Shown here: positions 1 to 61,078 of the stretch, piece after piece
Numbering within the stretch: position 1 is the stretch's first letter
How the letters are laid out: each line of letters begins with the position of its first letter
Assembly: GCA_029262635.1 (NCBI GenBank)
Contig: JAJCZA010000011.1
Coordinates: 1 to 61,078 of the forward strand
Reading direction: 5' to 3'
From: Vampirovibrionales bacterium
GTDB taxonomy: Bacteria; Cyanobacteriota; Vampirovibrionia; Vampirovibrionales; Vampirovibrionaceae
Length of the DNA stretch: 61,078 bases
Program-made: the position numbers and the translations under genes
Notes under the pieces: model-generated
Database searches by the model: none
What the model saw: only the letters and a program-made list of their open reading frames with translations
What the model was told of the DNA's origin: nothing

Positions 1-222
1 CATTACCCGCGTTTCCGGCATTACCCGCGTTTCCGGCATTACCCGCGTTTCCGGCATTACCCGCGTTTCCGGCATTACCCGCGTTTCCGGCATTACCCGC
101 GTTTCCGGCATTACCCGCGTTTCCGGCATTACCCGCATTTCCGGCATTACCCGCATTACCCGCATTTCCTGCGTTACCCGCGTTCCCCGCGTTCCCGGCA
201 TTACCCGCATTTCCTGCGTTAG
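1..222. repeat. 18-bp tandem repeat encoding Asn-Ala-Gly
   Basis: The 18-bp unit CATTACCCGCGTTTCCGG is repeated head to tail, nearly perfectly at first and with decay after about position 130. It is two copies of a 9-bp codon unit (Asn-Ala-Gly) read on the minus strand. Near identity of the left copies suggests recent expansion by slippage, so copy number is likely to vary between strains and may be mis-assembled. Confidence 0.9.
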
Positions 223-598
223 CTTGCACAGGCGTATTTGCCTGAGGTGCGATGATTTGTTGTAGCAGACTCATCATGCTTTCCATCATTTGGAAAACCA
301 TACCCATTGCTGTTGATGCTGGAGGCTGGGAAACAGGAGGTGAATAAGGGTAGCCACCTGAGAGTCCGCCACCCATACCCAAGCCTTGTTGGGTGGGGGG
401 GTATCCGAAGCCGTTGCCCATTTGTGGATAACCACCATATTGGGGCTGTTGATACTGAAATCCGGGATTTTGCATTAATGGAGCTTGCTGGGGTTGCATA
501 AAAATACTGCCATTAATCTGTCCATCGTCGCTCATATCCGAATTTACAGTCGTCATGTACTGCTGATACATTGGATTGCCAAGACCTTGCGTTCCCAT
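1..598 (-). CDS. Gly-Asn-Ala repeat low-complexity protein (3' end outside window)
   Basis: The reading frame opens at ATG 598 (minus) behind a strong GAGGAGAT ribosome site about 5 bases upstream and runs off the left edge without a stop. The first ~125 residues are rich in Gly, Gln, Met, Pro and Tyr, with a Met/Leu-rich stretch MMESMMSLLQQ near residues 103-113. From about residue 127 the chain becomes an almost pure Asn-Ala-Gly triplet repeat that continues to the edge. There is no signal peptide or membrane segment. The Met/Leu segment resembles the C-terminal LMSLLQNLM of the low-complexity protein at 9726-10325, so the two may be distantly related. I do not recognise the family. The Gly-x-y triplet is collagen-like in spacing but lacks proline, so a collagen fold is not claimed. 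Confidence 0.8.
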   Translation of the reverse strand, partial: MGTQGLGNPMYQQYMTTVNSDMSDDGQINGSIFMQPQQAPLMQNPGFQYQQPQYGGYPQMGNGFGYPPTQQGLGMGGGLSGGYPYSPPVSQPPASTAMGMVFQMMESMMSLLQQIIAPQANTPVQANAGNAGNAGNAGNAGNAGNAGNAGNAGNAGNAGNAGNAGNAGNAGNAGNAGNAGNAGNAGNAGNAGNAGNAGN

Positions 599-728
599 TT
601 CAATCTCCTCGCTGTTTAAAATGATGATGGCCGGGCTCTCTTTAAAAGTGATTCACTTAATCGCGGTCCACATCAGTTATATATCTTTATAAAGATAGTT
701 AAAGCTCTAAAAATATAAAAACAATATT

Positions 729-746
729 AAGGGCTGGATTGCCCTT
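729..746 (-). terminator. Intrinsic terminator after the 778-1302 gene
   Basis: A six-pair stem AAGGGC/GCCCTT with a six-base loop is followed on the minus strand by a T-rich run (TTGTTTTTAT). It separates the hypothetical gene at 778-1302 from the Gly-Asn-Ala repeat gene. Confidence 0.6.
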
Positions 747-777
747 TTGTAATATTTTGTAATTTCCAGGAGATTGC

Positions 778-1302
778 TCAGTCTCTTTGAAATTCGTGGA
801 GGTTGCCGGTGCGATTGTCTCGATAAAGGATAGAGAGTTTAGGATGGTGTCCGGTGGGAACAAAGGTGATGGCTTCTACAAAATCACCGGCATGCAAAGG
901 GCCGGGCTTGATTAAATTAGGATGGTTACGTGTTTCGTGCCTAATTTTATGGTTTCGGTTGGCCTGTTTAAGTGACGAGATACCCAGGGATTTTAAGGAA
1001 GACCACTGAAACACTTTGCCACGCGTGTAACGATAGATGGTCTCTCCGTCATAACCATTTTTAATTAGGGCTTTCTCAATCTGGATGTCCGTGTTGCCCA
1101 TATTGGAAATAATCACCCGATAACCTCTAAAATTTTGCCGAACCTGTCTTGGTGTTTTATCCATGGGAAGAGGCAGGGTCATTACCTGAATATTGGCCTT
1201 CTCAATTTCAGGCTGACCGTAACTGAAGGCCCCAAAAAAAGAAACAACGGACACGACAAGGCAGATTAAAATGGCGGGTAGTGGCTGTTTAATCAGTTTC
1301 AT
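778..1302 (-). CDS. Hypothetical secreted or membrane-anchored protein
   Basis: 174 residues. The N-terminus has a basic start and one hydrophobic segment (about residues 8-27, LPAILICLVVSVVSFFGAFS), so the protein is probably exported and either anchored or cleaved after SYGQ. The rest is a basic soluble domain with no motif I recognise; the pattern YRVIISNMGNTDIQIEKALI is compatible with an Ig-like beta-sandwich. It is divergent from the acyltransferase gene at 1389, and the ~86 bp between them must hold both promoters. Function unknown. Confidence 0.7.
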   Translation of the reverse strand: MKLIKQPLPAILICLVVSVVSFFGAFSYGQPEIEKANIQVMTLPLPMDKTPRQVRQNFRGYRVIISNMGNTDIQIEKALIKNGYDGETIYRYTRGKVFQWSSLKSLGISSLKQANRNHKIRHETRNHPNLIKPGPLHAGDFVEAITFVPTGHHPKLSILYRDNRTGNLHEFQRD

Positions 1303-1388
1303 ATGGTTTATTATAGTAGCATTCTAACAAAATCGTTTTTTTATTCATCATGCAAAATGCATGGGCTTGAACAGGAGCATTTTCTGCC

Positions 1389-2660
1389 ATGGGAAACACC
1401 GCATTTCGTCCGCCCATTTCTAATCCGTTGGTTTCAGGATGGGTTAGCGCCATGTTGCCCTTTTTACGGAAATTCGTGTTTAGGGATTTAAAAATCAGGC
1501 TTGATCCAGATGATCTGCTTCGGCTAAAGGAAAAACAGGGTGAGCGGATGCTTTTATTACCGAATCATCCGGGCGAAGAGGATCCCTTGATCATGTTTGC
1601 CCTTTCCAAAGCACTAAAAGAACCCTTTTACTATGTGGCGGCACGGGAAGTCTTCGATTTCTGGAAAGGCTTCCATGGCTATCTGCTTCAGCGTTGCGGA
1701 ACGTATTCGGTCATTCGGGGCGCCTCGGATCGGGAATCCTTTAAAACCACTCGAATGATTTTGAAAGAGGGGCTTCGTCGGCTGGTGGTTTTTATTGAAG
1801 GTGAAGTTTCTTATGATAATGATGGTCTGATTCCATTACAACAGGGTGTGCTTCAGTTGGCCTTCCTGGCGCAAAGCGATCTGGCCAAAGCTGCGGAAAA
1901 GTCGAAAAGCGATGATTTCCCAGCGATTCACGTGGCTCCGGTTGTCATTAAATACCTTTATGAGCCGGGGATCGAAAACACGCTAGAAAAAGGCATCATA
2001 CGTCTTGAAAAGGCGTTGGACATCGACCCTGAAAAAGATAGCCGGTTTTACGATCGACTGCATCAGGTGGGTGAGCGTATTATTGAGATCCGAGAAGAAT
2101 ATTTTGATATGGACGTACTTCCAGAAAGCACCCTTGACGACCGTATTATTGCCATTAAAAATAAGTCATTATCTAAAATGGAAAGTTTCTTGGGTCTGTC
2201 TCTGCCTGATCCACCCGAGTTGATTCCCCGGATCCGGGCCATTCGCAATAAAATGGATCGGATTATTCATCAATACGATCCGCAAAAAGATGTATCTGCC
2301 TACGAGAGTCGGGTTATTCAGTCTATTAATACTGTTTTTTCCGGGTTTTATGACGAAATGGATCGGCTGGTTAATTTTCTGACGTTTAAGGAAGGTTATC
2401 TTTTGGAAAGAGAGTCTCCAGAACGCTACATGGAACTCATTCGTCGTCTTGAAAAAGAAGTTTTTGGTGAGCGCCGCTTGATCCATCCTCGAACAGCCGT
2501 GGTGAAAGTCGGTGAAATCACCAGTTTGAAAGAGCATTACGACAACTTTGTTGAGGACAAGAAAAACGCGGTTGATAGCCTGTGCATTGCACTGGAAACC
2601 GATATGCTCCTTATGCTCAAAGCGGCTCGCCGAGAAAAGCCGGTTATTCTATCAAAATAA
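1389..2660 (+). CDS. PlsC-like phospholipid/glycerol acyltransferase family protein
   Basis: 423 residues. The N-terminal half carries the acyltransferase signature NHPGEED (NH-x4-D, about residues 56-62), where His is the catalytic base. A FIEGEVS segment (about residues 136-142) stands in for the FPEG motif that binds the phosphate of the acyl acceptor. The C-terminal half (about 200-423) is helical and charged, without a recognised domain, and makes the protein much longer than a standard PlsC (about 240 residues). The ATG at 1389 follows AGGAGC at suitable spacing. The protein probably acts at the inner membrane in lipid modification; the acceptor cannot be told from sequence. Confidence 0.75.
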   Translation: MGNTAFRPPISNPLVSGWVSAMLPFLRKFVFRDLKIRLDPDDLLRLKEKQGERMLLLPNHPGEEDPLIMFALSKALKEPFYYVAAREVFDFWKGFHGYLLQRCGTYSVIRGASDRESFKTTRMILKEGLRRLVVFIEGEVSYDNDGLIPLQQGVLQLAFLAQSDLAKAAEKSKSDDFPAIHVAPVVIKYLYEPGIENTLEKGIIRLEKALDIDPEKDSRFYDRLHQVGERIIEIREEYFDMDVLPESTLDDRIIAIKNKSLSKMESFLGLSLPDPPELIPRIRAIRNKMDRIIHQYDPQKDVSAYESRVIQSINTVFSGFYDEMDRLVNFLTFKEGYLLERESPERYMELIRRLEKEVFGERRLIHPRTAVVKVGEITSLKEHYDNFVEDKKNAVDSLCIALETDMLLMLKAARREKPVILSK

Positions 2661-2698
2661 CCGGAAACAGGAACGAAGCCCACTCTGTTTTGACCTTC

Positions 2699-3082
2699 TT
2701 AGTCTAGAATCAATGCACGGGTCGCAGTATAGCTAATCCATAACATCAATAGCCCCAAAACGATACTGCCGACGATATACAGTGCCATTTGTCCCCAATG
2801 ATTTTCTTTTGCCATGATAAAGGCTTCCAGCTCAAGCGTGGAGAACGTGGTGAGGGCTCCTAAAAACCCGGTAAAAACCATCAAACGCACTTCGGTTGAA
2901 AAAAGTTGAGTTTCTTCAACTGTGGCGAACAGGGCACCAATCAACAGGCACCCCAAAAGGTTTGCGACGAGTGTTCCAAAAGGGAAAACCTCTCCCCAGT
3001 GACCCTGTACCCATTGTGAAAGTCCGTATCTAAGCAGTGTGCCTGCACTGCCCCCAACCATTAAATATAAAATCTTGACCAT
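2699..3082 (-). CDS. crcB: Fluoride ion channel CrcB/Fluc
   Basis: 127 residues with four hydrophobic helices, the usual size for one subunit of the dual-topology Fluc dimer that exports fluoride. Family motifs are visible: GGSAGTLLRYG at the start, GTLVANLLGCLLIG with the pore Asn, and GFLGALTTFSTLELE, which contains the Phe/Thr/Ser fluoride track. It is a single-gene copy convergent with the acyltransferase gene and divergent from pfkA. I looked for a fluoride riboswitch upstream and saw none. Confidence 0.9.
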   Translation of the reverse strand: MVKILYLMVGGSAGTLLRYGLSQWVQGHWGEVFPFGTLVANLLGCLLIGALFATVEETQLFSTEVRLMVFTGFLGALTTFSTLELEAFIMAKENHWGQMALYIVGSIVLGLLMLWISYTATRALILD

Positions 3083-3190
3083 TTGTTAAATCCTGTTGGA
3101 TGACCAATAAGAATCCGTTAAAAACCTTTTGGCTATGCTTTTTTGCCCATTCCATCCTATCACGTTCTCTAAAAATAATAAATCTGGGGG

Positions 3191-3219
3191 CTGACAATCC
3201 AATTTCCCTTGGTTATGAT
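3191..3219 (+). promoter_or_regulatory. Sigma-70-type promoter of pfkA
   Basis: CTGACA (3191-3196), a 17-base spacer and TATGAT (3214-3219) give a near-consensus housekeeping promoter about 34 bases before the GTG start of the phosphofructokinase gene. Confidence 0.6.
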
Positions 3220-3252
3220 ATCCAGACAATAAAATTGTAAGGACGACACGAA

Positions 3253-4353
3253 GTGATTAAAAAACGATTATTGGTTATGACGGGTGGCGGGGATTGCCCG
3301 GGGCTGAACGCTGTGATTCGGGCCGTTGTGAAGCGGATGGAATCGGAAAAGGACTGGGAAGTTTTGGGCAGTATCGAAGCCTTTAACGGAATCCTTCGGG
3401 ATCCACCACAAGTCGTTCGTTTAACAAGCCGGGATGTTTCTGGCATCCATATTCGTGGAGGCACTATTCTCAAAACAACCAATAAAGGCGGGCCGTTTGC
3501 CTGGCCCGTTCAACAGGATGATGGTTCCTGGACAACAGAGGATCGGTCGGATGAATTGCTGGAACGGCTGGCGGATCCGTTGCACGTGGAAGCCGTGGTT
3601 AGCATTGGCGGTGAAGGCTCCATGGATATTGCTCAGCGCTTATATGAAAAAGGACTTAATATCATTGGTATTCCCAAAACCATTGATAACGACCTTTCAT
3701 CAACTGATGTAACCTTTGGATTCCAGAGTGCCGTGGAAGTGGCGACGGATGCGGTGGATAAACTGGTGACAACGGCGGCCAGTCATAGTCGTCTGATGAT
3801 TCTCGAAGTAATGGGTAGAAATGCAGGGTGGATTGGCCTTAGTGCGGCTCTGGCTGGTGGTGCTGATGTGTGCCTGATTCCTGAAATCCCGTATGATATT
3901 GACAAAGTGGTGGAAAAAGTCCGAACCCGGATGAATGATGGCCGTGGTTTTGCCATTATTGTTATCTCTGAAGGTGCTAAACCTCTTGGCGGAAGTACGG
4001 TCTCTCGAAAAAGCGACGAGGTTGGCTATCAAAACGACATTTTAGGCGGTGTTGGCCATCTGCTTTTAAGTGAGCTGAAAGAACGAATGGATGTGACGGC
4101 ACGGGTCATGATATTGGGCCACCTTCAGCGAGGTGGGACTCCGACGGCCTATGACCGGATTCTGGCAACGGAGTATGGCGTGAAAGCGGTTGAACTGGTT
4201 TTGGAAGGCGACTATGGGAAAATGGTTTCTTACCGAAAGCCCAACGTGGTTTCCGTTCCAATTGCTGATGCAATTAACCAGTATAACTACGTGACCCTCG
4301 ATTCAGACCTGGTTAAAACAGCTCGTGGCGTGAATATTTTTCTTGGTGATTAA
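3253..4353 (+). CDS. pfkA: 6-phosphofructokinase (ATP-dependent, group III type)
   Basis: 366 residues, beginning with GTG at 3253 behind AAGGACG. It phosphorylates fructose 6-phosphate in glycolysis. Motifs in order: TGGGDCPGLNAVIR (nucleotide loop, residues ~10-23), GGEGS (119-123), PKTIDND (141-147, catalytic Asp), EVMGRNAGWIG and LGHLQRGG. Gly at the second key position of GGEG (equivalent to E. coli Gly104) indicates ATP use. Lys142 (E. coli Gly124 equivalent) is the PPi-type residue. The G/K pair is known from group III ATP-PFKs of actinobacteria. The usual Asp of GGDG is Glu here. Confidence 0.92.
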   Translation: MIKKRLLVMTGGGDCPGLNAVIRAVVKRMESEKDWEVLGSIEAFNGILRDPPQVVRLTSRDVSGIHIRGGTILKTTNKGGPFAWPVQQDDGSWTTEDRSDELLERLADPLHVEAVVSIGGEGSMDIAQRLYEKGLNIIGIPKTIDNDLSSTDVTFGFQSAVEVATDAVDKLVTTAASHSRLMILEVMGRNAGWIGLSAALAGGADVCLIPEIPYDIDKVVEKVRTRMNDGRGFAIIVISEGAKPLGGSTVSRKSDEVGYQNDILGGVGHLLLSELKERMDVTARVMILGHLQRGGTPTAYDRILATEYGVKAVELVLEGDYGKMVSYRKPNVVSVPIADAINQYNYVTLDSDLVKTARGVNIFLGD

Positions 4354-4355
4354 TA

Positions 4356-5159
4356 CTAAACAGCCGTTGCAGCCTTTTTAAGGTTTCGGCTTAGAATTTC
4401 GTTAAATGCCTTACGGTGTGAGATAAAGAACAGCCCGTTAAGGATAACGCTTAGTCCTAGCATGATGGGCTTGAGTGGTCCGACTTGGAGCTTAGACATC
4501 AGTTTACGGCCGCCTTTGCCGATCCAGCCGCTTTTTTCAATGTGCTTGGCTTTGAGCTCAAAAAATGTCCGTGCCCATTGAGCGTTTTTTGAGCCCGGTT
4601 TAAAAGAAAGGGCCCTTCGAACTTTGTTCATGGGAGTGCCTTTCTCCCCGCCAAAGACCTCTCGAAGCACGCGATTAAATTGGTAAGTAAATTCTTTGGC
4701 GGTTCTTTCGGTGGGTGTGTCATAAATAATCCCCATCTTAGCAAGCCGTTTTAGAGGATCGCCTTTTAGTCCCTTTTTATGGGCGGTTTGAACAGCCTTT
4801 TCAACCAGTTGTTCTCCTCGCCAGGAAGCAGCCATGGCTAATGGGATGCCTGGTATGGCTAAAAGCCAGCCAATCGGGCCAAGTAAGATGGCAGAAACCC
4901 CTACAAGTGATGGAATGCCGTATTGGTAAAGTAGTCCTTTCAAGAAAGGACGGTTTTTGGTGTCTTTCATGTAGCCCAGAAGGGTTTTAACCCCGTCAAT
5001 CCCTTTTTGAAAAATATTTTTCTGAGAAGCTGTAGAATTAGCCTGTCGCTGAAACTGGTCTGAATGGCTGCCTGAAAATAAGAGACTGGGCGTTGCAAAA
5101 CTCCCCGAGGCTTGTCGGGCCGGTAAATGAGGGTAAGATGAAACGCTGTGGATAGACAT
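4356..5159 (-). CDS. Hypothetical membrane protein with N-terminal FSG motif
   Basis: 267 residues. The Ser/Gln-rich N-terminus contains LLFSG (about residues 26-30), the short aromatic-glycine motif shared by several unrelated proteins in this window. Two hydrophobic segments lie at about 84-108 (SLVGVSAILLGPIGWLLAIP) and 232-252. Between them is a basic helical region. The ATG follows AACAGGAAAC. It is convergent with pfkA, with two bases between the stops. No known domain is recognised. Confidence 0.7.
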   Translation of the reverse strand: MSIHSVSSYPHLPARQASGSFATPSLLFSGSHSDQFQRQANSTASQKNIFQKGIDGVKTLLGYMKDTKNRPFLKGLLYQYGIPSLVGVSAILLGPIGWLLAIPGIPLAMAASWRGEQLVEKAVQTAHKKGLKGDPLKRLAKMGIIYDTPTERTAKEFTYQFNRVLREVFGGEKGTPMNKVRRALSFKPGSKNAQWARTFFELKAKHIEKSGWIGKGGRKLMSKLQVGPLKPIMLGLSVILNGLFFISHRKAFNEILSRNLKKAATAV

Positions 5160-5282
5160 ACAAGTTTCCTGTTGTAGAGATGAGTGTTTTTATGACATTC
5201 TACTTTCTTTAAAACAGCTCAAGCCAATTTGATGCTTTTTATTGGAATTGTGGGTCGGTTTGATGGGGTCTTGTTCCGTTGC

Positions 5283-5374
5283 CATTCCCACGAAGGCGGG
5301 AGTACAGACTAGCAAAGTTGGCTTTGTTTATGAACTAGAATCGTAGATTTGTACCCATGCGAAGGCAGGGATGA
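5283..5374. repeat. Two copies of a short palindromic intergenic element
   Basis: The 403-bp gap 5160-5562 holds two similar elements: CATTCCCACGAAGGCGGGAG (5283-5302) and ACCCATGCGAAGGCAGGGAT (5353-5372). Each has a CCC/GGG stem around a GAAGG core. They resemble the widespread CATTCCCGCGAAGGCGGGAA family of intergenic repeats. Apart from these, a sigma-28-like site at 5468-5494 is the only other signal I see in this gap. Confidence 0.45.
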
Positions 5375-5467
5375 TCGTAAGGATTAATTATGACGTTTAA
5401 TAAGGGCTTTTTAAGCGCTTATTAAACTGTTCAATGAAGCATTTCTTAACAGACTCTTCCTTTAAAT

Positions 5468-5494
5468 TTAAGATATTTCTACTTCCGTCGATAA
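5468..5494 (+). promoter_or_regulatory. Candidate sigma-28 (FliA) promoter of the yvyF-like gene
   Basis: TTAA (5468-5471), a 15-base spacer and GTCGATAA (5487-5494) match the flagellar sigma-28 consensus TAAA-N15-GCCGATAA with one mismatch in each element. The start codon lies 68 bases downstream. Three other genes in the window have sites of the same geometry. Confidence 0.45.
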
Positions 5495-5562
5495 TATTGT
5501 ACTGTATTTTATATAAATAATATATATCAGGGTGTGATAGGTTACCAATCGGGAAAATAACG

Positions 5563-6054
5563 ATGAGCCAATCAGGAATCGTTAATTGCAAACGATGTAA
5601 TAAAATTTTTAAAAAGATGGTTAGCGAGATCTGTCCAACTTGTGTAGAGAAAGAAAACGAACAATTTCAGAAAATGTTCCGGCTCTTGCAAAGCAGTCAG
5701 CCCCATGGAGGGATTTTGATTGAAGATTTATCAGAGCAGGTGGGTATCCCCATTGAGGTGATTGAAGAATATTATTTCGAGGCCAAACTTGGAACGGCGG
5801 GCCTTTTTCTAAAGTTTAAATGCCGTGCCTGTTCTGAAGTTCTTGATGAAAACAATCGAAAGGGGCGATATTGTATTCCTTGCAGTAATGCCGTTTCGAA
5901 TAAAGCCGGGGTTAAGGTTCGTTCTTTGCAAGATATCGAAAGAGAGGAACGAAGAGCCAAGGACATTATTCAGCTTCCTTCAGGAAAACAGAATGTGGAG
6001 CAACCTGTCGAATCTCCTTTGCCTCGTCGTGCGGGCTTTTTAAGGAATCGCTAA
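5563..6054 (+). CDS. YvyF-like flagellar operon protein
   Basis: 163 residues with four zinc-ribbon-type Cys pairs: CKRC and CPTC near the N-terminus, CRAC and CIPC near residues 87-106. Between them is a helix-turn-helix-like stretch (GILIEDLSEQVGIPIEVIEEYY). This order matches the small flagellar operon protein family around Bacillus YvyF (TIGR03826), which is linked to flagellar gene control. The C-terminal ~40 residues are basic and probably disordered. The Shine-Dalgarno is weak. It stands apart from the motA-fliY operon but has a sigma-28-like site upstream. Confidence 0.65.
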   Translation: MSQSGIVNCKRCNKIFKKMVSEICPTCVEKENEQFQKMFRLLQSSQPHGGILIEDLSEQVGIPIEVIEEYYFEAKLGTAGLFLKFKCRACSEVLDENNRKGRYCIPCSNAVSNKAGVKVRSLQDIEREERRAKDIIQLPSGKQNVEQPVESPLPRRAGFLRNR

Positions 6055-6190
6055 AAAGTGAGTTGCCCAAGAACATAATCTCGCTTGTTCGGAGGATTTT
6101 TAAGTTTTGTCGCTTCTTTTCCTACCGCTTCATCTCAATATGACGGATAATAGAAGTGTAGTGTTGATAGGGTAGTGGAAGAATAAGCGT

Positions 6191-7594
6191 ATGCGAGCCA
6201 ATCGTTGGATGTCTGTGGCTGATCCGATTCATGGCATTATTCAGTTCGACCGACACGATGAAAACCACCGACTGTTACTGGAAGTCATGAACAGTAAGGC
6301 ATTTCAAAGGTTACGGCGCATCAAGCAGATGGGTTTGGCCGAATTTGTCTTTCCCAACGCGACCCACAACCGATTTGTCCACTCTCTGGGCGCCACTCAC
6401 TTGATGATTCAAACCATTCAGCATTTCAAGCAACTAAAAAGCTCCCGAAAAATGCTGGAATCTTCCTATGAAGATACGGGTATTCCCTTGAGCCAACTGC
6501 TGTTGCTGGGTATCCTAATTCATGATATTGGCCATAGCCCACTATCTCATACCCTTGAAGACGTTTTGGATATGAAGCGTCAGGGAATGCATCATGACCA
6601 TTATTGGAACCGGAAAATTATTACCGAAGACGAGGAACTTCTCAAAATTTGGGGGAAATACAACCCGAAACTCCCCGACGCTGTTACGAATTTCGTCTCG
6701 GAAGGTCGTCAAAAGCATTTTTTCGCCTATTTGATTTCCAGTCAGCTTGATATGGATCGGCTGGATTACCTTCAGCGGGACAGCCATTTTCTGGGCGTAA
6801 AATACGGACAAATTGAAGACCAACGCATCATCACCAACCTGGAAATTGTGGAACTCCGAAAAGACCACCCGGTGATTGCGGTTCGTATTGAGGCTCTGCC
6901 CGCCGTTGAACATTACCTCTTTGGGAGGCATCAGGCCTATAAAATGGCGCTTCATTCACTTGACAAGGCGTCGGAAACTAGCCTGAAAAAGACTCTTCAG
7001 CGCTTTCGGTGGGCGAGGGAAAACGACATTGAAACGGGTTACCCGGCTGATTCGCTTTTCAAGTTAATGGTCGACGGAAAAAATCTGAGTACGAGAGACT
7101 ACCTGAGCATGGATGATGGCTACGTTTGGGAGGCTATCAAGGGTTGGAGCGCACACGCTCAAGATCCATTGTTGAAGAAACTGGCCTCTCGAATGATGAA
7201 ACACGAGATCCTGAAATTCGTGGATCTGAAAAGCTATGGCTTTTCAGGCTCCTTGGTGGATATTCCCGAAGTGTACGAGGCGCTTCAGGATTATTACAAC
7301 AAACGAAAACTCTCACTGGAATTTGGGTTTGATGAGGTTACCGTCAGGCCCCGAGCCATGTACCTCCGAAGTGAAATGCGGGAGCCCATCTGGATTAACT
7401 CCAATCAGGGGGTTGTGGATTTACGGGAGATTTCAACTCTACCGCTTCAGTCGGAGCCTGAACGGGGCGAAAAACATCTGGTGTTTGTCTGGGATCGTAA
7501 GGCGCGGAAGTTTCTGCGGGATCTTCTGAAAACACATTTCGGTAAGAATATCGAGCCCGGTGAAGAAGGTGAAGAGGATGATGCTGATCTTTAA
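6191..7594 (+). CDS. HD-domain phosphohydrolase (YwfO/dGTPase-like superfamily)
   Basis: 467 residues. The opening VADPIHGIIQFD and the metal-binding set HSLGATH, HDIGHSPLSHTLE (about residues 116-128) and a downstream Asp in SSQLDMDRLDYLQRD are typical of the HD family that includes Bacillus YwfO and SAMHD1-like nucleotide triphosphohydrolases. The fold hydrolyses nucleotide phosphates using a His/Asp metal centre; the substrate here is unknown. Length fits the family (about 430-480). The acidic tail EEGEEDDAD is an extension. It is probably monocistronic, starting 136 bp after the yvyF-like gene. Confidence 0.85.
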   Translation: MRANRWMSVADPIHGIIQFDRHDENHRLLLEVMNSKAFQRLRRIKQMGLAEFVFPNATHNRFVHSLGATHLMIQTIQHFKQLKSSRKMLESSYEDTGIPLSQLLLLGILIHDIGHSPLSHTLEDVLDMKRQGMHHDHYWNRKIITEDEELLKIWGKYNPKLPDAVTNFVSEGRQKHFFAYLISSQLDMDRLDYLQRDSHFLGVKYGQIEDQRIITNLEIVELRKDHPVIAVRIEALPAVEHYLFGRHQAYKMALHSLDKASETSLKKTLQRFRWARENDIETGYPADSLFKLMVDGKNLSTRDYLSMDDGYVWEAIKGWSAHAQDPLLKKLASRMMKHEILKFVDLKSYGFSGSLVDIPEVYEALQDYYNKRKLSLEFGFDEVTVRPRAMYLRSEMREPIWINSNQGVVDLREISTLPLQSEPERGEKHLVFVWDRKARKFLRDLLKTHFGKNIEPGEEGEEDDADL

Positions 7595-7664
7595 ATAAAT
7601 AAAATCCGATTTCTGCGAGTTTGAACTTGTAGGCGACCCGTTTTAGTGGCTATAATAAAGGGCG

Positions 7665-8549
7665 ATGTCAGAAACTGGTTTGAACATTACGAAATTGGGA
7701 CTCGTTGCCGGGGATGGCTTGTTGCCGGTTCATGTTGCTGAAAATGCTAAAAAACAGGGTTTTGAGGTCGTTGCTTTTTCTATTGGGACCAATAACCGTC
7801 GTGAGTTAAGAACGATTTGTAATGACCAATTCTATGAAGTAACACCCGGTCTGCTCGAACAAAATCTGGGGATTTTAAAGCAAGAAGGGATTCGGCATCT
7901 TGTTTTCGCGGGAAAGGTCAATAAATGGATTCTTTTTAAAGATCCTCGGATGGATAAGCGGGCTTTAGCCGTTTTTCAGGCACTTCATCGATGCAATGAC
8001 GATAGCCTCATGCTGGGAGTCGTTAAATTCTTAAAAGACGAAGGTATTGATGTCCTGAGCCAAACCCGATTTTTACAAGAACATTTCATGCCGGAAAGGG
8101 TTTTGAGTAGACAAGAGCCGGACGGGACAGAGGCATCCGATATTGAATATGGATTTCAGATGGCCAAAGAGATGGGACGACTTGATATTGGCCAAAGTAT
8201 TGTGGTTAGTCAGGGCATGGTTTTGGCTGTGGAGGCCATCGAGGGAACCGATGAGTGTTTGAAACGTGCCGGAAAGTGGGGCAATAAAAAAGGCGGTGTC
8301 GTGGTTAAGGTCGCTAAACCAGAGCAGGATCAACGATTTGACGTGCCGACTGTCGGCGTTAAAACACTAAAAACGATGCGGCGTGCCGGACTTCGGGTGC
8401 TTGCGACAGAAGCAGACAAGACCTTGTTTCTGGAACCCGATGAAATGATTGCCTATGCTGATAACCATCATATGGTGATTACCTCTGTTTGTTTTTCGAC
8501 ACAAAGAGAAGTCGTTTCATCAGCCTCCCTAGAGAGTTTTTCTCCGTGA
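7665..8549 (+). CDS. lpxI: UDP-2,3-diacylglucosamine pyrophosphatase LpxI
   Basis: 294 residues. LpxI cleaves UDP-2,3-diacylglucosamine to lipid X and UMP, the fourth step of lipid A synthesis, replacing LpxH. The N-terminal domain begins LGLVAGDGLLPVHVAENAKK, and the C-terminal catalytic domain has VVSQGMVLAVEAIEGTDE and a DVPTVGVKTLKTM segment, all family hallmarks. Its TGA overlaps the GTG start of lpxB (GTGA), so the two consecutive lipid A enzymes are translationally coupled. Confidence 0.93.
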   Translation: MSETGLNITKLGLVAGDGLLPVHVAENAKKQGFEVVAFSIGTNNRRELRTICNDQFYEVTPGLLEQNLGILKQEGIRHLVFAGKVNKWILFKDPRMDKRALAVFQALHRCNDDSLMLGVVKFLKDEGIDVLSQTRFLQEHFMPERVLSRQEPDGTEASDIEYGFQMAKEMGRLDIGQSIVVSQGMVLAVEAIEGTDECLKRAGKWGNKKGGVVVKVAKPEQDQRFDVPTVGVKTLKTMRRAGLRVLATEADKTLFLEPDEMIAYADNHHMVITSVCFSTQREVVSSASLESFSP

Positions 8550-9721
8550 GTCGACGGCTATTTATTTTAACGGGTGATCATTCAGCAGATCAACATGCTG
8601 CGAACGTGGTTCGTTACTTAAAAGCAGCTGATCCTGCCACTGAAATATCCGCCGTTGGCGGTGATGCCCTTAAGTCAGCCGGTGCGCATATTTTTGAAGA
8701 CCATTCGCATATGGGACAGGTCGGGGCTGGGGCGATTTTTAGCGCTTTTTATCATTATCAATTGGGGCATCGTATTGTGCGATACCTCGAAGAATTTAAG
8801 CCTAACGCGGTTCTGCTTATTGATTATGGCGGGTTTAACCTAAAGATGGCCCAGGCCCTGAAAAAACGCGGGCATCGTGTCTTCTATTTTATTCCGCCCC
8901 AGATCTGGGCCTCTCGCCCTGGACGTATTCAGCAGATTAAACGCTATGTAGATCATGTCTTCTGTATTTTTCCGTTTGAGGAAGCCCTGTATCAACGTTA
9001 TGAAGTCCCGGTCACTTATGTCGGGCACCCGTTAACAGGTGAATTGCCTACTCCGGTCGATCGAACGCTTTTTTGCGGGCAACACGGACTGGATCCTGAT
9101 TCAAAGATTGTGGCTGTTTTCCCTGGCTCTCGAAAAATGGAAATCCATTACCTGCTCCGTCCTATCTTAGAAGCGGTTCCACTTATTGCCCAAACCTTGC
9201 CGGAGCAGAATCTTCAGTTTGTGATTGCCCAGCCGAATTCGTTAGATGATAATTATTTTTCTGAAAAACTCGAGCAAGCCTTACAGGGCCTGAATAAAAA
9301 TGATCTGGTGATTCGTGTGGTTAAAAACCAGCACCATGCCTTGCAATCGGTTGCGGATGTTGCTGTGGTGAAGTCGGGTACAGCAACTCTGGAAATGTCG
9401 TTATATAAGACCCCTATGATTGTACTATATAAAGGCCACTGGCTTCCGGCTATGATTGCCAGAAAAGTGATGTGCCTGCCGTGTTGGGGTTTACCCAATA
9501 TTCTGGTGGATCCAGAAAATCCCATGATTCAGGAGCTGTTGCAGGAAGATGTGACACCACAAAAAATTACCGAAGCGTTGCTTCCCCTGTTTGACTCCCA
9601 TTCATTAGCTTACCAAAAGGCCATGGCCGGGTTTGATAAAATCGCAGAAAAAATACCTTTTAACGGCAAAAGTGCCACGGAAACCGTAGCACATGAATTG
9701 CTAAAGCTATTATCAGGATGA
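8546..9721 (+). CDS. lpxB: Lipid-A-disaccharide synthase LpxB
   Basis: 391 residues from GTG 8546, which overlaps the lpxI stop. An in-frame ATG at 8489 would add 19 residues lying inside lpxI and is less likely because the conserved domain begins SRRLFILTGDHSAD. LpxB joins lipid X and UDP-diacylglucosamine at the inner membrane. The GT19 landmarks are present but diverged: GDHSADQHAA replaces GEASGDLHGA, and YFIPPQIWASRPGR replaces the YISPQVWAWR-type motif. YVGHPL, FPGSRKMEI and KSGTATLEMSLY are as in the family. Confidence 0.93.
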   Translation: MSRRLFILTGDHSADQHAANVVRYLKAADPATEISAVGGDALKSAGAHIFEDHSHMGQVGAGAIFSAFYHYQLGHRIVRYLEEFKPNAVLLIDYGGFNLKMAQALKKRGHRVFYFIPPQIWASRPGRIQQIKRYVDHVFCIFPFEEALYQRYEVPVTYVGHPLTGELPTPVDRTLFCGQHGLDPDSKIVAVFPGSRKMEIHYLLRPILEAVPLIAQTLPEQNLQFVIAQPNSLDDNYFSEKLEQALQGLNKNDLVIRVVKNQHHALQSVADVAVVKSGTATLEMSLYKTPMIVLYKGHWLPAMIARKVMCLPCWGLPNILVDPENPMIQELLQEDVTPQKITEALLPLFDSHSLAYQKAMAGFDKIAEKIPFNGKSATETVAHELLKLLSG

Positions 9722-9725
9722 TTTT

Positions 9726-10325
9726 TTAACGAGGAGCGGCACCACCCATTAGGTTTTGTAGCAAGCTCATCAGACCTGAAAGCAAGGTAGAAAGTGGGTT
9801 CTGTTGTTGCGCTCCTACAGCTCCACCAAATCCGGGAACAGGAGTGGCACCAAATCCGGGAACAGGGGCGGCACCAAATCCAGGAACAGGAGCGGCACCA
9901 CCGCCAAGAACGCCGCCAGCACCAAACCGGCTGCCTAATCCTAGTCCTTCTAGGGTCCCAAGGGCACCTAGAGGAGATAATGTATTCTGCCCTGTAAACT
10001 GTTGTTGAAGCAACCCTACTTGAGATTGCTGATAAAGAGCTGCGGCTTCGGGAGACGACTGTAACCCTGCTCCGATCAAGCTACCATATTTTTGATCAAA
10101 CGCTGAAATCTGTGCGTTGAACATGGCATCCTTACTCGCACCGAGAGCACCGCCTACGGAGGCTCCGGTAATCAGGGGGTTGTTGGCAATACTGCTGACA
10201 GTCCCTGTTCCTCCGCCGAATTGCTCAGGAAAAGCCAAACGTAACTTTCGCTGGCCATCGGGGGTTTGAGCTAATTGAAGCAAATAAAGATCGCTTTGGG
10301 TTAATCCGCCATTAACAGCACCCAT
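9726..10325 (-). CDS. Low-complexity Gly/Pro/Leu-rich protein, possibly sigma-28 dependent
   Basis: 199 residues. The N-terminal ~65 residues look ordered (SQSDLYLLQLAQTPDGQRKL-like). The middle is Gly/Gln/Leu-rich. Residues ~140-165 contain three near-identical repeats of APVPGFGA, and the C-terminus is Leu/Met-rich (LLSGLMSLLQNLM). No signal peptide or membrane span. AGAGGAG precedes the ATG, and a sigma-28-like box lies just upstream. It follows the leftward flagellar operon, so a link to motility or the cell surface is possible. Family not recognised; the Met/Leu segment echoes the protein at the left edge. Confidence 0.7.
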   Translation of the reverse strand: MGAVNGGLTQSDLYLLQLAQTPDGQRKLRLAFPEQFGGGTGTVSSIANNPLITGASVGGALGASKDAMFNAQISAFDQKYGSLIGAGLQSSPEAAALYQQSQVGLLQQQFTGQNTLSPLGALGTLEGLGLGSRFGAGGVLGGGAAPVPGFGAAPVPGFGATPVPGFGGAVGAQQQNPLSTLLSGLMSLLQNLMGGAAPR

Positions 10326-10347
10326 GGTTGTTCTCTCCTCTAATGCC

Positions 10348-10374
10348 TTATCGGCACACTCTCTATTATTTCTA
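10348..10374 (-). promoter_or_regulatory. Candidate sigma-28 promoter of the low-complexity gene
   Basis: Reading the minus strand, TAGA (10374-10371), a 15-base spacer and GCCGATAA (10355-10348) fit TAAA-N15-GCCGATAA with a perfect -10 element and one mismatch in the -35. The start codon of the 9726-10325 gene is 22 bases further on. Confidence 0.5.
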
Positions 10375-10514
10375 CGGACAATTAATACACTCTATATATA
10401 ATAAAAACAAATAATAGATTCAGATTGCTTAGGATGCTAAAAAATAGACGAGCTAGAGCTGAGAAGCCTGTTTCAGAGAGACTCAAGGAGTCGTTAATAA
10501 AACTATTTTTTAGA

Positions 10515-11633
10515 TTATCCGGTTAGCCCTCGGAGGCGATCCTCAGGGGAGACAATGCTGGTAATTCGAAGACCGAAATTGTCTTCGATAACAACGACTT
10601 CGCCTTTGGCAATGAGTTTACCGTTGGCCAACAAGTCAACCGGCTCACCCGCAATTCTATTGAGTTCGATGACTGAGCCTCGGGTCAGTTCAAGAATTTG
10701 CTTGATGGAGAGTTCGGTGGTGCCTAGCTGAACGGTTAGGTTGAGCGTGACATCCAAAACCAAGTCCAAGTTTTTATTGTACTCGCCATAGACATCAGGT
10801 TGTTGATCAAAGGCCGCAAACTGGACCGGTTGAACGGTCACTGGATCCTGCCCTTGAGGTGGTGGTGTTGGTGCTGAAGGCCCTGCTGCTGAAGAAGGGC
10901 TATTAGGGGTCGCCTGTGCCGCTTCTTGTGATTCTTCTGACTCGTTAGGTTCATCGGCGCCCGCTTCCTGACTCATCAATTTGTCTACTTGCTCTAGGGC
11001 TTCGTCAATTTTCATGAGCTGAACCATCTCAAAAGATTGCCCGTCACCTAAATAGAGTGTGAAATGAATACTAATAACTGGCGTATCGGCATTATTCGTA
11101 ACCGAACTTTTTAAAATATCTGCAGAATAGTTTTCAATTTCTGGGGCGGTGACATCGACGCCTGCGGATAAGACAGAAGCAAGACTGGTGGCCGATGCGT
11201 TCATCATCTGGCTAAATGCTTCGCTTACGGCGCTGGATTGAAGTTCATTAAGCGGACCCTCTTCGGTCTTGTCGCCGCCGAGCATCATGCTGGCAATGGT
11301 TTTTGCGTCATTGGTTTTTAGGATAAAAGCCGTGTTGTATTGTGTTCCACCACTAAATCGCATGGTGGCTGCTAATTTTTCGGTGCCTTCAAAGGGCTCT
11401 TGAAAAGCGGATAGTGTAGCGTGTTCTTTAACCTCGATGGTCGGAATTTCGGCCTCGGTATTCAGAATAACGCCAAGATTAGAGCTAGCGGCGCCCAACG
11501 CAATGGTCGTCATTTCCCGAATGGTGTCGAGTTGTTCTCTAGGCAATCTAGAACCTTCACTCGCTGAGGTCTCTTCTGGCTGATTCGTTTCGGCCTGATT
11601 GCTTTCTTCGGCTGCGATTTCTTCATTCGTCAT
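10515..11633 (-). CDS. fliY: Flagellar switch protein FliY (CheC-like plus FliN domain)
   Basis: 372 residues. An N-terminal CheC-like region (about 33-215) is followed by an acidic and Pro-rich linker (about 220-275) and a C-terminal SpoA/FliN domain (about 290-372; LNLTVQLGTTELSIKQILELTRG). It belongs to the C-ring that controls rotation direction. In active CheC/FliY proteins each phosphatase helix has [DS]-x3-E-x2-N. Here the two sites read D36..E40..T43 and S134..E138..S141, so both catalytic Asn are replaced and CheY-P phosphatase activity is probably lost. The start overlaps the fliM stop by 11 bases. Confidence 0.88.
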   Translation of the reverse strand: MTNEEIAAEESNQAETNQPEETSASEGSRLPREQLDTIREMTTIALGAASSNLGVILNTEAEIPTIEVKEHATLSAFQEPFEGTEKLAATMRFSGGTQYNTAFILKTNDAKTIASMMLGGDKTEEGPLNELQSSAVSEAFSQMMNASATSLASVLSAGVDVTAPEIENYSADILKSSVTNNADTPVISIHFTLYLGDGQSFEMVQLMKIDEALEQVDKLMSQEAGADEPNESEESQEAAQATPNSPSSAAGPSAPTPPPQGQDPVTVQPVQFAAFDQQPDVYGEYNKNLDLVLDVTLNLTVQLGTTELSIKQILELTRGSVIELNRIAGEPVDLLANGKLIAKGEVVVIEDNFGLRITSIVSPEDRLRGLTG

Positions 11634-12681
11634 TGAATCCGAATCCTTCTATTGCTTCTGTATCTTTGATGTCGTCTACTACATAGACGGCCAGATTTTT
11701 TTTAACAGTACCAGGACGGCCATAAAATTTGGGTCTTTTGTTCACGCTAATCAATAAATCGTCTTTTGCTTCGCGGTCCAAACGGATCACGTCGCCAATA
11801 TTAAGGCCCAATAAATCTTGCACATTGATTTCAGTTCCACCCAAAAAGACTTGAATTGGCATTTTAGCGTAGTTCAACTTATTGAGGACGGCATCTTGAT
11901 GCTCTTTAGGGGTTTCCCCTTTTTGTCCTAAAAAGATCCGTTGGGCGCTTAATTGACCTATGACGCTTTCAACAACAGGGTAAGGAATGCAAAGACTCAT
12001 CAAACCCGAATCTTTATTACCAATATTAATTTCAAACGTAACAAGTGCCACAATTTCGCCAGGAGTCGCTACCTGAATCAGGGCATAGCTTTCTTCCATG
12101 CCAACTAGCATGACATTAACGGTCATCATGGAACGCCAGGCTTCTTCAAGTGACGTGAGGGCTCTGTCAATAACCCGACGAATTAAAGATTGTTCAATAT
12201 CGGTTAGCTCGCGCGATTTAATCTCCGCAACGCCGGGGCCTCCCAGCATTCGGTCAATGATACCGGAGGTTACCTCGTATCCCATACCCATGAGGATCTG
12301 ACCTTGAAGTGGTTCTAGCTCCAGAATACTAACCGACATGGGGCTTGGCATGGAGCGAATGAATTCATCATAGGTCAGCTGATCGACTGAAACCACATCG
12401 ATTTCAACTGTGGTACGAAGATAAGCCGTTAAAACCAAACCGAGTTGCCGTGAGAAATTCTCATGAATGGTTTGCAGAGCTCTTAAATGATCTTTGGAAA
12501 ACTTATCCGGTCGACGGAAGTTATAGAGCTTATAACTCCGTTTTTCGACAGCCGATTCAGAAGGTCGACCACTACCAACACTATTACTGGTGCTACCCCC
12601 CGGCTCTTCCCCAGGCATAGGCTGATCGACCTCGACAGAGAGGGAAGAGAGTAGATTATCGATTTCGTCTTGGGATAACAG
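11623..12681 (-). CDS. fliM: Flagellar motor switch protein FliM, probable CTG start
   Basis: FliM of the C-ring, with the middle CheC-like domain (DKFSKDHLRALQTIHENFSRQ to about residue 230) and a C-terminal SpoA domain (FLGGTEINVQDLLGLNIGDVI). The first in-frame ATG (12618) would omit the conserved CheY-P binding peptide. That peptide, LSQDEIDNLLSSL, is encoded in frame directly upstream (12678-12640). The only plausible in-frame start after the TAA at 12694-12696 is CTG at 12681, 8 bases after AGAGGA. An alternative is a one-base frameshift joining an ATG-started frame at 12728. From 12681 the protein is about 352 residues. Confidence 0.85.
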   Translation of the reverse strand: MLSQDEIDNLLSSLSVEVDQPMPGEEPGGSTSNSVGSGRPSESAVEKRSYKLYNFRRPDKFSKDHLRALQTIHENFSRQLGLVLTAYLRTTVEIDVVSVDQLTYDEFIRSMPSPMSVSILELEPLQGQILMGMGYEVTSGIIDRMLGGPGVAEIKSRELTDIEQSLIRRVIDRALTSLEEAWRSMMTVNVMLVGMEESYALIQVATPGEIVALVTFEINIGNKDSGLMSLCIPYPVVESVIGQLSAQRIFLGQKGETPKEHQDAVLNKLNYAKMPIQVFLGGTEINVQDLLGLNIGDVIRLDREAKDDLLISVNKRPKFYGRPGTVKKNLAVYVVDDIKDTEAIEGFGFNDE

Positions 12682-12791
12682 TGTTTTGTCCTCTTACTTC
12701 TTTTCGTTTCCTTTGTTGGGGGTGTCATTCGATAAAAACGAGAATCAATAAAAATAAGTTCGTTTCAAATGGATAGTGAAATAGTGGGCTT

Positions 12792-13589
12792 CTATTTCTG
12801 AATAATAAAGTCCGAGAAATTAACTCGAATGATTCCGTAATGGTTGCCCATCAAGTGGTTAATCTGATCCTTAATATCGTCTTTTAAGGCCTCTTGTCCC
12901 TCAATAGATTCTAGGTTACCCGCTGTTCGTTTCATGAGCGATGTGTTGATAATATCGCGCATGGTAGGGATAAATCGACTCATGTTGGTGTTAAATGTCT
13001 GTTGACAAGCGACATAAGGATCAACACCACCGCCGCCGCCTGAAGCAATGAGGTGATCGGCCGGAGGTTCTGAAGTTGATAAATGGGCTGCTGCTCCCAC
13101 AACCATACCCGACGTTTCTGCAGAGGCGAGGGTTTGAGCCTTTGCTTCGGGCAGGCTTGCATGAGCTTCTCCGCCATGGGGGTCACAGTATTCTTCTGCG
13201 GGGACTTTAACGCTTAAGGACATTTTGGTGCGCAAGTATTGCTGACCGTGCTGGCTGGGATCGGATTTCAGGTTCACGGTGAATTCATCAAGTTCCAGAT
13301 TCATGCCTAAAGTCTCATGAGGGCCACTTGCACTGCCATGACCTTCTCCATGCCCGCCTTCACTACTGCCAGCGCTACTTAAAGCATTTGTAACCAAAGG
13401 TTCTACGACCATGGGTGCAATAAAATAGACAGATGCTGCCGGACCGACCAAACCGATCAGAATAATGGCCAAAATGGTTACAATAAACTTTAAGTCAAAG
13501 GAAGCTTGTGTAGCGACTGCGCCATCGCCACCGGACTCGTTTTCTGTGGCTTTGGGTTTAACATCTTTTGGCTTCGTTGGTCTGGCCAT
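12792..13589 (-). CDS. fliL: Flagellar basal body protein FliL with large insertion
   Basis: 265 residues, well above the usual ~140-180. It has a cytoplasmic N-tail, one membrane helix (about 32-60, FIVTILAIILIGLVGPAASVYF) and a periplasmic stomatin-like domain ending IIRVNFSDFIIQK. Two extra stretches occur: a Gly/His/Ser-rich linker after the helix (GGHGEGHGSASGPHE) and about 60 residues between the first two beta strands (roughly 145-200), which contain His, Cys, Ala and a Gly run. FliL rings surround the stator and modulate torque. It lies between motB and fliM in the operon. Confidence 0.8.
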   Translation of the reverse strand: MARPTKPKDVKPKATENESGGDGAVATQASFDLKFIVTILAIILIGLVGPAASVYFIAPMVVEPLVTNALSSAGSSEGGHGEGHGSASGPHETLGMNLELDEFTVNLKSDPSQHGQQYLRTKMSLSVKVPAEEYCDPHGGEAHASLPEAKAQTLASAETSGMVVGAAAHLSTSEPPADHLIASGGGGGVDPYVACQQTFNTNMSRFIPTMRDIINTSLMKRTAGNLESIEGQEALKDDIKDQINHLMGNHYGIIRVNFSDFIIQK

Positions 13590-13652
13590 CAGGCTAATAT
13601 CCTCTCTATCGTTGCCAGTTTTATATCCTGACGATTTCCCGTTCTCTCGTTA

Positions 13653-14567
13653 TCAAGGGGTGGGCTGGCGGTTTTTCAGAGGTCTTGAATCGGAAAAAGG
13701 TTCCTGCTGAATCGCCTGCTTATTCAGTACCACTATATCGACTCGGCGGTTTTTTTGTTTCCCCTGAACAGATGAATTTTCGCTGATCGGATGATACTCG
13801 CCATAGCCGGAAGCAGATAATTGAGCGGGATTGAATTGATGTTCTTCAACGAGAAAGCGTACAATACTTGTGGCCCGAGCTGTTGAGAGTTCCCAATTTG
13901 AAGCGTACTGAGATGTGGCAATCGGTGTGGTGTCTGTATGGCCTTCTACTCTGATTGGATGAGATTCGGTTTTTAAAATGGTGGCTAACTTGTTCAGGGT
14001 TTGTCGGGCCTCGGTTGAAAGCTGAGCACTGCCCGAATCAAACAAAACACCGCTCATGATGCTAATAACCAACCCTCGCTCCTGCTGGGATACCTGAATG
14101 TTTTCTGGTGTTGCGTTTAAATCTGAAGAATTAATTGCCAATAAGGGATCTACTGTTGAGGGCATTGCCTTTTTGGAATTATTTTTTTCGGTTTGTAACG
14201 CTTCCAGTTTGCTTTGAAGCGTTTTAAGCTCATCGTTTTGTGTGGCAACCATTTTCTGTTTGATCTGGAGTGTTTCTTGGACCTGATTGGCGTAAGCGTT
14301 TAATTCCTTATTATCCAGTGCTGAAAGAGAGAGCAAAATTAGAAACAGACCCAGCAGAATGGTCAATAAATCCGCATAGGGAATCATCCAACGAGAATTT
14401 CCGGTATAGGAGAGTGAATTGGCCAATTCCTCTTCGAGAGATTCCAGACGATGTAACATGTGCTTGCTGGCCCCTCGTCCGTTGCCTTGAATCACGGGTT
14501 TCAGGTTTTGATCTTTGGGCAAAGGCTTTTGGTGTGTTTGTCCCAGAGGTTTTAATAATCGTGCCAT
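13653..14567 (-). CDS. motB: Flagellar stator protein MotB
   Basis: 304 residues. A single N-terminal membrane helix WMIPYADLLTILLGLF carries the proton-binding Asp (D66). A coiled linker (about 85-125) leads to the OmpA-like peptidoglycan-binding domain with the signature VEGHTDTTPI (about residues 208-217) and NWELSTARATSIVRFL. With MotA it forms the ion channel that drives the flagellum. The ATG lies 4 bases after the motA stop. Confidence 0.92.
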   Translation of the reverse strand: MARLLKPLGQTHQKPLPKDQNLKPVIQGNGRGASKHMLHRLESLEEELANSLSYTGNSRWMIPYADLLTILLGLFLILLSLSALDNKELNAYANQVQETLQIKQKMVATQNDELKTLQSKLEALQTEKNNSKKAMPSTVDPLLAINSSDLNATPENIQVSQQERGLVISIMSGVLFDSGSAQLSTEARQTLNKLATILKTESHPIRVEGHTDTTPIATSQYASNWELSTARATSIVRFLVEEHQFNPAQLSASGYGEYHPISENSSVQGKQKNRRVDIVVLNKQAIQQEPFSDSRPLKNRQPTP

Positions 14568-14571
14568 CAGC

Positions 14572-15501
14572 CTAAACCCTCAGGGGCTGATCGAAGGAAG
14601 TAGCCAAAAATTCTTGTGTGGCCTGATCTGGAGATTGCTGACTTGATACCCGGTGAGTGGATGATGTATTTATGCTTGTTTGCTGAGGGTTAACCTCACT
14701 AAGAAAGGCTCTTAGCTTCTCTTCGGTTACAATCGGGTGTTCGCCCGACTGGATACTTAAAATGCCTTCAAGCAACAGGGTTTTTCGGAACCATTCATCC
14801 CGAGCCCGCTGACGGAGTTTCCCAGCCAGAGGCAGGAAAAACAGGTTGGAAATGGCGACCCCGTAAAGAGTGGCGACAAAGGCGCTGGCGACACCGTGTG
14901 CTAAAACTTCCGGGTTATTAAACGAACCCACCACATGAATCAGACCAATAACCGCGCCAATAATCCCCATGGTGGGCGCAAACCCACCGGCAGATTCAAA
15001 TACTCGGGAGTTGTCCATATCATTCCGGTAGGAGACTTCAATGTCTGTGGCCAGGCTATCTCGGATAAAGTTTTCAGGCCGGTTATCTACCAGTAGTTGA
15101 GCCCCTTTCTGAACAAAAGCAATGTCAATATTGGGAATCAGGGGCTGGAGTGCCAGCATGCCTTCGGTTCGGACATAGGCGGCAATATCGGTGATGTAAT
15201 CGATACACTCCAGCGTAGAAAAAGCCTCGTGGAAAAAACATTGTCTGAGTCCTTTTAAAGCCCGCTGAAGGGCTTGCCCTGAAAAGCTGATTAAAACCGC
15301 CGTAAAGGTCCCGCCGAAAACGATCAAAAGGGCTTCTGGTTGCAATAGGGTGGCTAAAGGAACATTGCCCAAAACAATCACCGAGGCGAGTATGCCAAAT
15401 CCAAGTAATAATCCAAAAACGGTTGCTTTATCCATACCGTACCTTAACCCCGCGTTCTGTTGATCAAATCTCTTCTCTATATCTAAAGATAGCGAATCCA
15501 C
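14572..15501 (-). CDS. motA: Flagellar stator protein MotA
   Basis: 309 residues from GTG 15501 (AGGAAAGACGGAA upstream). An in-frame ATG at 15435, with AAGG upstream, would give 287 residues and begin MDKATVFGLLLGF, exactly where the family normally starts, so it may be the true start. Four membrane helices, the cytoplasmic loop with charged residues, and the conserved PTMGIIGAVIGLIHVV and GVASAFVATLYGVAISNLFFLP helices are all present. First gene of the leftward motA-motB-fliL-fliM-fliY operon. Confidence 0.92.
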   Translation of the reverse strand: MDSLSLDIEKRFDQQNAGLRYGMDKATVFGLLLGFGILASVIVLGNVPLATLLQPEALLIVFGGTFTAVLISFSGQALQRALKGLRQCFFHEAFSTLECIDYITDIAAYVRTEGMLALQPLIPNIDIAFVQKGAQLLVDNRPENFIRDSLATDIEVSYRNDMDNSRVFESAGGFAPTMGIIGAVIGLIHVVGSFNNPEVLAHGVASAFVATLYGVAISNLFFLPLAGKLRQRARDEWFRKTLLLEGILSIQSGEHPIVTEEKLRAFLSEVNPQQTSINTSSTHRVSSQQSPDQATQEFLATSFDQPLRV

Positions 15502-15624
15502 TTCCGTCTTTCCTCATCAAAATGGAGTAATTTTCAAAAACCTTCATAAACAATGTTGCTATTCTAGCCGTTGTTTTTGTTGTAATATGCTACTTCTAAT
15601 GAGAATTTAAATATTGGATACTTA

Positions 15625-16602
15625 ATGATGCAGGCATTGATACACCCTTACCTTTCACAAACGGCATTACCCCATCAACTTAATATTAATGCGGAAGCCC
15701 TTTTAAGCACTGATTCGGTTGACCTTCGTTTCGCAGGGATGTCGGGTTCAGGGGGTTCTCCAATTTCAGAAAACACTAAGCCCTTTTGGGAAAGCTTTTG
15801 GCCTTTTCCTGAACGACCACGGAAATTGACAGCATTTGAAAATGGGTTCTTTGATCTGTTAAAGGAGGAATCGGGGAAGCCAAATCCGGATATCAACAAA
15901 ATTAAGGGAATGCTTGCCGCTAAACCCAAGGGTTTTTCGTTCAATGTAAGGGATAAAAAAGAGGGTAACCGTACCTTTTTGCAGAAACTAATTAGCCACT
16001 CTGGCGGCGGAACGGATAACCTGCCTTTGATTGAATTCCTTCTGGAAGACATGAATGCTCAAGGGATCAACGCAAAAGATAAATACGGTAATACGGCCTT
16101 ACATAAGGCGACTGCAATTGGAAGTCAACCCATAACTGAACTGTTATTAAAAAAGATGAGCCGTCGGGCGATTAGCGCGAAAAACGAGACAGGCAATACG
16201 GCTCTGCATAATTTATATGCCCTTGGCAACATGAAGAATAACAAGGCAAAAGAAGCCTTGGTTAATCTTCTTTTATCAAACATGGATGAGAGTACGATTA
16301 ACGCTCAAAACGAAGCGGGTGAAACCATTTTACACAAAGCCGTTATAGGAAAAGACGAGTTAACTGTTCAGCTTTTATTAGAAAAAATGAGCGATAAAGT
16401 TATTAACAAGAAGAATTTTAATAAACAAACAGCCTTGGATACGATTATAAATAGCGAAGATTTAGCCGTTATAGCTGTGGCTTCTTTAATTATTGAGAAA
16501 CTGTATGCAAACGAGCTGTCAGTGCTGGGTTCATCGGGAAAGCAAGCTTTTATTGAGGGCATGCGAGTTACTTTGAAGTTGAAAGCTAGATCTAAGCTTT
16601 GA
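15625..16602 (+). CDS. Ankyrin-repeat protein with N-terminal FAG motif
   Basis: 325 residues. The N-terminal ~140 residues include RFAGMSG (about residues 36-42), one of the aromatic-glycine motifs common in this window, and a mixed linker. From about 145, three to four ankyrin repeats follow, each with a TALH or TILH core (GNTALHKATAIGS, GNTALHNLYALG, GETILHKAVIGKDE). The repeats are irregular, spaced by inserts such as MKNNKAKEALVNLLL. No export signal. Ankyrin repeats mediate protein binding; in host- or prey-associated bacteria such proteins are often effectors, but nothing here proves that. Divergent from motA. Confidence 0.75.
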   Translation: MMQALIHPYLSQTALPHQLNINAEALLSTDSVDLRFAGMSGSGGSPISENTKPFWESFWPFPERPRKLTAFENGFFDLLKEESGKPNPDINKIKGMLAAKPKGFSFNVRDKKEGNRTFLQKLISHSGGGTDNLPLIEFLLEDMNAQGINAKDKYGNTALHKATAIGSQPITELLLKKMSRRAISAKNETGNTALHNLYALGNMKNNKAKEALVNLLLSNMDESTINAQNEAGETILHKAVIGKDELTVQLLLEKMSDKVINKKNFNKQTALDTIINSEDLAVIAVASLIIEKLYANELSVLGSSGKQAFIEGMRVTLKLKARSKL

Positions 16603-16686
16603 ACGGTTTGATGGGGAACAAATAACCGAACGAACGTCTGTATTATTAGATAATAGTAATCGGATTAATGAATAATAAGGATATGC

Positions 16687-16956
16687 GTGTCGATGAGAAC
16701 TTCTATTAACGTGATAGTGAGCCGTTCTTCACTCTTATTTCTGGGTGGCGTGGTGAGTCTGGTTTTCTCAACAGCGGGAGCCGCTCATCCGGTTTCTTTC
16801 CCTCAACAGGATTCAGGGCAAATTATTCGGCAAGAGCAGAAACAGGTTAAAATCACTCAAAAAAAGAAAAAAGTTCAGCAAGACGAAGAAAAAAAGAAGG
16901 ATGCGGGTGACGTCATTGAAATACAAGACGGTGGCGTTAAAAAAGAAGCCCGCTAG
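16687..16956 (+). CDS. Small exported Lys/Gln-rich protein
   Basis: 89 residues from GTG 16687, or 87 from the ATG at 16693; AAGG lies upstream. A signal peptide (SLLFLGGVVSLVFSTAGAAHP) probably is cleaved after AGA or GAA. The mature ~55 residues are highly charged (QKQVKITQKKKKVQQDEEKKK) and likely disordered or coiled. No family recognised. It is convergent with the membrane protein gene at 16997. Confidence 0.6.
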   Translation: MSMRTSINVIVSRSSLLFLGGVVSLVFSTAGAAHPVSFPQQDSGQIIRQEQKQVKITQKKKKVQQDEEKKKDAGDVIEIQDGGVKKEAR

Positions 16957-16996
16957 TCCTCTAATTCTTTTAATTCTTTTCTTTGTCCCAAAAGGT

Positions 16997-17755
16997 CTAC
17001 TCTGTAGGCTCGGTTGTTTTGGAAAACGTTAAGGCTTTTTTGTACGAGAAGAAAAAAGCCAATAAAAAGAAACCTTCGGCCCAGATTTTTAGGCCTTCTT
17101 CAAAGAGTTTAAAATTGTTATAGATTTTGTCGCTGTCCCCGCCGAAAATCAGGGGAACAATATCGTTTTGGTTTGTAATGGCATCGAAAAGCACCATGAG
17201 AAAAACACATGTCATTGCCATAATTAAAAAAGGCAGTGCAATCCGGTATTGTTTCACCTCAGCCCAATACATGAACAGAGTGGCCACCGCCACCGCCCCA
17301 TAACCCAGTACGATAAAATCATCCAGTCGATCCGTCAATGGGCTCTCCTGAATTTGAAATACCCAATGAATGACCAGATCCATTAATTCATGGAGCATAA
17401 CCAGTTCGTCCACGGCGAGAAACAGAAAACCAATGGCCATGATAAGCCAGATATAGGAAGGGTTCGATCTGTTTTTCAGCCAATATTTCCAATTCTGCTT
17501 TGCGGCTTCGGGTAATCGAACCTTAAAAGCGAGCCAGGAGGTCCACCCGCATAAGCCTAAATGGAAGGCTGAAAGCCACGTCATGGGATAACCTTCTTTA
17601 AAAAACTGGAGTGGCGTGGTCATTTCCAGATAAACCGTGAGTAAAACCACGATCAAATCAAACCCAATAACCGACCAAAACACACGTTTGGCTGAAAGTT
17701 GGCTGTAGGCTTGAGCGGGCCCGGTTAAAATTTGATTAAAAGAAAGAGAAACCAT
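16997..17755 (-). CDS. Hypothetical six-helix membrane protein
   Basis: 252 residues, about six hydrophobic helices. Conserved-looking acidic/His positions sit at helix ends: FLAVDELVMLHELM (about residues 112-125) and LFEEGLKIWAEGFF (about 222-235). The DE...HE plus EE..K pattern is what I would expect of an uncharacterised membrane family with a buried metal or acid site, but I cannot name it. It is divergent from the GT39-like gene at 17868, so the two may share function. Confidence 0.65.
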   Translation of the reverse strand: MVSLSFNQILTGPAQAYSQLSAKRVFWSVIGFDLIVVLLTVYLEMTTPLQFFKEGYPMTWLSAFHLGLCGWTSWLAFKVRLPEAAKQNWKYWLKNRSNPSYIWLIMAIGFLFLAVDELVMLHELMDLVIHWVFQIQESPLTDRLDDFIVLGYGAVAVATLFMYWAEVKQYRIALPFLIMAMTCVFLMVLFDAITNQNDIVPLIFGGDSDKIYNNFKLFEEGLKIWAEGFFLLAFFFSYKKALTFSKTTEPTE

Positions 17756-17867
17756 GGGAGAAAAGTTTACCGTTGTTCATTAACTTGAATCAAGTTTTTT
17801 ATTCTACGACAAACAATACAAAACAAATGCCAACCACAATAAAAATCCATTGTAAGCTTAAGTAGTT

Positions 17868-19532
17868 ATGACTCAAATCACACGGCGGTATTCAATTGTT
17901 TTCCTGTTTGCGCTTGTAGCCATCGGGGCTTTGTATGGCTTTATGATGCGTCCACAGGTGACAGGCTTTTTATATGATGATGGTATTTACCTGATGGCGG
18001 CTCAATCGCTGGCGTTGGGTAAAGGTTATGTACTGAATGGACTTGTCGGTGAACCGGCCCTGTATAAATACCCGCCTCTTTTTTCCGCAATACTAGCTCC
18101 AATTTGGCTTTGGGCTCCCCATTTTCCAGAGAATCTTTTCTGGTTTAAGGGTCTCAATATCTTTCTAGGGCTTTTGAGCTTGGGGCTTCTTTTTTATTAC
18201 ACAACCCGGTGTCGGGGGTTTTCATTTAAAACCGGGATCGGACTCATGCTTTTATTGGGCACCAACCCCTGGTTTATAGATAGCACCGTTGAGCTGATGT
18301 CTGAACCGCTCTTTCTCGTCTTATCGACACTGCTCTTAGTAATGCTCACTCGCCCAGACAATAAGACTTTGTCTCTGACAAAGCCAAATATCCTTTTTAT
18401 GCTTTTGCTTGCTGTGGCCATCCTTTATACCCGGAGCCTTGGGATTGTCCTGATTTCGGCTATCGGACTTTGGCTCTGGTTTCAGCAAGACCACAAGAAA
18501 ACAGCGGTTATTTTTTCTGCCCTCTGCGGCTTAGGGCTTTTGCCATGGCTATTCTGGTCTGCCCATCAGTCCGATGGCACCGTTGCCATTCAGGATTTCC
18601 TCGTTCGCACCTTTCAGGAAAGCTATTTTCAGTCTCTTAAAATGGATTTTCTCTATGAGTACAACCCTCTGAGCCTTTATACAGAGGGGGCGGTTCAACT
18701 GTTTGAAAAAATAACGTTAACGATTTTCCCTGCCCTCACTCAATTTTCCCGACTAAATAATTTAGGCAATGTTTTTCTACTGTTGGGCCTTTCGTTGATG
18801 GGTTTTCTCATATATCGCAGCCTTCAGTCCGTCCGAAAAAAAGAGGTCTCTCTGGCCGGGCTTTATCTTGGACTTTACCTTTTCGTCCTTCCTCTCTGGA
18901 GTTTCCATGAACAATACCCTCGTTTTCTCATGGTCATTCTTCCTCTGCTTATTCTGGAGCTCATTCCGTTGTTTTCAACCTATTTCAAAACGCCCCGAAC
19001 TCGGATCATCGTTTTTTCCTTTGTTTTATTGCTGAGCTTGGGGACGAACCTTTACGCTGTTTCCCCCGTTTTAACGCGGGCTCAGCCCAACGCAATCCAA
19101 CCGGCCGGCATCACTATGCCCGCTAACCTAACCCCTTGGGAAGATTACACGGCCCTGTTCCAGTTTATTCAAACCCATACCCGTTCGGATGAGATTGTCT
19201 GGACGGATCAATTACGGGAAAATTTTCTGCTGAGCCTCTATACGCAACGCACCACACTGGATCATTTTTTCTTTTATACCCAGCCCATTAATAAAGCCCG
19301 GTTAACGCCTCAGGCACTCCAGCTTTTGTTTCAGCAAAAAGCAGATGTCATGTATCAATACCTCCAGCAAAACAGCATCACCTATCTCGTCGCCCGTTAT
19401 CCGGCGGGGAAGATAAACCCCTTTAACCCAACCGAACTGCTTTTAAAACGTTATCCTGACCAGTTTAAAAAGCTTTTCTCCTCTCCCACCGGTCAACTCC
19501 ACCTATATCAAATAACCACAACGAAAAAGTGA
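17868..19532 (+). CDS. GT39-like (ArnT/PMT superfamily) membrane glycosyltransferase
   Basis: 554 residues with about ten to eleven membrane helices followed by a soluble C-terminal region (from about 415). The first periplasmic loop contains YDDGIYLMAAQSLALGKGY and PALYKYPPLFSAILAPIW. The Asp-Asp pair and the K/YPPL motif are typical of GT-C enzymes that move sugars from a lipid carrier to lipid A, glycans or proteins at the periplasmic face. Donor and acceptor cannot be inferred. Ends with a charged tail. Confidence 0.75.
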   Translation: MTQITRRYSIVFLFALVAIGALYGFMMRPQVTGFLYDDGIYLMAAQSLALGKGYVLNGLVGEPALYKYPPLFSAILAPIWLWAPHFPENLFWFKGLNIFLGLLSLGLLFYYTTRCRGFSFKTGIGLMLLLGTNPWFIDSTVELMSEPLFLVLSTLLLVMLTRPDNKTLSLTKPNILFMLLLAVAILYTRSLGIVLISAIGLWLWFQQDHKKTAVIFSALCGLGLLPWLFWSAHQSDGTVAIQDFLVRTFQESYFQSLKMDFLYEYNPLSLYTEGAVQLFEKITLTIFPALTQFSRLNNLGNVFLLLGLSLMGFLIYRSLQSVRKKEVSLAGLYLGLYLFVLPLWSFHEQYPRFLMVILPLLILELIPLFSTYFKTPRTRIIVFSFVLLLSLGTNLYAVSPVLTRAQPNAIQPAGITMPANLTPWEDYTALFQFIQTHTRSDEIVWTDQLRENFLLSLYTQRTTLDHFFFYTQPINKARLTPQALQLLFQQKADVMYQYLQQNSITYLVARYPAGKINPFNPTELLLKRYPDQFKKLFSSPTGQLHLYQITTTKK

Positions 19533-19632
19533 AAACATATCGCATATTTGCCAGTTGCTTAAAAGACAATCTTAAGCGGCCATACGGTTTTATTTAGGTA
19601 ATACGAGTTATATAGCGAAGGTGTGATTTAAA

Positions 19633-19836
19633 ATGAGAAAAAACTCTCACATGACCTCACCGGCCGAAGAACAACAGCGAAAAGAGAAAGCGTCTGGAAT
19701 TTTGCCAGCCAAGCTTGGGTTTATCAAGCATTCTGACCCTAAAACCGCGGCAATCCTAAAAGAAAACTTTATTAATTACCTAGCGAATATGAACACCATT
19801 GGCGGTTTTAATCGAAAAAATAAATGGCCTCAGTAA
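19633..19836 (+). CDS. Small hypothetical protein
   Basis: 67 residues, Lys/Asn-rich, no hydrophobic segment. GAAGGTG precedes the ATG at 19633. The pattern KTAAILKENFINYLANMNTIGGFNRK suggests an amphipathic helix. It sits between the GT39-like gene and the tandem attenuators, with no known homologue that I recognise. Confidence 0.5.
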   Translation: MRKNSHMTSPAEEQQRKEKASGILPAKLGFIKHSDPKTAAILKENFINYLANMNTIGGFNRKNKWPQ

Positions 19837-19905
19837 TATGCTAAAGCCTGTAGGATAAACGAGTCCACTACCCAGATTTATTATTTTCTTGCGTATTTAT
19901 ACCCT

Positions 19906-19914
19906 TGTGATAAT
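19906..19914 (+). promoter_or_regulatory. Candidate extended -10 promoter for the attenuator transcript
   Basis: TGTGATAAT (19906-19914) is an extended -10 element. TTGCGT at 19889-19894 could be a weakly spaced -35. Transcription would start near 19921, about 37 bases before the first leader ATG. Confidence 0.35.
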
Positions 19915-19957
19915 ATCGTACTCTCTTTAGTAAGTAATACAGGTTCTTCCCTTTTTC

Positions 19958-20038
19958 ATGATTCAGCCTGCTCGACAGTTTAACATCCGCTATTACTGGT
20001 GGTTTCCCCCAAAGGAAGCTGTCATTTGCGCTGATTAA
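19958..20038 (+). CDS. Aromatic leader peptide 1 of a transcription attenuator
   Basis: A 26-residue ORF (ATG 19958, TAA 20036-20038) with the core RYYWWFPP encoded at 19988-20011. All four segments of a trp-type attenuator can be drawn. Segment 1 GACAGTTT (19974-19981) pairs with segment 2 AAGCTGTC (20016-20023). Segment 2 extended, GGAAGCTGTC (20014-20023), pairs with segment 3 GACGGCCTCC (20075-20084) with one mismatch and one G-U. Segment 3 pairs with segment 4 GCCGTC (20100-20105), followed by six T. Ribosome stalling on Tyr/Trp/Phe codons would free segment 2 and prevent termination. ACAGG lies upstream, as in leader 2. Confidence 0.65.
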   Translation: MIQPARQFNIRYYWWFPPKEAVICAD

Positions 20039-20074
20039 GATAAATACCTGACCCTCAGCCCCTCTACACACACC

Positions 20075-20111
20075 GACGGCCTCCTTTTTCACACAAAGAG
20101 CCGTCTTTTTT
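20075..20111 (+). terminator. Attenuator terminator 1
   Basis: Stem GACGGC (20075-20080) with GCCGTC (20100-20105), followed by TTTTTT (20106-20111). Its left arm can alternatively pair with GGAAGCTGTC inside leader peptide 1. Confidence 0.7.
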
Positions 20112-20144
20112 AATGCGTTTTAAAAATAACAGGACCCTTCTTCT

Positions 20145-20246
20145 ATGCAACTGCCCGCCAACAGCGTTTATTTCTTTAGCCAGCCAGTCTCCTTTTATTG
20201 GAGCTGGTATGGCTTTAGCATGCCGCCGGGCTGTTGTTTATCGTGA
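20145..20246 (+). CDS. Aromatic leader peptide 2 of a transcription attenuator
   Basis: A 33-residue ORF (ATG 20145, TGA 20244-20246) with VYFF and the core SFYWSWYGF encoded at 20190-20216, then MPPGCC. Segment 2, GCCGCCG (20222-20228), lies directly after the aromatic codons and can pair with CGGCGGC (20293-20299), the left arm of terminator 2. An upstream CAGCC (20181-20185) can pair with GGCTG (20229-20233). ACAGGACCC upstream resembles the leader 1 ribosome region (ACAGGTTC), which suggests the two units arose by duplication and diverged. Confidence 0.65.
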   Translation: MQLPANSVYFFSQPVSFYWSWYGFSMPPGCCLS

Positions 20247-20289
20247 TTTGAATCTAATCCTTTTTTAAAACACGATTTTGATAACAAGC

Positions 20290-20323
20290 AAACGGCGGCT
20301 CCCTCTATCACCCGCCGTTTTTT
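20290..20323 (+). terminator. Attenuator terminator 2
   Basis: Nine-pair stem AAACGGCGG (20290-20298) with CCGCCGTTT (20312-20320), a 13-base loop and a T run (six T in 20318-20323). It ends 28 bases before the ATG of the membrane protein gene at 20352. Confidence 0.8.
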
Positions 20324-20351
20324 AGTTTGAATTTTCAGGATTTCCACTTCC

Positions 20352-21737
20352 ATGCCACTTTCTTCTCTCAGACCCAACCAACTTAGATTCTCAGGGCTTC
20401 GGCCTCTTTTAAGTCAGGCCTCTCCTGTGCAACGGGTATTATCCCTCGGCGTTAATAAGCTGGAATCAGGAGAAAGCGGCTTTGCTCATACCAAATTTTT
20501 ACAGGATACTCTTTCGGTTTGGGGAACCCGGATGGTTGCGAGCCGAAGCGGCCCTGAAAATTTGGAAATCACCTTTCTGGAATTCCTCGAATCGGGATTA
20601 GTCTACTATGGAATTGGGTTTCTCGGTACACAGGTCTTTCAAAAAGCATTCCGAAAAATGGCCGCTGGTAAGCGGCTAGAACCAGACGTTTTAAAGCTTT
20701 CCTTGAAAGAAATAGCTGAAAAATCACCGAATCTTATTCGAAAAGCGTTACCGATTCGTTTAGCGACGATTATTGCGACGTTAGGGATGACCTGTATTGC
20801 GGGCGAGTACAGCTTGCTTTTTATTAAGAATCTCCTCACGGCAAAAGTCTTTAACAAAGAAAGTTTTAGTGATGTTGTCGCTCTGAGTGATAACCCGATG
20901 GATGACATTGAGCAAAGCGAAACGGTGCAAAAGGCCCACCGTCGCATTGCCCAGTGTTTGGGCATCACTACCGGACTTGTGTTACTAGCCACGGGGGTTG
21001 CCCGGTTTGGCGGTGGTTTTAGGTCGATAAAAATGCTCCAAAAACTGGCTGAAAAAATGGATTTTAACTTTAAAAACGGAAAAATGAGCCTGAGTCGAAG
21101 CCAGTTTCTTACCTTTATGGCTGTTTCTATTGTGGCTTATCTCGATTCATCCCGTGACGATCTGGAACGAAAGGAAGTAGCGACTCGGCTGGCCATTGTA
21201 ATGTCTTATCTTGCTTATGGTGAAGAGATGATCAAAGGTACTTTAATTAAGGCTTTTGGCCAGCGCTTTCCAGAATTATTAAAAGCGGATGAAAAGGGCC
21301 AAAAAGTGCCTAAAAATTTGGAAGAACTGGGTCAGGAAGCCCTTGCCTATGCCAAAAGCAAGCTCCAAAAAGTATTACCAGTGGAGCAAATCACGGAAAA
21401 AAGAATTCAGGACGAAGCGGCCAAACACCTAAAGCCACTTCTTAAAGGTAAAAATGCCCTGTTTCTGATTCCTCATGCCATTGGTATTCTCGGAGTTGGT
21501 TTGGGCACGGCGTTACTCAACCGCTACTGGACGGAGATTCGCTATAAAGCGGATCAGCAGGTAAACAAAATTAATCTAAAACCGCAGGCTTTACCTGTGT
21601 TCCCTGCTCCAGAGAATCTAAACGCAAATTTTGAACAGTATGTCTTTCAGATCCGAAAAATTCGTTCTTCCCGTGAAAAGCTTCAAAGCCCGGCTCATTC
21701 TTTGAGGCCGGGTTATCGGCTGATGGTTCAGGTCTAA
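20352..21737 (+). CDS. Hypothetical membrane protein with RFSG motif, attenuator-controlled
   Basis: 461 residues. The N-terminus has NQLRFSGLRP (about residues 9-18), the aromatic-glycine motif. Then follow LSVWGTRMVASRSGPENLEI and EFLESGLVYYGIGFLG (about 50-95) and several hydrophobic segments (about 130-160, 190-215, 240-260, 370-395). SRDDLERKE (about residues 265-273) matches SRDGYEKKE in the protein at 37031-38302, and other spaced positions agree, so the two look like distant paralogues. CAGGAT precedes the ATG. It lies behind two tandem aromatic leader attenuators although it is not an aromatic biosynthesis enzyme. Function unknown. Confidence 0.75.
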   Translation: MPLSSLRPNQLRFSGLRPLLSQASPVQRVLSLGVNKLESGESGFAHTKFLQDTLSVWGTRMVASRSGPENLEITFLEFLESGLVYYGIGFLGTQVFQKAFRKMAAGKRLEPDVLKLSLKEIAEKSPNLIRKALPIRLATIIATLGMTCIAGEYSLLFIKNLLTAKVFNKESFSDVVALSDNPMDDIEQSETVQKAHRRIAQCLGITTGLVLLATGVARFGGGFRSIKMLQKLAEKMDFNFKNGKMSLSRSQFLTFMAVSIVAYLDSSRDDLERKEVATRLAIVMSYLAYGEEMIKGTLIKAFGQRFPELLKADEKGQKVPKNLEELGQEALAYAKSKLQKVLPVEQITEKRIQDEAAKHLKPLLKGKNALFLIPHAIGILGVGLGTALLNRYWTEIRYKADQQVNKINLKPQALPVFPAPENLNANFEQYVFQIRKIRSSREKLQSPAHSLRPGYRLMVQV

Positions 21738-21840
21738 TGTTTTCAAAGATAATGTTAAACTTGAATATTGATTACGGTTGTAATAAATTGGTTTCTGTCT
21801 GAATATCCAATAGAACATAATTTAAAAGGAAGTCTTCCCC

Positions 21841-22308
21841 ATGCAGATTTCACCTCTCACACAACCCCGTTTTGGCGCACTGATACTTGAAAAAGACTGG
21901 ATGCAGGGTGCAAAGCAACGGCCGTTTAACCCTGAAGAAGACATGACAGCAGAAGACATCGAAAACGTTCAGGGAAATAGAGAAAAGGCTTATACAACCT
22001 GGGAAAATTGGATGACTGATTCGAGTAACCCACTTGGAGATACTTTTCAAGCTTTGGAAACCAACCTTGGGCTGGATGTGCTTGTAGAGAAAAAGCTTCC
22101 AAAACAGAAAAGGTTGGAGCTTTATCCCGATCGAGTTGTCATTAAGCTGGTTAAAAAGGCCGATCAAACTGTTGTATCAATGTGCGACTTTGCGCTGGTC
22201 AATTCTTTAACAGGAGAGCCAACGGGATCAAACAGTTTTAAACAAGCGTTATCATGGGCACTTCAAGGTCTAATAACGGGATTAATTCAAAATATAGAAA
22301 AAATTTAA
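21841..22308 (+). CDS. F-x-G motif small protein, tandem copy 1
   Basis: 155 residues. It begins MQISPLTQPRFG, nearly identical to the start of the next gene (MQISPVTQPRFG), and the two share an overall plan: a helical middle and a C-terminus ending in an amphipathic helix (ALQGLITGLIQNIEKI versus ALQGIVSDFIADVKKI). AAAAGGAAG precedes the ATG. No signal peptide, membrane span or recognised domain. The gap of 13 bp to the next gene indicates a two-gene operon formed by duplication. Confidence 0.75.
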   Translation: MQISPLTQPRFGALILEKDWMQGAKQRPFNPEEDMTAEDIENVQGNREKAYTTWENWMTDSSNPLGDTFQALETNLGLDVLVEKKLPKQKRLELYPDRVVIKLVKKADQTVVSMCDFALVNSLTGEPTGSNSFKQALSWALQGLITGLIQNIEKI

Positions 22309-22321
22309 GGAGATTTCATCA

Positions 22322-22795
22322 ATGCAAATATCCCCTGTTACACAACCCCGTTTTGGTGTGGCTAAACTTCAAGGGGCCTGGAACAAGTCCTCACCAAGTG
22401 AGTGGCGTGATGCTCTGACGACTAAGGCTCAGTTTATTAACCTAGAACCCCTTTCCGATGATGAACAGCAGGTTCGAGAGGACGCCTATACCCTTTTGAA
22501 AAAACAGGTTGACTACTTCAGTACTGTTAGTGGAGCGATGATAGAAAGGCTTGAAAAGCACATAGACGCTGATATCGTTTTTGCGACAAATATTAATCCT
22601 GGACAAAGTTCTAGAACACCGGATGAGCTAATAGTTAGAATCGTTCGTCGTTCGGATGATCAGGTGATATCAGAAGTAAAAAGGGGGCTTCTTGTAGGAG
22701 GTTCTCCGCAGAATACAGAGTCATTTAAGGACCTTGTTGGCAAAGCCCTTCAGGGTATTGTGTCTGACTTTATTGCCGATGTAAAAAAAATCTAG
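22322..22795 (+). CDS. F-x-G motif small protein, tandem copy 2
   Basis: 157 residues, a diverged duplicate of the preceding gene. The first 12 residues differ at one position, the middle is strongly diverged, and the C-terminal SFKDLVGKALQGI aligns with SFKQALSWALQGL of copy 1. Also shared is a short core I/VIRLVKK- or VRIVRRSD-type strand before the helix. AAGGAGATTTCATC precedes the ATG. Preservation of the N-terminal dozen residues against a diverged body suggests that segment is a functional signal. Confidence 0.75.
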   Translation: MQISPVTQPRFGVAKLQGAWNKSSPSEWRDALTTKAQFINLEPLSDDEQQVREDAYTLLKKQVDYFSTVSGAMIERLEKHIDADIVFATNINPGQSSRTPDELIVRIVRRSDDQVISEVKRGLLVGGSPQNTESFKDLVGKALQGIVSDFIADVKKI

Positions 22796-22819
22796 CTTTA
22801 ACGAAAATGCTGACCGACT

Positions 22820-23296
22820 CTATCGCCAAGGGCGAGAGCTTCGAACTCTCGGTTGGCCTTTTTGCTGGATGTAGAGCGGGAGGTTTTTTCCGCAAATCAG
22901 TCGTAATTCAGTTTCAGCCAGTGTATCTACTTTAACTCGCTTGGAGCGCTCGCTATGAAAACGCTGTTTTCCGGCTAAAATGCCTTGAAAATAACGAGCG
23001 GCCGAAAGGGTATCCATTCGGCCTGAACTACAATCAATGACCATATCGGCGATTTCCTCGTCAAAAAACAGGCCTTCCTCGTGTTGAGGGGTTTTAAACA
23101 GAACTTTTATATAAAAAGAAAACATATCATTGCTTTGAGGAGCTTTCATAATCGAGTCTCTGGCAATATAATGCGCATCGCCTGCCGGGCTATTCCCTGT
23201 TGGGTGCCAATCGGAAAACAGATCCCACATCTCTTCGGCCCCAACCGGTTGCATGACAAGCCAGCCCATGAGAGCGAGCAGTAATCCCTGTTGCAA
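22820..23296 (-). CDS. Exported protein resembling the surface-adhesin protein E family
   Basis: 158 residues from TTG 23296; this start is uncertain because an upstream in-frame stop leaves only TTG or a later ATG. The N-terminus LLLALMGWLVMQPVGAEE looks like a signal peptide cleaved after VGA. The mature chain begins with a Trp, then DAHYIARDSI, a FYIKVLFKTP strand, and IDCSSGRM with a second Cys at LICGK. This order recalls the small periplasmic family known as surface-adhesin protein E. The C-terminus is basic. Its last codons contain a stretch resembling a tRNA T-arm. Confidence 0.55.
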   Translation of the reverse strand: MQQGLLLALMGWLVMQPVGAEEMWDLFSDWHPTGNSPAGDAHYIARDSIMKAPQSNDMFSFYIKVLFKTPQHEEGLFFDEEIADMVIDCSSGRMDTLSAARYFQGILAGKQRFHSERSKRVKVDTLAETELRLICGKNLPLYIQQKGQPRVRSSRPWR

Positions 23297-23410
23297 ATTT
23301 TTAATGATCCAGTACCTGCTTGCCTAAAGTATCAACGGATATAAAAAGGAAAAAATTTAATTCTTTCTTACTCTAAATCCTACCTTAAATATATTGAAAA
23401 ACCCTGATAA

Positions 23411-23443
23411 AAAACCCCGACCTTAAATAGAACGGGGTTTTTT
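23411..23443. terminator. Bidirectional intrinsic terminator
   Basis: AAAACCCCG (23411-23419) pairs with CGGGGTTTT (23433-23441), with T runs on both strands. It ends the ppiC transcript on the minus strand. Confidence 0.85.
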
Positions 23444-23466
23444 GTTTGATAATGAAGAAGAGACTC

Positions 23467-23775
23467 TTATTTTCGGTCGGTAACCAAAAGCAGATGCCAG
23501 CCGAAATCGGTTTTTACGGGTTCGGAAATTTCGCCGATTTTTTGACTAGGGTCAAAAGCGACGGTATCAAATTCTTTAACCATTTGATTACGGGTGAAGT
23601 AACCTAAGTCGCCTCCTCGGCTGCCTGAAGGACATTTAGAAACCGCTTTGGCGGCTTGCTCAAACGTTTGATCACCGGTGGCAATCGTTGCTTTCAGATT
23701 CATGGCTTCGGCTTCCGTATCCACCAGGATATGACTGGCCTTAACTTCCGTAAAATCTTGGGTTTCTGTACTCAT
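23467..23775 (-). CDS. Parvulin-type peptidyl-prolyl isomerase (PpiC-like)
   Basis: 102 residues, a single cytoplasmic rotamase domain without signal peptide, as in E. coli PpiC (93 residues). Signature motifs: VKASHILVDTEAEA (active-site His), FEQAAKAVSKCPSGSRGGDLGYFTRNQMVKEF, and TDFGWHLLLVTDRK. It catalyses cis-trans isomerisation of prolyl bonds. It follows the attenuated F-x-G gene by 120 bp on the same strand and has its own terminator. Confidence 0.92.
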   Translation of the reverse strand: MSTETQDFTEVKASHILVDTEAEAMNLKATIATGDQTFEQAAKAVSKCPSGSRGGDLGYFTRNQMVKEFDTVAFDPSQKIGEISEPVKTDFGWHLLLVTDRK

Positions 23776-23895
23776 GGCGGGATATTCCTCTTCAGTAAAA
23801 TAAACAGAGCCCTTATCCTAGCTAAAACAGAAGACAAATGCGATGAAAAATGAAGTCACCTATCTATTGAATCTCCGATTTTTCGCTTCGAGGGT

Positions 23896-24579
23896 TTATT
23901 GGATTCGTTTGATCATCAGTTTTTGTGACTTCCCGTATTCCAGACCAAGGGCTTCGCTGGCGCTAAGGGTGGATTCGGAATTAGGGGAACCCTTAATCGC
24001 GAATTCGACAAACCACCGATTTCGATGCTTCGTGTCGGCGCTTCCCAGATAGGCAAAGGGCTTTTCCGATTCAGCTTCGGAAAAGCCCCATTTAAATGGA
24101 ATGTTTTCCAACTTCTTGCCACTATTGGGGTTGATAAGAGTGAAACGAGCTTTACTGGCAATAATTTCCATTACTTCATCTCTGAGAGAGCCCCGAATTA
24201 AGGTTAAATTAGTTTTGATATTATGAGAGGGGCTGCCCCGATGGGCAAAGAACTCAATGGGTGTGTTTAAGCTTAAGGGACTTAGAGGTTTAACGGTTTC
24301 CGCAAATGGATTCACTTGTCGCTCAGGCTCCGGTGAGAGGACTTCGGCATTAGGGGGTTCACCGTAGAAGCCAATAATGTTCAGAGCTTTATTGCCGTTG
24401 TTGTCGCGAGGGTCTGTGACTCTGAGAAAGGGGACTTGATGGGTTTTTAGATGATTTGGGCTGTTACCAAAAGTGGTTTTTGGTGTGGGTGTAAGTTGAT
24501 GTGCTTGCTGGAGGTGAGAAGAATGGTGTTGGGGAGCTTTGGAATAGAGGAGGTAAGGGAAGGAGGTAATTATAGACAT
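23896..24579 (-). CDS. Hypothetical F-G motif protein, attenuator-controlled
   Basis: 227 residues. The His/Gln/Thr-rich N-terminus contains PKTTFGNS (about residues 33-40). The body has a possible beta-rich domain from about residue 60 (VTDPRDNNGNKALNIIGFYGEP) and RGSLRDEVMEIIASKARFTL around 130-150. No signal peptide or membrane span. AAAGGAACC precedes the ATG. Upstream lies a Met/Cys leader peptide and terminator. The protein itself is not rich in Met or Cys and is not a sulfur amino acid enzyme that I can recognise. Confidence 0.7.
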   Translation of the reverse strand: MSIITSFPYLLYSKAPQHHSSHLQQAHQLTPTPKTTFGNSPNHLKTHQVPFLRVTDPRDNNGNKALNIIGFYGEPPNAEVLSPEPERQVNPFAETVKPLSPLSLNTPIEFFAHRGSPSHNIKTNLTLIRGSLRDEVMEIIASKARFTLINPNSGKKLENIPFKWGFSEAESEKPFAYLGSADTKHRNRWFVEFAIKGSPNSESTLSASEALGLEYGKSQKLMIKRIQ

Positions 24580-24633
24580 TGTAAGGTTCCTTTTGAATCA
24601 GTGAGGTTGGGACGTAAGACGTAAAATGAACAT

Positions 24634-24669
24634 AAAACAAAACCGCCGACTGAAGGGAGTCGGCGGTTT
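24634..24669 (-). terminator. Attenuator terminator of the Met/Cys unit
   Basis: On the minus strand AAACCGCCGAC (24669-24659) pairs with GTCGGCGGTTT (24650-24640), an eleven-pair stem with an eight-base loop, followed by TGTTTTA. The ATG of the controlled gene is 54 bases further on. Confidence 0.85.
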
Positions 24670-24700
24670 ATAAAGTGATTTAAATGCGTTTATCCGTGTT

Positions 24701-24790
24701 TTATAAGATAAGACGCCACGCCGAACCCATGTGCGAGCACATCATGCAACACATCATCATGTTAGCCGAGGTGTTCTCAGGCCGATTCAT
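24701..24790 (-). CDS. Met/Cys-rich leader peptide of a transcription attenuator
   Basis: A 29-residue ORF read on the minus strand (ATG 24790-24788, TAA 24703-24701) with the core NMMMCCMMCSHMG: six Met and three Cys within 13 codons. Directly after those codons, TCGGCG (24724-24719, minus) can pair with CGCCGA (24665-24660), the left arm of the terminator; a further GGG/CTCC pairing extends it. Ribosomes stalled on Met or Cys codons would therefore favour the antiterminator. The ribosome site is weak (AAAAGAAAC). Confidence 0.6.
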   Translation of the reverse strand: MNRPENTSANMMMCCMMCSHMGSAWRLIL

Positions 24791-25049
24791 GGCGGTTTCT
24801 TTTAACGTGGGGGATAAAAAAGTCATTTAGAAAATATTTCGTATTAAAGCGTCAATAATAAAATTCTATTCTCCATCTTTTTTTCAGATTGTCAAGCCAG
24901 TTTTTGTATACTTGTTGAAAATGGATTTGGATTCCTACTCGGGTTGCTTTTTCCATGAGCGCAATATATCTTGATTTTCGGTGGATCTTTTGGGGAGGTG
25001 CAGTATAATTAGCTATTATCTGTTGGCTTAGGCCCAATAACGCTTATAA

Positions 25050-25724
25050 ATGATTAAATTTTTAAACGTAACCAAAAAATATGGCAACGTAACGGCGTTG
25101 CACGATGTGAGTTTTGAGATTGACATTGGTGAGTTTGTCTTTTTTGTTGGGCAATCAGGTGCTGGCAAATCCACTATTATGAAGCTCATTTACCGAGAAG
25201 AGGTGACGACCTCCGGTATGGTTCTGGTCGGTCGGGTTGATGTGTCTAAACTAAAGCCCAATCAGGTGCCTAAACTGCGACGGCGTATGGGTATTGTGTT
25301 TCAAGACTTTAAGTTGCTTCCCGGACAAACTGCTTTTGATAACGTGGCTTATGTTCTCCGTGCGCTAGGCGTTGGGCCAACAGAAATTAGAAAACGAGTG
25401 TTGGGTGCTTTAAAAGTAGTCGGCTTGATCGATAAGGTCGATGCCCGCCCGGAAGAACTCTCTGGTGGTGAGCAACAGCGGGTGGGTATTGCCCGGGCCA
25501 TCGTTAACGGCCCTTCGTTGGTTATTGCCGATGAGCCTACCGGAAATCTGGATCCGGATACATCTCTTGAAATTATGCATTTGTTGGAACAAATAAATAA
25601 ACGAGGCACCACGATTTTGGTGTGCACTCATAACCAAACCATTGTGAATCATATGCGGAAACGGGTGATTACCCTGACCGAAGGAGAGCTGACCCGTGAC
25701 GTTGTGAGTGGGGCTTACCGCTGA
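25050..25724 (+). CDS. ftsE: Cell division ATP-binding protein FtsE
   Basis: 224 residues, standard length. It is the ABC ATPase of the FtsEX complex, which drives periplasmic or outer peptidoglycan hydrolases at the septum. Walker A GQSGAGKST (about 33-41), signature LSGGEQQRVGIARA (about 135-148) and Walker B LVIADEPTGNLD (about 156-167) are intact. A TATAAT at 25004-25009 is a possible -10. The TGA overlaps the ftsX ATG (TGATG). Confidence 0.95.
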   Translation: MIKFLNVTKKYGNVTALHDVSFEIDIGEFVFFVGQSGAGKSTIMKLIYREEVTTSGMVLVGRVDVSKLKPNQVPKLRRRMGIVFQDFKLLPGQTAFDNVAYVLRALGVGPTEIRKRVLGALKVVGLIDKVDARPEELSGGEQQRVGIARAIVNGPSLVIADEPTGNLDPDTSLEIMHLLEQINKRGTTILVCTHNQTIVNHMRKRVITLTEGELTRDVVSGAYR

Positions 25725-26602
25725 TGAGCAGTCTGGTCATGGATTCTATTACGACAGAGCTTCGTATTGCCAAGCGTATTTGCGAAGAGACTATTGGCGG
25801 GGTTCGCCGAAGTGGTTGGATGAATTTAGTAATTGTCATTACGATGGCCGCAATTTTAAGTGTGTTTGGTACCCTGTTCGCTTTTATTGTTGAAACCCAG
25901 CTTTTCTTTCAGCACTTTGGATCTGGGGTTGAAATTTCAGTTTATCTGAAAGATGGCGCAACACTGGCCAATGTGAAATCAGAGATTATCAGGGATATTC
26001 CTCATGTAAAAGCCATTGAGTCGGTCACCAAAGAAAATGCTTGGATGGAAATGCAGAAATCCTTGCAGGTTTCCGAGTTTGAAAATCCCCTGCCCGACAC
26101 ACTTCATATCCGAATGACCGATCAAGAGTACATCGAGGGTGCTGTGGAGCAACTAAAGAAATTTCGGGAAGTGGAGCAGGTCAGCTATGCCCATGATTTT
26201 CTGGAAAAACTGCGTGGTGCGTCCAGTGCGATTTCGGGTGTGGGCATGATCGTTTCCCTTTTCTTGGGGATGATGACCCTGTTTGTTATTAGCAATACCA
26301 TTCACCTGTTGATTGAGGCCCGTTCACGAGAAATTGAGATTTTACGGATGATGGGGGTCGGAAACTGGTATATCCGCCTGCCCTTTCTTTTTCAGGGAGC
26401 GGTTTATGGACTCGTCGGTGCATTGATTGCTTATATCCCTCTTTCCATTGTGGTGACCTATATCAACAATGTGTTTGAATCCTTCCACTTTTCCACGAGC
26501 GGCTACAGTTTGGGGTTTGTTTCCACGGTTCTCGTGTTAATGGGGATTCTTGTCGGCGCAGGGGGTGCAGCTAATTCGGTACGAAAGTATCTGGACATCT
26601 AA
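25724..26602 (+). CDS. ftsX: Cell division permease FtsX
   Basis: 292 residues. One N-terminal membrane helix (about 36-58), a periplasmic domain with strands and VSYAHDFLEKLRG (about 60-165), then three C-terminal helices (about 172-195, 220-245, 262-285), with EARSREIEILRMMGVGNWYIRLPFLFQGA between them as in the family. It carries the FtsE-driven signal to cell wall hydrolases. Start overlaps the ftsE stop by one base. Confidence 0.93.
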   Translation: MSSLVMDSITTELRIAKRICEETIGGVRRSGWMNLVIVITMAAILSVFGTLFAFIVETQLFFQHFGSGVEISVYLKDGATLANVKSEIIRDIPHVKAIESVTKENAWMEMQKSLQVSEFENPLPDTLHIRMTDQEYIEGAVEQLKKFREVEQVSYAHDFLEKLRGASSAISGVGMIVSLFLGMMTLFVISNTIHLLIEARSREIEILRMMGVGNWYIRLPFLFQGAVYGLVGALIAYIPLSIVVTYINNVFESFHFSTSGYSLGFVSTVLVLMGILVGAGGAANSVRKYLDI

Positions 26603-26703
26603 AGCACTTAGCAGGGGACTGGGTTTGAAACCTTAAGCCGTTTGTCAGATAATTCCTGTCCGAGTCGCTTGTATCGATAAACGATAAAGAGGAAAACGTT
26701 GTT

Positions 26704-27768
26704 ATGGCAGAAGCTCAAGATAAAAGGAATCTGGAAAATACCGTTAATGTAGGCGTTGTGGGTTGCGGTTATTGGGGCCCCAACCTGATCCGAAATTTTT
26801 TCGAAAATGATCGTGTGGAGCTAAAAGCTATTTGCGACCGTATTCCAGAACGCATGGAAAAACTAGGAAAACGTTACCCAACGGTCCAGAAAACAACAGA
26901 TTATGACAAACTGTTGTCTGCCTACGATATTGATGCTGTTGTAATTGCGACTCCGGTGCATACTCATCACACGCTTGCTCGGCAAGCTTTATTGGCGGGT
27001 AAGCATGTACTCGTGGAAAAACCCATGTGCATGACAGAAGCCGAGTGTCTGGATTTGATTGCGCTTGCTGAGGAACGACACTTGACGTTGATGGTGGATC
27101 ACACGTTTGTCTACCATGGGGCCGTACGTAAAGTGAAGGAGATGGTTACGAGCGGTCAATTGGGCGAGATTTTATATTTTGACTCGGTTCGGGTTAATTT
27201 AGGGTTATTTCAAACCGATATTAATGTCGTATGGGATTTAGCCCCCCATGACCTATCCATCATGGATTATATCCTGCAAAAAACGCCCCGAACCATCCAT
27301 GCGTCCGGCGCGTGTCATGCGGGCAATGGCTTGGAAGACGTGGCCTATATTACCGTCAATTTTGACGATAATATTATTGCCCATTTTCACGTGAGTTGGC
27401 TGTCGCCTGTTAAAATTCGCCAGATGTTGATTGGCGGAACCCGGCAGATGGTTGTGTATGATGACTTGGAGCCCATGGAGAAAATCAAAATCTATGACAA
27501 GGGCATCGAGGTTCAGTCGCCCGAATCCGAAGAGGTCCGCTATCAACAATTAGTAAAATATCGAATTGGCGACATGTTGTCGCCGGTGCTCGACCTGACA
27601 GAGGCATTAAAACTGGAAGTCGACCATTTTGTCGATTGCGTCCTGACAGGAACCCCTCCCATTACCGATGGACAAGCTGGCTTACGGGTCGTTCAAATCC
27701 TTGAAGCCGCTAACCGCTCTCTAAAAACAGGTGAACTTCAGGTTTTAGACGCTGTTTCCGTAGGCTAA
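26704..27768 (+). CDS. Gfo/Idh/MocA-family sugar oxidoreductase
   Basis: 354 residues. N-terminal Rossmann fold with NVGVVGCGYWGPNLIRNF (NAD(P) binding), VVIATPVHTHHTLARQALLAGKHVLVEKPMCMTEAE containing the EKP motif, and a C-terminal alpha/beta substrate domain with WDLAPHDLSIMDY, where Asp and His are catalytic. It resembles WbpB/WlbA-type enzymes that oxidise UDP-sugar 3-positions for O-antigen or glycan synthesis, but the substrate is not established here. GAGGAAAACG precedes the ATG. It follows ftsEX by ~100 bp. Confidence 0.85.
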   Translation: MAEAQDKRNLENTVNVGVVGCGYWGPNLIRNFFENDRVELKAICDRIPERMEKLGKRYPTVQKTTDYDKLLSAYDIDAVVIATPVHTHHTLARQALLAGKHVLVEKPMCMTEAECLDLIALAEERHLTLMVDHTFVYHGAVRKVKEMVTSGQLGEILYFDSVRVNLGLFQTDINVVWDLAPHDLSIMDYILQKTPRTIHASGACHAGNGLEDVAYITVNFDDNIIAHFHVSWLSPVKIRQMLIGGTRQMVVYDDLEPMEKIKIYDKGIEVQSPESEEVRYQQLVKYRIGDMLSPVLDLTEALKLEVDHFVDCVLTGTPPITDGQAGLRVVQILEAANRSLKTGELQVLDAVSVG

Positions 27769-27813
27769 ACGTTCTATTGGGACTTCTAAATTGTCTTTTT
27801 TCTTTACAAAGGT

Positions 27814-27840
27814 TCAATTTAGCCTGAAATGTGTCGATAA
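27814..27840 (+). promoter_or_regulatory. Candidate sigma-28 promoter of the pilin-like gene
   Basis: TCAA (27814-27817), a 15-base spacer and GTCGATAA (27833-27840). One mismatch in each element from TAAA-N15-GCCGATAA. The ATG is 46 bases downstream. Confidence 0.4.
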
Positions 27841-27886
27841 CAAAACAAGAAGCAAGAAATGATGATTTTTAGAGGAAGTGATTTGT

Positions 27887-28654
27887 ATGGCGGTTAGAAG
27901 AAGAGATTTTGGGATCAGCACGAGTGAATATGTCCTTCTGTTTTCATTAATTATCGTGGTTGCGATTCCTTCGGTTATGTTCCTAGGCGATACCGTTCGC
28001 CTTGGCTTTTCGGATATCTTGACCTCTGAAAAAGAGGGAGTCAAGGAACTCAATTCCCTCTTAACTCCAGAACGCTGGAACAAAAATGGTTCGCCCCCTA
28101 TCGCATCGGGATTACCAGATTCTTCAGGCCCTGATGGCAACACCACGAGTATGCTGAGTTCGGATGGCTCGTTTATGCTGACTAGCGGCTCATCAACCAC
28201 CAGTGCTGAAGGAACGACTCAGTTAGTTTCGGATATGCTGGATCAAATAGCGACATCGGGAACGTTATTGGATGGTACCGTACTCACATCGAATCAACAG
28301 TCTGCATTGAAAGAACTTGCGAAAGAGCTGAATTCTTTAGCTAAAGAGCAAGGCCAGTTCATTGATAAACCGAATCCAGGCGAAAAATGGAAATCCGTTG
28401 CAAAGAAAAATAATAATTCGGTTGATATCTTGACCGATGAGGTGGCCGATGCTTTTTCATCAGACCCTTCGGGCTACCAACAAGTCGAACAGCTCATGTC
28501 TTTGGTGACCCATGGCTCGCAACAGTTGCAGGCGAATGGAGGAGGAGGAGACTCATTAGACGTTATTGGTGATTTAAGCCCGAATATCACGGATCAAGAA
28601 ATACCCGGATTCACTGAAGCCGCTTCAACAGCGCTTTCAACGGGAAACTATTAG
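27887..28654 (+). CDS. Pilin-like exported protein with Ser/Thr-rich tail
   Basis: 255 residues from ATG 27887, chosen because GAGGAA lies 9 bases upstream; the in-frame GTG at 27878 is too close to it. The N-terminus MAVRRRDFGISTSEYVLLFSLIIVVAIPSV has a basic leader, then STSEYVLLFSLIIV, in which a Glu followed by a hydrophobic helix is the Flp/TadE and type IV pilin pattern. The remainder is Ser/Asp/Gly-rich, much longer than a Flp pilin, so it may be a minor pseudopilin or a membrane-anchored stalk. No tad or pil genes are nearby. Its stop overlaps the convergent grx stop. Confidence 0.65.
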   Translation: MAVRRRDFGISTSEYVLLFSLIIVVAIPSVMFLGDTVRLGFSDILTSEKEGVKELNSLLTPERWNKNGSPPIASGLPDSSGPDGNTTSMLSSDGSFMLTSGSSTTSAEGTTQLVSDMLDQIATSGTLLDGTVLTSNQQSALKELAKELNSLAKEQGQFIDKPNPGEKWKSVAKKNNNSVDILTDEVADAFSSDPSGYQQVEQLMSLVTHGSQQLQANGGGGDSLDVIGDLSPNITDQEIPGFTEAASTALSTGNY

Positions 28655-29004
28655 CCTTTTACAGATTCATCGACAAACGTTTCTTTTAGAATCGTTTGAA
28701 GTTCGCCTTTTTCAGCCATGGGCGCGAGAATATCCGTATCGCCATAAAACTTGCCGTTAATAAACACTTTAGGGAGTGTCGGCCAATCTGTCATTTCCGC
28801 AAGGAGCTGGCGTTTTTCCGGATGATCCAGCACATCGATAAACCGGTAGGGGTGACCGAGTTGGTCAAAAAACTCTTTGGTTTCCATCGTAAAGCCACAT
28901 CGAGGAACAAGATCGGTTCCTTTACTGTACACGAGGATTTTGTGTTCGGCGATTTCTTTTTCGATTTCGTCTTTTAGTCGAGTCAGGGTGGTTGCATCGG
29001 TCAT
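28651..29004 (-). CDS. grxD: Monothiol glutaredoxin (Grx4/GrxD type)
   Basis: 117 residues. The active site reads RCGFTM, the CGFS-type single Cys with Ser replaced by Thr. Also present: ILVYSKGT (strand and Lys), WPTLPKVFINGKFYGDTDIL with the cis-Pro, and GELQTIL. CGFS glutaredoxins carry and deliver [2Fe-2S] clusters. It lies downstream of leuCD on the same strand, whose product LeuC needs a [4Fe-4S] cluster. Confidence 0.88.
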   Translation of the reverse strand: MTDATTLTRLKDEIEKEIAEHKILVYSKGTDLVPRCGFTMETKEFFDQLGHPYRFIDVLDHPEKRQLLAEMTDWPTLPKVFINGKFYGDTDILAPMAEKGELQTILKETFVDESVKG

Positions 29005-29108
29005 AGGGAGAAGATCCTTTCACTATCCGTTTTGAATGTATAACCGAAGTCTACATTGAAACAAAGGTGAAATCAATGACCCTCACGTAAGGGTTCGTTT
29101 TATTAGTA

Positions 29109-29726
29109 TTACTGACTTTTTAGTGACAAAGAGACAGGGGTTGATTGGTGTGTTTGTTCATAAGCTTCAATCTCATTGAGATGCCCCAAGGTATAGCCGA
29201 TGTCGTCTTTGCCTTTGAGGAGACATTGTTTTCTGAAGGGATCAATATCAAACATTAGAGTGCCCTGTGGGGTCAGGACCTGTTGATCGGCTAGGTCTAT
29301 GGTAATTTCCAAAGCAGGGTTGGCTTCAACGGCTTTAAACAGTGCCTTAACCTCATTTGGCTTAAGCGCAACAGGGAGGAGATTATTTTTAAGCGCGTTG
29401 TTTTTGAAGATATCTGCAAATGACGAGGCAATAATAGCCCGAAACCCGTAATCGGTCAGTGCCCAGGGGGCATGTTCTCTGGAACTGCCACAACCAAAAT
29501 TATCACCTGAAAGCAAAATTTGTCCGGCGTATTTTGGGTTGTTCAAGACAAACGCTGGGTTGGGCGTGCCATCGTCTTGATACCGTCGATCATTGAACAG
29601 GTTTTTCCTTAGGCCCGTTCGGGAGGTTCCTTTGAGAAAACGGGCTGGGATAATCTGATCGGTGTCAATGTTTTCCTCATTGAGAGGAACGCAACGGGAT
29701 GTAAAGGTCATAAACGGTTGAGGCAT
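29109..29726 (-). CDS. leuD: 3-isopropylmalate dehydratase small subunit LeuD
   Basis: 205 residues, standard length for the bacterial swivelling-domain subunit. Motifs: NIDTDQIIPARFL, GDNFGCGSSREHAPWAL and RAIIASSFADIFKNNALKNNLLP. With LeuC it isomerises 2- to 3-isopropylmalate in leucine synthesis. It follows leuC by 18 bp on the minus strand, so they form one operon. Confidence 0.95.
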   Translation of the reverse strand: MPQPFMTFTSRCVPLNEENIDTDQIIPARFLKGTSRTGLRKNLFNDRRYQDDGTPNPAFVLNNPKYAGQILLSGDNFGCGSSREHAPWALTDYGFRAIIASSFADIFKNNALKNNLLPVALKPNEVKALFKAVEANPALEITIDLADQQVLTPQGTLMFDIDPFRKQCLLKGKDDIGYTLGHLNEIEAYEQTHQSTPVSLSLKSQ

Positions 29727-29744
29727 GGGTTGAATCTCCCTGAA

Positions 29745-31172
29745 TTAGTTCTGGTTCCAGTATCGAATGTCAGTAAGGTAACCTTTGATCGCTGCTGCCG
29801 CGGCCATGGGCGGGCTGACCAGAAATGTTCGGCCACCTTGCCCTTGTCGTCCCTTAAAGTTTCGGTTGCTCGTACTGGCGCAAGCTTGCCCTGGTTCTAG
29901 CTGGTCGCCATTCATGGCAATGCACATACTGCACCCTGGCTCCCGCCACTCAAAGCCGGCATCAATAAAAATTTGAGAGAGCCCTTCAGCTTCGGCTTGT
30001 TTTTTGACCTCCTGAGAGCCGGGAACAACTAAAGCACGCATGTTTTCTGCCACATGATGCCCTTTTGCCAGTTTAGCGGCAATCCGTAGGTCTTCCATTC
30101 GAGAGTTGGTGCAACTTCCAATGAAAACAACGTCAATCGGGGTGTTCGCAATCGGGGTGTCCGGAGATAGCTGCATATAATTTAGCGCCTCGGCAAGTTC
30201 CGAATCACTGTTAGTTGGTGGGATACATTGACTAATGCCTACAGCCATACCGGGGTTCGTGCCGTAGGTCACCATGGGTTCAATTTCTTCAGCTTTTAGG
30301 ACGATGGTTTTGTCATAGACCGCATTAGGGTCTGTTTTTAGGGTTTTCCAAAATGAGACAGCTTTATCCCACTCTGCGCCTTTCGGACTAAAAGGCTTGT
30401 CTTTTAGATAGGCAAAGGTTATATCGTCAGGGGCAATGAGCCCCGCCCGGGCGCCTCCTTCGATAGACATATTACAAACAGTCATTCGGCCTTCCATGCT
30501 CATGTTTTGGATGGCGCTTCCCGTATATTCAAATACGTAACCCGTCCCACCGCCAACGCCTATTTTAGCGATGACCGCTAGAATAATATCCTTGGCCGTG
30601 ACGCCAGAGGCTAGTTTGCCATCAATCCGAATTTCCATGGATTTGGATGGGTTTTGCAAGAGGCATTGGGTGGCGAACACATGCTCCACTTCGCTGGTAC
30701 CGATGCCATGGGCGAGTGCGCCAAAGGCACCATGGGTAGAGGTGTGGCTATCGCCGCAGACAACGGTCATGCCCGGATGAATCGCCCCCAGTTCGGGCGC
30801 GATAACATGGATAATACCTTGATAGTCGCTGGTTAAGTCGTGGAGCGTTATACCAAATTCCTGACAGTTTTTAGACAGGGCGTTGACCTGTGCTTCGGCC
30901 TGTGGATCCGTGAATTTTAAAGAACCATCCGGCTGTTTGCCAATGGTCGGGATGCTGTGATCCATGGTGGCAATAATTTTTTCTGGGTGTCGTAAAGGAA
31001 GCTGACGATCCCGGAGGCCCTGAAAGGCTTGAGGCGACGTTACTTCATGAATCAGGTGCCGATCAATATAAAGAATAGTGGGCAAGCCCTCAGGATTCTC
31101 GCCTTTGGGGTGGACCACATGCTGGTCCCATATTTTTTGATAAAGCGTTTTTGCCGATGAATGAGGGTTCAT
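29745..31172 (-). CDS. leuC: 3-isopropylmalate dehydratase large subunit LeuC
   Basis: 475 residues. Aconitase-family subunit with the [4Fe-4S] ligands in [10 protein letters not shown] and [11 protein letters not shown], and the substrate loops [16 protein letters not shown] and [31 protein letters not shown]. The strong site AAAGGAGATTTTA precedes the ATG. I searched the ~130 bp upstream for a Leu-rich leader or a T-box and saw neither. Confidence 0.95.
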
Positions 31173-31300
31173 TAAAATCTCCTTTTAATGAACCTAGGAT
31201 ACCTTTGTGGACTCTTTTATACAACCTTACTATTTATTTAGGAAAGGGTGAGCAAAAAGCGATTCTTCAAGGGTAGTGTTAGATTTTTCGCCATCATCGC

Positions 31301-31795
31301 TTACGCCTCGTGAAAGGTATAAAGTACTTCTTCAGGCGGTAGTGTTAGATTAGGATATGCTTCTTTTATCTTCTTCAGCCCCTCAGGTCTTAACCAAAAT
31401 ATTTTGTCCTCAATTCCAAGATAACCCTCAATTCCAAGATAACCTAGATTGTGAAGTTCCTTAAATCCATCTTCTAATGTCCGGGTATTCATACCTGGAA
31501 AAGGTTTCGAGATTGTTTCGATGGTCCCGCAGCCCGGATAATCCTGTTCCTTCTGAATTCTGCATAAAAAGGCAACCATTTCTACAACATTTAAAGTTTC
31601 ACCGTCATCTCCGCTCCAAACAATCGGCTCACAAGCCACTTTAAACTTTCCTTCTACTTTTTTATTAAGTCTTTTACTAATTTCAAAGGCATCTCCTGCA
31701 AAATGAAGTGATTTCCCGCTCGGATGGGCCGCCTTTTGACCCGAAAAGAGATTGGGTTTAATGGCGGAAAAAGAGGGTGAAAGGGTAAAATTCAT
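31301..31795 (-). CDS. Hypothetical protein with FSG/FAG motifs
   Basis: 164 residues. The N-terminus contains two aromatic-glycine motifs, NLFSGQK (about 15-21) and SLHFAGDAF (about 30-38). The rest is compact; PGMNTRTLEDGFKELHNLGYL and WLRPEGLKKIKE look like a winged-helix arrangement, which would suggest nucleic acid or protein binding. A local duplication gives YLGIEGYLGIED (about residues 117-128), encoded by an 18-bp direct repeat. No export signal. AGGAAC lies upstream. Confidence 0.65.
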   Translation of the reverse strand: MNFTLSPSFSAIKPNLFSGQKAAHPSGKSLHFAGDAFEISKRLNKKVEGKFKVACEPIVWSGDDGETLNVVEMVAFLCRIQKEQDYPGCGTIETISKPFPGMNTRTLEDGFKELHNLGYLGIEGYLGIEDKIFWLRPEGLKKIKEAYPNLTLPPEEVLYTFHEA

Positions 31796-31912
31796 GGTTT
31801 AAAGTTCCTATTTTTTAGTTAAAGGTCTAAAGTCTCTCAAGATAGCTGATTACTAAAATTCTCTGATAAAATCATAAAACTTAACACTGCCCTCGCCTTC
31901 AATGGGAAGCGC

Positions 31913-32076
31913 GGAGCGGGATAAGGGAGTTCTAGGACGTGAGTCCTTAGAAATACCTTAGTTGCCCGTAAAAGATGTTAACGATGGGGAAATCGGAGCG
32001 GGATAAGGGAGTTCTAGGACGTGAGTCCTTAGAAATACCTTAGTTGCCCGTAAAAGATGTTAACGATGGGGAAATC
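31913..32076. repeat. Two 82-bp tandem repeats abutting tRNA-Ser
   Basis: Two near-identical 82-bp units (31913-31994 and 31995-32076). Each begins with GGAGCGGGA, the same bases as the tRNA-Ser 3' end at 32077-32085. Each contains a stem-loop: TTCTAGGAC with GTCCTTAGAA (one bulged T), inside an outer TAAGG/CCTTA pairing. The rest of 31796-32299 shows only this repeat and the tRNA. Confidence 0.85.
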
Positions 32077-32160
32077 GGAGCGGGAGAGATTCGAACTCTC
32101 GGTTGCTTGCACAACACAGACTTTCCAGGTCTGCACCTTAAACCACTCGGACACCGCTCC
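32076..32160 (-). tRNA. tRNA-Ser(GGA)
   Basis: Minus-strand gene with acceptor GGAGCGG (5', at 32160) pairing with CCGCTCC, D-arm GTCCGAGTGGTTTAAGG, anticodon stem CAGAC/GTCTG around loop CTGGAAA (anticodon GGA), a long variable arm (TGTTGTGCAAGCAACC) typical of class II tRNA-Ser, and T-arm GAGAGTTCGAATCTCTC. Discriminator G; CCA is not encoded. Confidence 0.96.
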
Positions 32161-32287
32161 ATATAATGGTTCCCAATGGATTTATAGAATATAGTATCAA
32201 AACCGCTTTAAGGCAACCTGCTGGCAATAAGAAAAATAGGGTTGGCTTTTTCCCTATTCCCTACAGGGTGTGTCCCCGTTTTTCTGA

Positions 32288-34531
<2,244 letters not shown>

Positions 34532-34596
34532 ACAGAACACAGATGAGAGAAGTAGACTCTGCTCATTAACAATTAACGAAGGAACCATCGAAACCG

Positions 34597-34881
34597 ATGC
34601 AGATTTATCAGATTAAAGGGTTTAAGGGACTGCTGGCTTTTATTTTAGCCGTGGTGGGCGTGGCGATTCTATCCGTTTTGCTTCCTTCATTTATTGCGCA
34701 AGTTTTTTGGAATGCGATTGTTTTTGAAGGGCTAGGGGGACCGGAAATTGGCCTGCTTCAAGGGGCGCTTTTGTGGAGTGCTTCGCTGATTCTTTTTAAG
34801 CTGGTGGCCAATCCTCAGATTTCATTCCAATTTAAAAAGATGAAGGATCCCAACGATCGGGATCAGCATCACGGTAGTTAG
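34597..34881 (+). CDS. Small two-helix membrane protein
   Basis: 94 residues. Two hydrophobic helices (about 10-38 and 52-72) with the loop FEGLGGPEIG between them, then a charged C-terminal tail ending HHGS. AAGGAACC precedes the ATG. It resembles small uncharacterised two-span proteins found downstream of housekeeping genes; function unknown. It follows ligA by 65 bp and may be cotranscribed. Confidence 0.65.
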   Translation: MQIYQIKGFKGLLAFILAVVGVAILSVLLPSFIAQVFWNAIVFEGLGGPEIGLLQGALLWSASLILFKLVANPQISFQFKKMKDPNDRDQHHGS

Positions 34882-34915
34882 GCGCTTTTCTATTCTTCTA
34901 TAAATTAGGTATAGG

Positions 34916-35386
34916 CTAGGCTTTCTGATTATCTTCTTGAACTGCTTCTGAATTCTGGGTGTCCAGCTCGATAGTTGTCAGGTTAATGACGATACCGAAG
35001 GCTTCAAGCACGACTGCGGCCAAAATGAAAAACAAGCCCGATAAGAAGGCCCATATGGGCATGTTGGCTTTTGGAAACGTTCCAAACAGTTCATGAAACG
35101 CGATGAATAAGGCGGTCAAAACCATTAACCCCATAGCGCCATACAAAAGGAACAAAGCGTTGCGTACCAAATGAACTCGTCGGATAAGTAGTTTCACTTG
35201 CAAGCGAGCATTGGCCTGACGCTTTAAGGGTGTTTCTGAGTTTCTTATTTCTCGGTTAAGATCACGAATCCGTCCGGCGATGACGAGTAACCGGTTATGC
35301 AAACCAACGGTTAATAACCCGACCCCTGACAAAACAAACGCAGGGGCGAGAGACTGACTAATAAATTGGCTGGCATCAATAAGCAT
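34916..35386 (-). CDS. DUF2721-family membrane protein
   Basis: 156 residues with three hydrophobic segments (about 13-30, 72-98, 112-140). The stretch LSGVGLLTVGLHNRLLVIAGRIRDLNREIR after the first helix is typical of the DUF2721 family of small bacterial membrane proteins of unknown function. It is convergent with the small membrane gene at 34597. Confidence 0.75.
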   Translation of the reverse strand: MLIDASQFISQSLAPAFVLSGVGLLTVGLHNRLLVIAGRIRDLNREIRNSETPLKRQANARLQVKLLIRRVHLVRNALFLLYGAMGLMVLTALFIAFHELFGTFPKANMPIWAFLSGLFFILAAVVLEAFGIVINLTTIELDTQNSEAVQEDNQKA

Positions 35387-35430
35387 ACATTTTCAGCTTT
35401 ATATTAATCTTTCTTGATTCTTGATTAAAC

Positions 35431-35459
35431 TAAAAAATCGACGGCTAAAAACCATCGAT
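35431..35459 (-). terminator. Intrinsic terminator of the thioredoxin-CDF operon
   Basis: On the minus strand ATCGATGG (35459-35452) pairs with CCGTCGAT (35444-35437) across a seven-base loop, followed by TTTTTTAG. It lies 150 bases after the CDF transporter stop. Confidence 0.7.
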
Positions 35460-35608
35460 AAACACGGATCATTAAAATTTGTTCGATAGATTCAGTATCG
35501 GCTAATTTCATGAAAACTGAAGGGATTTTTCGAAAGAAAGAAATTTTATTAATAATTTTTTCTGGTTTTCAGAAATTTCTTTTGTTCATGGCGTATTTTT
35601 AAATCTCA

Positions 35609-36520
35609 TCATGCATCTTCCACATGTACGAGGACATCCACCACTCCATAGTCCTGAGTGGTCAGGAGCTTGTCCTCCACCGCATGTGCAATTTTATGGG
35701 CTTCTTCAACCGTCATCTTGGGGTTGACCTGAATGTTCAGGTCAATAAACACATGGTTCTGAGCTCCTCGGCTCCGGATTTTCTGGCAGCCCAGAACGCC
35801 ATCCACTTCCAGTACTTTTTTTCGGACGTCTGCTGGATCCAGAACGACTTCATCGACCAGTGAGCCCATATGGGTTGTAATAATTTCATAACCGGCTTTA
35901 AAAATTGTGATAACAATGATCAACGCGACAACCATATCGACCCAGAGCCACCCTAGCTGAATGGCCGCTAATGCGACCAGAACAGAAATAGAGTTATACA
36001 CGTCTGAAAGGGTATGCTGAGAGTCAGCGACCAGTAAATCGTTTTTTAGTTCCTGGCCTTTTCTTTTTTCATAACGACTCACCCAAAAACTTGTGAGCAA
36101 AGAGCCTATAATCACTGCATAACTGATCCAACTGACTTCAGGAAATCTGGGCTCTGGATCTGTAAACCGATGAAAAGAATCTTCAAAGATACTAAAACTA
36201 GCCAGAAACATAAAAAACGAGATAATAATGGCGCCAAACGCTTCAAATTTACCATGCCCGTAGGGATGATCTGAATCCGGTGGAATAGCGGCAACTTTGA
36301 TGCTAAAAATGCCGACCACGTTAGCGGATGCGTCTAGCAAGGAGTGAAACCCATCGGCAATTAAGCTTAATGTTGCTGTTAAATAGCCTAAAACCAGTTT
36401 GCTAAAAGCAACCAGCAAGTTTAAAAACAAAGTGATCCAGAAAACACGCACGACCTCTTGCGTATCCTGGGTCAAGTTAACCTTTGACTGTTCCCTTGTA
36501 TGCTTTAAGAGCACGTTCAC
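35609..36520 (-). CDS. Cation diffusion facilitator (FieF-like) transporter
   Basis: 303 residues. Six membrane helices then a C-terminal metallochaperone-like cytoplasmic domain (about 215-303). Metal site residues are visible in DGFHSLLDASAN (helix 2) and VADSQHTLSDVYNS (helix 5). DHPYGHGKFE between helices 2 and 3 is the usual signature. It exports divalent cations such as Zn, Fe or Mn. It starts with GTG four bases after the upstream thioredoxin-like gene. Confidence 0.9.
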   Translation of the reverse strand: MNVLLKHTREQSKVNLTQDTQEVVRVFWITLFLNLLVAFSKLVLGYLTATLSLIADGFHSLLDASANVVGIFSIKVAAIPPDSDHPYGHGKFEAFGAIIISFFMFLASFSIFEDSFHRFTDPEPRFPEVSWISYAVIIGSLLTSFWVSRYEKRKGQELKNDLLVADSQHTLSDVYNSISVLVALAAIQLGWLWVDMVVALIIVITIFKAGYEIITTHMGSLVDEVVLDPADVRKKVLEVDGVLGCQKIRSRGAQNHVFIDLNIQVNPKMTVEEAHKIAHAVEDKLLTTQDYGVVDVLVHVEDA

Positions 36521-36523
36521 CGG

Positions 36524-37012
36524 CTACTTAACTCCTCTCGCCTCGGTTGTATCCCGAGGCATAACAAGCCGTTTATCCGCTTTGGCCAAGGCTTGATCCA
36601 GCGCCGTAGAAAAGGATTTTTGGCTTAGCAAGTGTTCCATGTCCAATTCGTCCTTTTTCATGTGCTTGAAATCAAACACAAACACCGCGGGAATGGATTC
36701 CACACCAAAGAGTCGAGAAATTTGGTAGCCATCATCATCATTCACATCCACCATCACCAGTGTGAGCTTATCTTTATAGTCGGCATCATAAACCTGGTGG
36801 ATTAGTGGGGTGACTGTCCGGCAGGAGGAACAGGTATCTGAGTAAAATTCAATCAGTAAAGGATATTTTGATGTCTTAAAGGCTTCATCAACGGCGATTC
36901 CCGGATCATAGGCCGAAGGTAGCTGGCCGGATAAAACCATTTGTGTTGTAAAAGCCGATGCGAAGACAACAGCCACCACGCCCAAGACGAGAAGAAAACT
37001 TTTCTTAAACAT
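36524..37012 (-). CDS. Membrane-anchored thioredoxin-domain protein
   Basis: 162 residues. N-terminal helix (about 5-25, FLLVLGVVAVVFASAF) as a signal anchor, then a thioredoxin fold with LLIEFYSDTCSSCRTVTPLI (CSSC active site, about residues 61-64) and the cis-Pro in VESIPAVFVFD. It probably acts in the periplasm in disulfide reduction or exchange. It is cotranscribed with the CDF transporter, which could indicate redox upkeep of metal handling, though that is inference. Confidence 0.85.
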   Translation of the reverse strand: MFKKSFLLVLGVVAVVFASAFTTQMVLSGQLPSAYDPGIAVDEAFKTSKYPLLIEFYSDTCSSCRTVTPLIHQVYDADYKDKLTLVMVDVNDDDGYQISRLFGVESIPAVFVFDFKHMKKDELDMEHLLSQKSFSTALDQALAKADKRLVMPRDTTEARGVK

Positions 37013-37030
37013 TTAGCCGACCCTTTTCAT

Positions 37031-38302
37031 TTAGTAACTTGAATTTCTGTCATTATAGCGCTGTCCTGACGTCTGATGCAAAACAAAGGATTCAAACGAC
37101 TTTCTTTGAAGGCTGCCGGAGGTACTGGAAGGAAGTGAAGGGCGACGAGTCTGGTGTGCCGAGGTTTGGTGCTCATGAGCATCGGCGATTCGGCGCTTGG
37201 TGAGCCAGATGTTGAGTATCGAAGGTGAAACACCCAAAAAGACAATGGAAGCCAACCAGCTGGTTAGGCTTTGTTTTTTCCAAAGGCTTATAGCTGTCGC
37301 CTTCTCCGTCGGTGTTAGCTTTAATTTGTCCGCATTTTTCTCGATAAGCGCCTTGGTCACCCGTTTAATTTTGGGTAACATTTGCGATTTGTTATGGTCA
37401 GCAATGTAATCCACCAGTTTTTTAGGATACTTCTTCACAAAGCGTCTTCGAATCAAAGCAGGCAAGGCAAAGAACCAAATAAAGAAATTGGCGGCCTTTA
37501 AAACCTGTTCTTTCTTTTCATAGCCGTCTCTTGAAGCCGCAATCCAGCCGCCGTAAGCAGGTAACCCCCAGAACAAGGCGGCATGAATGTCGCTAAAGTT
37601 TTTAAATTTTCCGTCTTTCAGGCCAACTGTCTTTCGAGTCCATTCGCCGGCTTGCCCTAACCAGTGTTTGAGCTTGCTACCCCCATCGGCAGATTCTGTT
37701 TTTAATCTATTCACCAACTCTTTCCCAATCGGAATCCCCTTCCGAATAGCGACACGAGAACCTATAAGCCCGGCCAAGGCGATGCTTAAGCCAATGCCGA
37801 TTGTTTTAAAGGCTGTTGTCAGATAGCCCTGCTTATGTTCTTCCAAGCGTTGTTGTTTTGAGTCAGATGATAACCCAAGGGAATCAGACCCGGCAGAACC
37901 ACTTGCCTTGGATCCGATCACCTGGGTATAGTCATCCGTACCCGTTCTCACGGCAGTCAGATAATTCCGGAGAAAGGGCATAGCCCACATTAGTGAGAAT
38001 AAGACACTGGCAATGGCAATCGATTTGCCGGTTTGCCGCCATAGTTGTGAACGCTCCGCTAAAATCCCCTCAAGCTGTTTATTTTCTGGCAAGCGATCCA
38101 GTAGCCATTGTAAGGCAAAGCCACCACCAAAAAATCCGATGGTGTTTCCCGCCTCGTTAAATGCCACGTCAACCATTTCGTCAGAACTTCGAACAATGGC
38201 CGTTTTCGGTAGGTTAATACCCAAAATTTCCTTGCTCATTACCTCGATAACAGGATTGCTTTCGAGGCCTGTAAAAATTGAATTAATCGAGGGTAATTTC
38301 AT
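37031..38302 (-). CDS. Hypothetical membrane protein, distant paralogue of the 20352 protein
   Basis: 423 residues with several hydrophobic segments (about 52-70, 92-112, 170-190, 245-262, 270-290, 350-370). SRDGYEKKE (about residues 260-268) matches SRDDLERKE in the 20352-21737 protein. Both also have an N-terminal RS-x-DE/PE stretch followed by an acidic aromatic segment (VAFNEAGNTIGFFGGG versus FLEFLESGLVYYGIGF). The C-terminal ~60 residues are Ser/Gln/Arg-rich. No Shine-Dalgarno is clear; a nested hairpin lies just before the ATG (see the feature at 38306-38354). Confidence 0.7.
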   Translation of the reverse strand: MKLPSINSIFTGLESNPVIEVMSKEILGINLPKTAIVRSSDEMVDVAFNEAGNTIGFFGGGFALQWLLDRLPENKQLEGILAERSQLWRQTGKSIAIASVLFSLMWAMPFLRNYLTAVRTGTDDYTQVIGSKASGSAGSDSLGLSSDSKQQRLEEHKQGYLTTAFKTIGIGLSIALAGLIGSRVAIRKGIPIGKELVNRLKTESADGGSKLKHWLGQAGEWTRKTVGLKDGKFKNFSDIHAALFWGLPAYGGWIAASRDGYEKKEQVLKAANFFIWFFALPALIRRRFVKKYPKKLVDYIADHNKSQMLPKIKRVTKALIEKNADKLKLTPTEKATAISLWKKQSLTSWLASIVFLGVSPSILNIWLTKRRIADAHEHQTSAHQTRRPSLPSSTSGSLQRKSFESFVLHQTSGQRYNDRNSSY

Positions 38303-38305
38303 AGT

Positions 38306-38354
38306 ATTGGTTGGTGTTTCACCGGGTTCTCATTCGAGAGAATGAAACCAAAGG
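38306..38354 (-). promoter_or_regulatory. Hairpin immediately upstream of the 37031 gene
   Basis: On the minus strand TTTGGTTTCA and TGAAACACCAA can pair with one bulge, enclosing TTCTC/GAGAA. The structure ends a few bases before the start codon, where no clear ribosome site is seen, so it could influence translation. Confidence 0.35.
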
Positions 38355-38430
38355 CTTAACAGTGGTTCTAACCTGAAAATAACGGTAAAATTAATTAATA
38401 ATGATCTGACAAGGGAATAAACGTCCCTCC

Positions 38431-39972
38431 ATGGAAAAAGGTGCGACCCAACTTTTAAAAAAAAGCCGTAATGCTCTCTTGCTAGCTGGCGTATTGGCCC
38501 TTGTTTTGGCATGGGTTAGTCCGTTTCATGCATTTGCCGGGGATTTTGAGCTGGGTATTAAAGCCTATCATGCACAAAGTTATCCGCTGGCCATTCGGTT
38601 TTTCCGTCAGGCGGCTAAAAATGACCGTAACAACGCCAATATTCATTATTATCTGGCCGATTCACTGGTCAAGCTAAAACGTTACCGGGAAGCCCAGATT
38701 GAGTATCAGAAAATTTTGGCGCTGGCACCCAGCTCACAAGCGGCTCGTTTTTCTCGGGTGAGTCTGGGAAAACTTCGCAAGCTGGAGGAAAGCCGCTATC
38801 GTATTAAAGGAAAAGAAACCACAACTCATCGGATAACCGGTCAGCGGGTCGATAAATTTGATAACATTATTGACAAAGGGGACGACTACCTAAACGATAT
38901 AACCGATAGTGGCCGCCGGGTTCGTTGGTCCACCCTGAAGATGCCGCTTAAGCTTTACGTCGAGGAAAGCCCTGTTGGGATAAGAAACTTTCAGAGAAAC
39001 TTTGTCAGCAGTATACCCAAGGCGTTGGATGTTTGGGTACAGGCACTTAAAGGTAAGCTTAGCTATGTGATGATCAACCGTCCCGAAGAAGCGGATATTA
39101 AAATCACCTGGGTAAATACACTGGATACCGAGGGGCAAACATCGGAAGAAGGAACCACTTTTCATGCGGGCATTACGGTTCCTCAGATAAAATTTGACCA
39201 GCTCATGGGTATGGAAATCAAAATGGCGACGTTCGATATTCGTAAGAAGCCTCAAAAGGGTGAGAATATCTTTGCGATTGCGATTCACGAAATGGGACAC
39301 GCTCTTGGTTTACTCGGCCACAGTGAAAATCCAAAAGATATTATGTTTCCCCAGAATAGACTGGTTTATAAGCTTTCTACCCGTGACCGTATCACCATTC
39401 AAAAACTTTATGGCGAAATGGCGGATATCACTAATTTACCTGCGTCCACTAAAGTCGATCCCGAGCGGGAGGCTGAATTGGCCAAACGGTTGGACGAACA
39501 GATTGAACGGGATGAGCAGAAAAACAAGGAAAAAAATGACAGCCTGACCTGGCTTAATCTGGGGACTACGTATTTTTCGAAAGGCAAATCCCTTGCCAAA
39601 CGAACAAAAACTGTTAATGACCCAATTGAACGGAAAGCCTTGGAAGAAGAAGCTCAAGAGTGGTTTGACAAAGCGATTGAGACCATTGGCAAATCCATCC
39701 AGTTAGAACCTCGGTCCGCTCTGGCTTATTATAACCGGAGCGTTGTTCTTCAAGAGTTTAACGCCATTGAGCCTGCTCTTGATGACATCAACCAGGCGAT
39801 CCGCTTTGACATCAATAATGGATCCTACTATTGGGAGAAAGCCTGGATTCTGGGGAAGCTAAAACGAAAAACCGAAGCCTTGAATGCCCTTGACGCTTAC
39901 CTGATTCGAGAGCCCTATAAAGCCGATTCGCCTGATGTCATTCGTATTCGAAAATTCCTTGAAGCCATTTAA
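38431..39972 (+). CDS. Exported TPR protein with metzincin-type metalloprotease domain
   Basis: 513 residues. A signal peptide (about 15-36, LLLAGVLALVLAWVSPFHAFAG) is followed by two TPR units (about 38-105), a matrixin-like domain, and a further TPR set (about 365-510). The zinc site is HEMGHALGLLGH at residues 286-297, the metzincin HExxHxxGxxGH form, followed by a short Met-turn-like DIMFP. Sandwiching a protease between TPR arrays suggests a periplasmic or cell-surface protease that docks on partners. Divergent from the 37031 gene. Confidence 0.82.
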   Translation: MEKGATQLLKKSRNALLLAGVLALVLAWVSPFHAFAGDFELGIKAYHAQSYPLAIRFFRQAAKNDRNNANIHYYLADSLVKLKRYREAQIEYQKILALAPSSQAARFSRVSLGKLRKLEESRYRIKGKETTTHRITGQRVDKFDNIIDKGDDYLNDITDSGRRVRWSTLKMPLKLYVEESPVGIRNFQRNFVSSIPKALDVWVQALKGKLSYVMINRPEEADIKITWVNTLDTEGQTSEEGTTFHAGITVPQIKFDQLMGMEIKMATFDIRKKPQKGENIFAIAIHEMGHALGLLGHSENPKDIMFPQNRLVYKLSTRDRITIQKLYGEMADITNLPASTKVDPEREAELAKRLDEQIERDEQKNKEKNDSLTWLNLGTTYFSKGKSLAKRTKTVNDPIERKALEEEAQEWFDKAIETIGKSIQLEPRSALAYYNRSVVLQEFNAIEPALDDINQAIRFDINNGSYYWEKAWILGKLKRKTEALNALDAYLIREPYKADSPDVIRIRKFLEAI

Positions 39973-39984
39973 GCCAGAAATAAA

Positions 39985-40037
39985 AACAATTGAACAAACA
40001 CCTGAAAACGAGGGTTTTAGCTGTTTGTTCAATTGTT
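39985..40037. terminator. Long near-perfect palindrome after the metalloprotease gene
   Basis: AACAATTGAACAAACA (39985-40000) pairs perfectly with its complement at 40022-40037, and the interior CTGAAAAC/GTTTTAG can also pair. On the minus strand it is followed by TTTTTATTT; on the plus strand there is no T run. It may terminate transcription or be a remnant of a mobile element. Confidence 0.5.
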
Positions 40038-40099
40038 AAAGTTAAATAATGTAACAAAATAGGTGTCTCTTGGGCAATAAATTTTATTGACGAGGATTT

Positions 40100-40261
40100 A
40101 TGTCAGTGAAGGAAATAACACAATACAAGTCCTTTCCTTCTCTCTTATTTTATACTCTTTCTCTCTCATACTACCTCTCTCTCTATCCGTATACCTCTTG
40201 CACTTCCCCCTCTCCGCAAGAGGTTTTTTTTTGCCAAAAAAGGCCGTCTTTATTTATTTGA
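40100..40261 (+). other. Pyrimidine-rich leader ORF overlapping a terminator
   Basis: A 53-codon ORF (ATG 40100, GAGGA upstream, TGA 40259-40261) reads through the intrinsic terminator at 40194-40232. The RNA just before the terminator (40130-40190) is almost entirely pyrimidine. An ORF that overlaps the terminator behind a U/C-rich pause region is the layout of the E. coli pyrBI attenuator. The downstream gene (40388) is a VWA protein, not a pyrimidine enzyme. The rest of the 39973-40387 gap holds the palindrome and nothing else clear. Confidence 0.35.
40194..40232 (+). terminator. Intrinsic terminator upstream of the VWA gene
   Basis: CCTCTTGC (40194-40201) pairs with GCAAGAGG (40216-40223), followed by nine T. 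It sits between two genes of the same strand, 155 bases before the VWA start. Confidence 0.85.
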
Positions 40262-40387
40262 CTTGAGGTAGCTTATACTAATGGCATGGAAACATTTTTG
40301 GTAACCTAACGTCGTTCTCTTTATCCTGTTTTGCTTAAACTTAAAATAGTAGAGCGGCGTTGTTATCAACTTTTTGGGAGACGTGTA

Positions 40388-41203
40388 TTGAACCCCTCAT
40401 CAGTCCTATCTTCATTTAGACCCTTATTCCGACCAACGGCTACCTTTGCGTTTGTGGCCTTTCTTGTTATTCAGTTATCGCCTTTTGCTTTTCCTCAGCA
40501 ACAATATCCTCAGACCTACCAACGAACGGTCCAGAAAACGACGGACAGAGGACAAAGCCAGCACGGGCCAAACGCTCAGGAGAACGTGCTGATCATTCTG
40601 GATGCGTCTTATTCTATGATTGAAAACCTAGATGGGGATCGAACCCGTTCCGGTGAAGACACCAAAATGATTATCGCCAAACGGACCATCCTCGAAGTGC
40701 TGAAAAATGTCCCTTCCCACGTGAATGTTGGACTAAGAGTCTATGGGCAGGAGCGTAGCCGCAGAACCAGTAAAGCTTGCCGGGCAACTCAAACACTGGT
40801 GCCTATTGGAAGCAATAACCGTCATCAGGTGGCTAATGCCCTAATTAAGCTGAAGCCAACGGGCATGACACCCATCAGCTACAGTCTTAACCAAGCTATC
40901 AATCAGGATTTTTACAACCTGCCGGGTAAAAAAAGTATCATTCTGGTGAGCGACGGCATGGAAACCTGTGATGCGGATCCTTGCAGTGTCTCTGTTGATA
41001 TGGTTCGTCATAACGTGGATGTTAGAATTAACGTGGTTGGTTTTGGGATTCATGACTTGGCTGCGACACGTCAGTTAAAATGTGTCGCTCTTTCGACCTT
41101 TGGCAAGTATTATAGCGCCAATACAGCGGCGGATTTAGCGGAGAGCTTGAAAAACTCATTGAATGTGCAAACCAGCGTGCAAGGCCAGATTGTTCAGCCT
41201 TAA
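40388..41203 (+). CDS. Exported von Willebrand factor A domain protein
   Basis: 271 residues from TTG 40388, chosen because GGGAG lies 7 bases upstream and the signal peptide then begins near the N-terminus. An upstream in-frame TTG at 40331 has no ribosome site. Signal sequence about residues 15-36 (FAFVAFLVIQLSPFAFP). The VWA domain has the MIDAS motif DASYS in ENVLIILDASYSM, a Thr in the TGMTPISYSL loop, and ILVSDGMETCDADPC. VWA domains bind ligands through a metal. Cys pairs suggest periplasmic disulfides. Confidence 0.82.
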   Translation: MNPSSVLSSFRPLFRPTATFAFVAFLVIQLSPFAFPQQQYPQTYQRTVQKTTDRGQSQHGPNAQENVLIILDASYSMIENLDGDRTRSGEDTKMIIAKRTILEVLKNVPSHVNVGLRVYGQERSRRTSKACRATQTLVPIGSNNRHQVANALIKLKPTGMTPISYSLNQAINQDFYNLPGKKSIILVSDGMETCDADPCSVSVDMVRHNVDVRINVVGFGIHDLAATRQLKCVALSTFGKYYSANTAADLAESLKNSLNVQTSVQGQIVQP

Positions 41204-41275
41204 AAACCGGAATCTCGGTAAACCCAATTTTAGTGTAGAATATTAGGACTGACGCAAAATAAGGATATAACCACC

Positions 41276-41833
41276 ATGAAGCTGTCTCTCCACTCTTTTT
41301 CAACCCAAACCCTTTTAGCCAGTACCCTTGCCCTCACCGTTTGTGTCGGTCTTGCCGTTGCGGGCCATCCAACGGATGATAGCCATTCCAGACTTATTGC
41401 GGTTAAAAAAGTGGAAGCTCCGGCTCCTCAAGCGAGTCAGATAGATTATATCAAGACGACCAGTATTGACTTGCTTAAATCACCAGAAAACTACCTGAAC
41501 AAATCCGTTGAGTTTGAAGGTACGTTTAATAGCTTCTCCAGCCTTGGGCTGAACTATAAAAAGGCTTTTAAAGATCCCAAGGATTTTATCAGCATCCTGA
41601 TTCTTCGTCCTGACGTCAAACACCATAAAATCCCTCTGGCTGAACTCAAGTTGATGTATCCTCGCAAAAAGAGCGACGCCATCCTGAAGCTGGAATCGGG
41701 TGATGAAATAAAGATCAAAGGCAAGGTCTTCAGCACTGCTCTGAAGGATCCTTGGATTCAGATCGATGAAGTGGAAATTCTTAAAAAAATCCATCCAAAG
41801 CCTGAAGAAAAGCCGGAACAGGAATGCTGTTAA
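41276..41833 (+). CDS. Exported OB-fold-like hypothetical protein
   Basis: 185 residues. A signal peptide (TLLASTLALTVCVGLAVAG) is followed by a short linker and a domain of about 110 residues with SPENYLNKSVEFEGTFNSF, LKLESGDEIKIKGKVFST and WIQIDEVEIL, the strand order of an OB-fold often seen in small exported proteins. It ends with ECC. AAGGATATAACC precedes the ATG. Function unknown; it follows the VWA gene by 72 bp and may be coexpressed. Confidence 0.72.
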   Translation: MKLSLHSFSTQTLLASTLALTVCVGLAVAGHPTDDSHSRLIAVKKVEAPAPQASQIDYIKTTSIDLLKSPENYLNKSVEFEGTFNSFSSLGLNYKKAFKDPKDFISILILRPDVKHHKIPLAELKLMYPRKKSDAILKLESGDEIKIKGKVFSTALKDPWIQIDEVEILKKIHPKPEEKPEQECC

Positions 41834-41945
41834 ATAGTAAATAGGGCAAGATAAAACCTCTTATTAGTGAGTAATCTATTTCGGCTGTGTTAAAATAGTG
41901 GGGTTTTCTGGGATGCTGTAATTAGCACAACCACCGAGGCCACTG

Positions 41946-42968
41946 ATGACACGAATCATGAACCCAAGTCCCTCTCAGGCGAACGAGCCCTCCGAAATTT
42001 CAATCTCTTCTCTCTTAGATCGAGCTAAAAACACTATTGATATTGAGATTGAGGCTCTCCATGATCTGAAAACCCAACTGGATAAGAATTTTGTGCAGGC
42101 GATTCAACAGATCGAGCGAATTAAAGGCCGAGTCATTATTACCGGGATGGGAAAATCCGGTCTTGTTGGCAAGAAAATTGCGGCGACTCTGTCGAGCACC
42201 GGTACCCCGGCGTTGTTTCTCCATCCTGCGGAAGGCACCCACGGTGATTTGGGAGCGATTATGGCTGAAGACATTGTCATTGGTATCTCCAATAGTGGTG
42301 AAACACCAGAAATCCTTGGCGTTCTTCCGCTTGTTAAACGTTTTGGCATCCCATTGATTGCCATGACCGGTAATCTTAACTCGACTCTCGCCAAACGGAG
42401 CGATGCGGTTCTGAATATTGCGGTGAAACAGGAAGCTTGCCCTATGGGGCTTGCACCAACGGCCAGTACAACGGCAACAATGGCTTTAGGCGATGCCCTT
42501 GCCATTGTTTTATTAGAACGTAAAGGGTTCACACCTGAAGACTTTGCCCTCTTTCATCCGGCAGGCGCATTGGGTAAACGTCTGCTTCTGAAAGTGGAAG
42601 ACGTTATGCATACTGATGAGGCGATTCCCGCCGTCAATAACCAAACCCCTTTTCTGGATGCTCTCGCGGAAATTAATACCAAACGCCTCGGTTTTACACT
42701 GGTTTTGGATAACAGTCAGAGCATTCTCGGTATTCTGACCGATGGCGATGTTCGACGCGCCCTCTCTCAAGGTTTGGATCTTAAAACCACCCCCATTACC
42801 CGAATCATGACCCAGAGTCCCAAAACTATTCAGGCTGATGCTCTAGCCGTCAGTGCCCTGAGAAAAATGGAAGAGCATAAAATCATGATGCTCATTATTA
42901 CTGATGCAGAGGGCACTTCTCGGGGCGTGGTTCACATGCACGACATCCTGAAAACAGGGATTACTTAA
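41946..42968 (+). CDS. kdsD: Arabinose-5-phosphate isomerase KdsD
   Basis: 340 residues. It converts ribulose 5-phosphate to arabinose 5-phosphate, the first step of KDO synthesis. SIS domain with VIITGMGKSGLVGKKIAATLSSTGTPALFLHPAEGTHGDLG, SNSGETPEI and APTASTTATMALGDALAI, followed by two CBS domains (about 212-340). It could also be annotated GutQ/KpsF, but its direct coupling to kdsC supports the KDO role. Confidence 0.93.
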   Translation: MTRIMNPSPSQANEPSEISISSLLDRAKNTIDIEIEALHDLKTQLDKNFVQAIQQIERIKGRVIITGMGKSGLVGKKIAATLSSTGTPALFLHPAEGTHGDLGAIMAEDIVIGISNSGETPEILGVLPLVKRFGIPLIAMTGNLNSTLAKRSDAVLNIAVKQEACPMGLAPTASTTATMALGDALAIVLLERKGFTPEDFALFHPAGALGKRLLLKVEDVMHTDEAIPAVNNQTPFLDALAEINTKRLGFTLVLDNSQSILGILTDGDVRRALSQGLDLKTTPITRIMTQSPKTIQADALAVSALRKMEEHKIMMLIITDAEGTSRGVVHMHDILKTGIT

Positions 42969-43486
42969 TGGATTTAGAGCAAAAACTGGCGAACATCCGT
43001 CTGTTAGCCCTAGATGTGGATGGTGTGTTGACTGACGGAAAAATCACATATACAACCCATCCTGATACGGGACTCATTTATGAAACCAAGTCGTTTAATG
43101 CGAAAGATGGCCAAGGGCTTAATTTGCTTCATCGAGTCGGTATTAAAACGGCCATTATCACCGCCCGAAGTTCAGCGATTAATCAACATCGAGCCCATGA
43201 ACTCAGTATTGACTACATTTGCCAGAATGTGAAACAAAAACTGAATCAGTTGACTGACATTGCCACAGAACTGGGAATTGATTTTTCTCAAATCGCTTAC
43301 ATGGGCGATGATTTACCGGACTTAAAACCACTTCAGGCGGTTGGGCTTCCTTGCTGTCCTGTCGATGCGGTTGAGGAAATAAAAGCCCAGTGCCTGTTTG
43401 TTTCTCGGTACACAGGGGGAAATGGTGCTGTCCGTGAACTCTCGGATTGCCTTCTTCGAGTCCAGGGTAAGCATCCCATAGGCTAA
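42968..43486 (+). CDS. kdsC: KDO-8-phosphate phosphatase KdsC
   Basis: 172 residues, HAD family. Nucleophile motif LALDVDGVLTDG (Asp16, Asp18), FNAKDGQGL, IITARSS, KLNQLTDIATELG with the conserved Lys, and YMGDDLPDL. It hydrolyses KDO-8-phosphate to KDO for the LPS inner core. The ATG overlaps the kdsD stop (TAATG), so the two are translationally coupled. Confidence 0.93.
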   Translation: MDLEQKLANIRLLALDVDGVLTDGKITYTTHPDTGLIYETKSFNAKDGQGLNLLHRVGIKTAIITARSSAINQHRAHELSIDYICQNVKQKLNQLTDIATELGIDFSQIAYMGDDLPDLKPLQAVGLPCCPVDAVEEIKAQCLFVSRYTGGNGAVRELSDCLLRVQGKHPIG

Positions 43487-43649
43487 AAGAGAAGTGTCTC
43501 TAAGCCGGGGTGAATGAAATCGATTCAGTTCCTGTCCTGAAGAAAAAACAGCTTCACTGGGGTGAATACAAAGTCAGCAAAGTAGGTATGGGTTAAGGGT
43601 TTATCTTGTATCCTTCAACAAAGCACCTTATGGTACCCTGTAAAGCACG

Positions 43650-44444
43650 ATGAAAGTCATTATTGATACGGAAGCCCAAACCCTTACGCTAGAATCAGAA
43701 GAAGATTCCAGTGGTTTAGCTACATCTAAAAAAACACAGCCTCTCTATTCAAAAGAAGCTTTTGAAATGGTCAGTGATCAATGGCTCAAAATTGGATGGG
43801 ATCAAAAATACGCTTATACTTTTAGTTGGCTGGGGCTTCCTGTTACTCAGATTCCTGAAGATTTAATCCGCCTGCAAGAAGTGATTCAACAGGTTCAGCC
43901 GGATGTTATTCTGGAAACCGGTATTTCTCGAGGAGGGTCCTTGATTTTTTACGCCAGCCTCTGTCACCTTTTGGAAAAAGGTCGGGTTATTGGTGTGGAT
44001 AAACGCCTTTGGAAATCTAGCCGAACCGCCATTGAAACACACTCACTGTTCCGTTATATCACCTTGATTGAAGGGGACTCAGCAGACGAGGGCGTCATTA
44101 CTCAGGTCAAAACTCAAATCCAACCCCATGAGTCGACACTGGTGATTTTGGACTCCAGCCACAGTGCTACTCATATGCTGAACGAAATGGAAGCCTATCA
44201 TACGTTGGTCAAACCCGGCTCGTATCTAATCGCTACAGATGGCATCATGAAACATGCCGCCCTTGCCAAAACACCCCGTGCCAATCCAGATTGGACATGG
44301 GATAATGCGGAAGAAGCCAGTCGCATATTTTGCGAAAAACATCCAGAATTTTCCGCTAAAACACCTTTGTGGCCATTTAAGAAAAGCCCTCTAACCCAAA
44401 ACGTCAGCCAGTGGCCCAGCGGATGGCTTCTACGAACCCGTTAA
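43650..44444 (+). CDS. CmcI-like cephalosporin hydroxylase/O-methyltransferase family protein
   Basis: 264 residues. QPDVILETGISRGGSLIFYASLC (SAM-binding loop), GRVIGVDKRLW, EGDSADEGVI and LVILDSSHSATHMLNEMEAYH (metal or SAM pocket acids) give the order of the CmcI/rhamnosyl O-methyltransferase family. These methylate sugars or secondary metabolites, and in Gram-negatives they often sit in LPS/glycan clusters, consistent with the adjacent kdsDC. The acceptor is unknown. Confidence 0.8.
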   Translation: MKVIIDTEAQTLTLESEEDSSGLATSKKTQPLYSKEAFEMVSDQWLKIGWDQKYAYTFSWLGLPVTQIPEDLIRLQEVIQQVQPDVILETGISRGGSLIFYASLCHLLEKGRVIGVDKRLWKSSRTAIETHSLFRYITLIEGDSADEGVITQVKTQIQPHESTLVILDSSHSATHMLNEMEAYHTLVKPGSYLIATDGIMKHAALAKTPRANPDWTWDNAEEASRIFCEKHPEFSAKTPLWPFKKSPLTQNVSQWPSGWLLRTR

Positions 44445-44496
44445 CTCTTTTTAACTTTCTAACATTTCTCTTGCTTGTAATAAAAGGATTTCGAAA

Positions 44497-45255
44497 ATGA
44501 CACAACTAATTACGGCTGTTGTTTACAAATTCGTGGACCTGCCTGATTTTGAATCCCTTCGGGAACCATTGAAAGCGTGTTGTTTGGAACATGAAATTAA
44601 AGGCACCCTGCATTTAGCACCAGAGGGCATTAACGGTACCCTTGCCGGGACACCAAAAAATATCCAGGCCGTTCTTAATTACCTCCGGCAGGATCCTCGG
44701 TTTTCGGACCTTACCCACCGGGAATACCCAACCCCGGCGCTCCCGTTTGGCCGAATGAAGGTCAAGCTGAAAAAGGAGATCGTCACCTTTCGAGTAGAGA
44801 ACGCTCACCCTAAAAAAGCTGTAGGCACTTATGTAAAACCGGAGGACTGGAACCCTATTATTAGCGATCCAGACGTATTCGTCATCGATACCCGAAACGA
44901 TTACGAGGTCAAAATAGGAACCTTTAAGCACGCTGTGGATCCTAGCATTAAGGCTTTTGTTGATTTCCCGGATTATGTACAGAAACACATGGATCCTAAA
45001 CGCCATAAAAAAGTCGCCATGTTCTGCACCGGCGGAGTCCGATGTGAAAAGGCGTCATCCTACCTGCTCCAGGAAAATTTCGAGACAGTTTATCATTTGG
45101 AAGGGGGTATTCTGAATTATCTGGCCCATGTACCAGAATCAGAAAGCCTGTGGGAGGGTGAATGCTTCGTTTTTGATGATCGCGTTGCCTTTGGCAACGA
45201 ATTAAAGCCTAGCCAGCACAGCTGGTTTCATTCTGGGCCAGGTGCGTTATTCTAG
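44497..45255 (+). CDS. trhO: tRNA uridine-34 hydroxylase TrhO (YceA family)
   Basis: 252 residues. The N-terminal UPF0176 domain (about 1-95, APEGINGTLAG) and rhodanese domain with the catalytic loop FCTGGVRCEKA (Cys177 approximately) define the family, which makes 5-hydroxyuridine at tRNA position 34. It stops soon after the zinc-free FVFDDRVAFG segment, shorter than the 320-350-residue members but like compact forms in other phyla. A ribosome site AAAAGGATTTCG precedes the ATG. Confidence 0.9.
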   Translation: MTQLITAVVYKFVDLPDFESLREPLKACCLEHEIKGTLHLAPEGINGTLAGTPKNIQAVLNYLRQDPRFSDLTHREYPTPALPFGRMKVKLKKEIVTFRVENAHPKKAVGTYVKPEDWNPIISDPDVFVIDTRNDYEVKIGTFKHAVDPSIKAFVDFPDYVQKHMDPKRHKKVAMFCTGGVRCEKASSYLLQENFETVYHLEGGILNYLAHVPESESLWEGECFVFDDRVAFGNELKPSQHSWFHSGPGALF

Positions 45256-45464
45256 TCAGCTTAGCCTACTTTGCTTCGAGACAAATGCGTCACTCTCTAA
45301 CGACAAACCCTCACCCATCTATTAATATTTATTAAAAGAATCGTGCCCTTTGAGAATCCGCTTATTCTACCTGTTTTTTTTTGGTAACCTAGTACAAGCG
45401 TTAAATTAATTAGTATTTTCACAACACATTGCATATTTTTAAATAACACAGGAGGCGGTATCGC

Positions 45465-48152
45465 ATGAAAAGCGTTTATCTGTTTCATGAGGGCAGTGCC
45501 TTGATGAAGGATTTGTTAGGTGGAAAAGGTGCCAATCTGGCGGAAATGACACAGGCGGGACTCCCTGTTCCCCCGGGATTTACCATTACCACTGAAATTT
45601 GTAACCAGTATCTGAGTACCCAATTCACTTTGCCTCAGGGCCTAATGGATGACATCGAAGCCGCATTAAAACATGTTGAATCGGCCATGGGGCGAGAATT
45701 TGGTAATCCTGAAAAACCGCTTCTCGTTTCCGTAAGGTCAGGGGCCAAGATTTCTATGCCCGGTATGATGGAAACCGTGCTGAACCTAGGTCTTAACGAC
45801 CAGACCCTTCAGGGGTTGATTCGAGAGTCAAATGACCAACGCTTTGCCTATGATAGTTACCGCCGGTTTATCCAGATGTTTAGTACGGTGGTACTTGATA
45901 TGGAGAAAGAAGGGTTTGATAAAATTCTGGACGAACACAAGGAGCGGCTCAATGTTCAACACGATCATGAACTCCCCGTTGAGGCTCTAAAAGAAATCGT
46001 CGCTTCTTATAAAACATGGGTGGCTCAAAAAAGCCGAACGGTCTTTCCACAAGATCCAAAAACCCAACTGCAGATGGCCGTTAAGGCGGTTTTTAAATCC
46101 TGGACAATTCCCCGAGCCGTCGCTTACCGAAATTTTAATCGCATCCCTCATGACTTGGGTACTGCCGTTAACGTGCAAGCCATGGTGTTTGGCAACATGG
46201 GCGCAGATTCCGCTACAGGGGTTGCTTTTACCCGAAATCCTTCTACCGGGGAAAGCGAACTCTATGGTGAATATTTGATTAACGCTCAGGGCGAAGACGT
46301 GGTGGCCGGTATTCGGACCCCCATGAAAATTAGCCAGATGGTCAACGACCTTCCTGTCGTCTACAAAGAGTTTACCCAAATTGCTCAACGTCTGGAAACC
46401 CACTATAAAGACATGCAGGATATGGAGTTTACCGTAGAAAAAGGCAAACTCTTCATGCTTCAGACTCGAACCGGTAAACGAACTATCCAGGCGGCGGTTA
46501 AAACCGCAGTCGACATGGCTAACGAAGGGCTAATCACCCAAGAAGAAGCTTTATTAAGAATCGAGCCCAATCAGCTTCCTCAATTGCTCCTGCCCAGTTT
46601 CGATCCTCTGGAGAAAAAAGAGGCCAGTGCCAGTGAACGCCTTTTGGCTACTGGGCTTAACGCTTCACCTGGTGCCGCCACCGGTCATATCATCTTTGAT
46701 CCTGACGAAGCGGTTGAATGGGCCCAACAAGGTAAAAAGGTCATTTTAACCCGGCTAGAAACCTGTCCCGATGATGTTCACGGCATGATCGCCTCTACCG
46801 GTGTCCTCACCGCTCGAGGTGGCAATACCAGCCATGCTGCTGTCGTGGCTCGTGGTATGGGTAAACCCTGTGTCGCAGGGTGCGAAACCTGTCAGATTAA
46901 CTTAAAAGCAGAAACCCTGACTGCCAATGGACAAACTTTCAAGAAAGGGGACATTATTTCTATTGACGGTGCCACAGGCGAGGTGTTTGCGGGCGAAATC
47001 CAGACCATCCCACCGGTCATTAGCCCGGAATTCGACATTCTGCTTCGCTGGGCGGATGAAAAACGACAGCTTGGTGTCCGTGCCAACGCTGACACACCGG
47101 AAGATGCGCAAAAAGCCATTGAACTGGGTGCCAAAGGCATTGGCTTATGCCGAACCGAGCACATGTTCATGGAAAGCCATCGTCTGCCTGTGGTTCAGAC
47201 GATGATTCTTTCGGACAGCCCGGAAACTCGGGAGGAGGCCCTTAAAAAACTCCTACCCATGCAGTTAGAAGATTTTAAAGGTATCTTTCGAGCCATGGAT
47301 AGTCATCCCGTAACCGTTAGGCTCCTTGATCCGCCGCTTCATGAGTTCTTACCGAACCCCATGGAATTGATCCAAACGATCCACGAGTTGAAAACCAGCG
47401 CCGCCAGCGCATCCATTATCGAAGAAAAAGAAGCCTTGTTTAAAAAAGTGAGCGCTCTGGCCGAATCTAATCCCATGATGGGGTTCCGGGGGTGTCGACT
47501 GGGTCTTATTTACCCAGAAATTTATACCATGCAGGTGCGAGCCATTTTTGAGGCCGCCACCGATTTGGTGCGGGAAGGCATTTCCGTTAAGCCGGAGATT
47601 ATGATTCCTCTCATAGGCCATCCTAATGAACTTAAACTCATTCGGGAACAGTTGGAGCAAACAGCGGAAACGGTGATGAAACGAAAAGACACCTGGCTTC
47701 ACTACCTGTTTGGTACCATGATTGAAATTCCTCGGGCGGCACTGGTGGCCAATGAAATTGCAGAATACGCCGAGTTTTTTAGTTTTGGTACCAACGACTT
47801 GACCCAACTAACCTATGGATATAGCCGAGACGACGCCGAAGGACGATTTTTGGCTCAATATCTGGAGCAGGGCATCATCGAGGAAAACCCCTTTGAAGTC
47901 TTGGATCCCAAAGGCGTCGGGAAACTACTAGAAATGTCTCGGGATTTAGGACGAGAGCAACGCCCTAATATAAAGCTTGGTATTTGTGGCGAACATGGCG
48001 GTGAAAACCAAAGCGTTCAATTCTGTCACCGTATCGGGCTCGATTACGTAAGTTGCTCGCCCTTCCGGGTGCCGGTTGCTCGGTTGGCCGCCGCTCAAGC
48101 CGTCATTTTAGAACGTCAGCAAATCCAGGCACTGGAAGCAGCGCTCACCTGA
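45465..48152 (+). CDS. ppdK: Pyruvate, phosphate dikinase
   Basis: 895 residues, standard length. It interconverts pyruvate, ATP and Pi with phosphoenolpyruvate, AMP and PPi. Nucleotide-grasp domain (LGGKGANLAEMTQAGLPVPPGFTITTE to about 340), central phosphohistidine domain with GGNTSHAAVVARGMGKPCV (His457), and C-terminal TIM barrel with the CGEHGGE segment. AGGAGGCGGT precedes the ATG. With the convergent ppc it provides a PEP/oxaloacetate node. Confidence 0.95.
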   Translation: MKSVYLFHEGSALMKDLLGGKGANLAEMTQAGLPVPPGFTITTEICNQYLSTQFTLPQGLMDDIEAALKHVESAMGREFGNPEKPLLVSVRSGAKISMPGMMETVLNLGLNDQTLQGLIRESNDQRFAYDSYRRFIQMFSTVVLDMEKEGFDKILDEHKERLNVQHDHELPVEALKEIVASYKTWVAQKSRTVFPQDPKTQLQMAVKAVFKSWTIPRAVAYRNFNRIPHDLGTAVNVQAMVFGNMGADSATGVAFTRNPSTGESELYGEYLINAQGEDVVAGIRTPMKISQMVNDLPVVYKEFTQIAQRLETHYKDMQDMEFTVEKGKLFMLQTRTGKRTIQAAVKTAVDMANEGLITQEEALLRIEPNQLPQLLLPSFDPLEKKEASASERLLATGLNASPGAATGHIIFDPDEAVEWAQQGKKVILTRLETCPDDVHGMIASTGVLTARGGNTSHAAVVARGMGKPCVAGCETCQINLKAETLTANGQTFKKGDIISIDGATGEVFAGEIQTIPPVISPEFDILLRWADEKRQLGVRANADTPEDAQKAIELGAKGIGLCRTEHMFMESHRLPVVQTMILSDSPETREEALKKLLPMQLEDFKGIFRAMDSHPVTVRLLDPPLHEFLPNPMELIQTIHELKTSAASASIIEEKEALFKKVSALAESNPMMGFRGCRLGLIYPEIYTMQVRAIFEAATDLVREGISVKPEIMIPLIGHPNELKLIREQLEQTAETVMKRKDTWLHYLFGTMIEIPRAALVANEIAEYAEFFSFGTNDLTQLTYGYSRDDAEGRFLAQYLEQGIIEENPFEVLDPKGVGKLLEMSRDLGREQRPNIKLGICGEHGGENQSVQFCHRIGLDYVSCSPFRVPVARLAAAQAVILERQQIQALEAALT

Positions 48153-48250
48153 ATGGCATTGGGCCTTAAAAACCTGAATTTAGTGGCTTACTGTCTGCCT
48201 TGTGAACAACTTTTTCAGCGGTACACAGGTTAGAAATCGTCAATCCAAAT

Positions 48251-48274
48251 AGCCGCACCGAAGCCGGTGCGGCT
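48251..48274. terminator. Strong hairpin between ppdK and ppc
   Basis: AGCCGCACCG (48251-48260) pairs perfectly with CGGTGCGGCT (48265-48274) across a four-base loop. There is no long T run, but its place about 100 bases after the ppdK stop fits a terminator. The remainder of 48153-48550 contains the inverted repeat at 48498 and a second GC-rich hairpin (CTGCCCC at 48460 with GGGGCAG at 48512). Confidence 0.55.
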
Positions 48275-48497
48275 TAATCCTACAACAGAGACATTTCAAA
48301 TGTGTTCTTGATCGGCCTTTAAGAGGCCTCAGAAACTCTATGTATATAACAATAAAATCTAAGTATTATACGAATCCCAATATCCCCCTCCCTCTTGTGA
48401 TATGATCCCATTACTCTAATGCGACCTGGTATTAAAAACGGGGACCGATCAGTTTGTCTGCCCCAATAAATAGGACCCGGTTAAAAGCAGATTATTA

Positions 48498-48521
48498 GGA
48501 TCAACTTTTTGGGGGCAGTCA
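48498..48521 (+). repeat. Inverted repeat, left flank of ppc (copy R1)
   Basis: Copy R1 of a ~23-bp element (GATCAACTTTTTGGGGGCAG then TCA). Copy R2 in opposite orientation lies just beyond the other end of ppc, and copy R3 follows the adhesin gene at 57206. The same-sense reading is towards the ppc gene from both ends. Confidence 0.65.
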
Positions 48522-48550
48522 GGGGCACGTTAGTTTGTAGAATAGACTGC

Positions 48551-51500
48551 TTAACCTGATGTCCCTAGCCCTGCTACAATACCTCCGGTTGAAGAAATAA
48601 AGGCGCGGCCAAAAAGAGATTGAACGGCATTACTGGCTTCATCTTGATTTTGTCGAAAATGCTGTAAGAGATACACTTGAACGTAATTAAGCGGATCCAG
48701 ATAGGCCCGTTTCATTTCAATGGATTGATAAACCGAGCGAGTCGCTACATCCGTTAACAATGGGGTTTGTTCTGAGAGTTCTTCTAAAACTTTTTTGGTG
48801 AGATCGTATTCTTGTTCAATATCATTATAAATTTGTTGCATGGTCTTTAAATCATGATCTGTAGCTTGGAGTAATGTCATATAATGGCGGGCAATCAGCA
48901 TGTCGGATTGTAAAATGGTGATAGCACTATTATTTATAATACTTCTGAAAAAGGGCCATTGTTTATACATTTTTCGAAGTTGAGATAATCCTTCAGGCGA
49001 TGCTTCAATGTATTTTTGAATAGCAGTACCCACACCATACCAACCGGGAATGATCGTACGAGACTGGAACCACCGAAAGGCCCAAGGAATAGCTCGAAGG
49101 TCCTCAATTACGGCTTCTTTCCGCCGATGTGATGGGCGTGAGCCAATGTGGATAGTTTCAATTTCCTTGGGTGTCCCATAGGTGAAATAATTCACAAAGC
49201 CAGCGTGTTTTTTTAAAGCCTGATATTTATTTTTCGAATGTTCAGAAAGTATAGAATGTATGGAAATCCATTCGTCAGAGGCTTCGATACTTTCCTCTGA
49301 TGATAAATGACGCTCAAACGAAGCAACTAGAAGGTTATTTAAATGCGTTCGGGCAGTACCACCGGTCAGATAATGTCGGGCAAGCACCTCTCCTTGTTCT
49401 GTAATTTGAGTGCCCTGGTCTAAACTGTGAGTCGGGAGAGATAAAATGTGATGTTTTGTAGGGCCACCCCCTCGCCCGATGCTGCCCCCTCGTCCATGAT
49501 AAAACTGGATTTTAATGCCAAATGTTTTAGCAACACGAAGAATATTTCTTTGCGCTTGATACAAGCTCCACTGGCTTGTTAAATAACCGCCATCTTTATT
49601 GCTGTCAGAGTAAGCCATTAAAACGATTTGCAGATTATTTTGATTTTCAATATAGCCACGATAAGACGGGTTTTCAAAAAGCTTTTTTAGAATCTTAGGT
49701 GCCTGCTCTAAATCTTCAATCGTTTCAAATAGCGGAACGATATGAACCTGTCCTTTAAGTTTCCCTGATTGAAAATGAACGAGGCCTTGTTGTTTAAGAA
49801 GGTACAAGGCGCCCAATAGATCGTTGACACTTCGAGACATGCTTAACAACAAGTGTTCAGAAGCTTTACTACCTATTTCCTCTTGAGCCAGTTTCATTAC
49901 GGATAGCATGGATAACAGTCGCTTTTCAAACTGTCCATTTTCTGAATATTTTTCAGGATTATCCCTGATAATTCGATCAATATCCTGAGGCTTCAGTGGT
50001 GATGTGCCGGGTTGTTGCAGAAGTTCGGTTATAAAGTCGAATAACGAGTTTTCGTCGGATGAGGAGTCTATAAAGTCCAAACTATAGCCCTGCGCTAGAA
50101 GTACACTCTGAAGGGTTGTTTTTATGTAAGTAGAATCTTCCCGTAAATCAATCCCGGTATAACAGAAATCAAAAATCCTCAGGGCCCATAATAGGTGATT
50201 AAGTGGGTCAAGAGATCTTTCTTTAAAACCATGGTGTCGAAGACCTTGAATAACGCATTCAAGATCGATCTCTAAAGCTTTGGCATCCGTGTAAATAAAT
50301 GGTGAAGATTTGGGTTGTGGTGTAAAAGTAAATTGACTTTGAAAGCGATGTTCTTCTAGCCCATGTAATGTGAGCCGATAAGAAAGGGTATTATTTAGAC
50401 GGGCAACCATTAATAATAACTTTTGACGAAATGGTTCCCGAAGGTGATATCGATGAACACCGGCTGAACGTTGAAATTCCCGATCGTTTACCTGTTCTAA
50501 CTCCAAAAGGTCTTGATTGATGGACGCTTCTAATTCGGCACTTGCTGTCACGCCTTTTAAGGCTGAAAAACTATAGAGAAAAGCCGTTTCTTCTAACTGA
50601 TCTCGATATTTTTTTAAAATTCGTTCCCAGCGTAGTGTTAATATTTGAGCAAAAACGTGAGGTTTTGTGTTTGGGTTTCCATCCATGTCCCCCCCGACCC
50701 AACTACCTAATTTAATTAAGGGTTCTTTTTGTATGGGTTGTACCGCGTTATAGGTTTCGCTCAATAGATGATTAATTCGTATTTGGTGTTGAGGTAATTC
50801 GGTATAAAGAACGTCTAAAAAATTATGTAAGGCTTTCGCTTCATCTTTAACTTCCGGCTTTACCCAGCGAACAAAGCTGGAAAACCAAAGTCTTTGAATC
50901 TGATTTTCTAGAAGCTGAATGACCTCTTTCTGCTCTTCATAGGTGGTTGTTTGATGGAATCGATGTAGTAACTTGAGAAGATCTTTATGATGATTCAAAT
51001 AGGTTGTTCTGAATATTTGTGTTGGATGAGCGGTAGAGACGAGTCGGATTTTAATTTTTCTTAGAGCTTCTATTACAAGAGCTTCTGCTGTATTTTCGTT
51101 TACCTGAACTTTCAGTGCATGTTCAATGGTCTGATTTTGTTTGGTGTTCTGCCCTTGATGATAACTTTCCGTAATGGATGCGAGTTCCAGAAAGATCCGA
51201 AAAGCGTCCACTGCTTTTAAGACACGCTCTAAATGCTCAGATTGATTATCAGATGCGGAAAGTTCGTCGAACACAGACGAAATTTCTTCAAGTGCAGGGG
51301 TTTGGTGATGTTGTCGAGATTGCTTGGCCTTTAACCGAAGGGCTTCTATAAGTTGAAACTGTGCTACGCCGTGCTCACCATCTTTAGCTACGACCCTCCC
51401 CAAAAGGGTGCCAAGCAACCGAATGTCATCGTATACAGCGCTCTTAGGCTTTGACGTGTTTTTTCGGGAAAAGCCCGGTAGTGTTTTTAATACCTGCTGA

Positions 51501-51598
51501 TACCATTCCCAAGAGGAAATAGGGGCGTTTTTGTCAGCTTTATGAGTTGCTAGCATAGAGTTTACTTGTCTTTCGGTGTTTTTGGTATGTGAATTCAT
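48551..51598 (-). CDS. ppc: Phosphoenolpyruvate carboxylase
   Basis: 1015 residues. It carboxylates PEP to oxaloacetate. Catalytic landmarks are present: STAHPTQI (His), GGDMDGNPN, FYHGRGGSIGRGGGPTKH and HIGSRPSHRR. The N-terminal ~60 residues are an extension. Bacterial PEPCs end in an essential QNTG-type tetrapeptide; this one ends GTSG (IVAGLGTSG), so the terminal Asn-Thr is replaced by Thr-Ser. The gene is visibly more A+T-rich than its neighbours and is flanked by inverted repeats R1 and R2, which suggests acquisition as a cassette. Confidence 0.93.
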   Translation of the reverse strand: MNSHTKNTERQVNSMLATHKADKNAPISSWEWYQQVLKTLPGFSRKNTSKPKSAVYDDIRLLGTLLGRVVAKDGEHGVAQFQLIEALRLKAKQSRQHHQTPALEEISSVFDELSASDNQSEHLERVLKAVDAFRIFLELASITESYHQGQNTKQNQTIEHALKVQVNENTAEALVIEALRKIKIRLVSTAHPTQIFRTTYLNHHKDLLKLLHRFHQTTTYEEQKEVIQLLENQIQRLWFSSFVRWVKPEVKDEAKALHNFLDVLYTELPQHQIRINHLLSETYNAVQPIQKEPLIKLGSWVGGDMDGNPNTKPHVFAQILTLRWERILKKYRDQLEETAFLYSFSALKGVTASAELEASINQDLLELEQVNDREFQRSAGVHRYHLREPFRQKLLLMVARLNNTLSYRLTLHGLEEHRFQSQFTFTPQPKSSPFIYTDAKALEIDLECVIQGLRHHGFKERSLDPLNHLLWALRIFDFCYTGIDLREDSTYIKTTLQSVLLAQGYSLDFIDSSSDENSLFDFITELLQQPGTSPLKPQDIDRIIRDNPEKYSENGQFEKRLLSMLSVMKLAQEEIGSKASEHLLLSMSRSVNDLLGALYLLKQQGLVHFQSGKLKGQVHIVPLFETIEDLEQAPKILKKLFENPSYRGYIENQNNLQIVLMAYSDSNKDGGYLTSQWSLYQAQRNILRVAKTFGIKIQFYHGRGGSIGRGGGPTKHHILSLPTHSLDQGTQITEQGEVLARHYLTGGTARTHLNNLLVASFERHLSSEESIEASDEWISIHSILSEHSKNKYQALKKHAGFVNYFTYGTPKEIETIHIGSRPSHRRKEAVIEDLRAIPWAFRWFQSRTIIPGWYGVGTAIQKYIEASPEGLSQLRKMYKQWPFFRSIINNSAITILQSDMLIARHYMTLLQATDHDLKTMQQIYNDIEQEYDLTKKVLEELSEQTPLLTDVATRSVYQSIEMKRAYLDPLNYVQVYLLQHFRQNQDEASNAVQSLFGRAFISSTGGIVAGLGTSG

Positions 51599-51610
51599 AT
51601 TATAACCTTA

Positions 51611-51634
51611 TTGACCGCCCCGAAGGTTGATCCC
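51611..51634 (-). repeat. Inverted repeat, right flank of ppc (copy R2)
   Basis: Read on the minus strand it is GGGATCAACCTTCGGGGCGG then TCAA, matching R1 in opposite orientation. It lies 12 bases beyond the ppc start codon, so it falls in the ppc 5' leader. A second palindrome, TGATCCCA/TGGGATCA, overlaps its outer end. Confidence 0.65.
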
Positions 51635-51701
51635 ATCAAAAGTGAGGAGTGGGATCATAACACACAAGTTGCTTAATTAAGTGGGAAGCATTGATATGAA
51701 T

Positions 51702-51774
51702 GGTCGGTAAACTGGTGAGGTGTTGACGCCTCTCCTAAAGAATCCCTATTCTTGAGGGCAGGTAATACCGAACC
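51702..51774 (+). ncRNA. Possible structured RNA, unknown class
   Basis: GGTCGGTA (51702-51709) closes on TACCGAACC (51766-51774) with one bulge. Inside are GAGG/CCTC (51717-51720 with 51729-51732) and AAGAAT/ATTCTT (51738-51743 with 51748-51753), a three-way junction. I compared it by eye with common riboswitch consensus patterns and found no match. The strand is uncertain. The rest of 51599-52032 shows only R2 and the sigma-28-like site. Confidence 0.35.
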
Positions 51775-51977
51775 TTTGAGGAGATGTTTTTAGAAAGTGT
51801 CAGGATTTAGACGAATCGTTGCCGAACAGGAACATAAGTCATAAGAAGCCTTAAAGTACTCATAACCTATTTCACTTTTCCGGCAGCTATTTTTAGTTGT
51901 CTACGGTTGAAAGTTCATCTATTCGTATGATTTTTAAAGTTTTTCTATCTAGAACCCCTGTTTTAAAAAACTTTTCC

Positions 51978-52004
51978 TTAATCTATCTCTGAATTTGCCG
52001 ATAA
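51978..52004 (+). promoter_or_regulatory. Candidate sigma-28 promoter of the giant adhesin
   Basis: TTAA (51978-51981), a 15-base spacer and GCCGATAA (51997-52004): a perfect -10 element and one mismatch in the -35 of TAAA-N15-GCCGATAA. The adhesin ATG lies 28 bases downstream. Confidence 0.5.
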
Positions 52005-52032
52005 ACACTATATAAGAAGCTATTGCGAATAG

Positions 52033-55000
52033 ATGAAGTTGTCGTATCAGATGAACAGCTCCCGACAGTCTTCGGGCGTAACGCCCGGTATTATCCGCAC
52101 TGGTGGTAATTGCCACCGGTATATTAGCTTTGTAGATGGTCGGCTGGTTTCTATTGAAACCGCAAAAAAAGATTTATTCGATATTTCAACCTTGTATGGC
52201 TTGTTGAATCAAGTCTGGACAGCCTCTCGTTTGGGTTTCTCAAAGCTTTGCCTCGTTTTGGCTTTGTTGGGAATACTTTCTAACGCACCTGTGGAAGCTT
52301 TGCCTCAAGGCTATGATGTAATTTCTGGAGATGTTACTTTTAACATTGACGGAAATAACATGACCATTATATCCACGTCTGACAAGGCCATTATCAACTA
52401 TAACCAGTTTAATGTGACTCAAGGTGAATCGGTTCACTTTATTTTACCCGGTTCCACTTCATCAGTACTTAATCGTGTTATTGGCAACAATCCAACCAGC
52501 ATATTGGGTAGTATTCAATCTAACGGAAAATTGCTTCTCGTTAATTCGTCAGGAATTCACATTGGTGCGACGGCCAACATCAACACGGCGGGTTTTCTTG
52601 CTTCGACGCTCAATGTTTCAAACGCGAACTATATGGCCGATAAACTTGTCTTCAGTAGAGAATCTGGCCTTATGCCGAGTGGCGTTATTAATGAAGGTAA
52701 TATTGAGGGTGAGGATTTTGTCGTGTTGGCGGGCGCTTCAGTGCGTAACGATGGTACGATTATTGTCCCTGAAGGGCGGGTGGAACTGGTCGTTGGGGAG
52801 AAAATCACCGTCAGTTTGGGTGAATCTGTGGCTGCTGAAGTTGTTGTCAACAAAGCTCTGAAGCAAAAAGTTGATGATATTCAAGATGCGATTATCAATA
52901 CAGGCACCATTGATGCTCATATTATTGAGCTTCAGGCGCAACTCGAACAAGATATGTACAACAGCGTGGTGAATCAGGAGGGCATTATAAAAGGAACCCG
53001 TGTTGCTATGGAAGGCGGGATAATCCGTATTTTAGGAGAATCAGATGGTGATGCTGTTGTTCATAATACGGGTACAATAGAGGCTGAAACTGTAACAATT
53101 AGTGCCGATCGGGTGATTCAATCTGGGAATATTTTGGCGGATGGTTTTGACGGGCAAAATGCCGGAGTCGTTGAAATACAGTCGTCCACTGAAACCATCC
53201 TGAAAAAAGGTAGCCTGACTTCAGCCCGGGGTCAGGGTCAGGATAGCAATGGTGGTGAGATTACCATATGGTCTGATAAGGACACAGAATTTGATACGGG
53301 TGCGGTTATTGATGTTCGTGGCGGTGACATTTCCGGGGATGGCGGGTTTGTGGAAGTCAGCGGCAAAGAGACAGTCCAGTTTAAAGGACAAGCCTTTGGA
53401 GAAGCTGTTGAGGGAACAGATGGCGAAATTCTCATTGACCCGGTTAATATTCTGATACAGAACGGAGGTGCTTTCGATCCCCAGGCCGGTGCCTCTTTTA
53501 ACGGATTTAGCCTTATTACACTGCTTGCAGATAACGACATTACGGTTAATAGCCCGTTTGATACGAATGTCGCGACGGGCAATAGTGGTGCCGCTCTTAC
53601 GATGCGGGCAGGAAATGACATTAATATTAATGCGGCGCTAACGAGTCACAATGCTCGTATTGAGCTGGTTGCCGATAGTGATGGGAATGATCTGGGTGGT
53701 ATCAATATCAATGCGAATTTGGGAACAAATAACGGGAATTTATTATTGCAGGGCGCAACGGTTGATATCAACGCAAATGTCAACGCGGGAACGGGAACTG
53801 TTTTTATCAAGCCTTCGACGAGTAATCCAGATATTACGGTTGCCGGTGCGACAGATAATAATGATCTGGCAGGGGTGCGGCTGGATATTTCTGCCGCTGA
53901 AATGAACCGCATTCAGACAGATACCCTTTCAATCGGGGAGGAAACCCTCAATAATGACATTCGACTTCTTGGTAATATCGATGTATCTACAGATACGGGA
54001 TATCATTTGGGCTTTCTGACTAATGGTGATTTTGACGGGAATGGAAAGACGATATCTCTCGGCAGTGTGTTTAGTGGCCTGGAGTTTGATGGGGTTAATG
54101 ACTTTCTGGCGATTCAGAATCTGCTATACAATTCGGCCAACTCCATCAATGAGTTGACAGTCGTGACATGGCTGAAAACAACCGATCCGGGAGTGACCTC
54201 TCTGGTCGACTTTGATCGGAGTGAGTTTTATTCTTTAGGTATTAACTTTCACAGTGGCGGAGCCGATAACGGAAAAGTTTCATTTGATACGTATGCGACA
54301 GCGGGCGGTATTAAAGACTTCTCCAGTAATACTCGAATCGATGATGGTAAGGTTCATGGGATTGCGGCCCGTTTTAACGCTTCTCAACTCAACGAAAAAT
54401 CGATTTTTATTGATGGCACCCTGGATGCTCAGGGTGATCAGTATGGCACCAATGTCGCCCTTGGGAAAAACGTGAACCGTTTCGGATTTGTCGGCGATGG
54501 TTCTGAAGCGACGGCCTTTAATGGTACCCGAAACAATGTTTATTTTGATGGCGTTATTCAGGGTGTCCAGATCTATGATCGAGCCTTGGCGGATGGAGAA
54601 ATTTCCACACTGCATAATAACGGTCCGGGTGCTATTGGGCCACAGCCTAATCTGGTTTTGGGCTACGATTTTACACAAGGCAGTGGCCCGACTGTTACGG
54701 ATTTTTCGGGAAGTGGAAACACGGGTACTATTGTTGGTGCGACTCGAGTGACCGGTCATGATCTGAATATTCAGGCTGGTGGAAATGTATCCACCGGAAC
54801 CATTATCAGTGATGGCCGTGTTGTTGATATTCAAGCTGGGAACCATTTAACGGTAACCGGTAACATTAGCGGTAATTCAAATTTGGTCGCCGACGCCAGC
54901 AAAAATAACATCGGAAATTTGGTGATTAATGGAGTGCTGAATAGTAGCCACACTCCCATTGAATTAACGGGAGCCCAGATTGATATTAACCAAACAGTCA

Positions 55001-57183
55001 ATGCAGGAACCTCAACTATTGAGATTAAATCCAGTGTTTCAAAAGATGTTCATCTGAACGATCCAGTAGACAACAATGATTCCGCAACCTTACTTGATAT
55101 TTCAGCAGCTGAATTTGGGCGTCTTATTGCCTCTCATGTTGAAATAGGCAGTCTGGATAATAGCGGTGATATGACTTTAGTTAACAGTTTGGATTTATCA
55201 GGACGAAAAAGTATTGATGGCGGCGCATTTGATCTGACCTTGAACGCCGGCGGCAGTTATATTAGTTCAGGGAATAGCATTTTCCTGGATCGAGATTCTC
55301 TTTATCTTGATGGTACGAACGACTATCTGGCGATTAATAATTTATTTGAAAATGCGCAGGATATTTCTGACTTAACGGTTGTTATGTGGGTTCGAAGTAC
55401 GGACACGGAAGCCGGCATTATTGATTTTGATCGAAGCGAATTTTATTCGTTAGGCATTAATTTTGCGAGTACGACGGGTAATGGAACTGTTTCCTGGGAT
55501 ACGAATGCGGGCAGTACGGTTCATGATTTTGGCAGTACGACTCGGGTCGATGACGGTCAGTGGCATCAGGTTGTTGCGACGTTCGACGCTTCTGGTGCGA
55601 TGGATAAAGCGATTTATATTGATGGCGGATTGGATAACGAAATCAACGCCCATGGTGGAGCTAATCTGGGAAAAAACGTCACCCGCTTTGGCTTTGTTGG
55701 GGATGGATCAGAGGCCCCTGCATTTAATGGTGCTCGGAATAGTCTGTACTATGCGGGGCAAATTGATGAAGTTCGTGTTTATGATCGGGCATTGACCGCA
55801 GGAGAAATAAGCACCCTGTACAATAACGGTGTTGGGACAAGCGTAGACGGTACGGAAGCGAACCTGAGCTTTGGATATAATTTTGATGAAGCAACGGGAA
55901 CGAATGTTGCTGATATGTCCGGTAGTGGAAATAATGGAACCTTGTTTAATAGCCCTCAGTGGGTACAGGGTAAAAACTTGATCATCAATGCGGGTGGTTC
56001 AGTGGATACCGGACATATTATGGGCGAGGGATCCGATATCACTATCACCGCAAATTATAGGGGAGTCAGCGGTACGATTAATACAAGTGGAAACCTGTTG
56101 GCAACCGGTAATGGTACGCTAACGTTAAAAACACTTGAAAATCCCCCGGCCCCTGAAACGTTTGATACGGTGGATCCTGAGCCAATGCTTCGGGATAATA
56201 GTGGAAGCCATGACGTCAATGCCGGTTCAGGAAATTTTCCCGTCATTGAATGGGCAAACGCTCTCAATGAACCAACACCAGCAAATTATACAAGCAGTTT
56301 ATCGCCCGAATCTATCGTTGAGGTTTCTTACGGTCTTTTAGAAAACTTTCAGTCTGCAAGTATTGCTTACGGTGGTGGAACCTTCAAAGTTGAAGGCAAA
56401 GATTTGGGTGAAGTTGCCTATGTTGTTCAGCCAGGCTCAAATCGGGTGATTGTTATGGATACCCGTACCAACAGAGTCATTGCTGAAATTATTGTGGGTG
56501 AACGTCCTACTAGCATCTCAGTGACGGGTAAAAAAGATATAGCTGTTGTCACTAATTCGGAGAGTAATACGGTTTCTATTATTAATACCGATAATTACGA
56601 CGTTCAATCCACCATTCAGGTCGGAGAACAACCCCGTAGTGTTGTTGTTAATGAAGAAGGCAGTAAGGCCTATGTCGCTAATTTTGGCGATGGAACAATT
56701 ATGGTCGTTGATCCGTTAAGCGCAAGTGTTATAAAGACAATACCCATTGGTGGTAAGCCGGTCGCTGTATCGATTAGCCCAGACGGAAAATGGGTGTATG
56801 CCGCCGATTATCGGGGAAACAAGATTCTAGTGATCGATACGAAGAAAGAAACGGTAACACGTGAAATCAATGTTGGCAAAGGGCCAAAATCTATTGCCGT
56901 AAGTCCTGGAGGACGGGTTCTCTATGTGGCTAATTATCTTGACAGCTCTATTTCGATTATCGATACTCGTGTCGATGAAGTAAAGCACACTATCAAAGTG
57001 AGCAACCGTCCTTATGGCGTTAGTGTCAGTGATGACGGACGGAAGGTCTATATCGCAAACCGAAGTCAAAATTTAGTTGAGGTTGTTGACGCTGTTTCAT
57101 TGACAATTCGTCGCCGTATTAGGCCAGAAAAACTAAAGAACAGATTTGGAGTCTCTCAGGAAAAAGTTTCAGCCCGTCAGTAA
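52033..57183 (+). CDS. Giant TPS-type adhesin with two LamG domains and YVTN beta-propeller
   Basis: 1716 residues. An extended N-terminus with hydrophobic signal core (about 68-92, LCLVLALLGILSNAPVEALP) leads to a filamentous-haemagglutinin secretion domain (about 93-270; ILGSIQSNGKLLLVNSSGIHIG corresponds to the NPNGI region). A right-handed beta-helix-like stretch follows. LamG/concanavalin-like domains lie at about 678-880 and 1089-1290; they share SEFYSLGINF, RFGFVGDGSEA and YDRAL blocks and are clearly duplicates. The C-terminus (about 1450-1690) is a YVTN-type propeller of about six blades (YVVQPGSNRVIVMDTRTNRV and similar). It is probably exported by a TpsB porin, not present here, to the cell surface for adhesion. 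Confidence 0.85.
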   Translation: MKLSYQMNSSRQSSGVTPGIIRTGGNCHRYISFVDGRLVSIETAKKDLFDISTLYGLLNQVWTASRLGFSKLCLVLALLGILSNAPVEALPQGYDVISGDVTFNIDGNNMTIISTSDKAIINYNQFNVTQGESVHFILPGSTSSVLNRVIGNNPTSILGSIQSNGKLLLVNSSGIHIGATANINTAGFLASTLNVSNANYMADKLVFSRESGLMPSGVINEGNIEGEDFVVLAGASVRNDGTIIVPEGRVELVVGEKITVSLGESVAAEVVVNKALKQKVDDIQDAIINTGTIDAHIIELQAQLEQDMYNSVVNQEGIIKGTRVAMEGGIIRILGESDGDAVVHNTGTIEAETVTISADRVIQSGNILADGFDGQNAGVVEIQSSTETILKKGSLTSARGQGQDSNGGEITIWSDKDTEFDTGAVIDVRGGDISGDGGFVEVSGKETVQFKGQAFGEAVEGTDGEILIDPVNILIQNGGAFDPQAGASFNGFSLITLLADNDITVNSPFDTNVATGNSGAALTMRAGNDININAALTSHNARIELVADSDGNDLGGININANLGTNNGNLLLQGATVDINANVNAGTGTVFIKPSTSNPDITVAGATDNNDLAGVRLDISAAEMNRIQTDTLSIGEETLNNDIRLLGNIDVSTDTGYHLGFLTNGDFDGNGKTISLGSVFSGLEFDGVNDFLAIQNLLYNSANSINELTVVTWLKTTDPGVTSLVDFDRSEFYSLGINFHSGGADNGKVSFDTYATAGGIKDFSSNTRIDDGKVHGIAARFNASQLNEKSIFIDGTLDAQGDQYGTNVALGKNVNRFGFVGDGSEATAFNGTRNNVYFDGVIQGVQIYDRALADGEISTLHNNGPGAIGPQPNLVLGYDFTQGSGPTVTDFSGSGNTGTIVGATRVTGHDLNIQAGGNVSTGTIISDGRVVDIQAGNHLTVTGNISGNSNLVADASKNNIGNLVINGVLNSSHTPIELTGAQIDINQTVNAGTSTIEIKSSVSKDVHLNDPVDNNDSATLLDISAAEFGRLIASHVEIGSLDNSGDMTLVNSLDLSGRKSIDGGAFDLTLNAGGSYISSGNSIFLDRDSLYLDGTNDYLAINNLFENAQDISDLTVVMWVRSTDTEAGIIDFDRSEFYSLGINFASTTGNGTVSWDTNAGSTVHDFGSTTRVDDGQWHQVVATFDASGAMDKAIYIDGGLDNEINAHGGANLGKNVTRFGFVGDGSEAPAFNGARNSLYYAGQIDEVRVYDRALTAGEISTLYNNGVGTSVDGTEANLSFGYNFDEATGTNVADMSGSGNNGTLFNSPQWVQGKNLIINAGGSVDTGHIMGEGSDITITANYRGVSGTINTSGNLLATGNGTLTLKTLENPPAPETFDTVDPEPMLRDNSGSHDVNAGSGNFPVIEWANALNEPTPANYTSSLSPESIVEVSYGLLENFQSASIAYGGGTFKVEGKDLGEVAYVVQPGSNRVIVMDTRTNRVIAEIIVGERPTSISVTGKKDIAVVTNSESNTVSIINTDNYDVQSTIQVGEQPRSVVVNEEGSKAYVANFGDGTIMVVDPLSASVIKTIPIGGKPVAVSISPDGKWVYAADYRGNKILVIDTKKETVTREINVGKGPKSIAVSPGGRVLYVANYLDSSISIIDTRVDEVKHTIKVSNRPYGVSVSDDGRKVYIANRSQNLVEVVDAVSLTIRRRIRPEKLKNRFGVSQEKVSARQ

Positions 57184-57205
57184 AAATAGTAATTATACAT
57201 TCACA

Positions 57206-57229
57206 GATCAACTTTTGGGAGGCAGTCAA
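57206..57229 (+). repeat. Third copy of the ppc-flanking repeat (R3)
   Basis: GATCAACTTTTGGGAGGCAG then TCAA, 22 bases after the adhesin stop. R2 and R3 are in inverted orientation around the adhesin gene, as R1 and R2 are around ppc. Confidence 0.6.
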
Positions 57230-57239
57230 CCCTTTCCTC

Positions 57240-58358
57240 TTATTTTCTTGGAATAACGGAGTGAATGGGATTTACATCCAGCTTATCATCTAGCATAAAG
57301 AGTTCCGCCAGAGAACGAGCGTATTCATAGCTGTACTTGCGGTCCATCAGGTCAATTTTTGAAGCCATTTCAGCCATTCGGCCTTCGAACTCTTCCACCG
57401 TAATCTCTGTATCTTCTTCACCTGTCAAAAATAGTTCCCGTTCTTCCAGAACCGTGTTTTTATCATGATCGATTTTACCCAGTTTCTGGTTACGCTCGGA
57501 TGAAATGGTGTTGTAGACTTTACTCCGAACAATTTCTTTCATTGTGGGATCAAGCCCTTGGGTTTCTCCCGTTCCGTAAATCTCTTCAGAATTTCTATCG
57601 TATTCAACAGGCTGGTTTGTTTCGGGTTCTGGAGACTGGTAAACTTCGGGTTCGGGGGTGGGTTCTATCACTTCATTAACGGCTTCTCTAATCGGATTGA
57701 CTTCTGGCACTTCTTCTCTATTATCTGGCGGCTCTTTACCGACTAATCCAGGGGGCCCTTCAGTCTCCTCCTCCTCTTCCGTTTCACGAATCGTGATTGT
57801 AGCAAAAGGATTTTCTTCCTCAGGGAGTGATTCTTCACCTTCCGCTGGCTCAACTTCTCCTGCCGCTTCACCGGATTCTATTCCCTCGTTCTCCTCTCCT
57901 TCCGCTGGCTCAACTTCTCCCTCAGCTTCGCCGGATTCTGGTATTTCAGGCGTGCCGGTTTCATCAACTGATTCGATTCCATCTACAGTATCATCGTCGC
58001 TTTCGGCTGAATCTAATTCAGCGGTATCTGATTTTTTTACTAATCCTGGCGGCCCGCCTTTGTCCTGTAAGCCGGGTGGAAGATCACCATCTTCATTGTC
58101 ATCATCGGCTTTTTTGCTGTCATTCTCTTTTTGAAGAGAAGAGGCCTCTGTATTTCCCAGTGCTCCTAAATCAAGATTAGAGGTTTCAAATAGAGCGGTA
58201 TCCATTTTGGCAAACATCCCACCGGCAGGTTGAGAGTCTTGAGAAGGATTTTCTTTTTTTTGCGTAGGCTGCTGTTTCGGGCTTTTTTCCTTATCCTCCT
58301 TCTTATTCACATCAGTGCCCGCTTGAAACGGGTTCGGGTTGATATTAATCATATCCAC
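57240..58358 (-). CDS. Acidic low-complexity protein with PPGL motifs and one EF-hand loop
   Basis: 372 residues, strongly acidic. The N-terminal ~50 residues are Lys/Gln/Pro-rich. Residues ~90-215 contain three PPGL elements (DLPPGL, GGPPGL, EGPPGL) and a duplicated SGEAEGEVEPAEGEE-like block. A proline-rich stretch follows. The C-terminal ~120 residues look folded and include DHDKNTVLEERE (about 300-311), a canonical EF-hand calcium loop with acidic residues at positions 1, 3 and 12 and Asn at 5. No signal peptide. It is convergent with the adhesin gene. Confidence 0.7.
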   Translation of the reverse strand: MDMININPNPFQAGTDVNKKEDKEKSPKQQPTQKKENPSQDSQPAGGMFAKMDTALFETSNLDLGALGNTEASSLQKENDSKKADDDNEDGDLPPGLQDKGGPPGLVKKSDTAELDSAESDDDTVDGIESVDETGTPEIPESGEAEGEVEPAEGEENEGIESGEAAGEVEPAEGEESLPEEENPFATITIRETEEEEETEGPPGLVGKEPPDNREEVPEVNPIREAVNEVIEPTPEPEVYQSPEPETNQPVEYDRNSEEIYGTGETQGLDPTMKEIVRSKVYNTISSERNQKLGKIDHDKNTVLEERELFLTGEEDTEITVEEFEGRMAEMASKIDLMDRKYSYEYARSLAELFMLDDKLDVNPIHSVIPRK

Positions 58359-58658
58359 AAATACTCTTCATTTCCCTCTTACTCTTTCTCTTTCTCTTTC
58401 GATTTTTATAAATCGAACGGATCCATGACGGACTCATTCCTAACATAAACGAACTGAATGCTCTATTTCTCTCTATACAAATAATAAAAACAATTTTTAC
58501 CCTGAAATTGCTGGAAAGATTCTTAAGACATCCTTAAGATAGTCACTTTACAAACATTAAGAACATGATTATAATTAAACAAAAGAGAGCGACCGGCCTT
58601 CTACTACCTTGAGGGCCTGTTGAGTTTAAAAAGAAGAGGGACTGGGGGGAAGTTCTGT

Positions 58659-59339
58659 ATGATCTTAAAAACCTTGAAAAAAATCGGTAAAAAAAAGTTT
58701 GTTCTTCCTGAACGTCCCAAAGAACCGTCTATTCGGTTTGGTGAGAACCTGGGTGATCTTGGGCAAGAACTGATTTTTGCGATCAAGTATTATAATCTCC
58801 AAAAAGCTTCGGCCTTAATCGAGGCCGGTGCCAATGTGAATATCTCAAACCACCGGCAAGACACCCCGCTAATTTGGGCCGCCCTTACAGGGCAAGTGGA
58901 TATTACCATTGCCTTGCTTAAAAATGGGGCTGATGTTCACTACAAAAACGCTTCCGGGTCATCTGCCTTAACCTTAGCGGCTCGGACAGGACGGGTTCAA
59001 ATTATTGATTTACTGGTGGCTTGGCAGGCAGATGTGAATTGCAGAAACAACACGGGGCGAACGCCTTTAATGGAAGCGGCCATGCAAGAGCATCAGGCTT
59101 TGATCCGTCAGCTTATTACTCTAGGGGCCGAAATTAACGCCCAATCTAACTCTGGCAAAACCGCCTTGATGGAAGCTGTCATTAAAGATAATTTGCCCAT
59201 TGTCAAAACCCTGATTGTTGAAGAGGCCAAAATTAACTTAAAGGATAAATACAGACGAACAGCACTTGATTTTGCAAAAGCAGAAGCTGTTCAAGAGTTT
59301 TTAAAAAATAACGGTGCCGTAAAAGGATTTATCATTTAA
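58659..59339 (+). CDS. Ankyrin-repeat protein
   Basis: 226 residues from ATG 58659, chosen over the in-frame TTG at 58620 because GGGGGGA lies 8 bases upstream of the ATG. The basic N-terminus (LKTLKKIGKKKF) and a linker precede about five regular ankyrin repeats (about 45-222): TPLIWAALTGQVDITIALLKNGADV, SALTLAARTGRVQIIDLL, TPLMEAAMQEHQALIRQLITLGAEI and TALMEAVIKDNLPIVKTL are cores. These repeats are more canonical than those at 15625. Upstream, 58359-58658 holds a CT-rich tract, the hairpin TTCGATTT/AAATCGAA and no other clear signal. Confidence 0.82.
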   Translation: MILKTLKKIGKKKFVLPERPKEPSIRFGENLGDLGQELIFAIKYYNLQKASALIEAGANVNISNHRQDTPLIWAALTGQVDITIALLKNGADVHYKNASGSSALTLAARTGRVQIIDLLVAWQADVNCRNNTGRTPLMEAAMQEHQALIRQLITLGAEINAQSNSGKTALMEAVIKDNLPIVKTLIVEEAKINLKDKYRRTALDFAKAEAVQEFLKNNGAVKGFII

Positions 59340-59364
59340 GGCCAAGAGACTTCCAAGAAAGATT

Positions 59365-59410
59365 CCTCTTCCATCCGAAGCCGAGTAAAACGGCTGGGGA
59401 CAAGAAGAGG
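59365..59410. terminator. Convergent hairpin between the ankyrin and haemagglutinin-like genes
   Basis: CCTCTTC (59365-59371) pairs with GAAGAGG (59404-59410) and inner AGCCG/CGGCT pairs as well. No T run follows on either strand, so it would be a weak or Rho-assisted terminator. Confidence 0.5.
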
Positions 59411-59439
59411 AATACAATCAATGTTCTTAATCGTTTTGA

Positions 59440-61078
59440 TTATTGAGCAACCCCATTATAAAGAAGGGCACCATCTTGTCCCGGTGTTCCACCACTGCCT
59501 GTGGTTCCCCCGGTTCGATAGAAGTTACCTGAACCGCCTGGGGATGTACTTTCGTTATCAATGGTTAAAGTGGTGCCGTAATTAAACCGAACATCACCGC
59601 CGTCGCCACTGACGCCACGGCGTCCGGTGTTTCCGCCTCGGACATCAAAGAACCATCCATTTGAACCAGAGTCATTTAAATCAATGTAAGAACCCGACGT
59701 CATGGTAATGGTTCCACCGTCACCACCAGTTCGGCGGTTTCGGGTGAATGACGCCCCTCTGGCTTTGATTGAATCATTACCTGGATCGGTGTTAATGGTG
59801 ATCCCTTGAGCATCGATGGTTACATTTCCGCCGTTGCCGTTGGGTGTATTACGGTCGCTTTGCATCACACTGTCGAGATCAATATGGGATGTTGTGTTCA
59901 TTGTAAACGAGCCCAATGCGTTAATATCAACGGTGCCACCATTGCCATTGACTCCGTTTCTGACAAATCCTTCGCCATTAATGTCGGCGTTGAAGGTAAC
60001 ATCGCCAACCGCATTGACGGTAAATGTACCGCCCGAACCACCTTGTCCTGACGAGGCTCCTTCAAAATTGATGGTATTGTCTACCGTCAGGTCATTGGCC
60101 GCCGTAATAGTGATATTACCGCCGTTTAAGCTAGCAGCCAAACCATCTGTCGTTAAGGAACTGTTCACATCAATGGTGGAACCTGCTCCATTACTGACTA
60201 GGTCAATCTCATAACCGCGAACCGTATTGTTCACATTTAAATCACCGGTTTCGGATTCAAGAACCCAATGGGTCTGCGCATCATCTAAAGCGATATTATT
60301 GGTCAGAGTCCCGCCGGTCAAATGGATAGTCCCACCCGAGGAAGTACCGGACACATCGTAATTATTGACACCAAAGCTCGACGTATTGGCATTGCCATTA
60401 ATGGACGCGTTAATGGTTCCGCCCTGCCCTACGCTCGAAGAGGCTGTCAACGCACCCAGAATCGATAAGCTGTTACCATTGATGCTGATCACATTGTTCG
60501 TGCTTCCCGTCGAAGAGCCGCTGGTATCCAGAATACCCGTACCGGAAATGGTGAGTAACCCAGCCGCTGTGGCATCAATATTCCCGCCCAGCAATCCGGC
60601 TTGGCCTGCCGCATTAACATTGCCCGCAATGGTCATGTTGTTTGCCGAATTGAGGACAATTTGGCCACCCGCGCCCTGGTTGTTAAAAATGTCACCAATG
60701 CCGCCGCTGGCGCTGACGAGACTGCCATTGTTAATGTTCAGATTTCCGCTGGTGGTCAGCAATTCCACATAACCGCCTGGATCATTGGCGTAAAAGCCTG
60801 ATGCGTTGACCCGACCATTGACATTCATGCTGGCGGCACTAATAGAAACTCGGTTTTGTCCATTGGTTGCCGATGCGTTGACCGGATTCCCCCGGCTATC
60901 GATTTTACTAAAGGCATTGTCGGTAAAACTACCAATCACGTTAATATCGATGTTTCCCCCATTACCTTGGGTGGCACCGGCTGTGTTTAAACCGCCGTGG
61001 GCATAGATTCGGCCCGCTCGTTCTTCCGTGGCACTGCCGTTGTTGGTCATGGTATTGGCCACAATGTTAATGTTTCCG
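59440..61078 (-). CDS. Filamentous-haemagglutinin-like beta-helix protein (5' end outside window)
   Basis: At least 546 residues of an open frame that continues past the right edge; the ATG at 61062 lies inside a beta-helix repeat (GNINIVANTM reads through it) and is not the start. The chain is a run of Gly/Asn/Thr/Ser-rich beta-helix strands (GGNIDINVIGSF, GGQIVLNSANNMTIAGNV, GGNITITAANDLTVDN) like those after the secretion domain of TPS exoproteins. The C-terminus ends QDGALLYNGVAQ without an anchor. It differs from the giant adhesin in lacking LamG or propeller domains in the part seen. Confidence 0.82.
   Translation of the reverse strand, partial: GNINIVANTMTNNGSATEERAGRIYAHGGLNTAGATQGNGGNIDINVIGSFTDNAFSKIDSRGNPVNASATNGQNRVSISAASMNVNGRVNASGFYANDPGGYVELLTTSGNLNINNGSLVSASGGIGDIFNNQGAGGQIVLNSANNMTIAGNVNAAGQAGLLGGNIDATAAGLLTISGTGILDTSGSSTGSTNNVISINGNSLSILGALTASSSVGQGGTINASINGNANTSSFGVNNYDVSGTSSGGTIHLTGGTLTNNIALDDAQTHWVLESETGDLNVNNTVRGYEIDLVSNGAGSTIDVNSSLTTDGLAASLNGGNITITAANDLTVDNTINFEGASSGQGGSGGTFTVNAVGDVTFNADINGEGFVRNGVNGNGGTVDINALGSFTMNTTSHIDLDSVMQSDRNTPNGNGGNVTIDAQGITINTDPGNDSIKARGASFTRNRRTGGDGGTITMTSGSYIDLNDSGSNGWFFDVRGGNTGRRGVSGDGGDVRFNYGTTLTIDNESTSPGGSGNFYRTGGTTGSGGTPGQDGALLYNGVAQ

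Follow-up and report, generated by a model that had tools for sequence, protein, structure and literature searches.

Two putative aromatic-codon attenuators in series before an orphan membrane protein gene of a Vampirovibrionales bacterium, with related leaders across Vampirovibrionia

The region 19958-20323 of the window (the whole stretch of 61,078 nucleotides of Vampirovibrionales DNA that was analysed) is best read as two ribosome-mediated transcription attenuators in series, placed in front of a gene that would serve the cell under shortage of aromatic amino acids, a reading to which we give a probability of roughly 0.87. The leaders, the terminators and the alternative pairing can be read from the DNA, and comparison with relatives adds conservation, covariation and depletion of the cognate residue, while translation of the leaders, stalling, termination and a role in amino-acid acquisition are inferred, neither RNA nor protein measurements being available. 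Switches of this kind are already known; what is new is that the targets are an orphan membrane protein family and that the occurrence is class-wide. The methionine regulatory codons found in relatives, the exchange of specificity between paralogues, the tandems of units with the same signal, and the agreement of leader type with residue depletion are new as well. The features of the locus are the following:

19906-19914, plus strand: putative promoter element of the extended -10 type, TGTGATAAT, some 44 nt 5' of leader 1; weak, picked by eye
19958-20038, plus strand: ORF of leader peptide 1, MIQPARQFNIRYYWWFPPKEAVICAD, then stop
19991-20005, plus strand: unit 1 regulatory codons Tyr-Tyr-Trp-Trp-Phe (TAT TAC TGG TGG TTT)
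20011-20023, plus strand: antiterminator segment 2 of unit 1, AAAGGAAGCTGTC, which lies within the ORF of leader 1
20075-20111, plus strand: intrinsic terminator 1 (segments 3:4 and T-run), folded at -10.8 kcal/mol
20145-20246, plus strand: ORF of leader peptide 2, MQLPANSVYFFSQPVSFYWSWYGFSMPPGCCLS, then stop
20190-20216, plus strand: unit 2 regulatory codon cluster S F Y W S W Y G F, from the sequence
20222-20228, plus strand: antiterminator segment 2 of unit 2, GCCGCCG, pairing with CGGCGGC at 20293-20299
20290-20323, plus strand: intrinsic terminator 2 (AAACGGCGG / CCGCCGTTT and T-run), folded at -12.8 kcal/mol
20352-21737, plus strand: controlled gene, 461-aa orphan membrane protein with three hydrophobic segments and an all-helical model

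Both short ORFs with aromatic cores that the sequence-only reading had proposed are present in the sequence, and the intrinsic terminator expected behind each was confirmed at 20075-20111 and 20290-20323; the arms of terminator 1 lie at 20075-20080 and 20100-20105, and its T-run at 20106-20111. Pairing of the unit 1 terminator with its leader also exists, but the ten positions first counted were too few, since AAAGGAAGCTGTC and the terminator left arm GACGGCCTCCTTT form 12 pairs with one mismatch and one G-U. The resulting alternative duplex (-17.1 kcal/mol) was reached by none of 300 dinucleotide shuffles of the leader segment (p=0.003). The GCCGCCG/CGGCGGC pairing claimed for unit 2 was found where it was expected, with a duplex of -21.0 kcal/mol and only marginal support against shuffles (p=0.047), and the segment 1:2 pairing of unit 1 was recovered as GACAG/CTGTC by both reading and folding; this last hairpin was not seen in every unit of the wider set discussed below. 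When the window was searched for short ORFs having six or more aromatics within ten residues, only units 1 and 2 combined a Trp-containing core with the attenuator layout, and TAYTAYTGGTGGTTY has a single exact occurrence genome-wide, at the unit 1 codons.

The signals for initiation are less distinct. Only weak Shine-Dalgarno-like sequences accompany the two leader start codons, and a simple sigma-70 scan (9-of-12 match) gave no plus-strand promoter here and did not pick up the element at 19906-19914. An Rfam scan of the window found no T-box, its sole match at the gathering threshold being a tRNA, and no covariance model of the Trp, Phe and His leader families reached its gathering score. 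These leader models derive from other phyla, so that a missing match says little.

In the proposed mechanism, RNA polymerase would start 5' of unit 1, followed by a ribosome that translates each leader. When charged tRNA-Tyr, tRNA-Trp and tRNA-Phe are plentiful, the ribosome would arrive at the stop codon and cover segment 2, and the terminator hairpin would form; when one of the aromatics is scarce, it would stall at the aromatic codons, segment 2 would pair with the terminator left arm, and transcription would read through. Transcripts of the gene at 20352 would have to pass both terminators, and expression would hence be low in fed cells and on under aromatic, above all Trp, shortage, with the two serial units multiplying the fed-state block. 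The locus shares with the attenuators of the enterobacterial trp, phe and his operons a leader peptide rich in cognate codons and a mutually exclusive antiterminator and terminator, and the 1:2 pairing of the enterobacterial systems recurs in unit 1 and in Trp units of the Gastranaerophilales. It differs from them in that the target is an orphan membrane gene rather than biosynthesis, in its two serial units, in the mixed Tyr, Trp and Phe codons, and in the swap to Met among relatives. In attenuators of the trp type, the target usually, though not by strict definition, serves synthesis or import of the amino acid that is sensed; for the present gene there is no family or fold match to show this, and cognate depletion in relatives, described below, lends indirect support. 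The assignment to the trp/phe type in the sequence-only reading is supported, with leader codons, terminator and exclusive pairing all present and the pairing covarying in relatives.

The arrangement of two attenuators in series is real; their interpretation as an AND gate needs amending, because units 1 and 2 each contain Tyr, Trp and Phe codons and would therefore respond to the same signal. It is more likely that the series tightens control by lowering leakage than that it forms an AND gate of different inputs. Tandems of same-amino-acid units occur at three other loci (Trp+Trp, Met+Met and Met+Met, twice in genome G012 and once in G001), which supports a selected design. They also count against the idea that only one attenuator works, most likely unit 2, which adjoins the gene, the other being a relic or a short separate transcript that stops at its own terminator. 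This idea, which we consider unlikely, draws on the single unit found in most family homologues, on the 240 nt that separate unit 1 from the gene, and on the marginal pairing of unit 2; it has to contend with the retention of ORF, codon cluster, alternative pairing and terminator in both units, and with the sigma-70 scan, which found no promoter between them. For tandem leader-ORF attenuators with different signals, the leader of Salmonella mgtCBR is a precedent: as in the window, two leader ORFs in series precede non-biosynthetic genes and one of them senses proline, but in Salmonella the signals of the two units differ, being ATP and proline, and their effects are additive (PMC3641672), whereas those of the window would sense the same amino acids, each with its own terminator.

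The gene behind the two leaders had been described as encoding a hypothetical membrane protein without biosynthetic function, and no library or fold search gave it a biosynthetic identity. The 461-aa protein has no sequence match in Pfam, NCBIfam or PDB, and fold searches against the PDB and viral libraries returned nothing below E=0.001. Its hydrophobic peaks fall at residues 132-150, 199-217 and 370-388, and the AlphaFold model is all-helical, with long helices (pLDDT 77.9, pTM 0.69). With a family profile, homologues were detected in 191 of the 382 genomes sampled from Vampirovibrionia (Melainabacteria), or 174 of the 319 of good quality, with the Gastranaerophilales, a group of gut Melainabacteria, as the main carriers; the window is inferred to lie on a Vampirovibrio-like branch of this class. 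Outside the class, plasmids showed no DNA-level or close protein relatives, and a genome-contig collection scanned with the single window protein yielded none either. No nucleotide-level relative of the window locus occurs in the collections, and a same-genus genome is absent from them, so that the pairing of this very locus is beyond the reach of a close covariation test.

Nearly every homologue of the family has a leader of the attenuator type, with Trp codons in some clades and Met codons in others. Relatives with 32-40% identity carry Trp leaders and terminators at the same position (WWW, CWWP, WRW). Within the family and order of the window, these leaders include CWWPCLYRPP, NWWWSALCRPP, CWWCPAIEGPP, GQWWWPG and QWRWRSQA, with terminators behind them, and one locus has two Trp leaders in series, HGWWWA-stop and NWSWWR. 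In the Gastranaerophilales, a conserved Met leader precedes nearly every main-type homologue (for instance MKNNTMMMQMMMMQSLNSGGHCYANRMC-stop; pattern, e.g., MKNNTMMMQMMMMQSL..GGHC..RMC-stop), and a Trp leader stands before the second paralogue (for instance MPNLNLNTQSWWHLSKETGNLSWQ-stop; pattern, e.g., MPNLNLNTQSWWHL...TG.LSWQ-stop). In the family and order to which the window belongs, the second paralogues are preceded by Met leaders, two of them in tandem. Leader type follows the protein tree, with 5 changes against about 27 in shuffles (97 rows; 15 of the relatives' labels were assigned visually, and in 7 homologues no leader was recognised), and in this tree the window groups with Trp-leader members of G001 and G003. 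Such clade-tracking could be explained by inheritance of the regulatory region alone. In one subclade (L125-L128 and L131), Trp leaders (NNRWWRL-stop) are followed by a hairpin region without a clear T-run, and regulation there may be translational.

A finder that looks for a short ORF with clustered Met or Trp codons and a terminator behind it matched 103 of the 130 regions upstream of family genes. In the controls it matched 1 reverse complement out of 130, 1 shuffle out of 650 and 4 other stretches out of 606. Short aromatic-rich ORFs and hairpins are individually common, and the terminator scan of the window itself gave hits at the background rate, which leaves room for the thought that the two have merely met by coincidence. 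In view of the control counts and of the conservation, which contradicts it, this can practically be dismissed. A separate search for further users of such leaders by their Met-codon pattern was abandoned, as its matches were mostly coding repeats. A Met-rich short ORF (LMAMMMVMMMSFYA) was seen directly 5' of thrS at L138 and L139, in the Gastranaerophilales genus g23.

Absence of conserved leader/terminator pairing in homologous loci had been named beforehand as an outcome that would refute attenuation; the pairing proved to be locus-specific and covarying. Over 36 units, pairing of the leader segment averages -16.9 kcal/mol with the terminator arm of the same locus and -11.0 kcal/mol with arms from other loci. 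None of 10000 permutations equalled this preference, which holds also when the analysis is confined to the 13 units that do not belong to the Met-labelled Gastranaerophilales set (at six loci the arms were placed by hand, and G012a_u1 and G012b were too short to test). The antiterminator helix of 29 Met units is 90% paired, against 27-55% when slid, and shows 17 two-sided changes, against 6.1 in shuffles (0/500); their terminator helix is 96% paired, with 34 two-sided changes. All three segments change jointly between GGTGGT/ACCACC/GGTGGT and GGCGGT/ACCGCC/GGCGGT. In 12 Trp units of the Gastranaerophilales, the 2:3 helix is 83% paired (21-37% when slid) and the 1:2 helix, which covaries, 86% (29-51% when slid).

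The same data bear on whether the short ORFs could instead encode working small proteins (e.g., Met-rich metal binders), with the terminators a coincidence. The sequence of the Met-rich peptide is indeed conserved in Gastranaerophilales, and leader peptides can act in trans (PMC7298713). However, the conserved GG codons fall on the antiterminator segment and change together with the terminator, the same position variously holds Trp, Met or aromatic codons, and His or Arg in front of other genes, and the peptides of the window share only their layout with the Met peptides. A small-protein function in place of attenuation is accordingly very improbable.

Attenuation also appears in this lineage in its classical setting. 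In the sister genus g5, trpE of four genomes (G004, G006, G007 and G008) is preceded by WWW leaders and terminators, canonical attenuators that serve as a positive control and indicate that the lineage uses the mechanism; they resemble the window in lineage and design, but their target is trpE. In the window genome, which is 95.9% complete, the best hit to trpE reaches 340 bits and falls short of trpE grade (488-504 bits in g5 and g3), and trpB has no match; the genome is therefore probably that of a Trp auxotroph. It has prephenate dehydratase, and no aromatic leader was found in the region upstream of pheA. For V. chlorellavorus, synthesis of 15 amino acids has been reported, with Phe and Tyr not among them (PMC4451040).

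The composition of the controlled proteins points in the same direction as their leaders. Proteins behind Trp leaders in Gastranaerophilales contain 0.03% Trp (2 of 7461 residues) versus 0.81% in flanking ORFs, those behind Met leaders 0.70% Met versus 2.29% in flanking ORFs, and those behind the His leaders described below 0.56% His versus 2.22%; Arg-leader proteins show no Arg depletion, and the 461-aa protein of the window is only mildly low in Trp (2/461, 28th percentile). Such cognate depletion suggests that the cell requires these proteins while the amino acid in question is in short supply. A cognate bias is known for amino-acid biosynthetic enzymes (PMC4209129), and low-Trp proteins occur in chlamydiae (PMC3937554); there, as here, proteins needed in starvation avoid the scarce residue. 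In contrast to these cases, the bias seen here concerns orphan membrane proteins and is linked with a matching attenuator.

Nearly all members of the family are preceded by an attenuator tuned to a single scarce amino acid, and in well-sampled clades they are themselves poor in it. It is most likely, by inference, that the controlled protein works under shortage of the sensed amino acid and helps the cell to cope with it, and the Trp- and Met-tuned switches across the class point to an undescribed amino-acid-starvation system. A role in amino-acid acquisition (e.g., from prey or host) is an inference from regulation to function and, taken on its own, less likely than not. The extension to a class-wide, undescribed acquisition system, in which membrane families avoid the amino acid they serve, each has a matching attenuator (Trp/aromatic, Met, His, Arg) and some have two units for one signal, is a speculation for which the odds are a little poorer still; if true, the leader codons would predict the substrate of each protein. 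With the attenuators taken as real, there is close to an even chance that the proteins are instead general effectors of starvation or predation, for which any scarce amino acid serves as a cue. No transporter fold or family was found, the structure consists of long helices with three hydrophobic peaks, and several unrelated orphan families are under the same type of control, all of which suits effectors; less readily explained in that way are the retention of leader identity within deep clades and the avoidance of exactly the sensed residue, like the cognate bias of biosynthetic enzymes (PMC4209129). Whichever role applies, many orphan proteins of gut Melainabacteria and Vampirovibrio-like bacteria gain a concrete context, single-amino-acid starvation, with the signal predictable from DNA alone. 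Furthermore, the paralogues form a natural series of specificity changes, and the same-signal tandems would allow the gain or the leakage benefit to be measured.

With regard to the Met leaders, searches of the literature revealed no Met regulatory codons in ribosome-mediated attenuators, and nothing was found that connects Melainabacteria or Gastranaerophilales with attenuation or leader peptides, subscription papers being mostly outside the scope of the search. We know of no earlier attenuator of this kind with Met codons, and this appears to be the first case.

The window contains a second putative attenuator:

24701-24826, minus strand: Met leader ...SANMMMCCMMCSHMGSAWRLIL, then stop, with terminator AAACCGCCGACT/AGTCGGCGGTTT

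This unit (24826 to 24701) precedes an orphan gene at 23896-24579 on the minus strand, unrelated to the gene at 20352; a homologue of the former in G014 has VMMMCS at the same place, with weak conservation. A general attenuator finder, run on a 1.26-Mb sample of the window genome, returned the locus at 19958-20323, this Met unit, a His unit (MRNQFQHHHHHHHLGP..., L289, C5:205142-205026) in front of a 530-aa orphan gene and an Arg unit (...NNRRRPRRFRVIG..., L304, C2:318727-318635) in front of a 504-aa orphan gene. Among relatives within the order, the homologues are preceded by His leaders in six or more other genomes and by Arg leaders in two or more.

Some neighbouring genes of the window deserve mention. 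The orphan proteins encoded at 21841-22308 and 22322-22795 are paralogues with the common N-terminus MQISP.TQPRFG. An N-terminal [PR]RF[GQS] motif was considered as a sorting signal and set aside, its roughly threefold enrichment (8/902 versus 12/4474 elsewhere) being too weak. A predicted ankyrin-repeat-like protein with GNTALH repeats, a possible effector, is encoded at 15625-16602.
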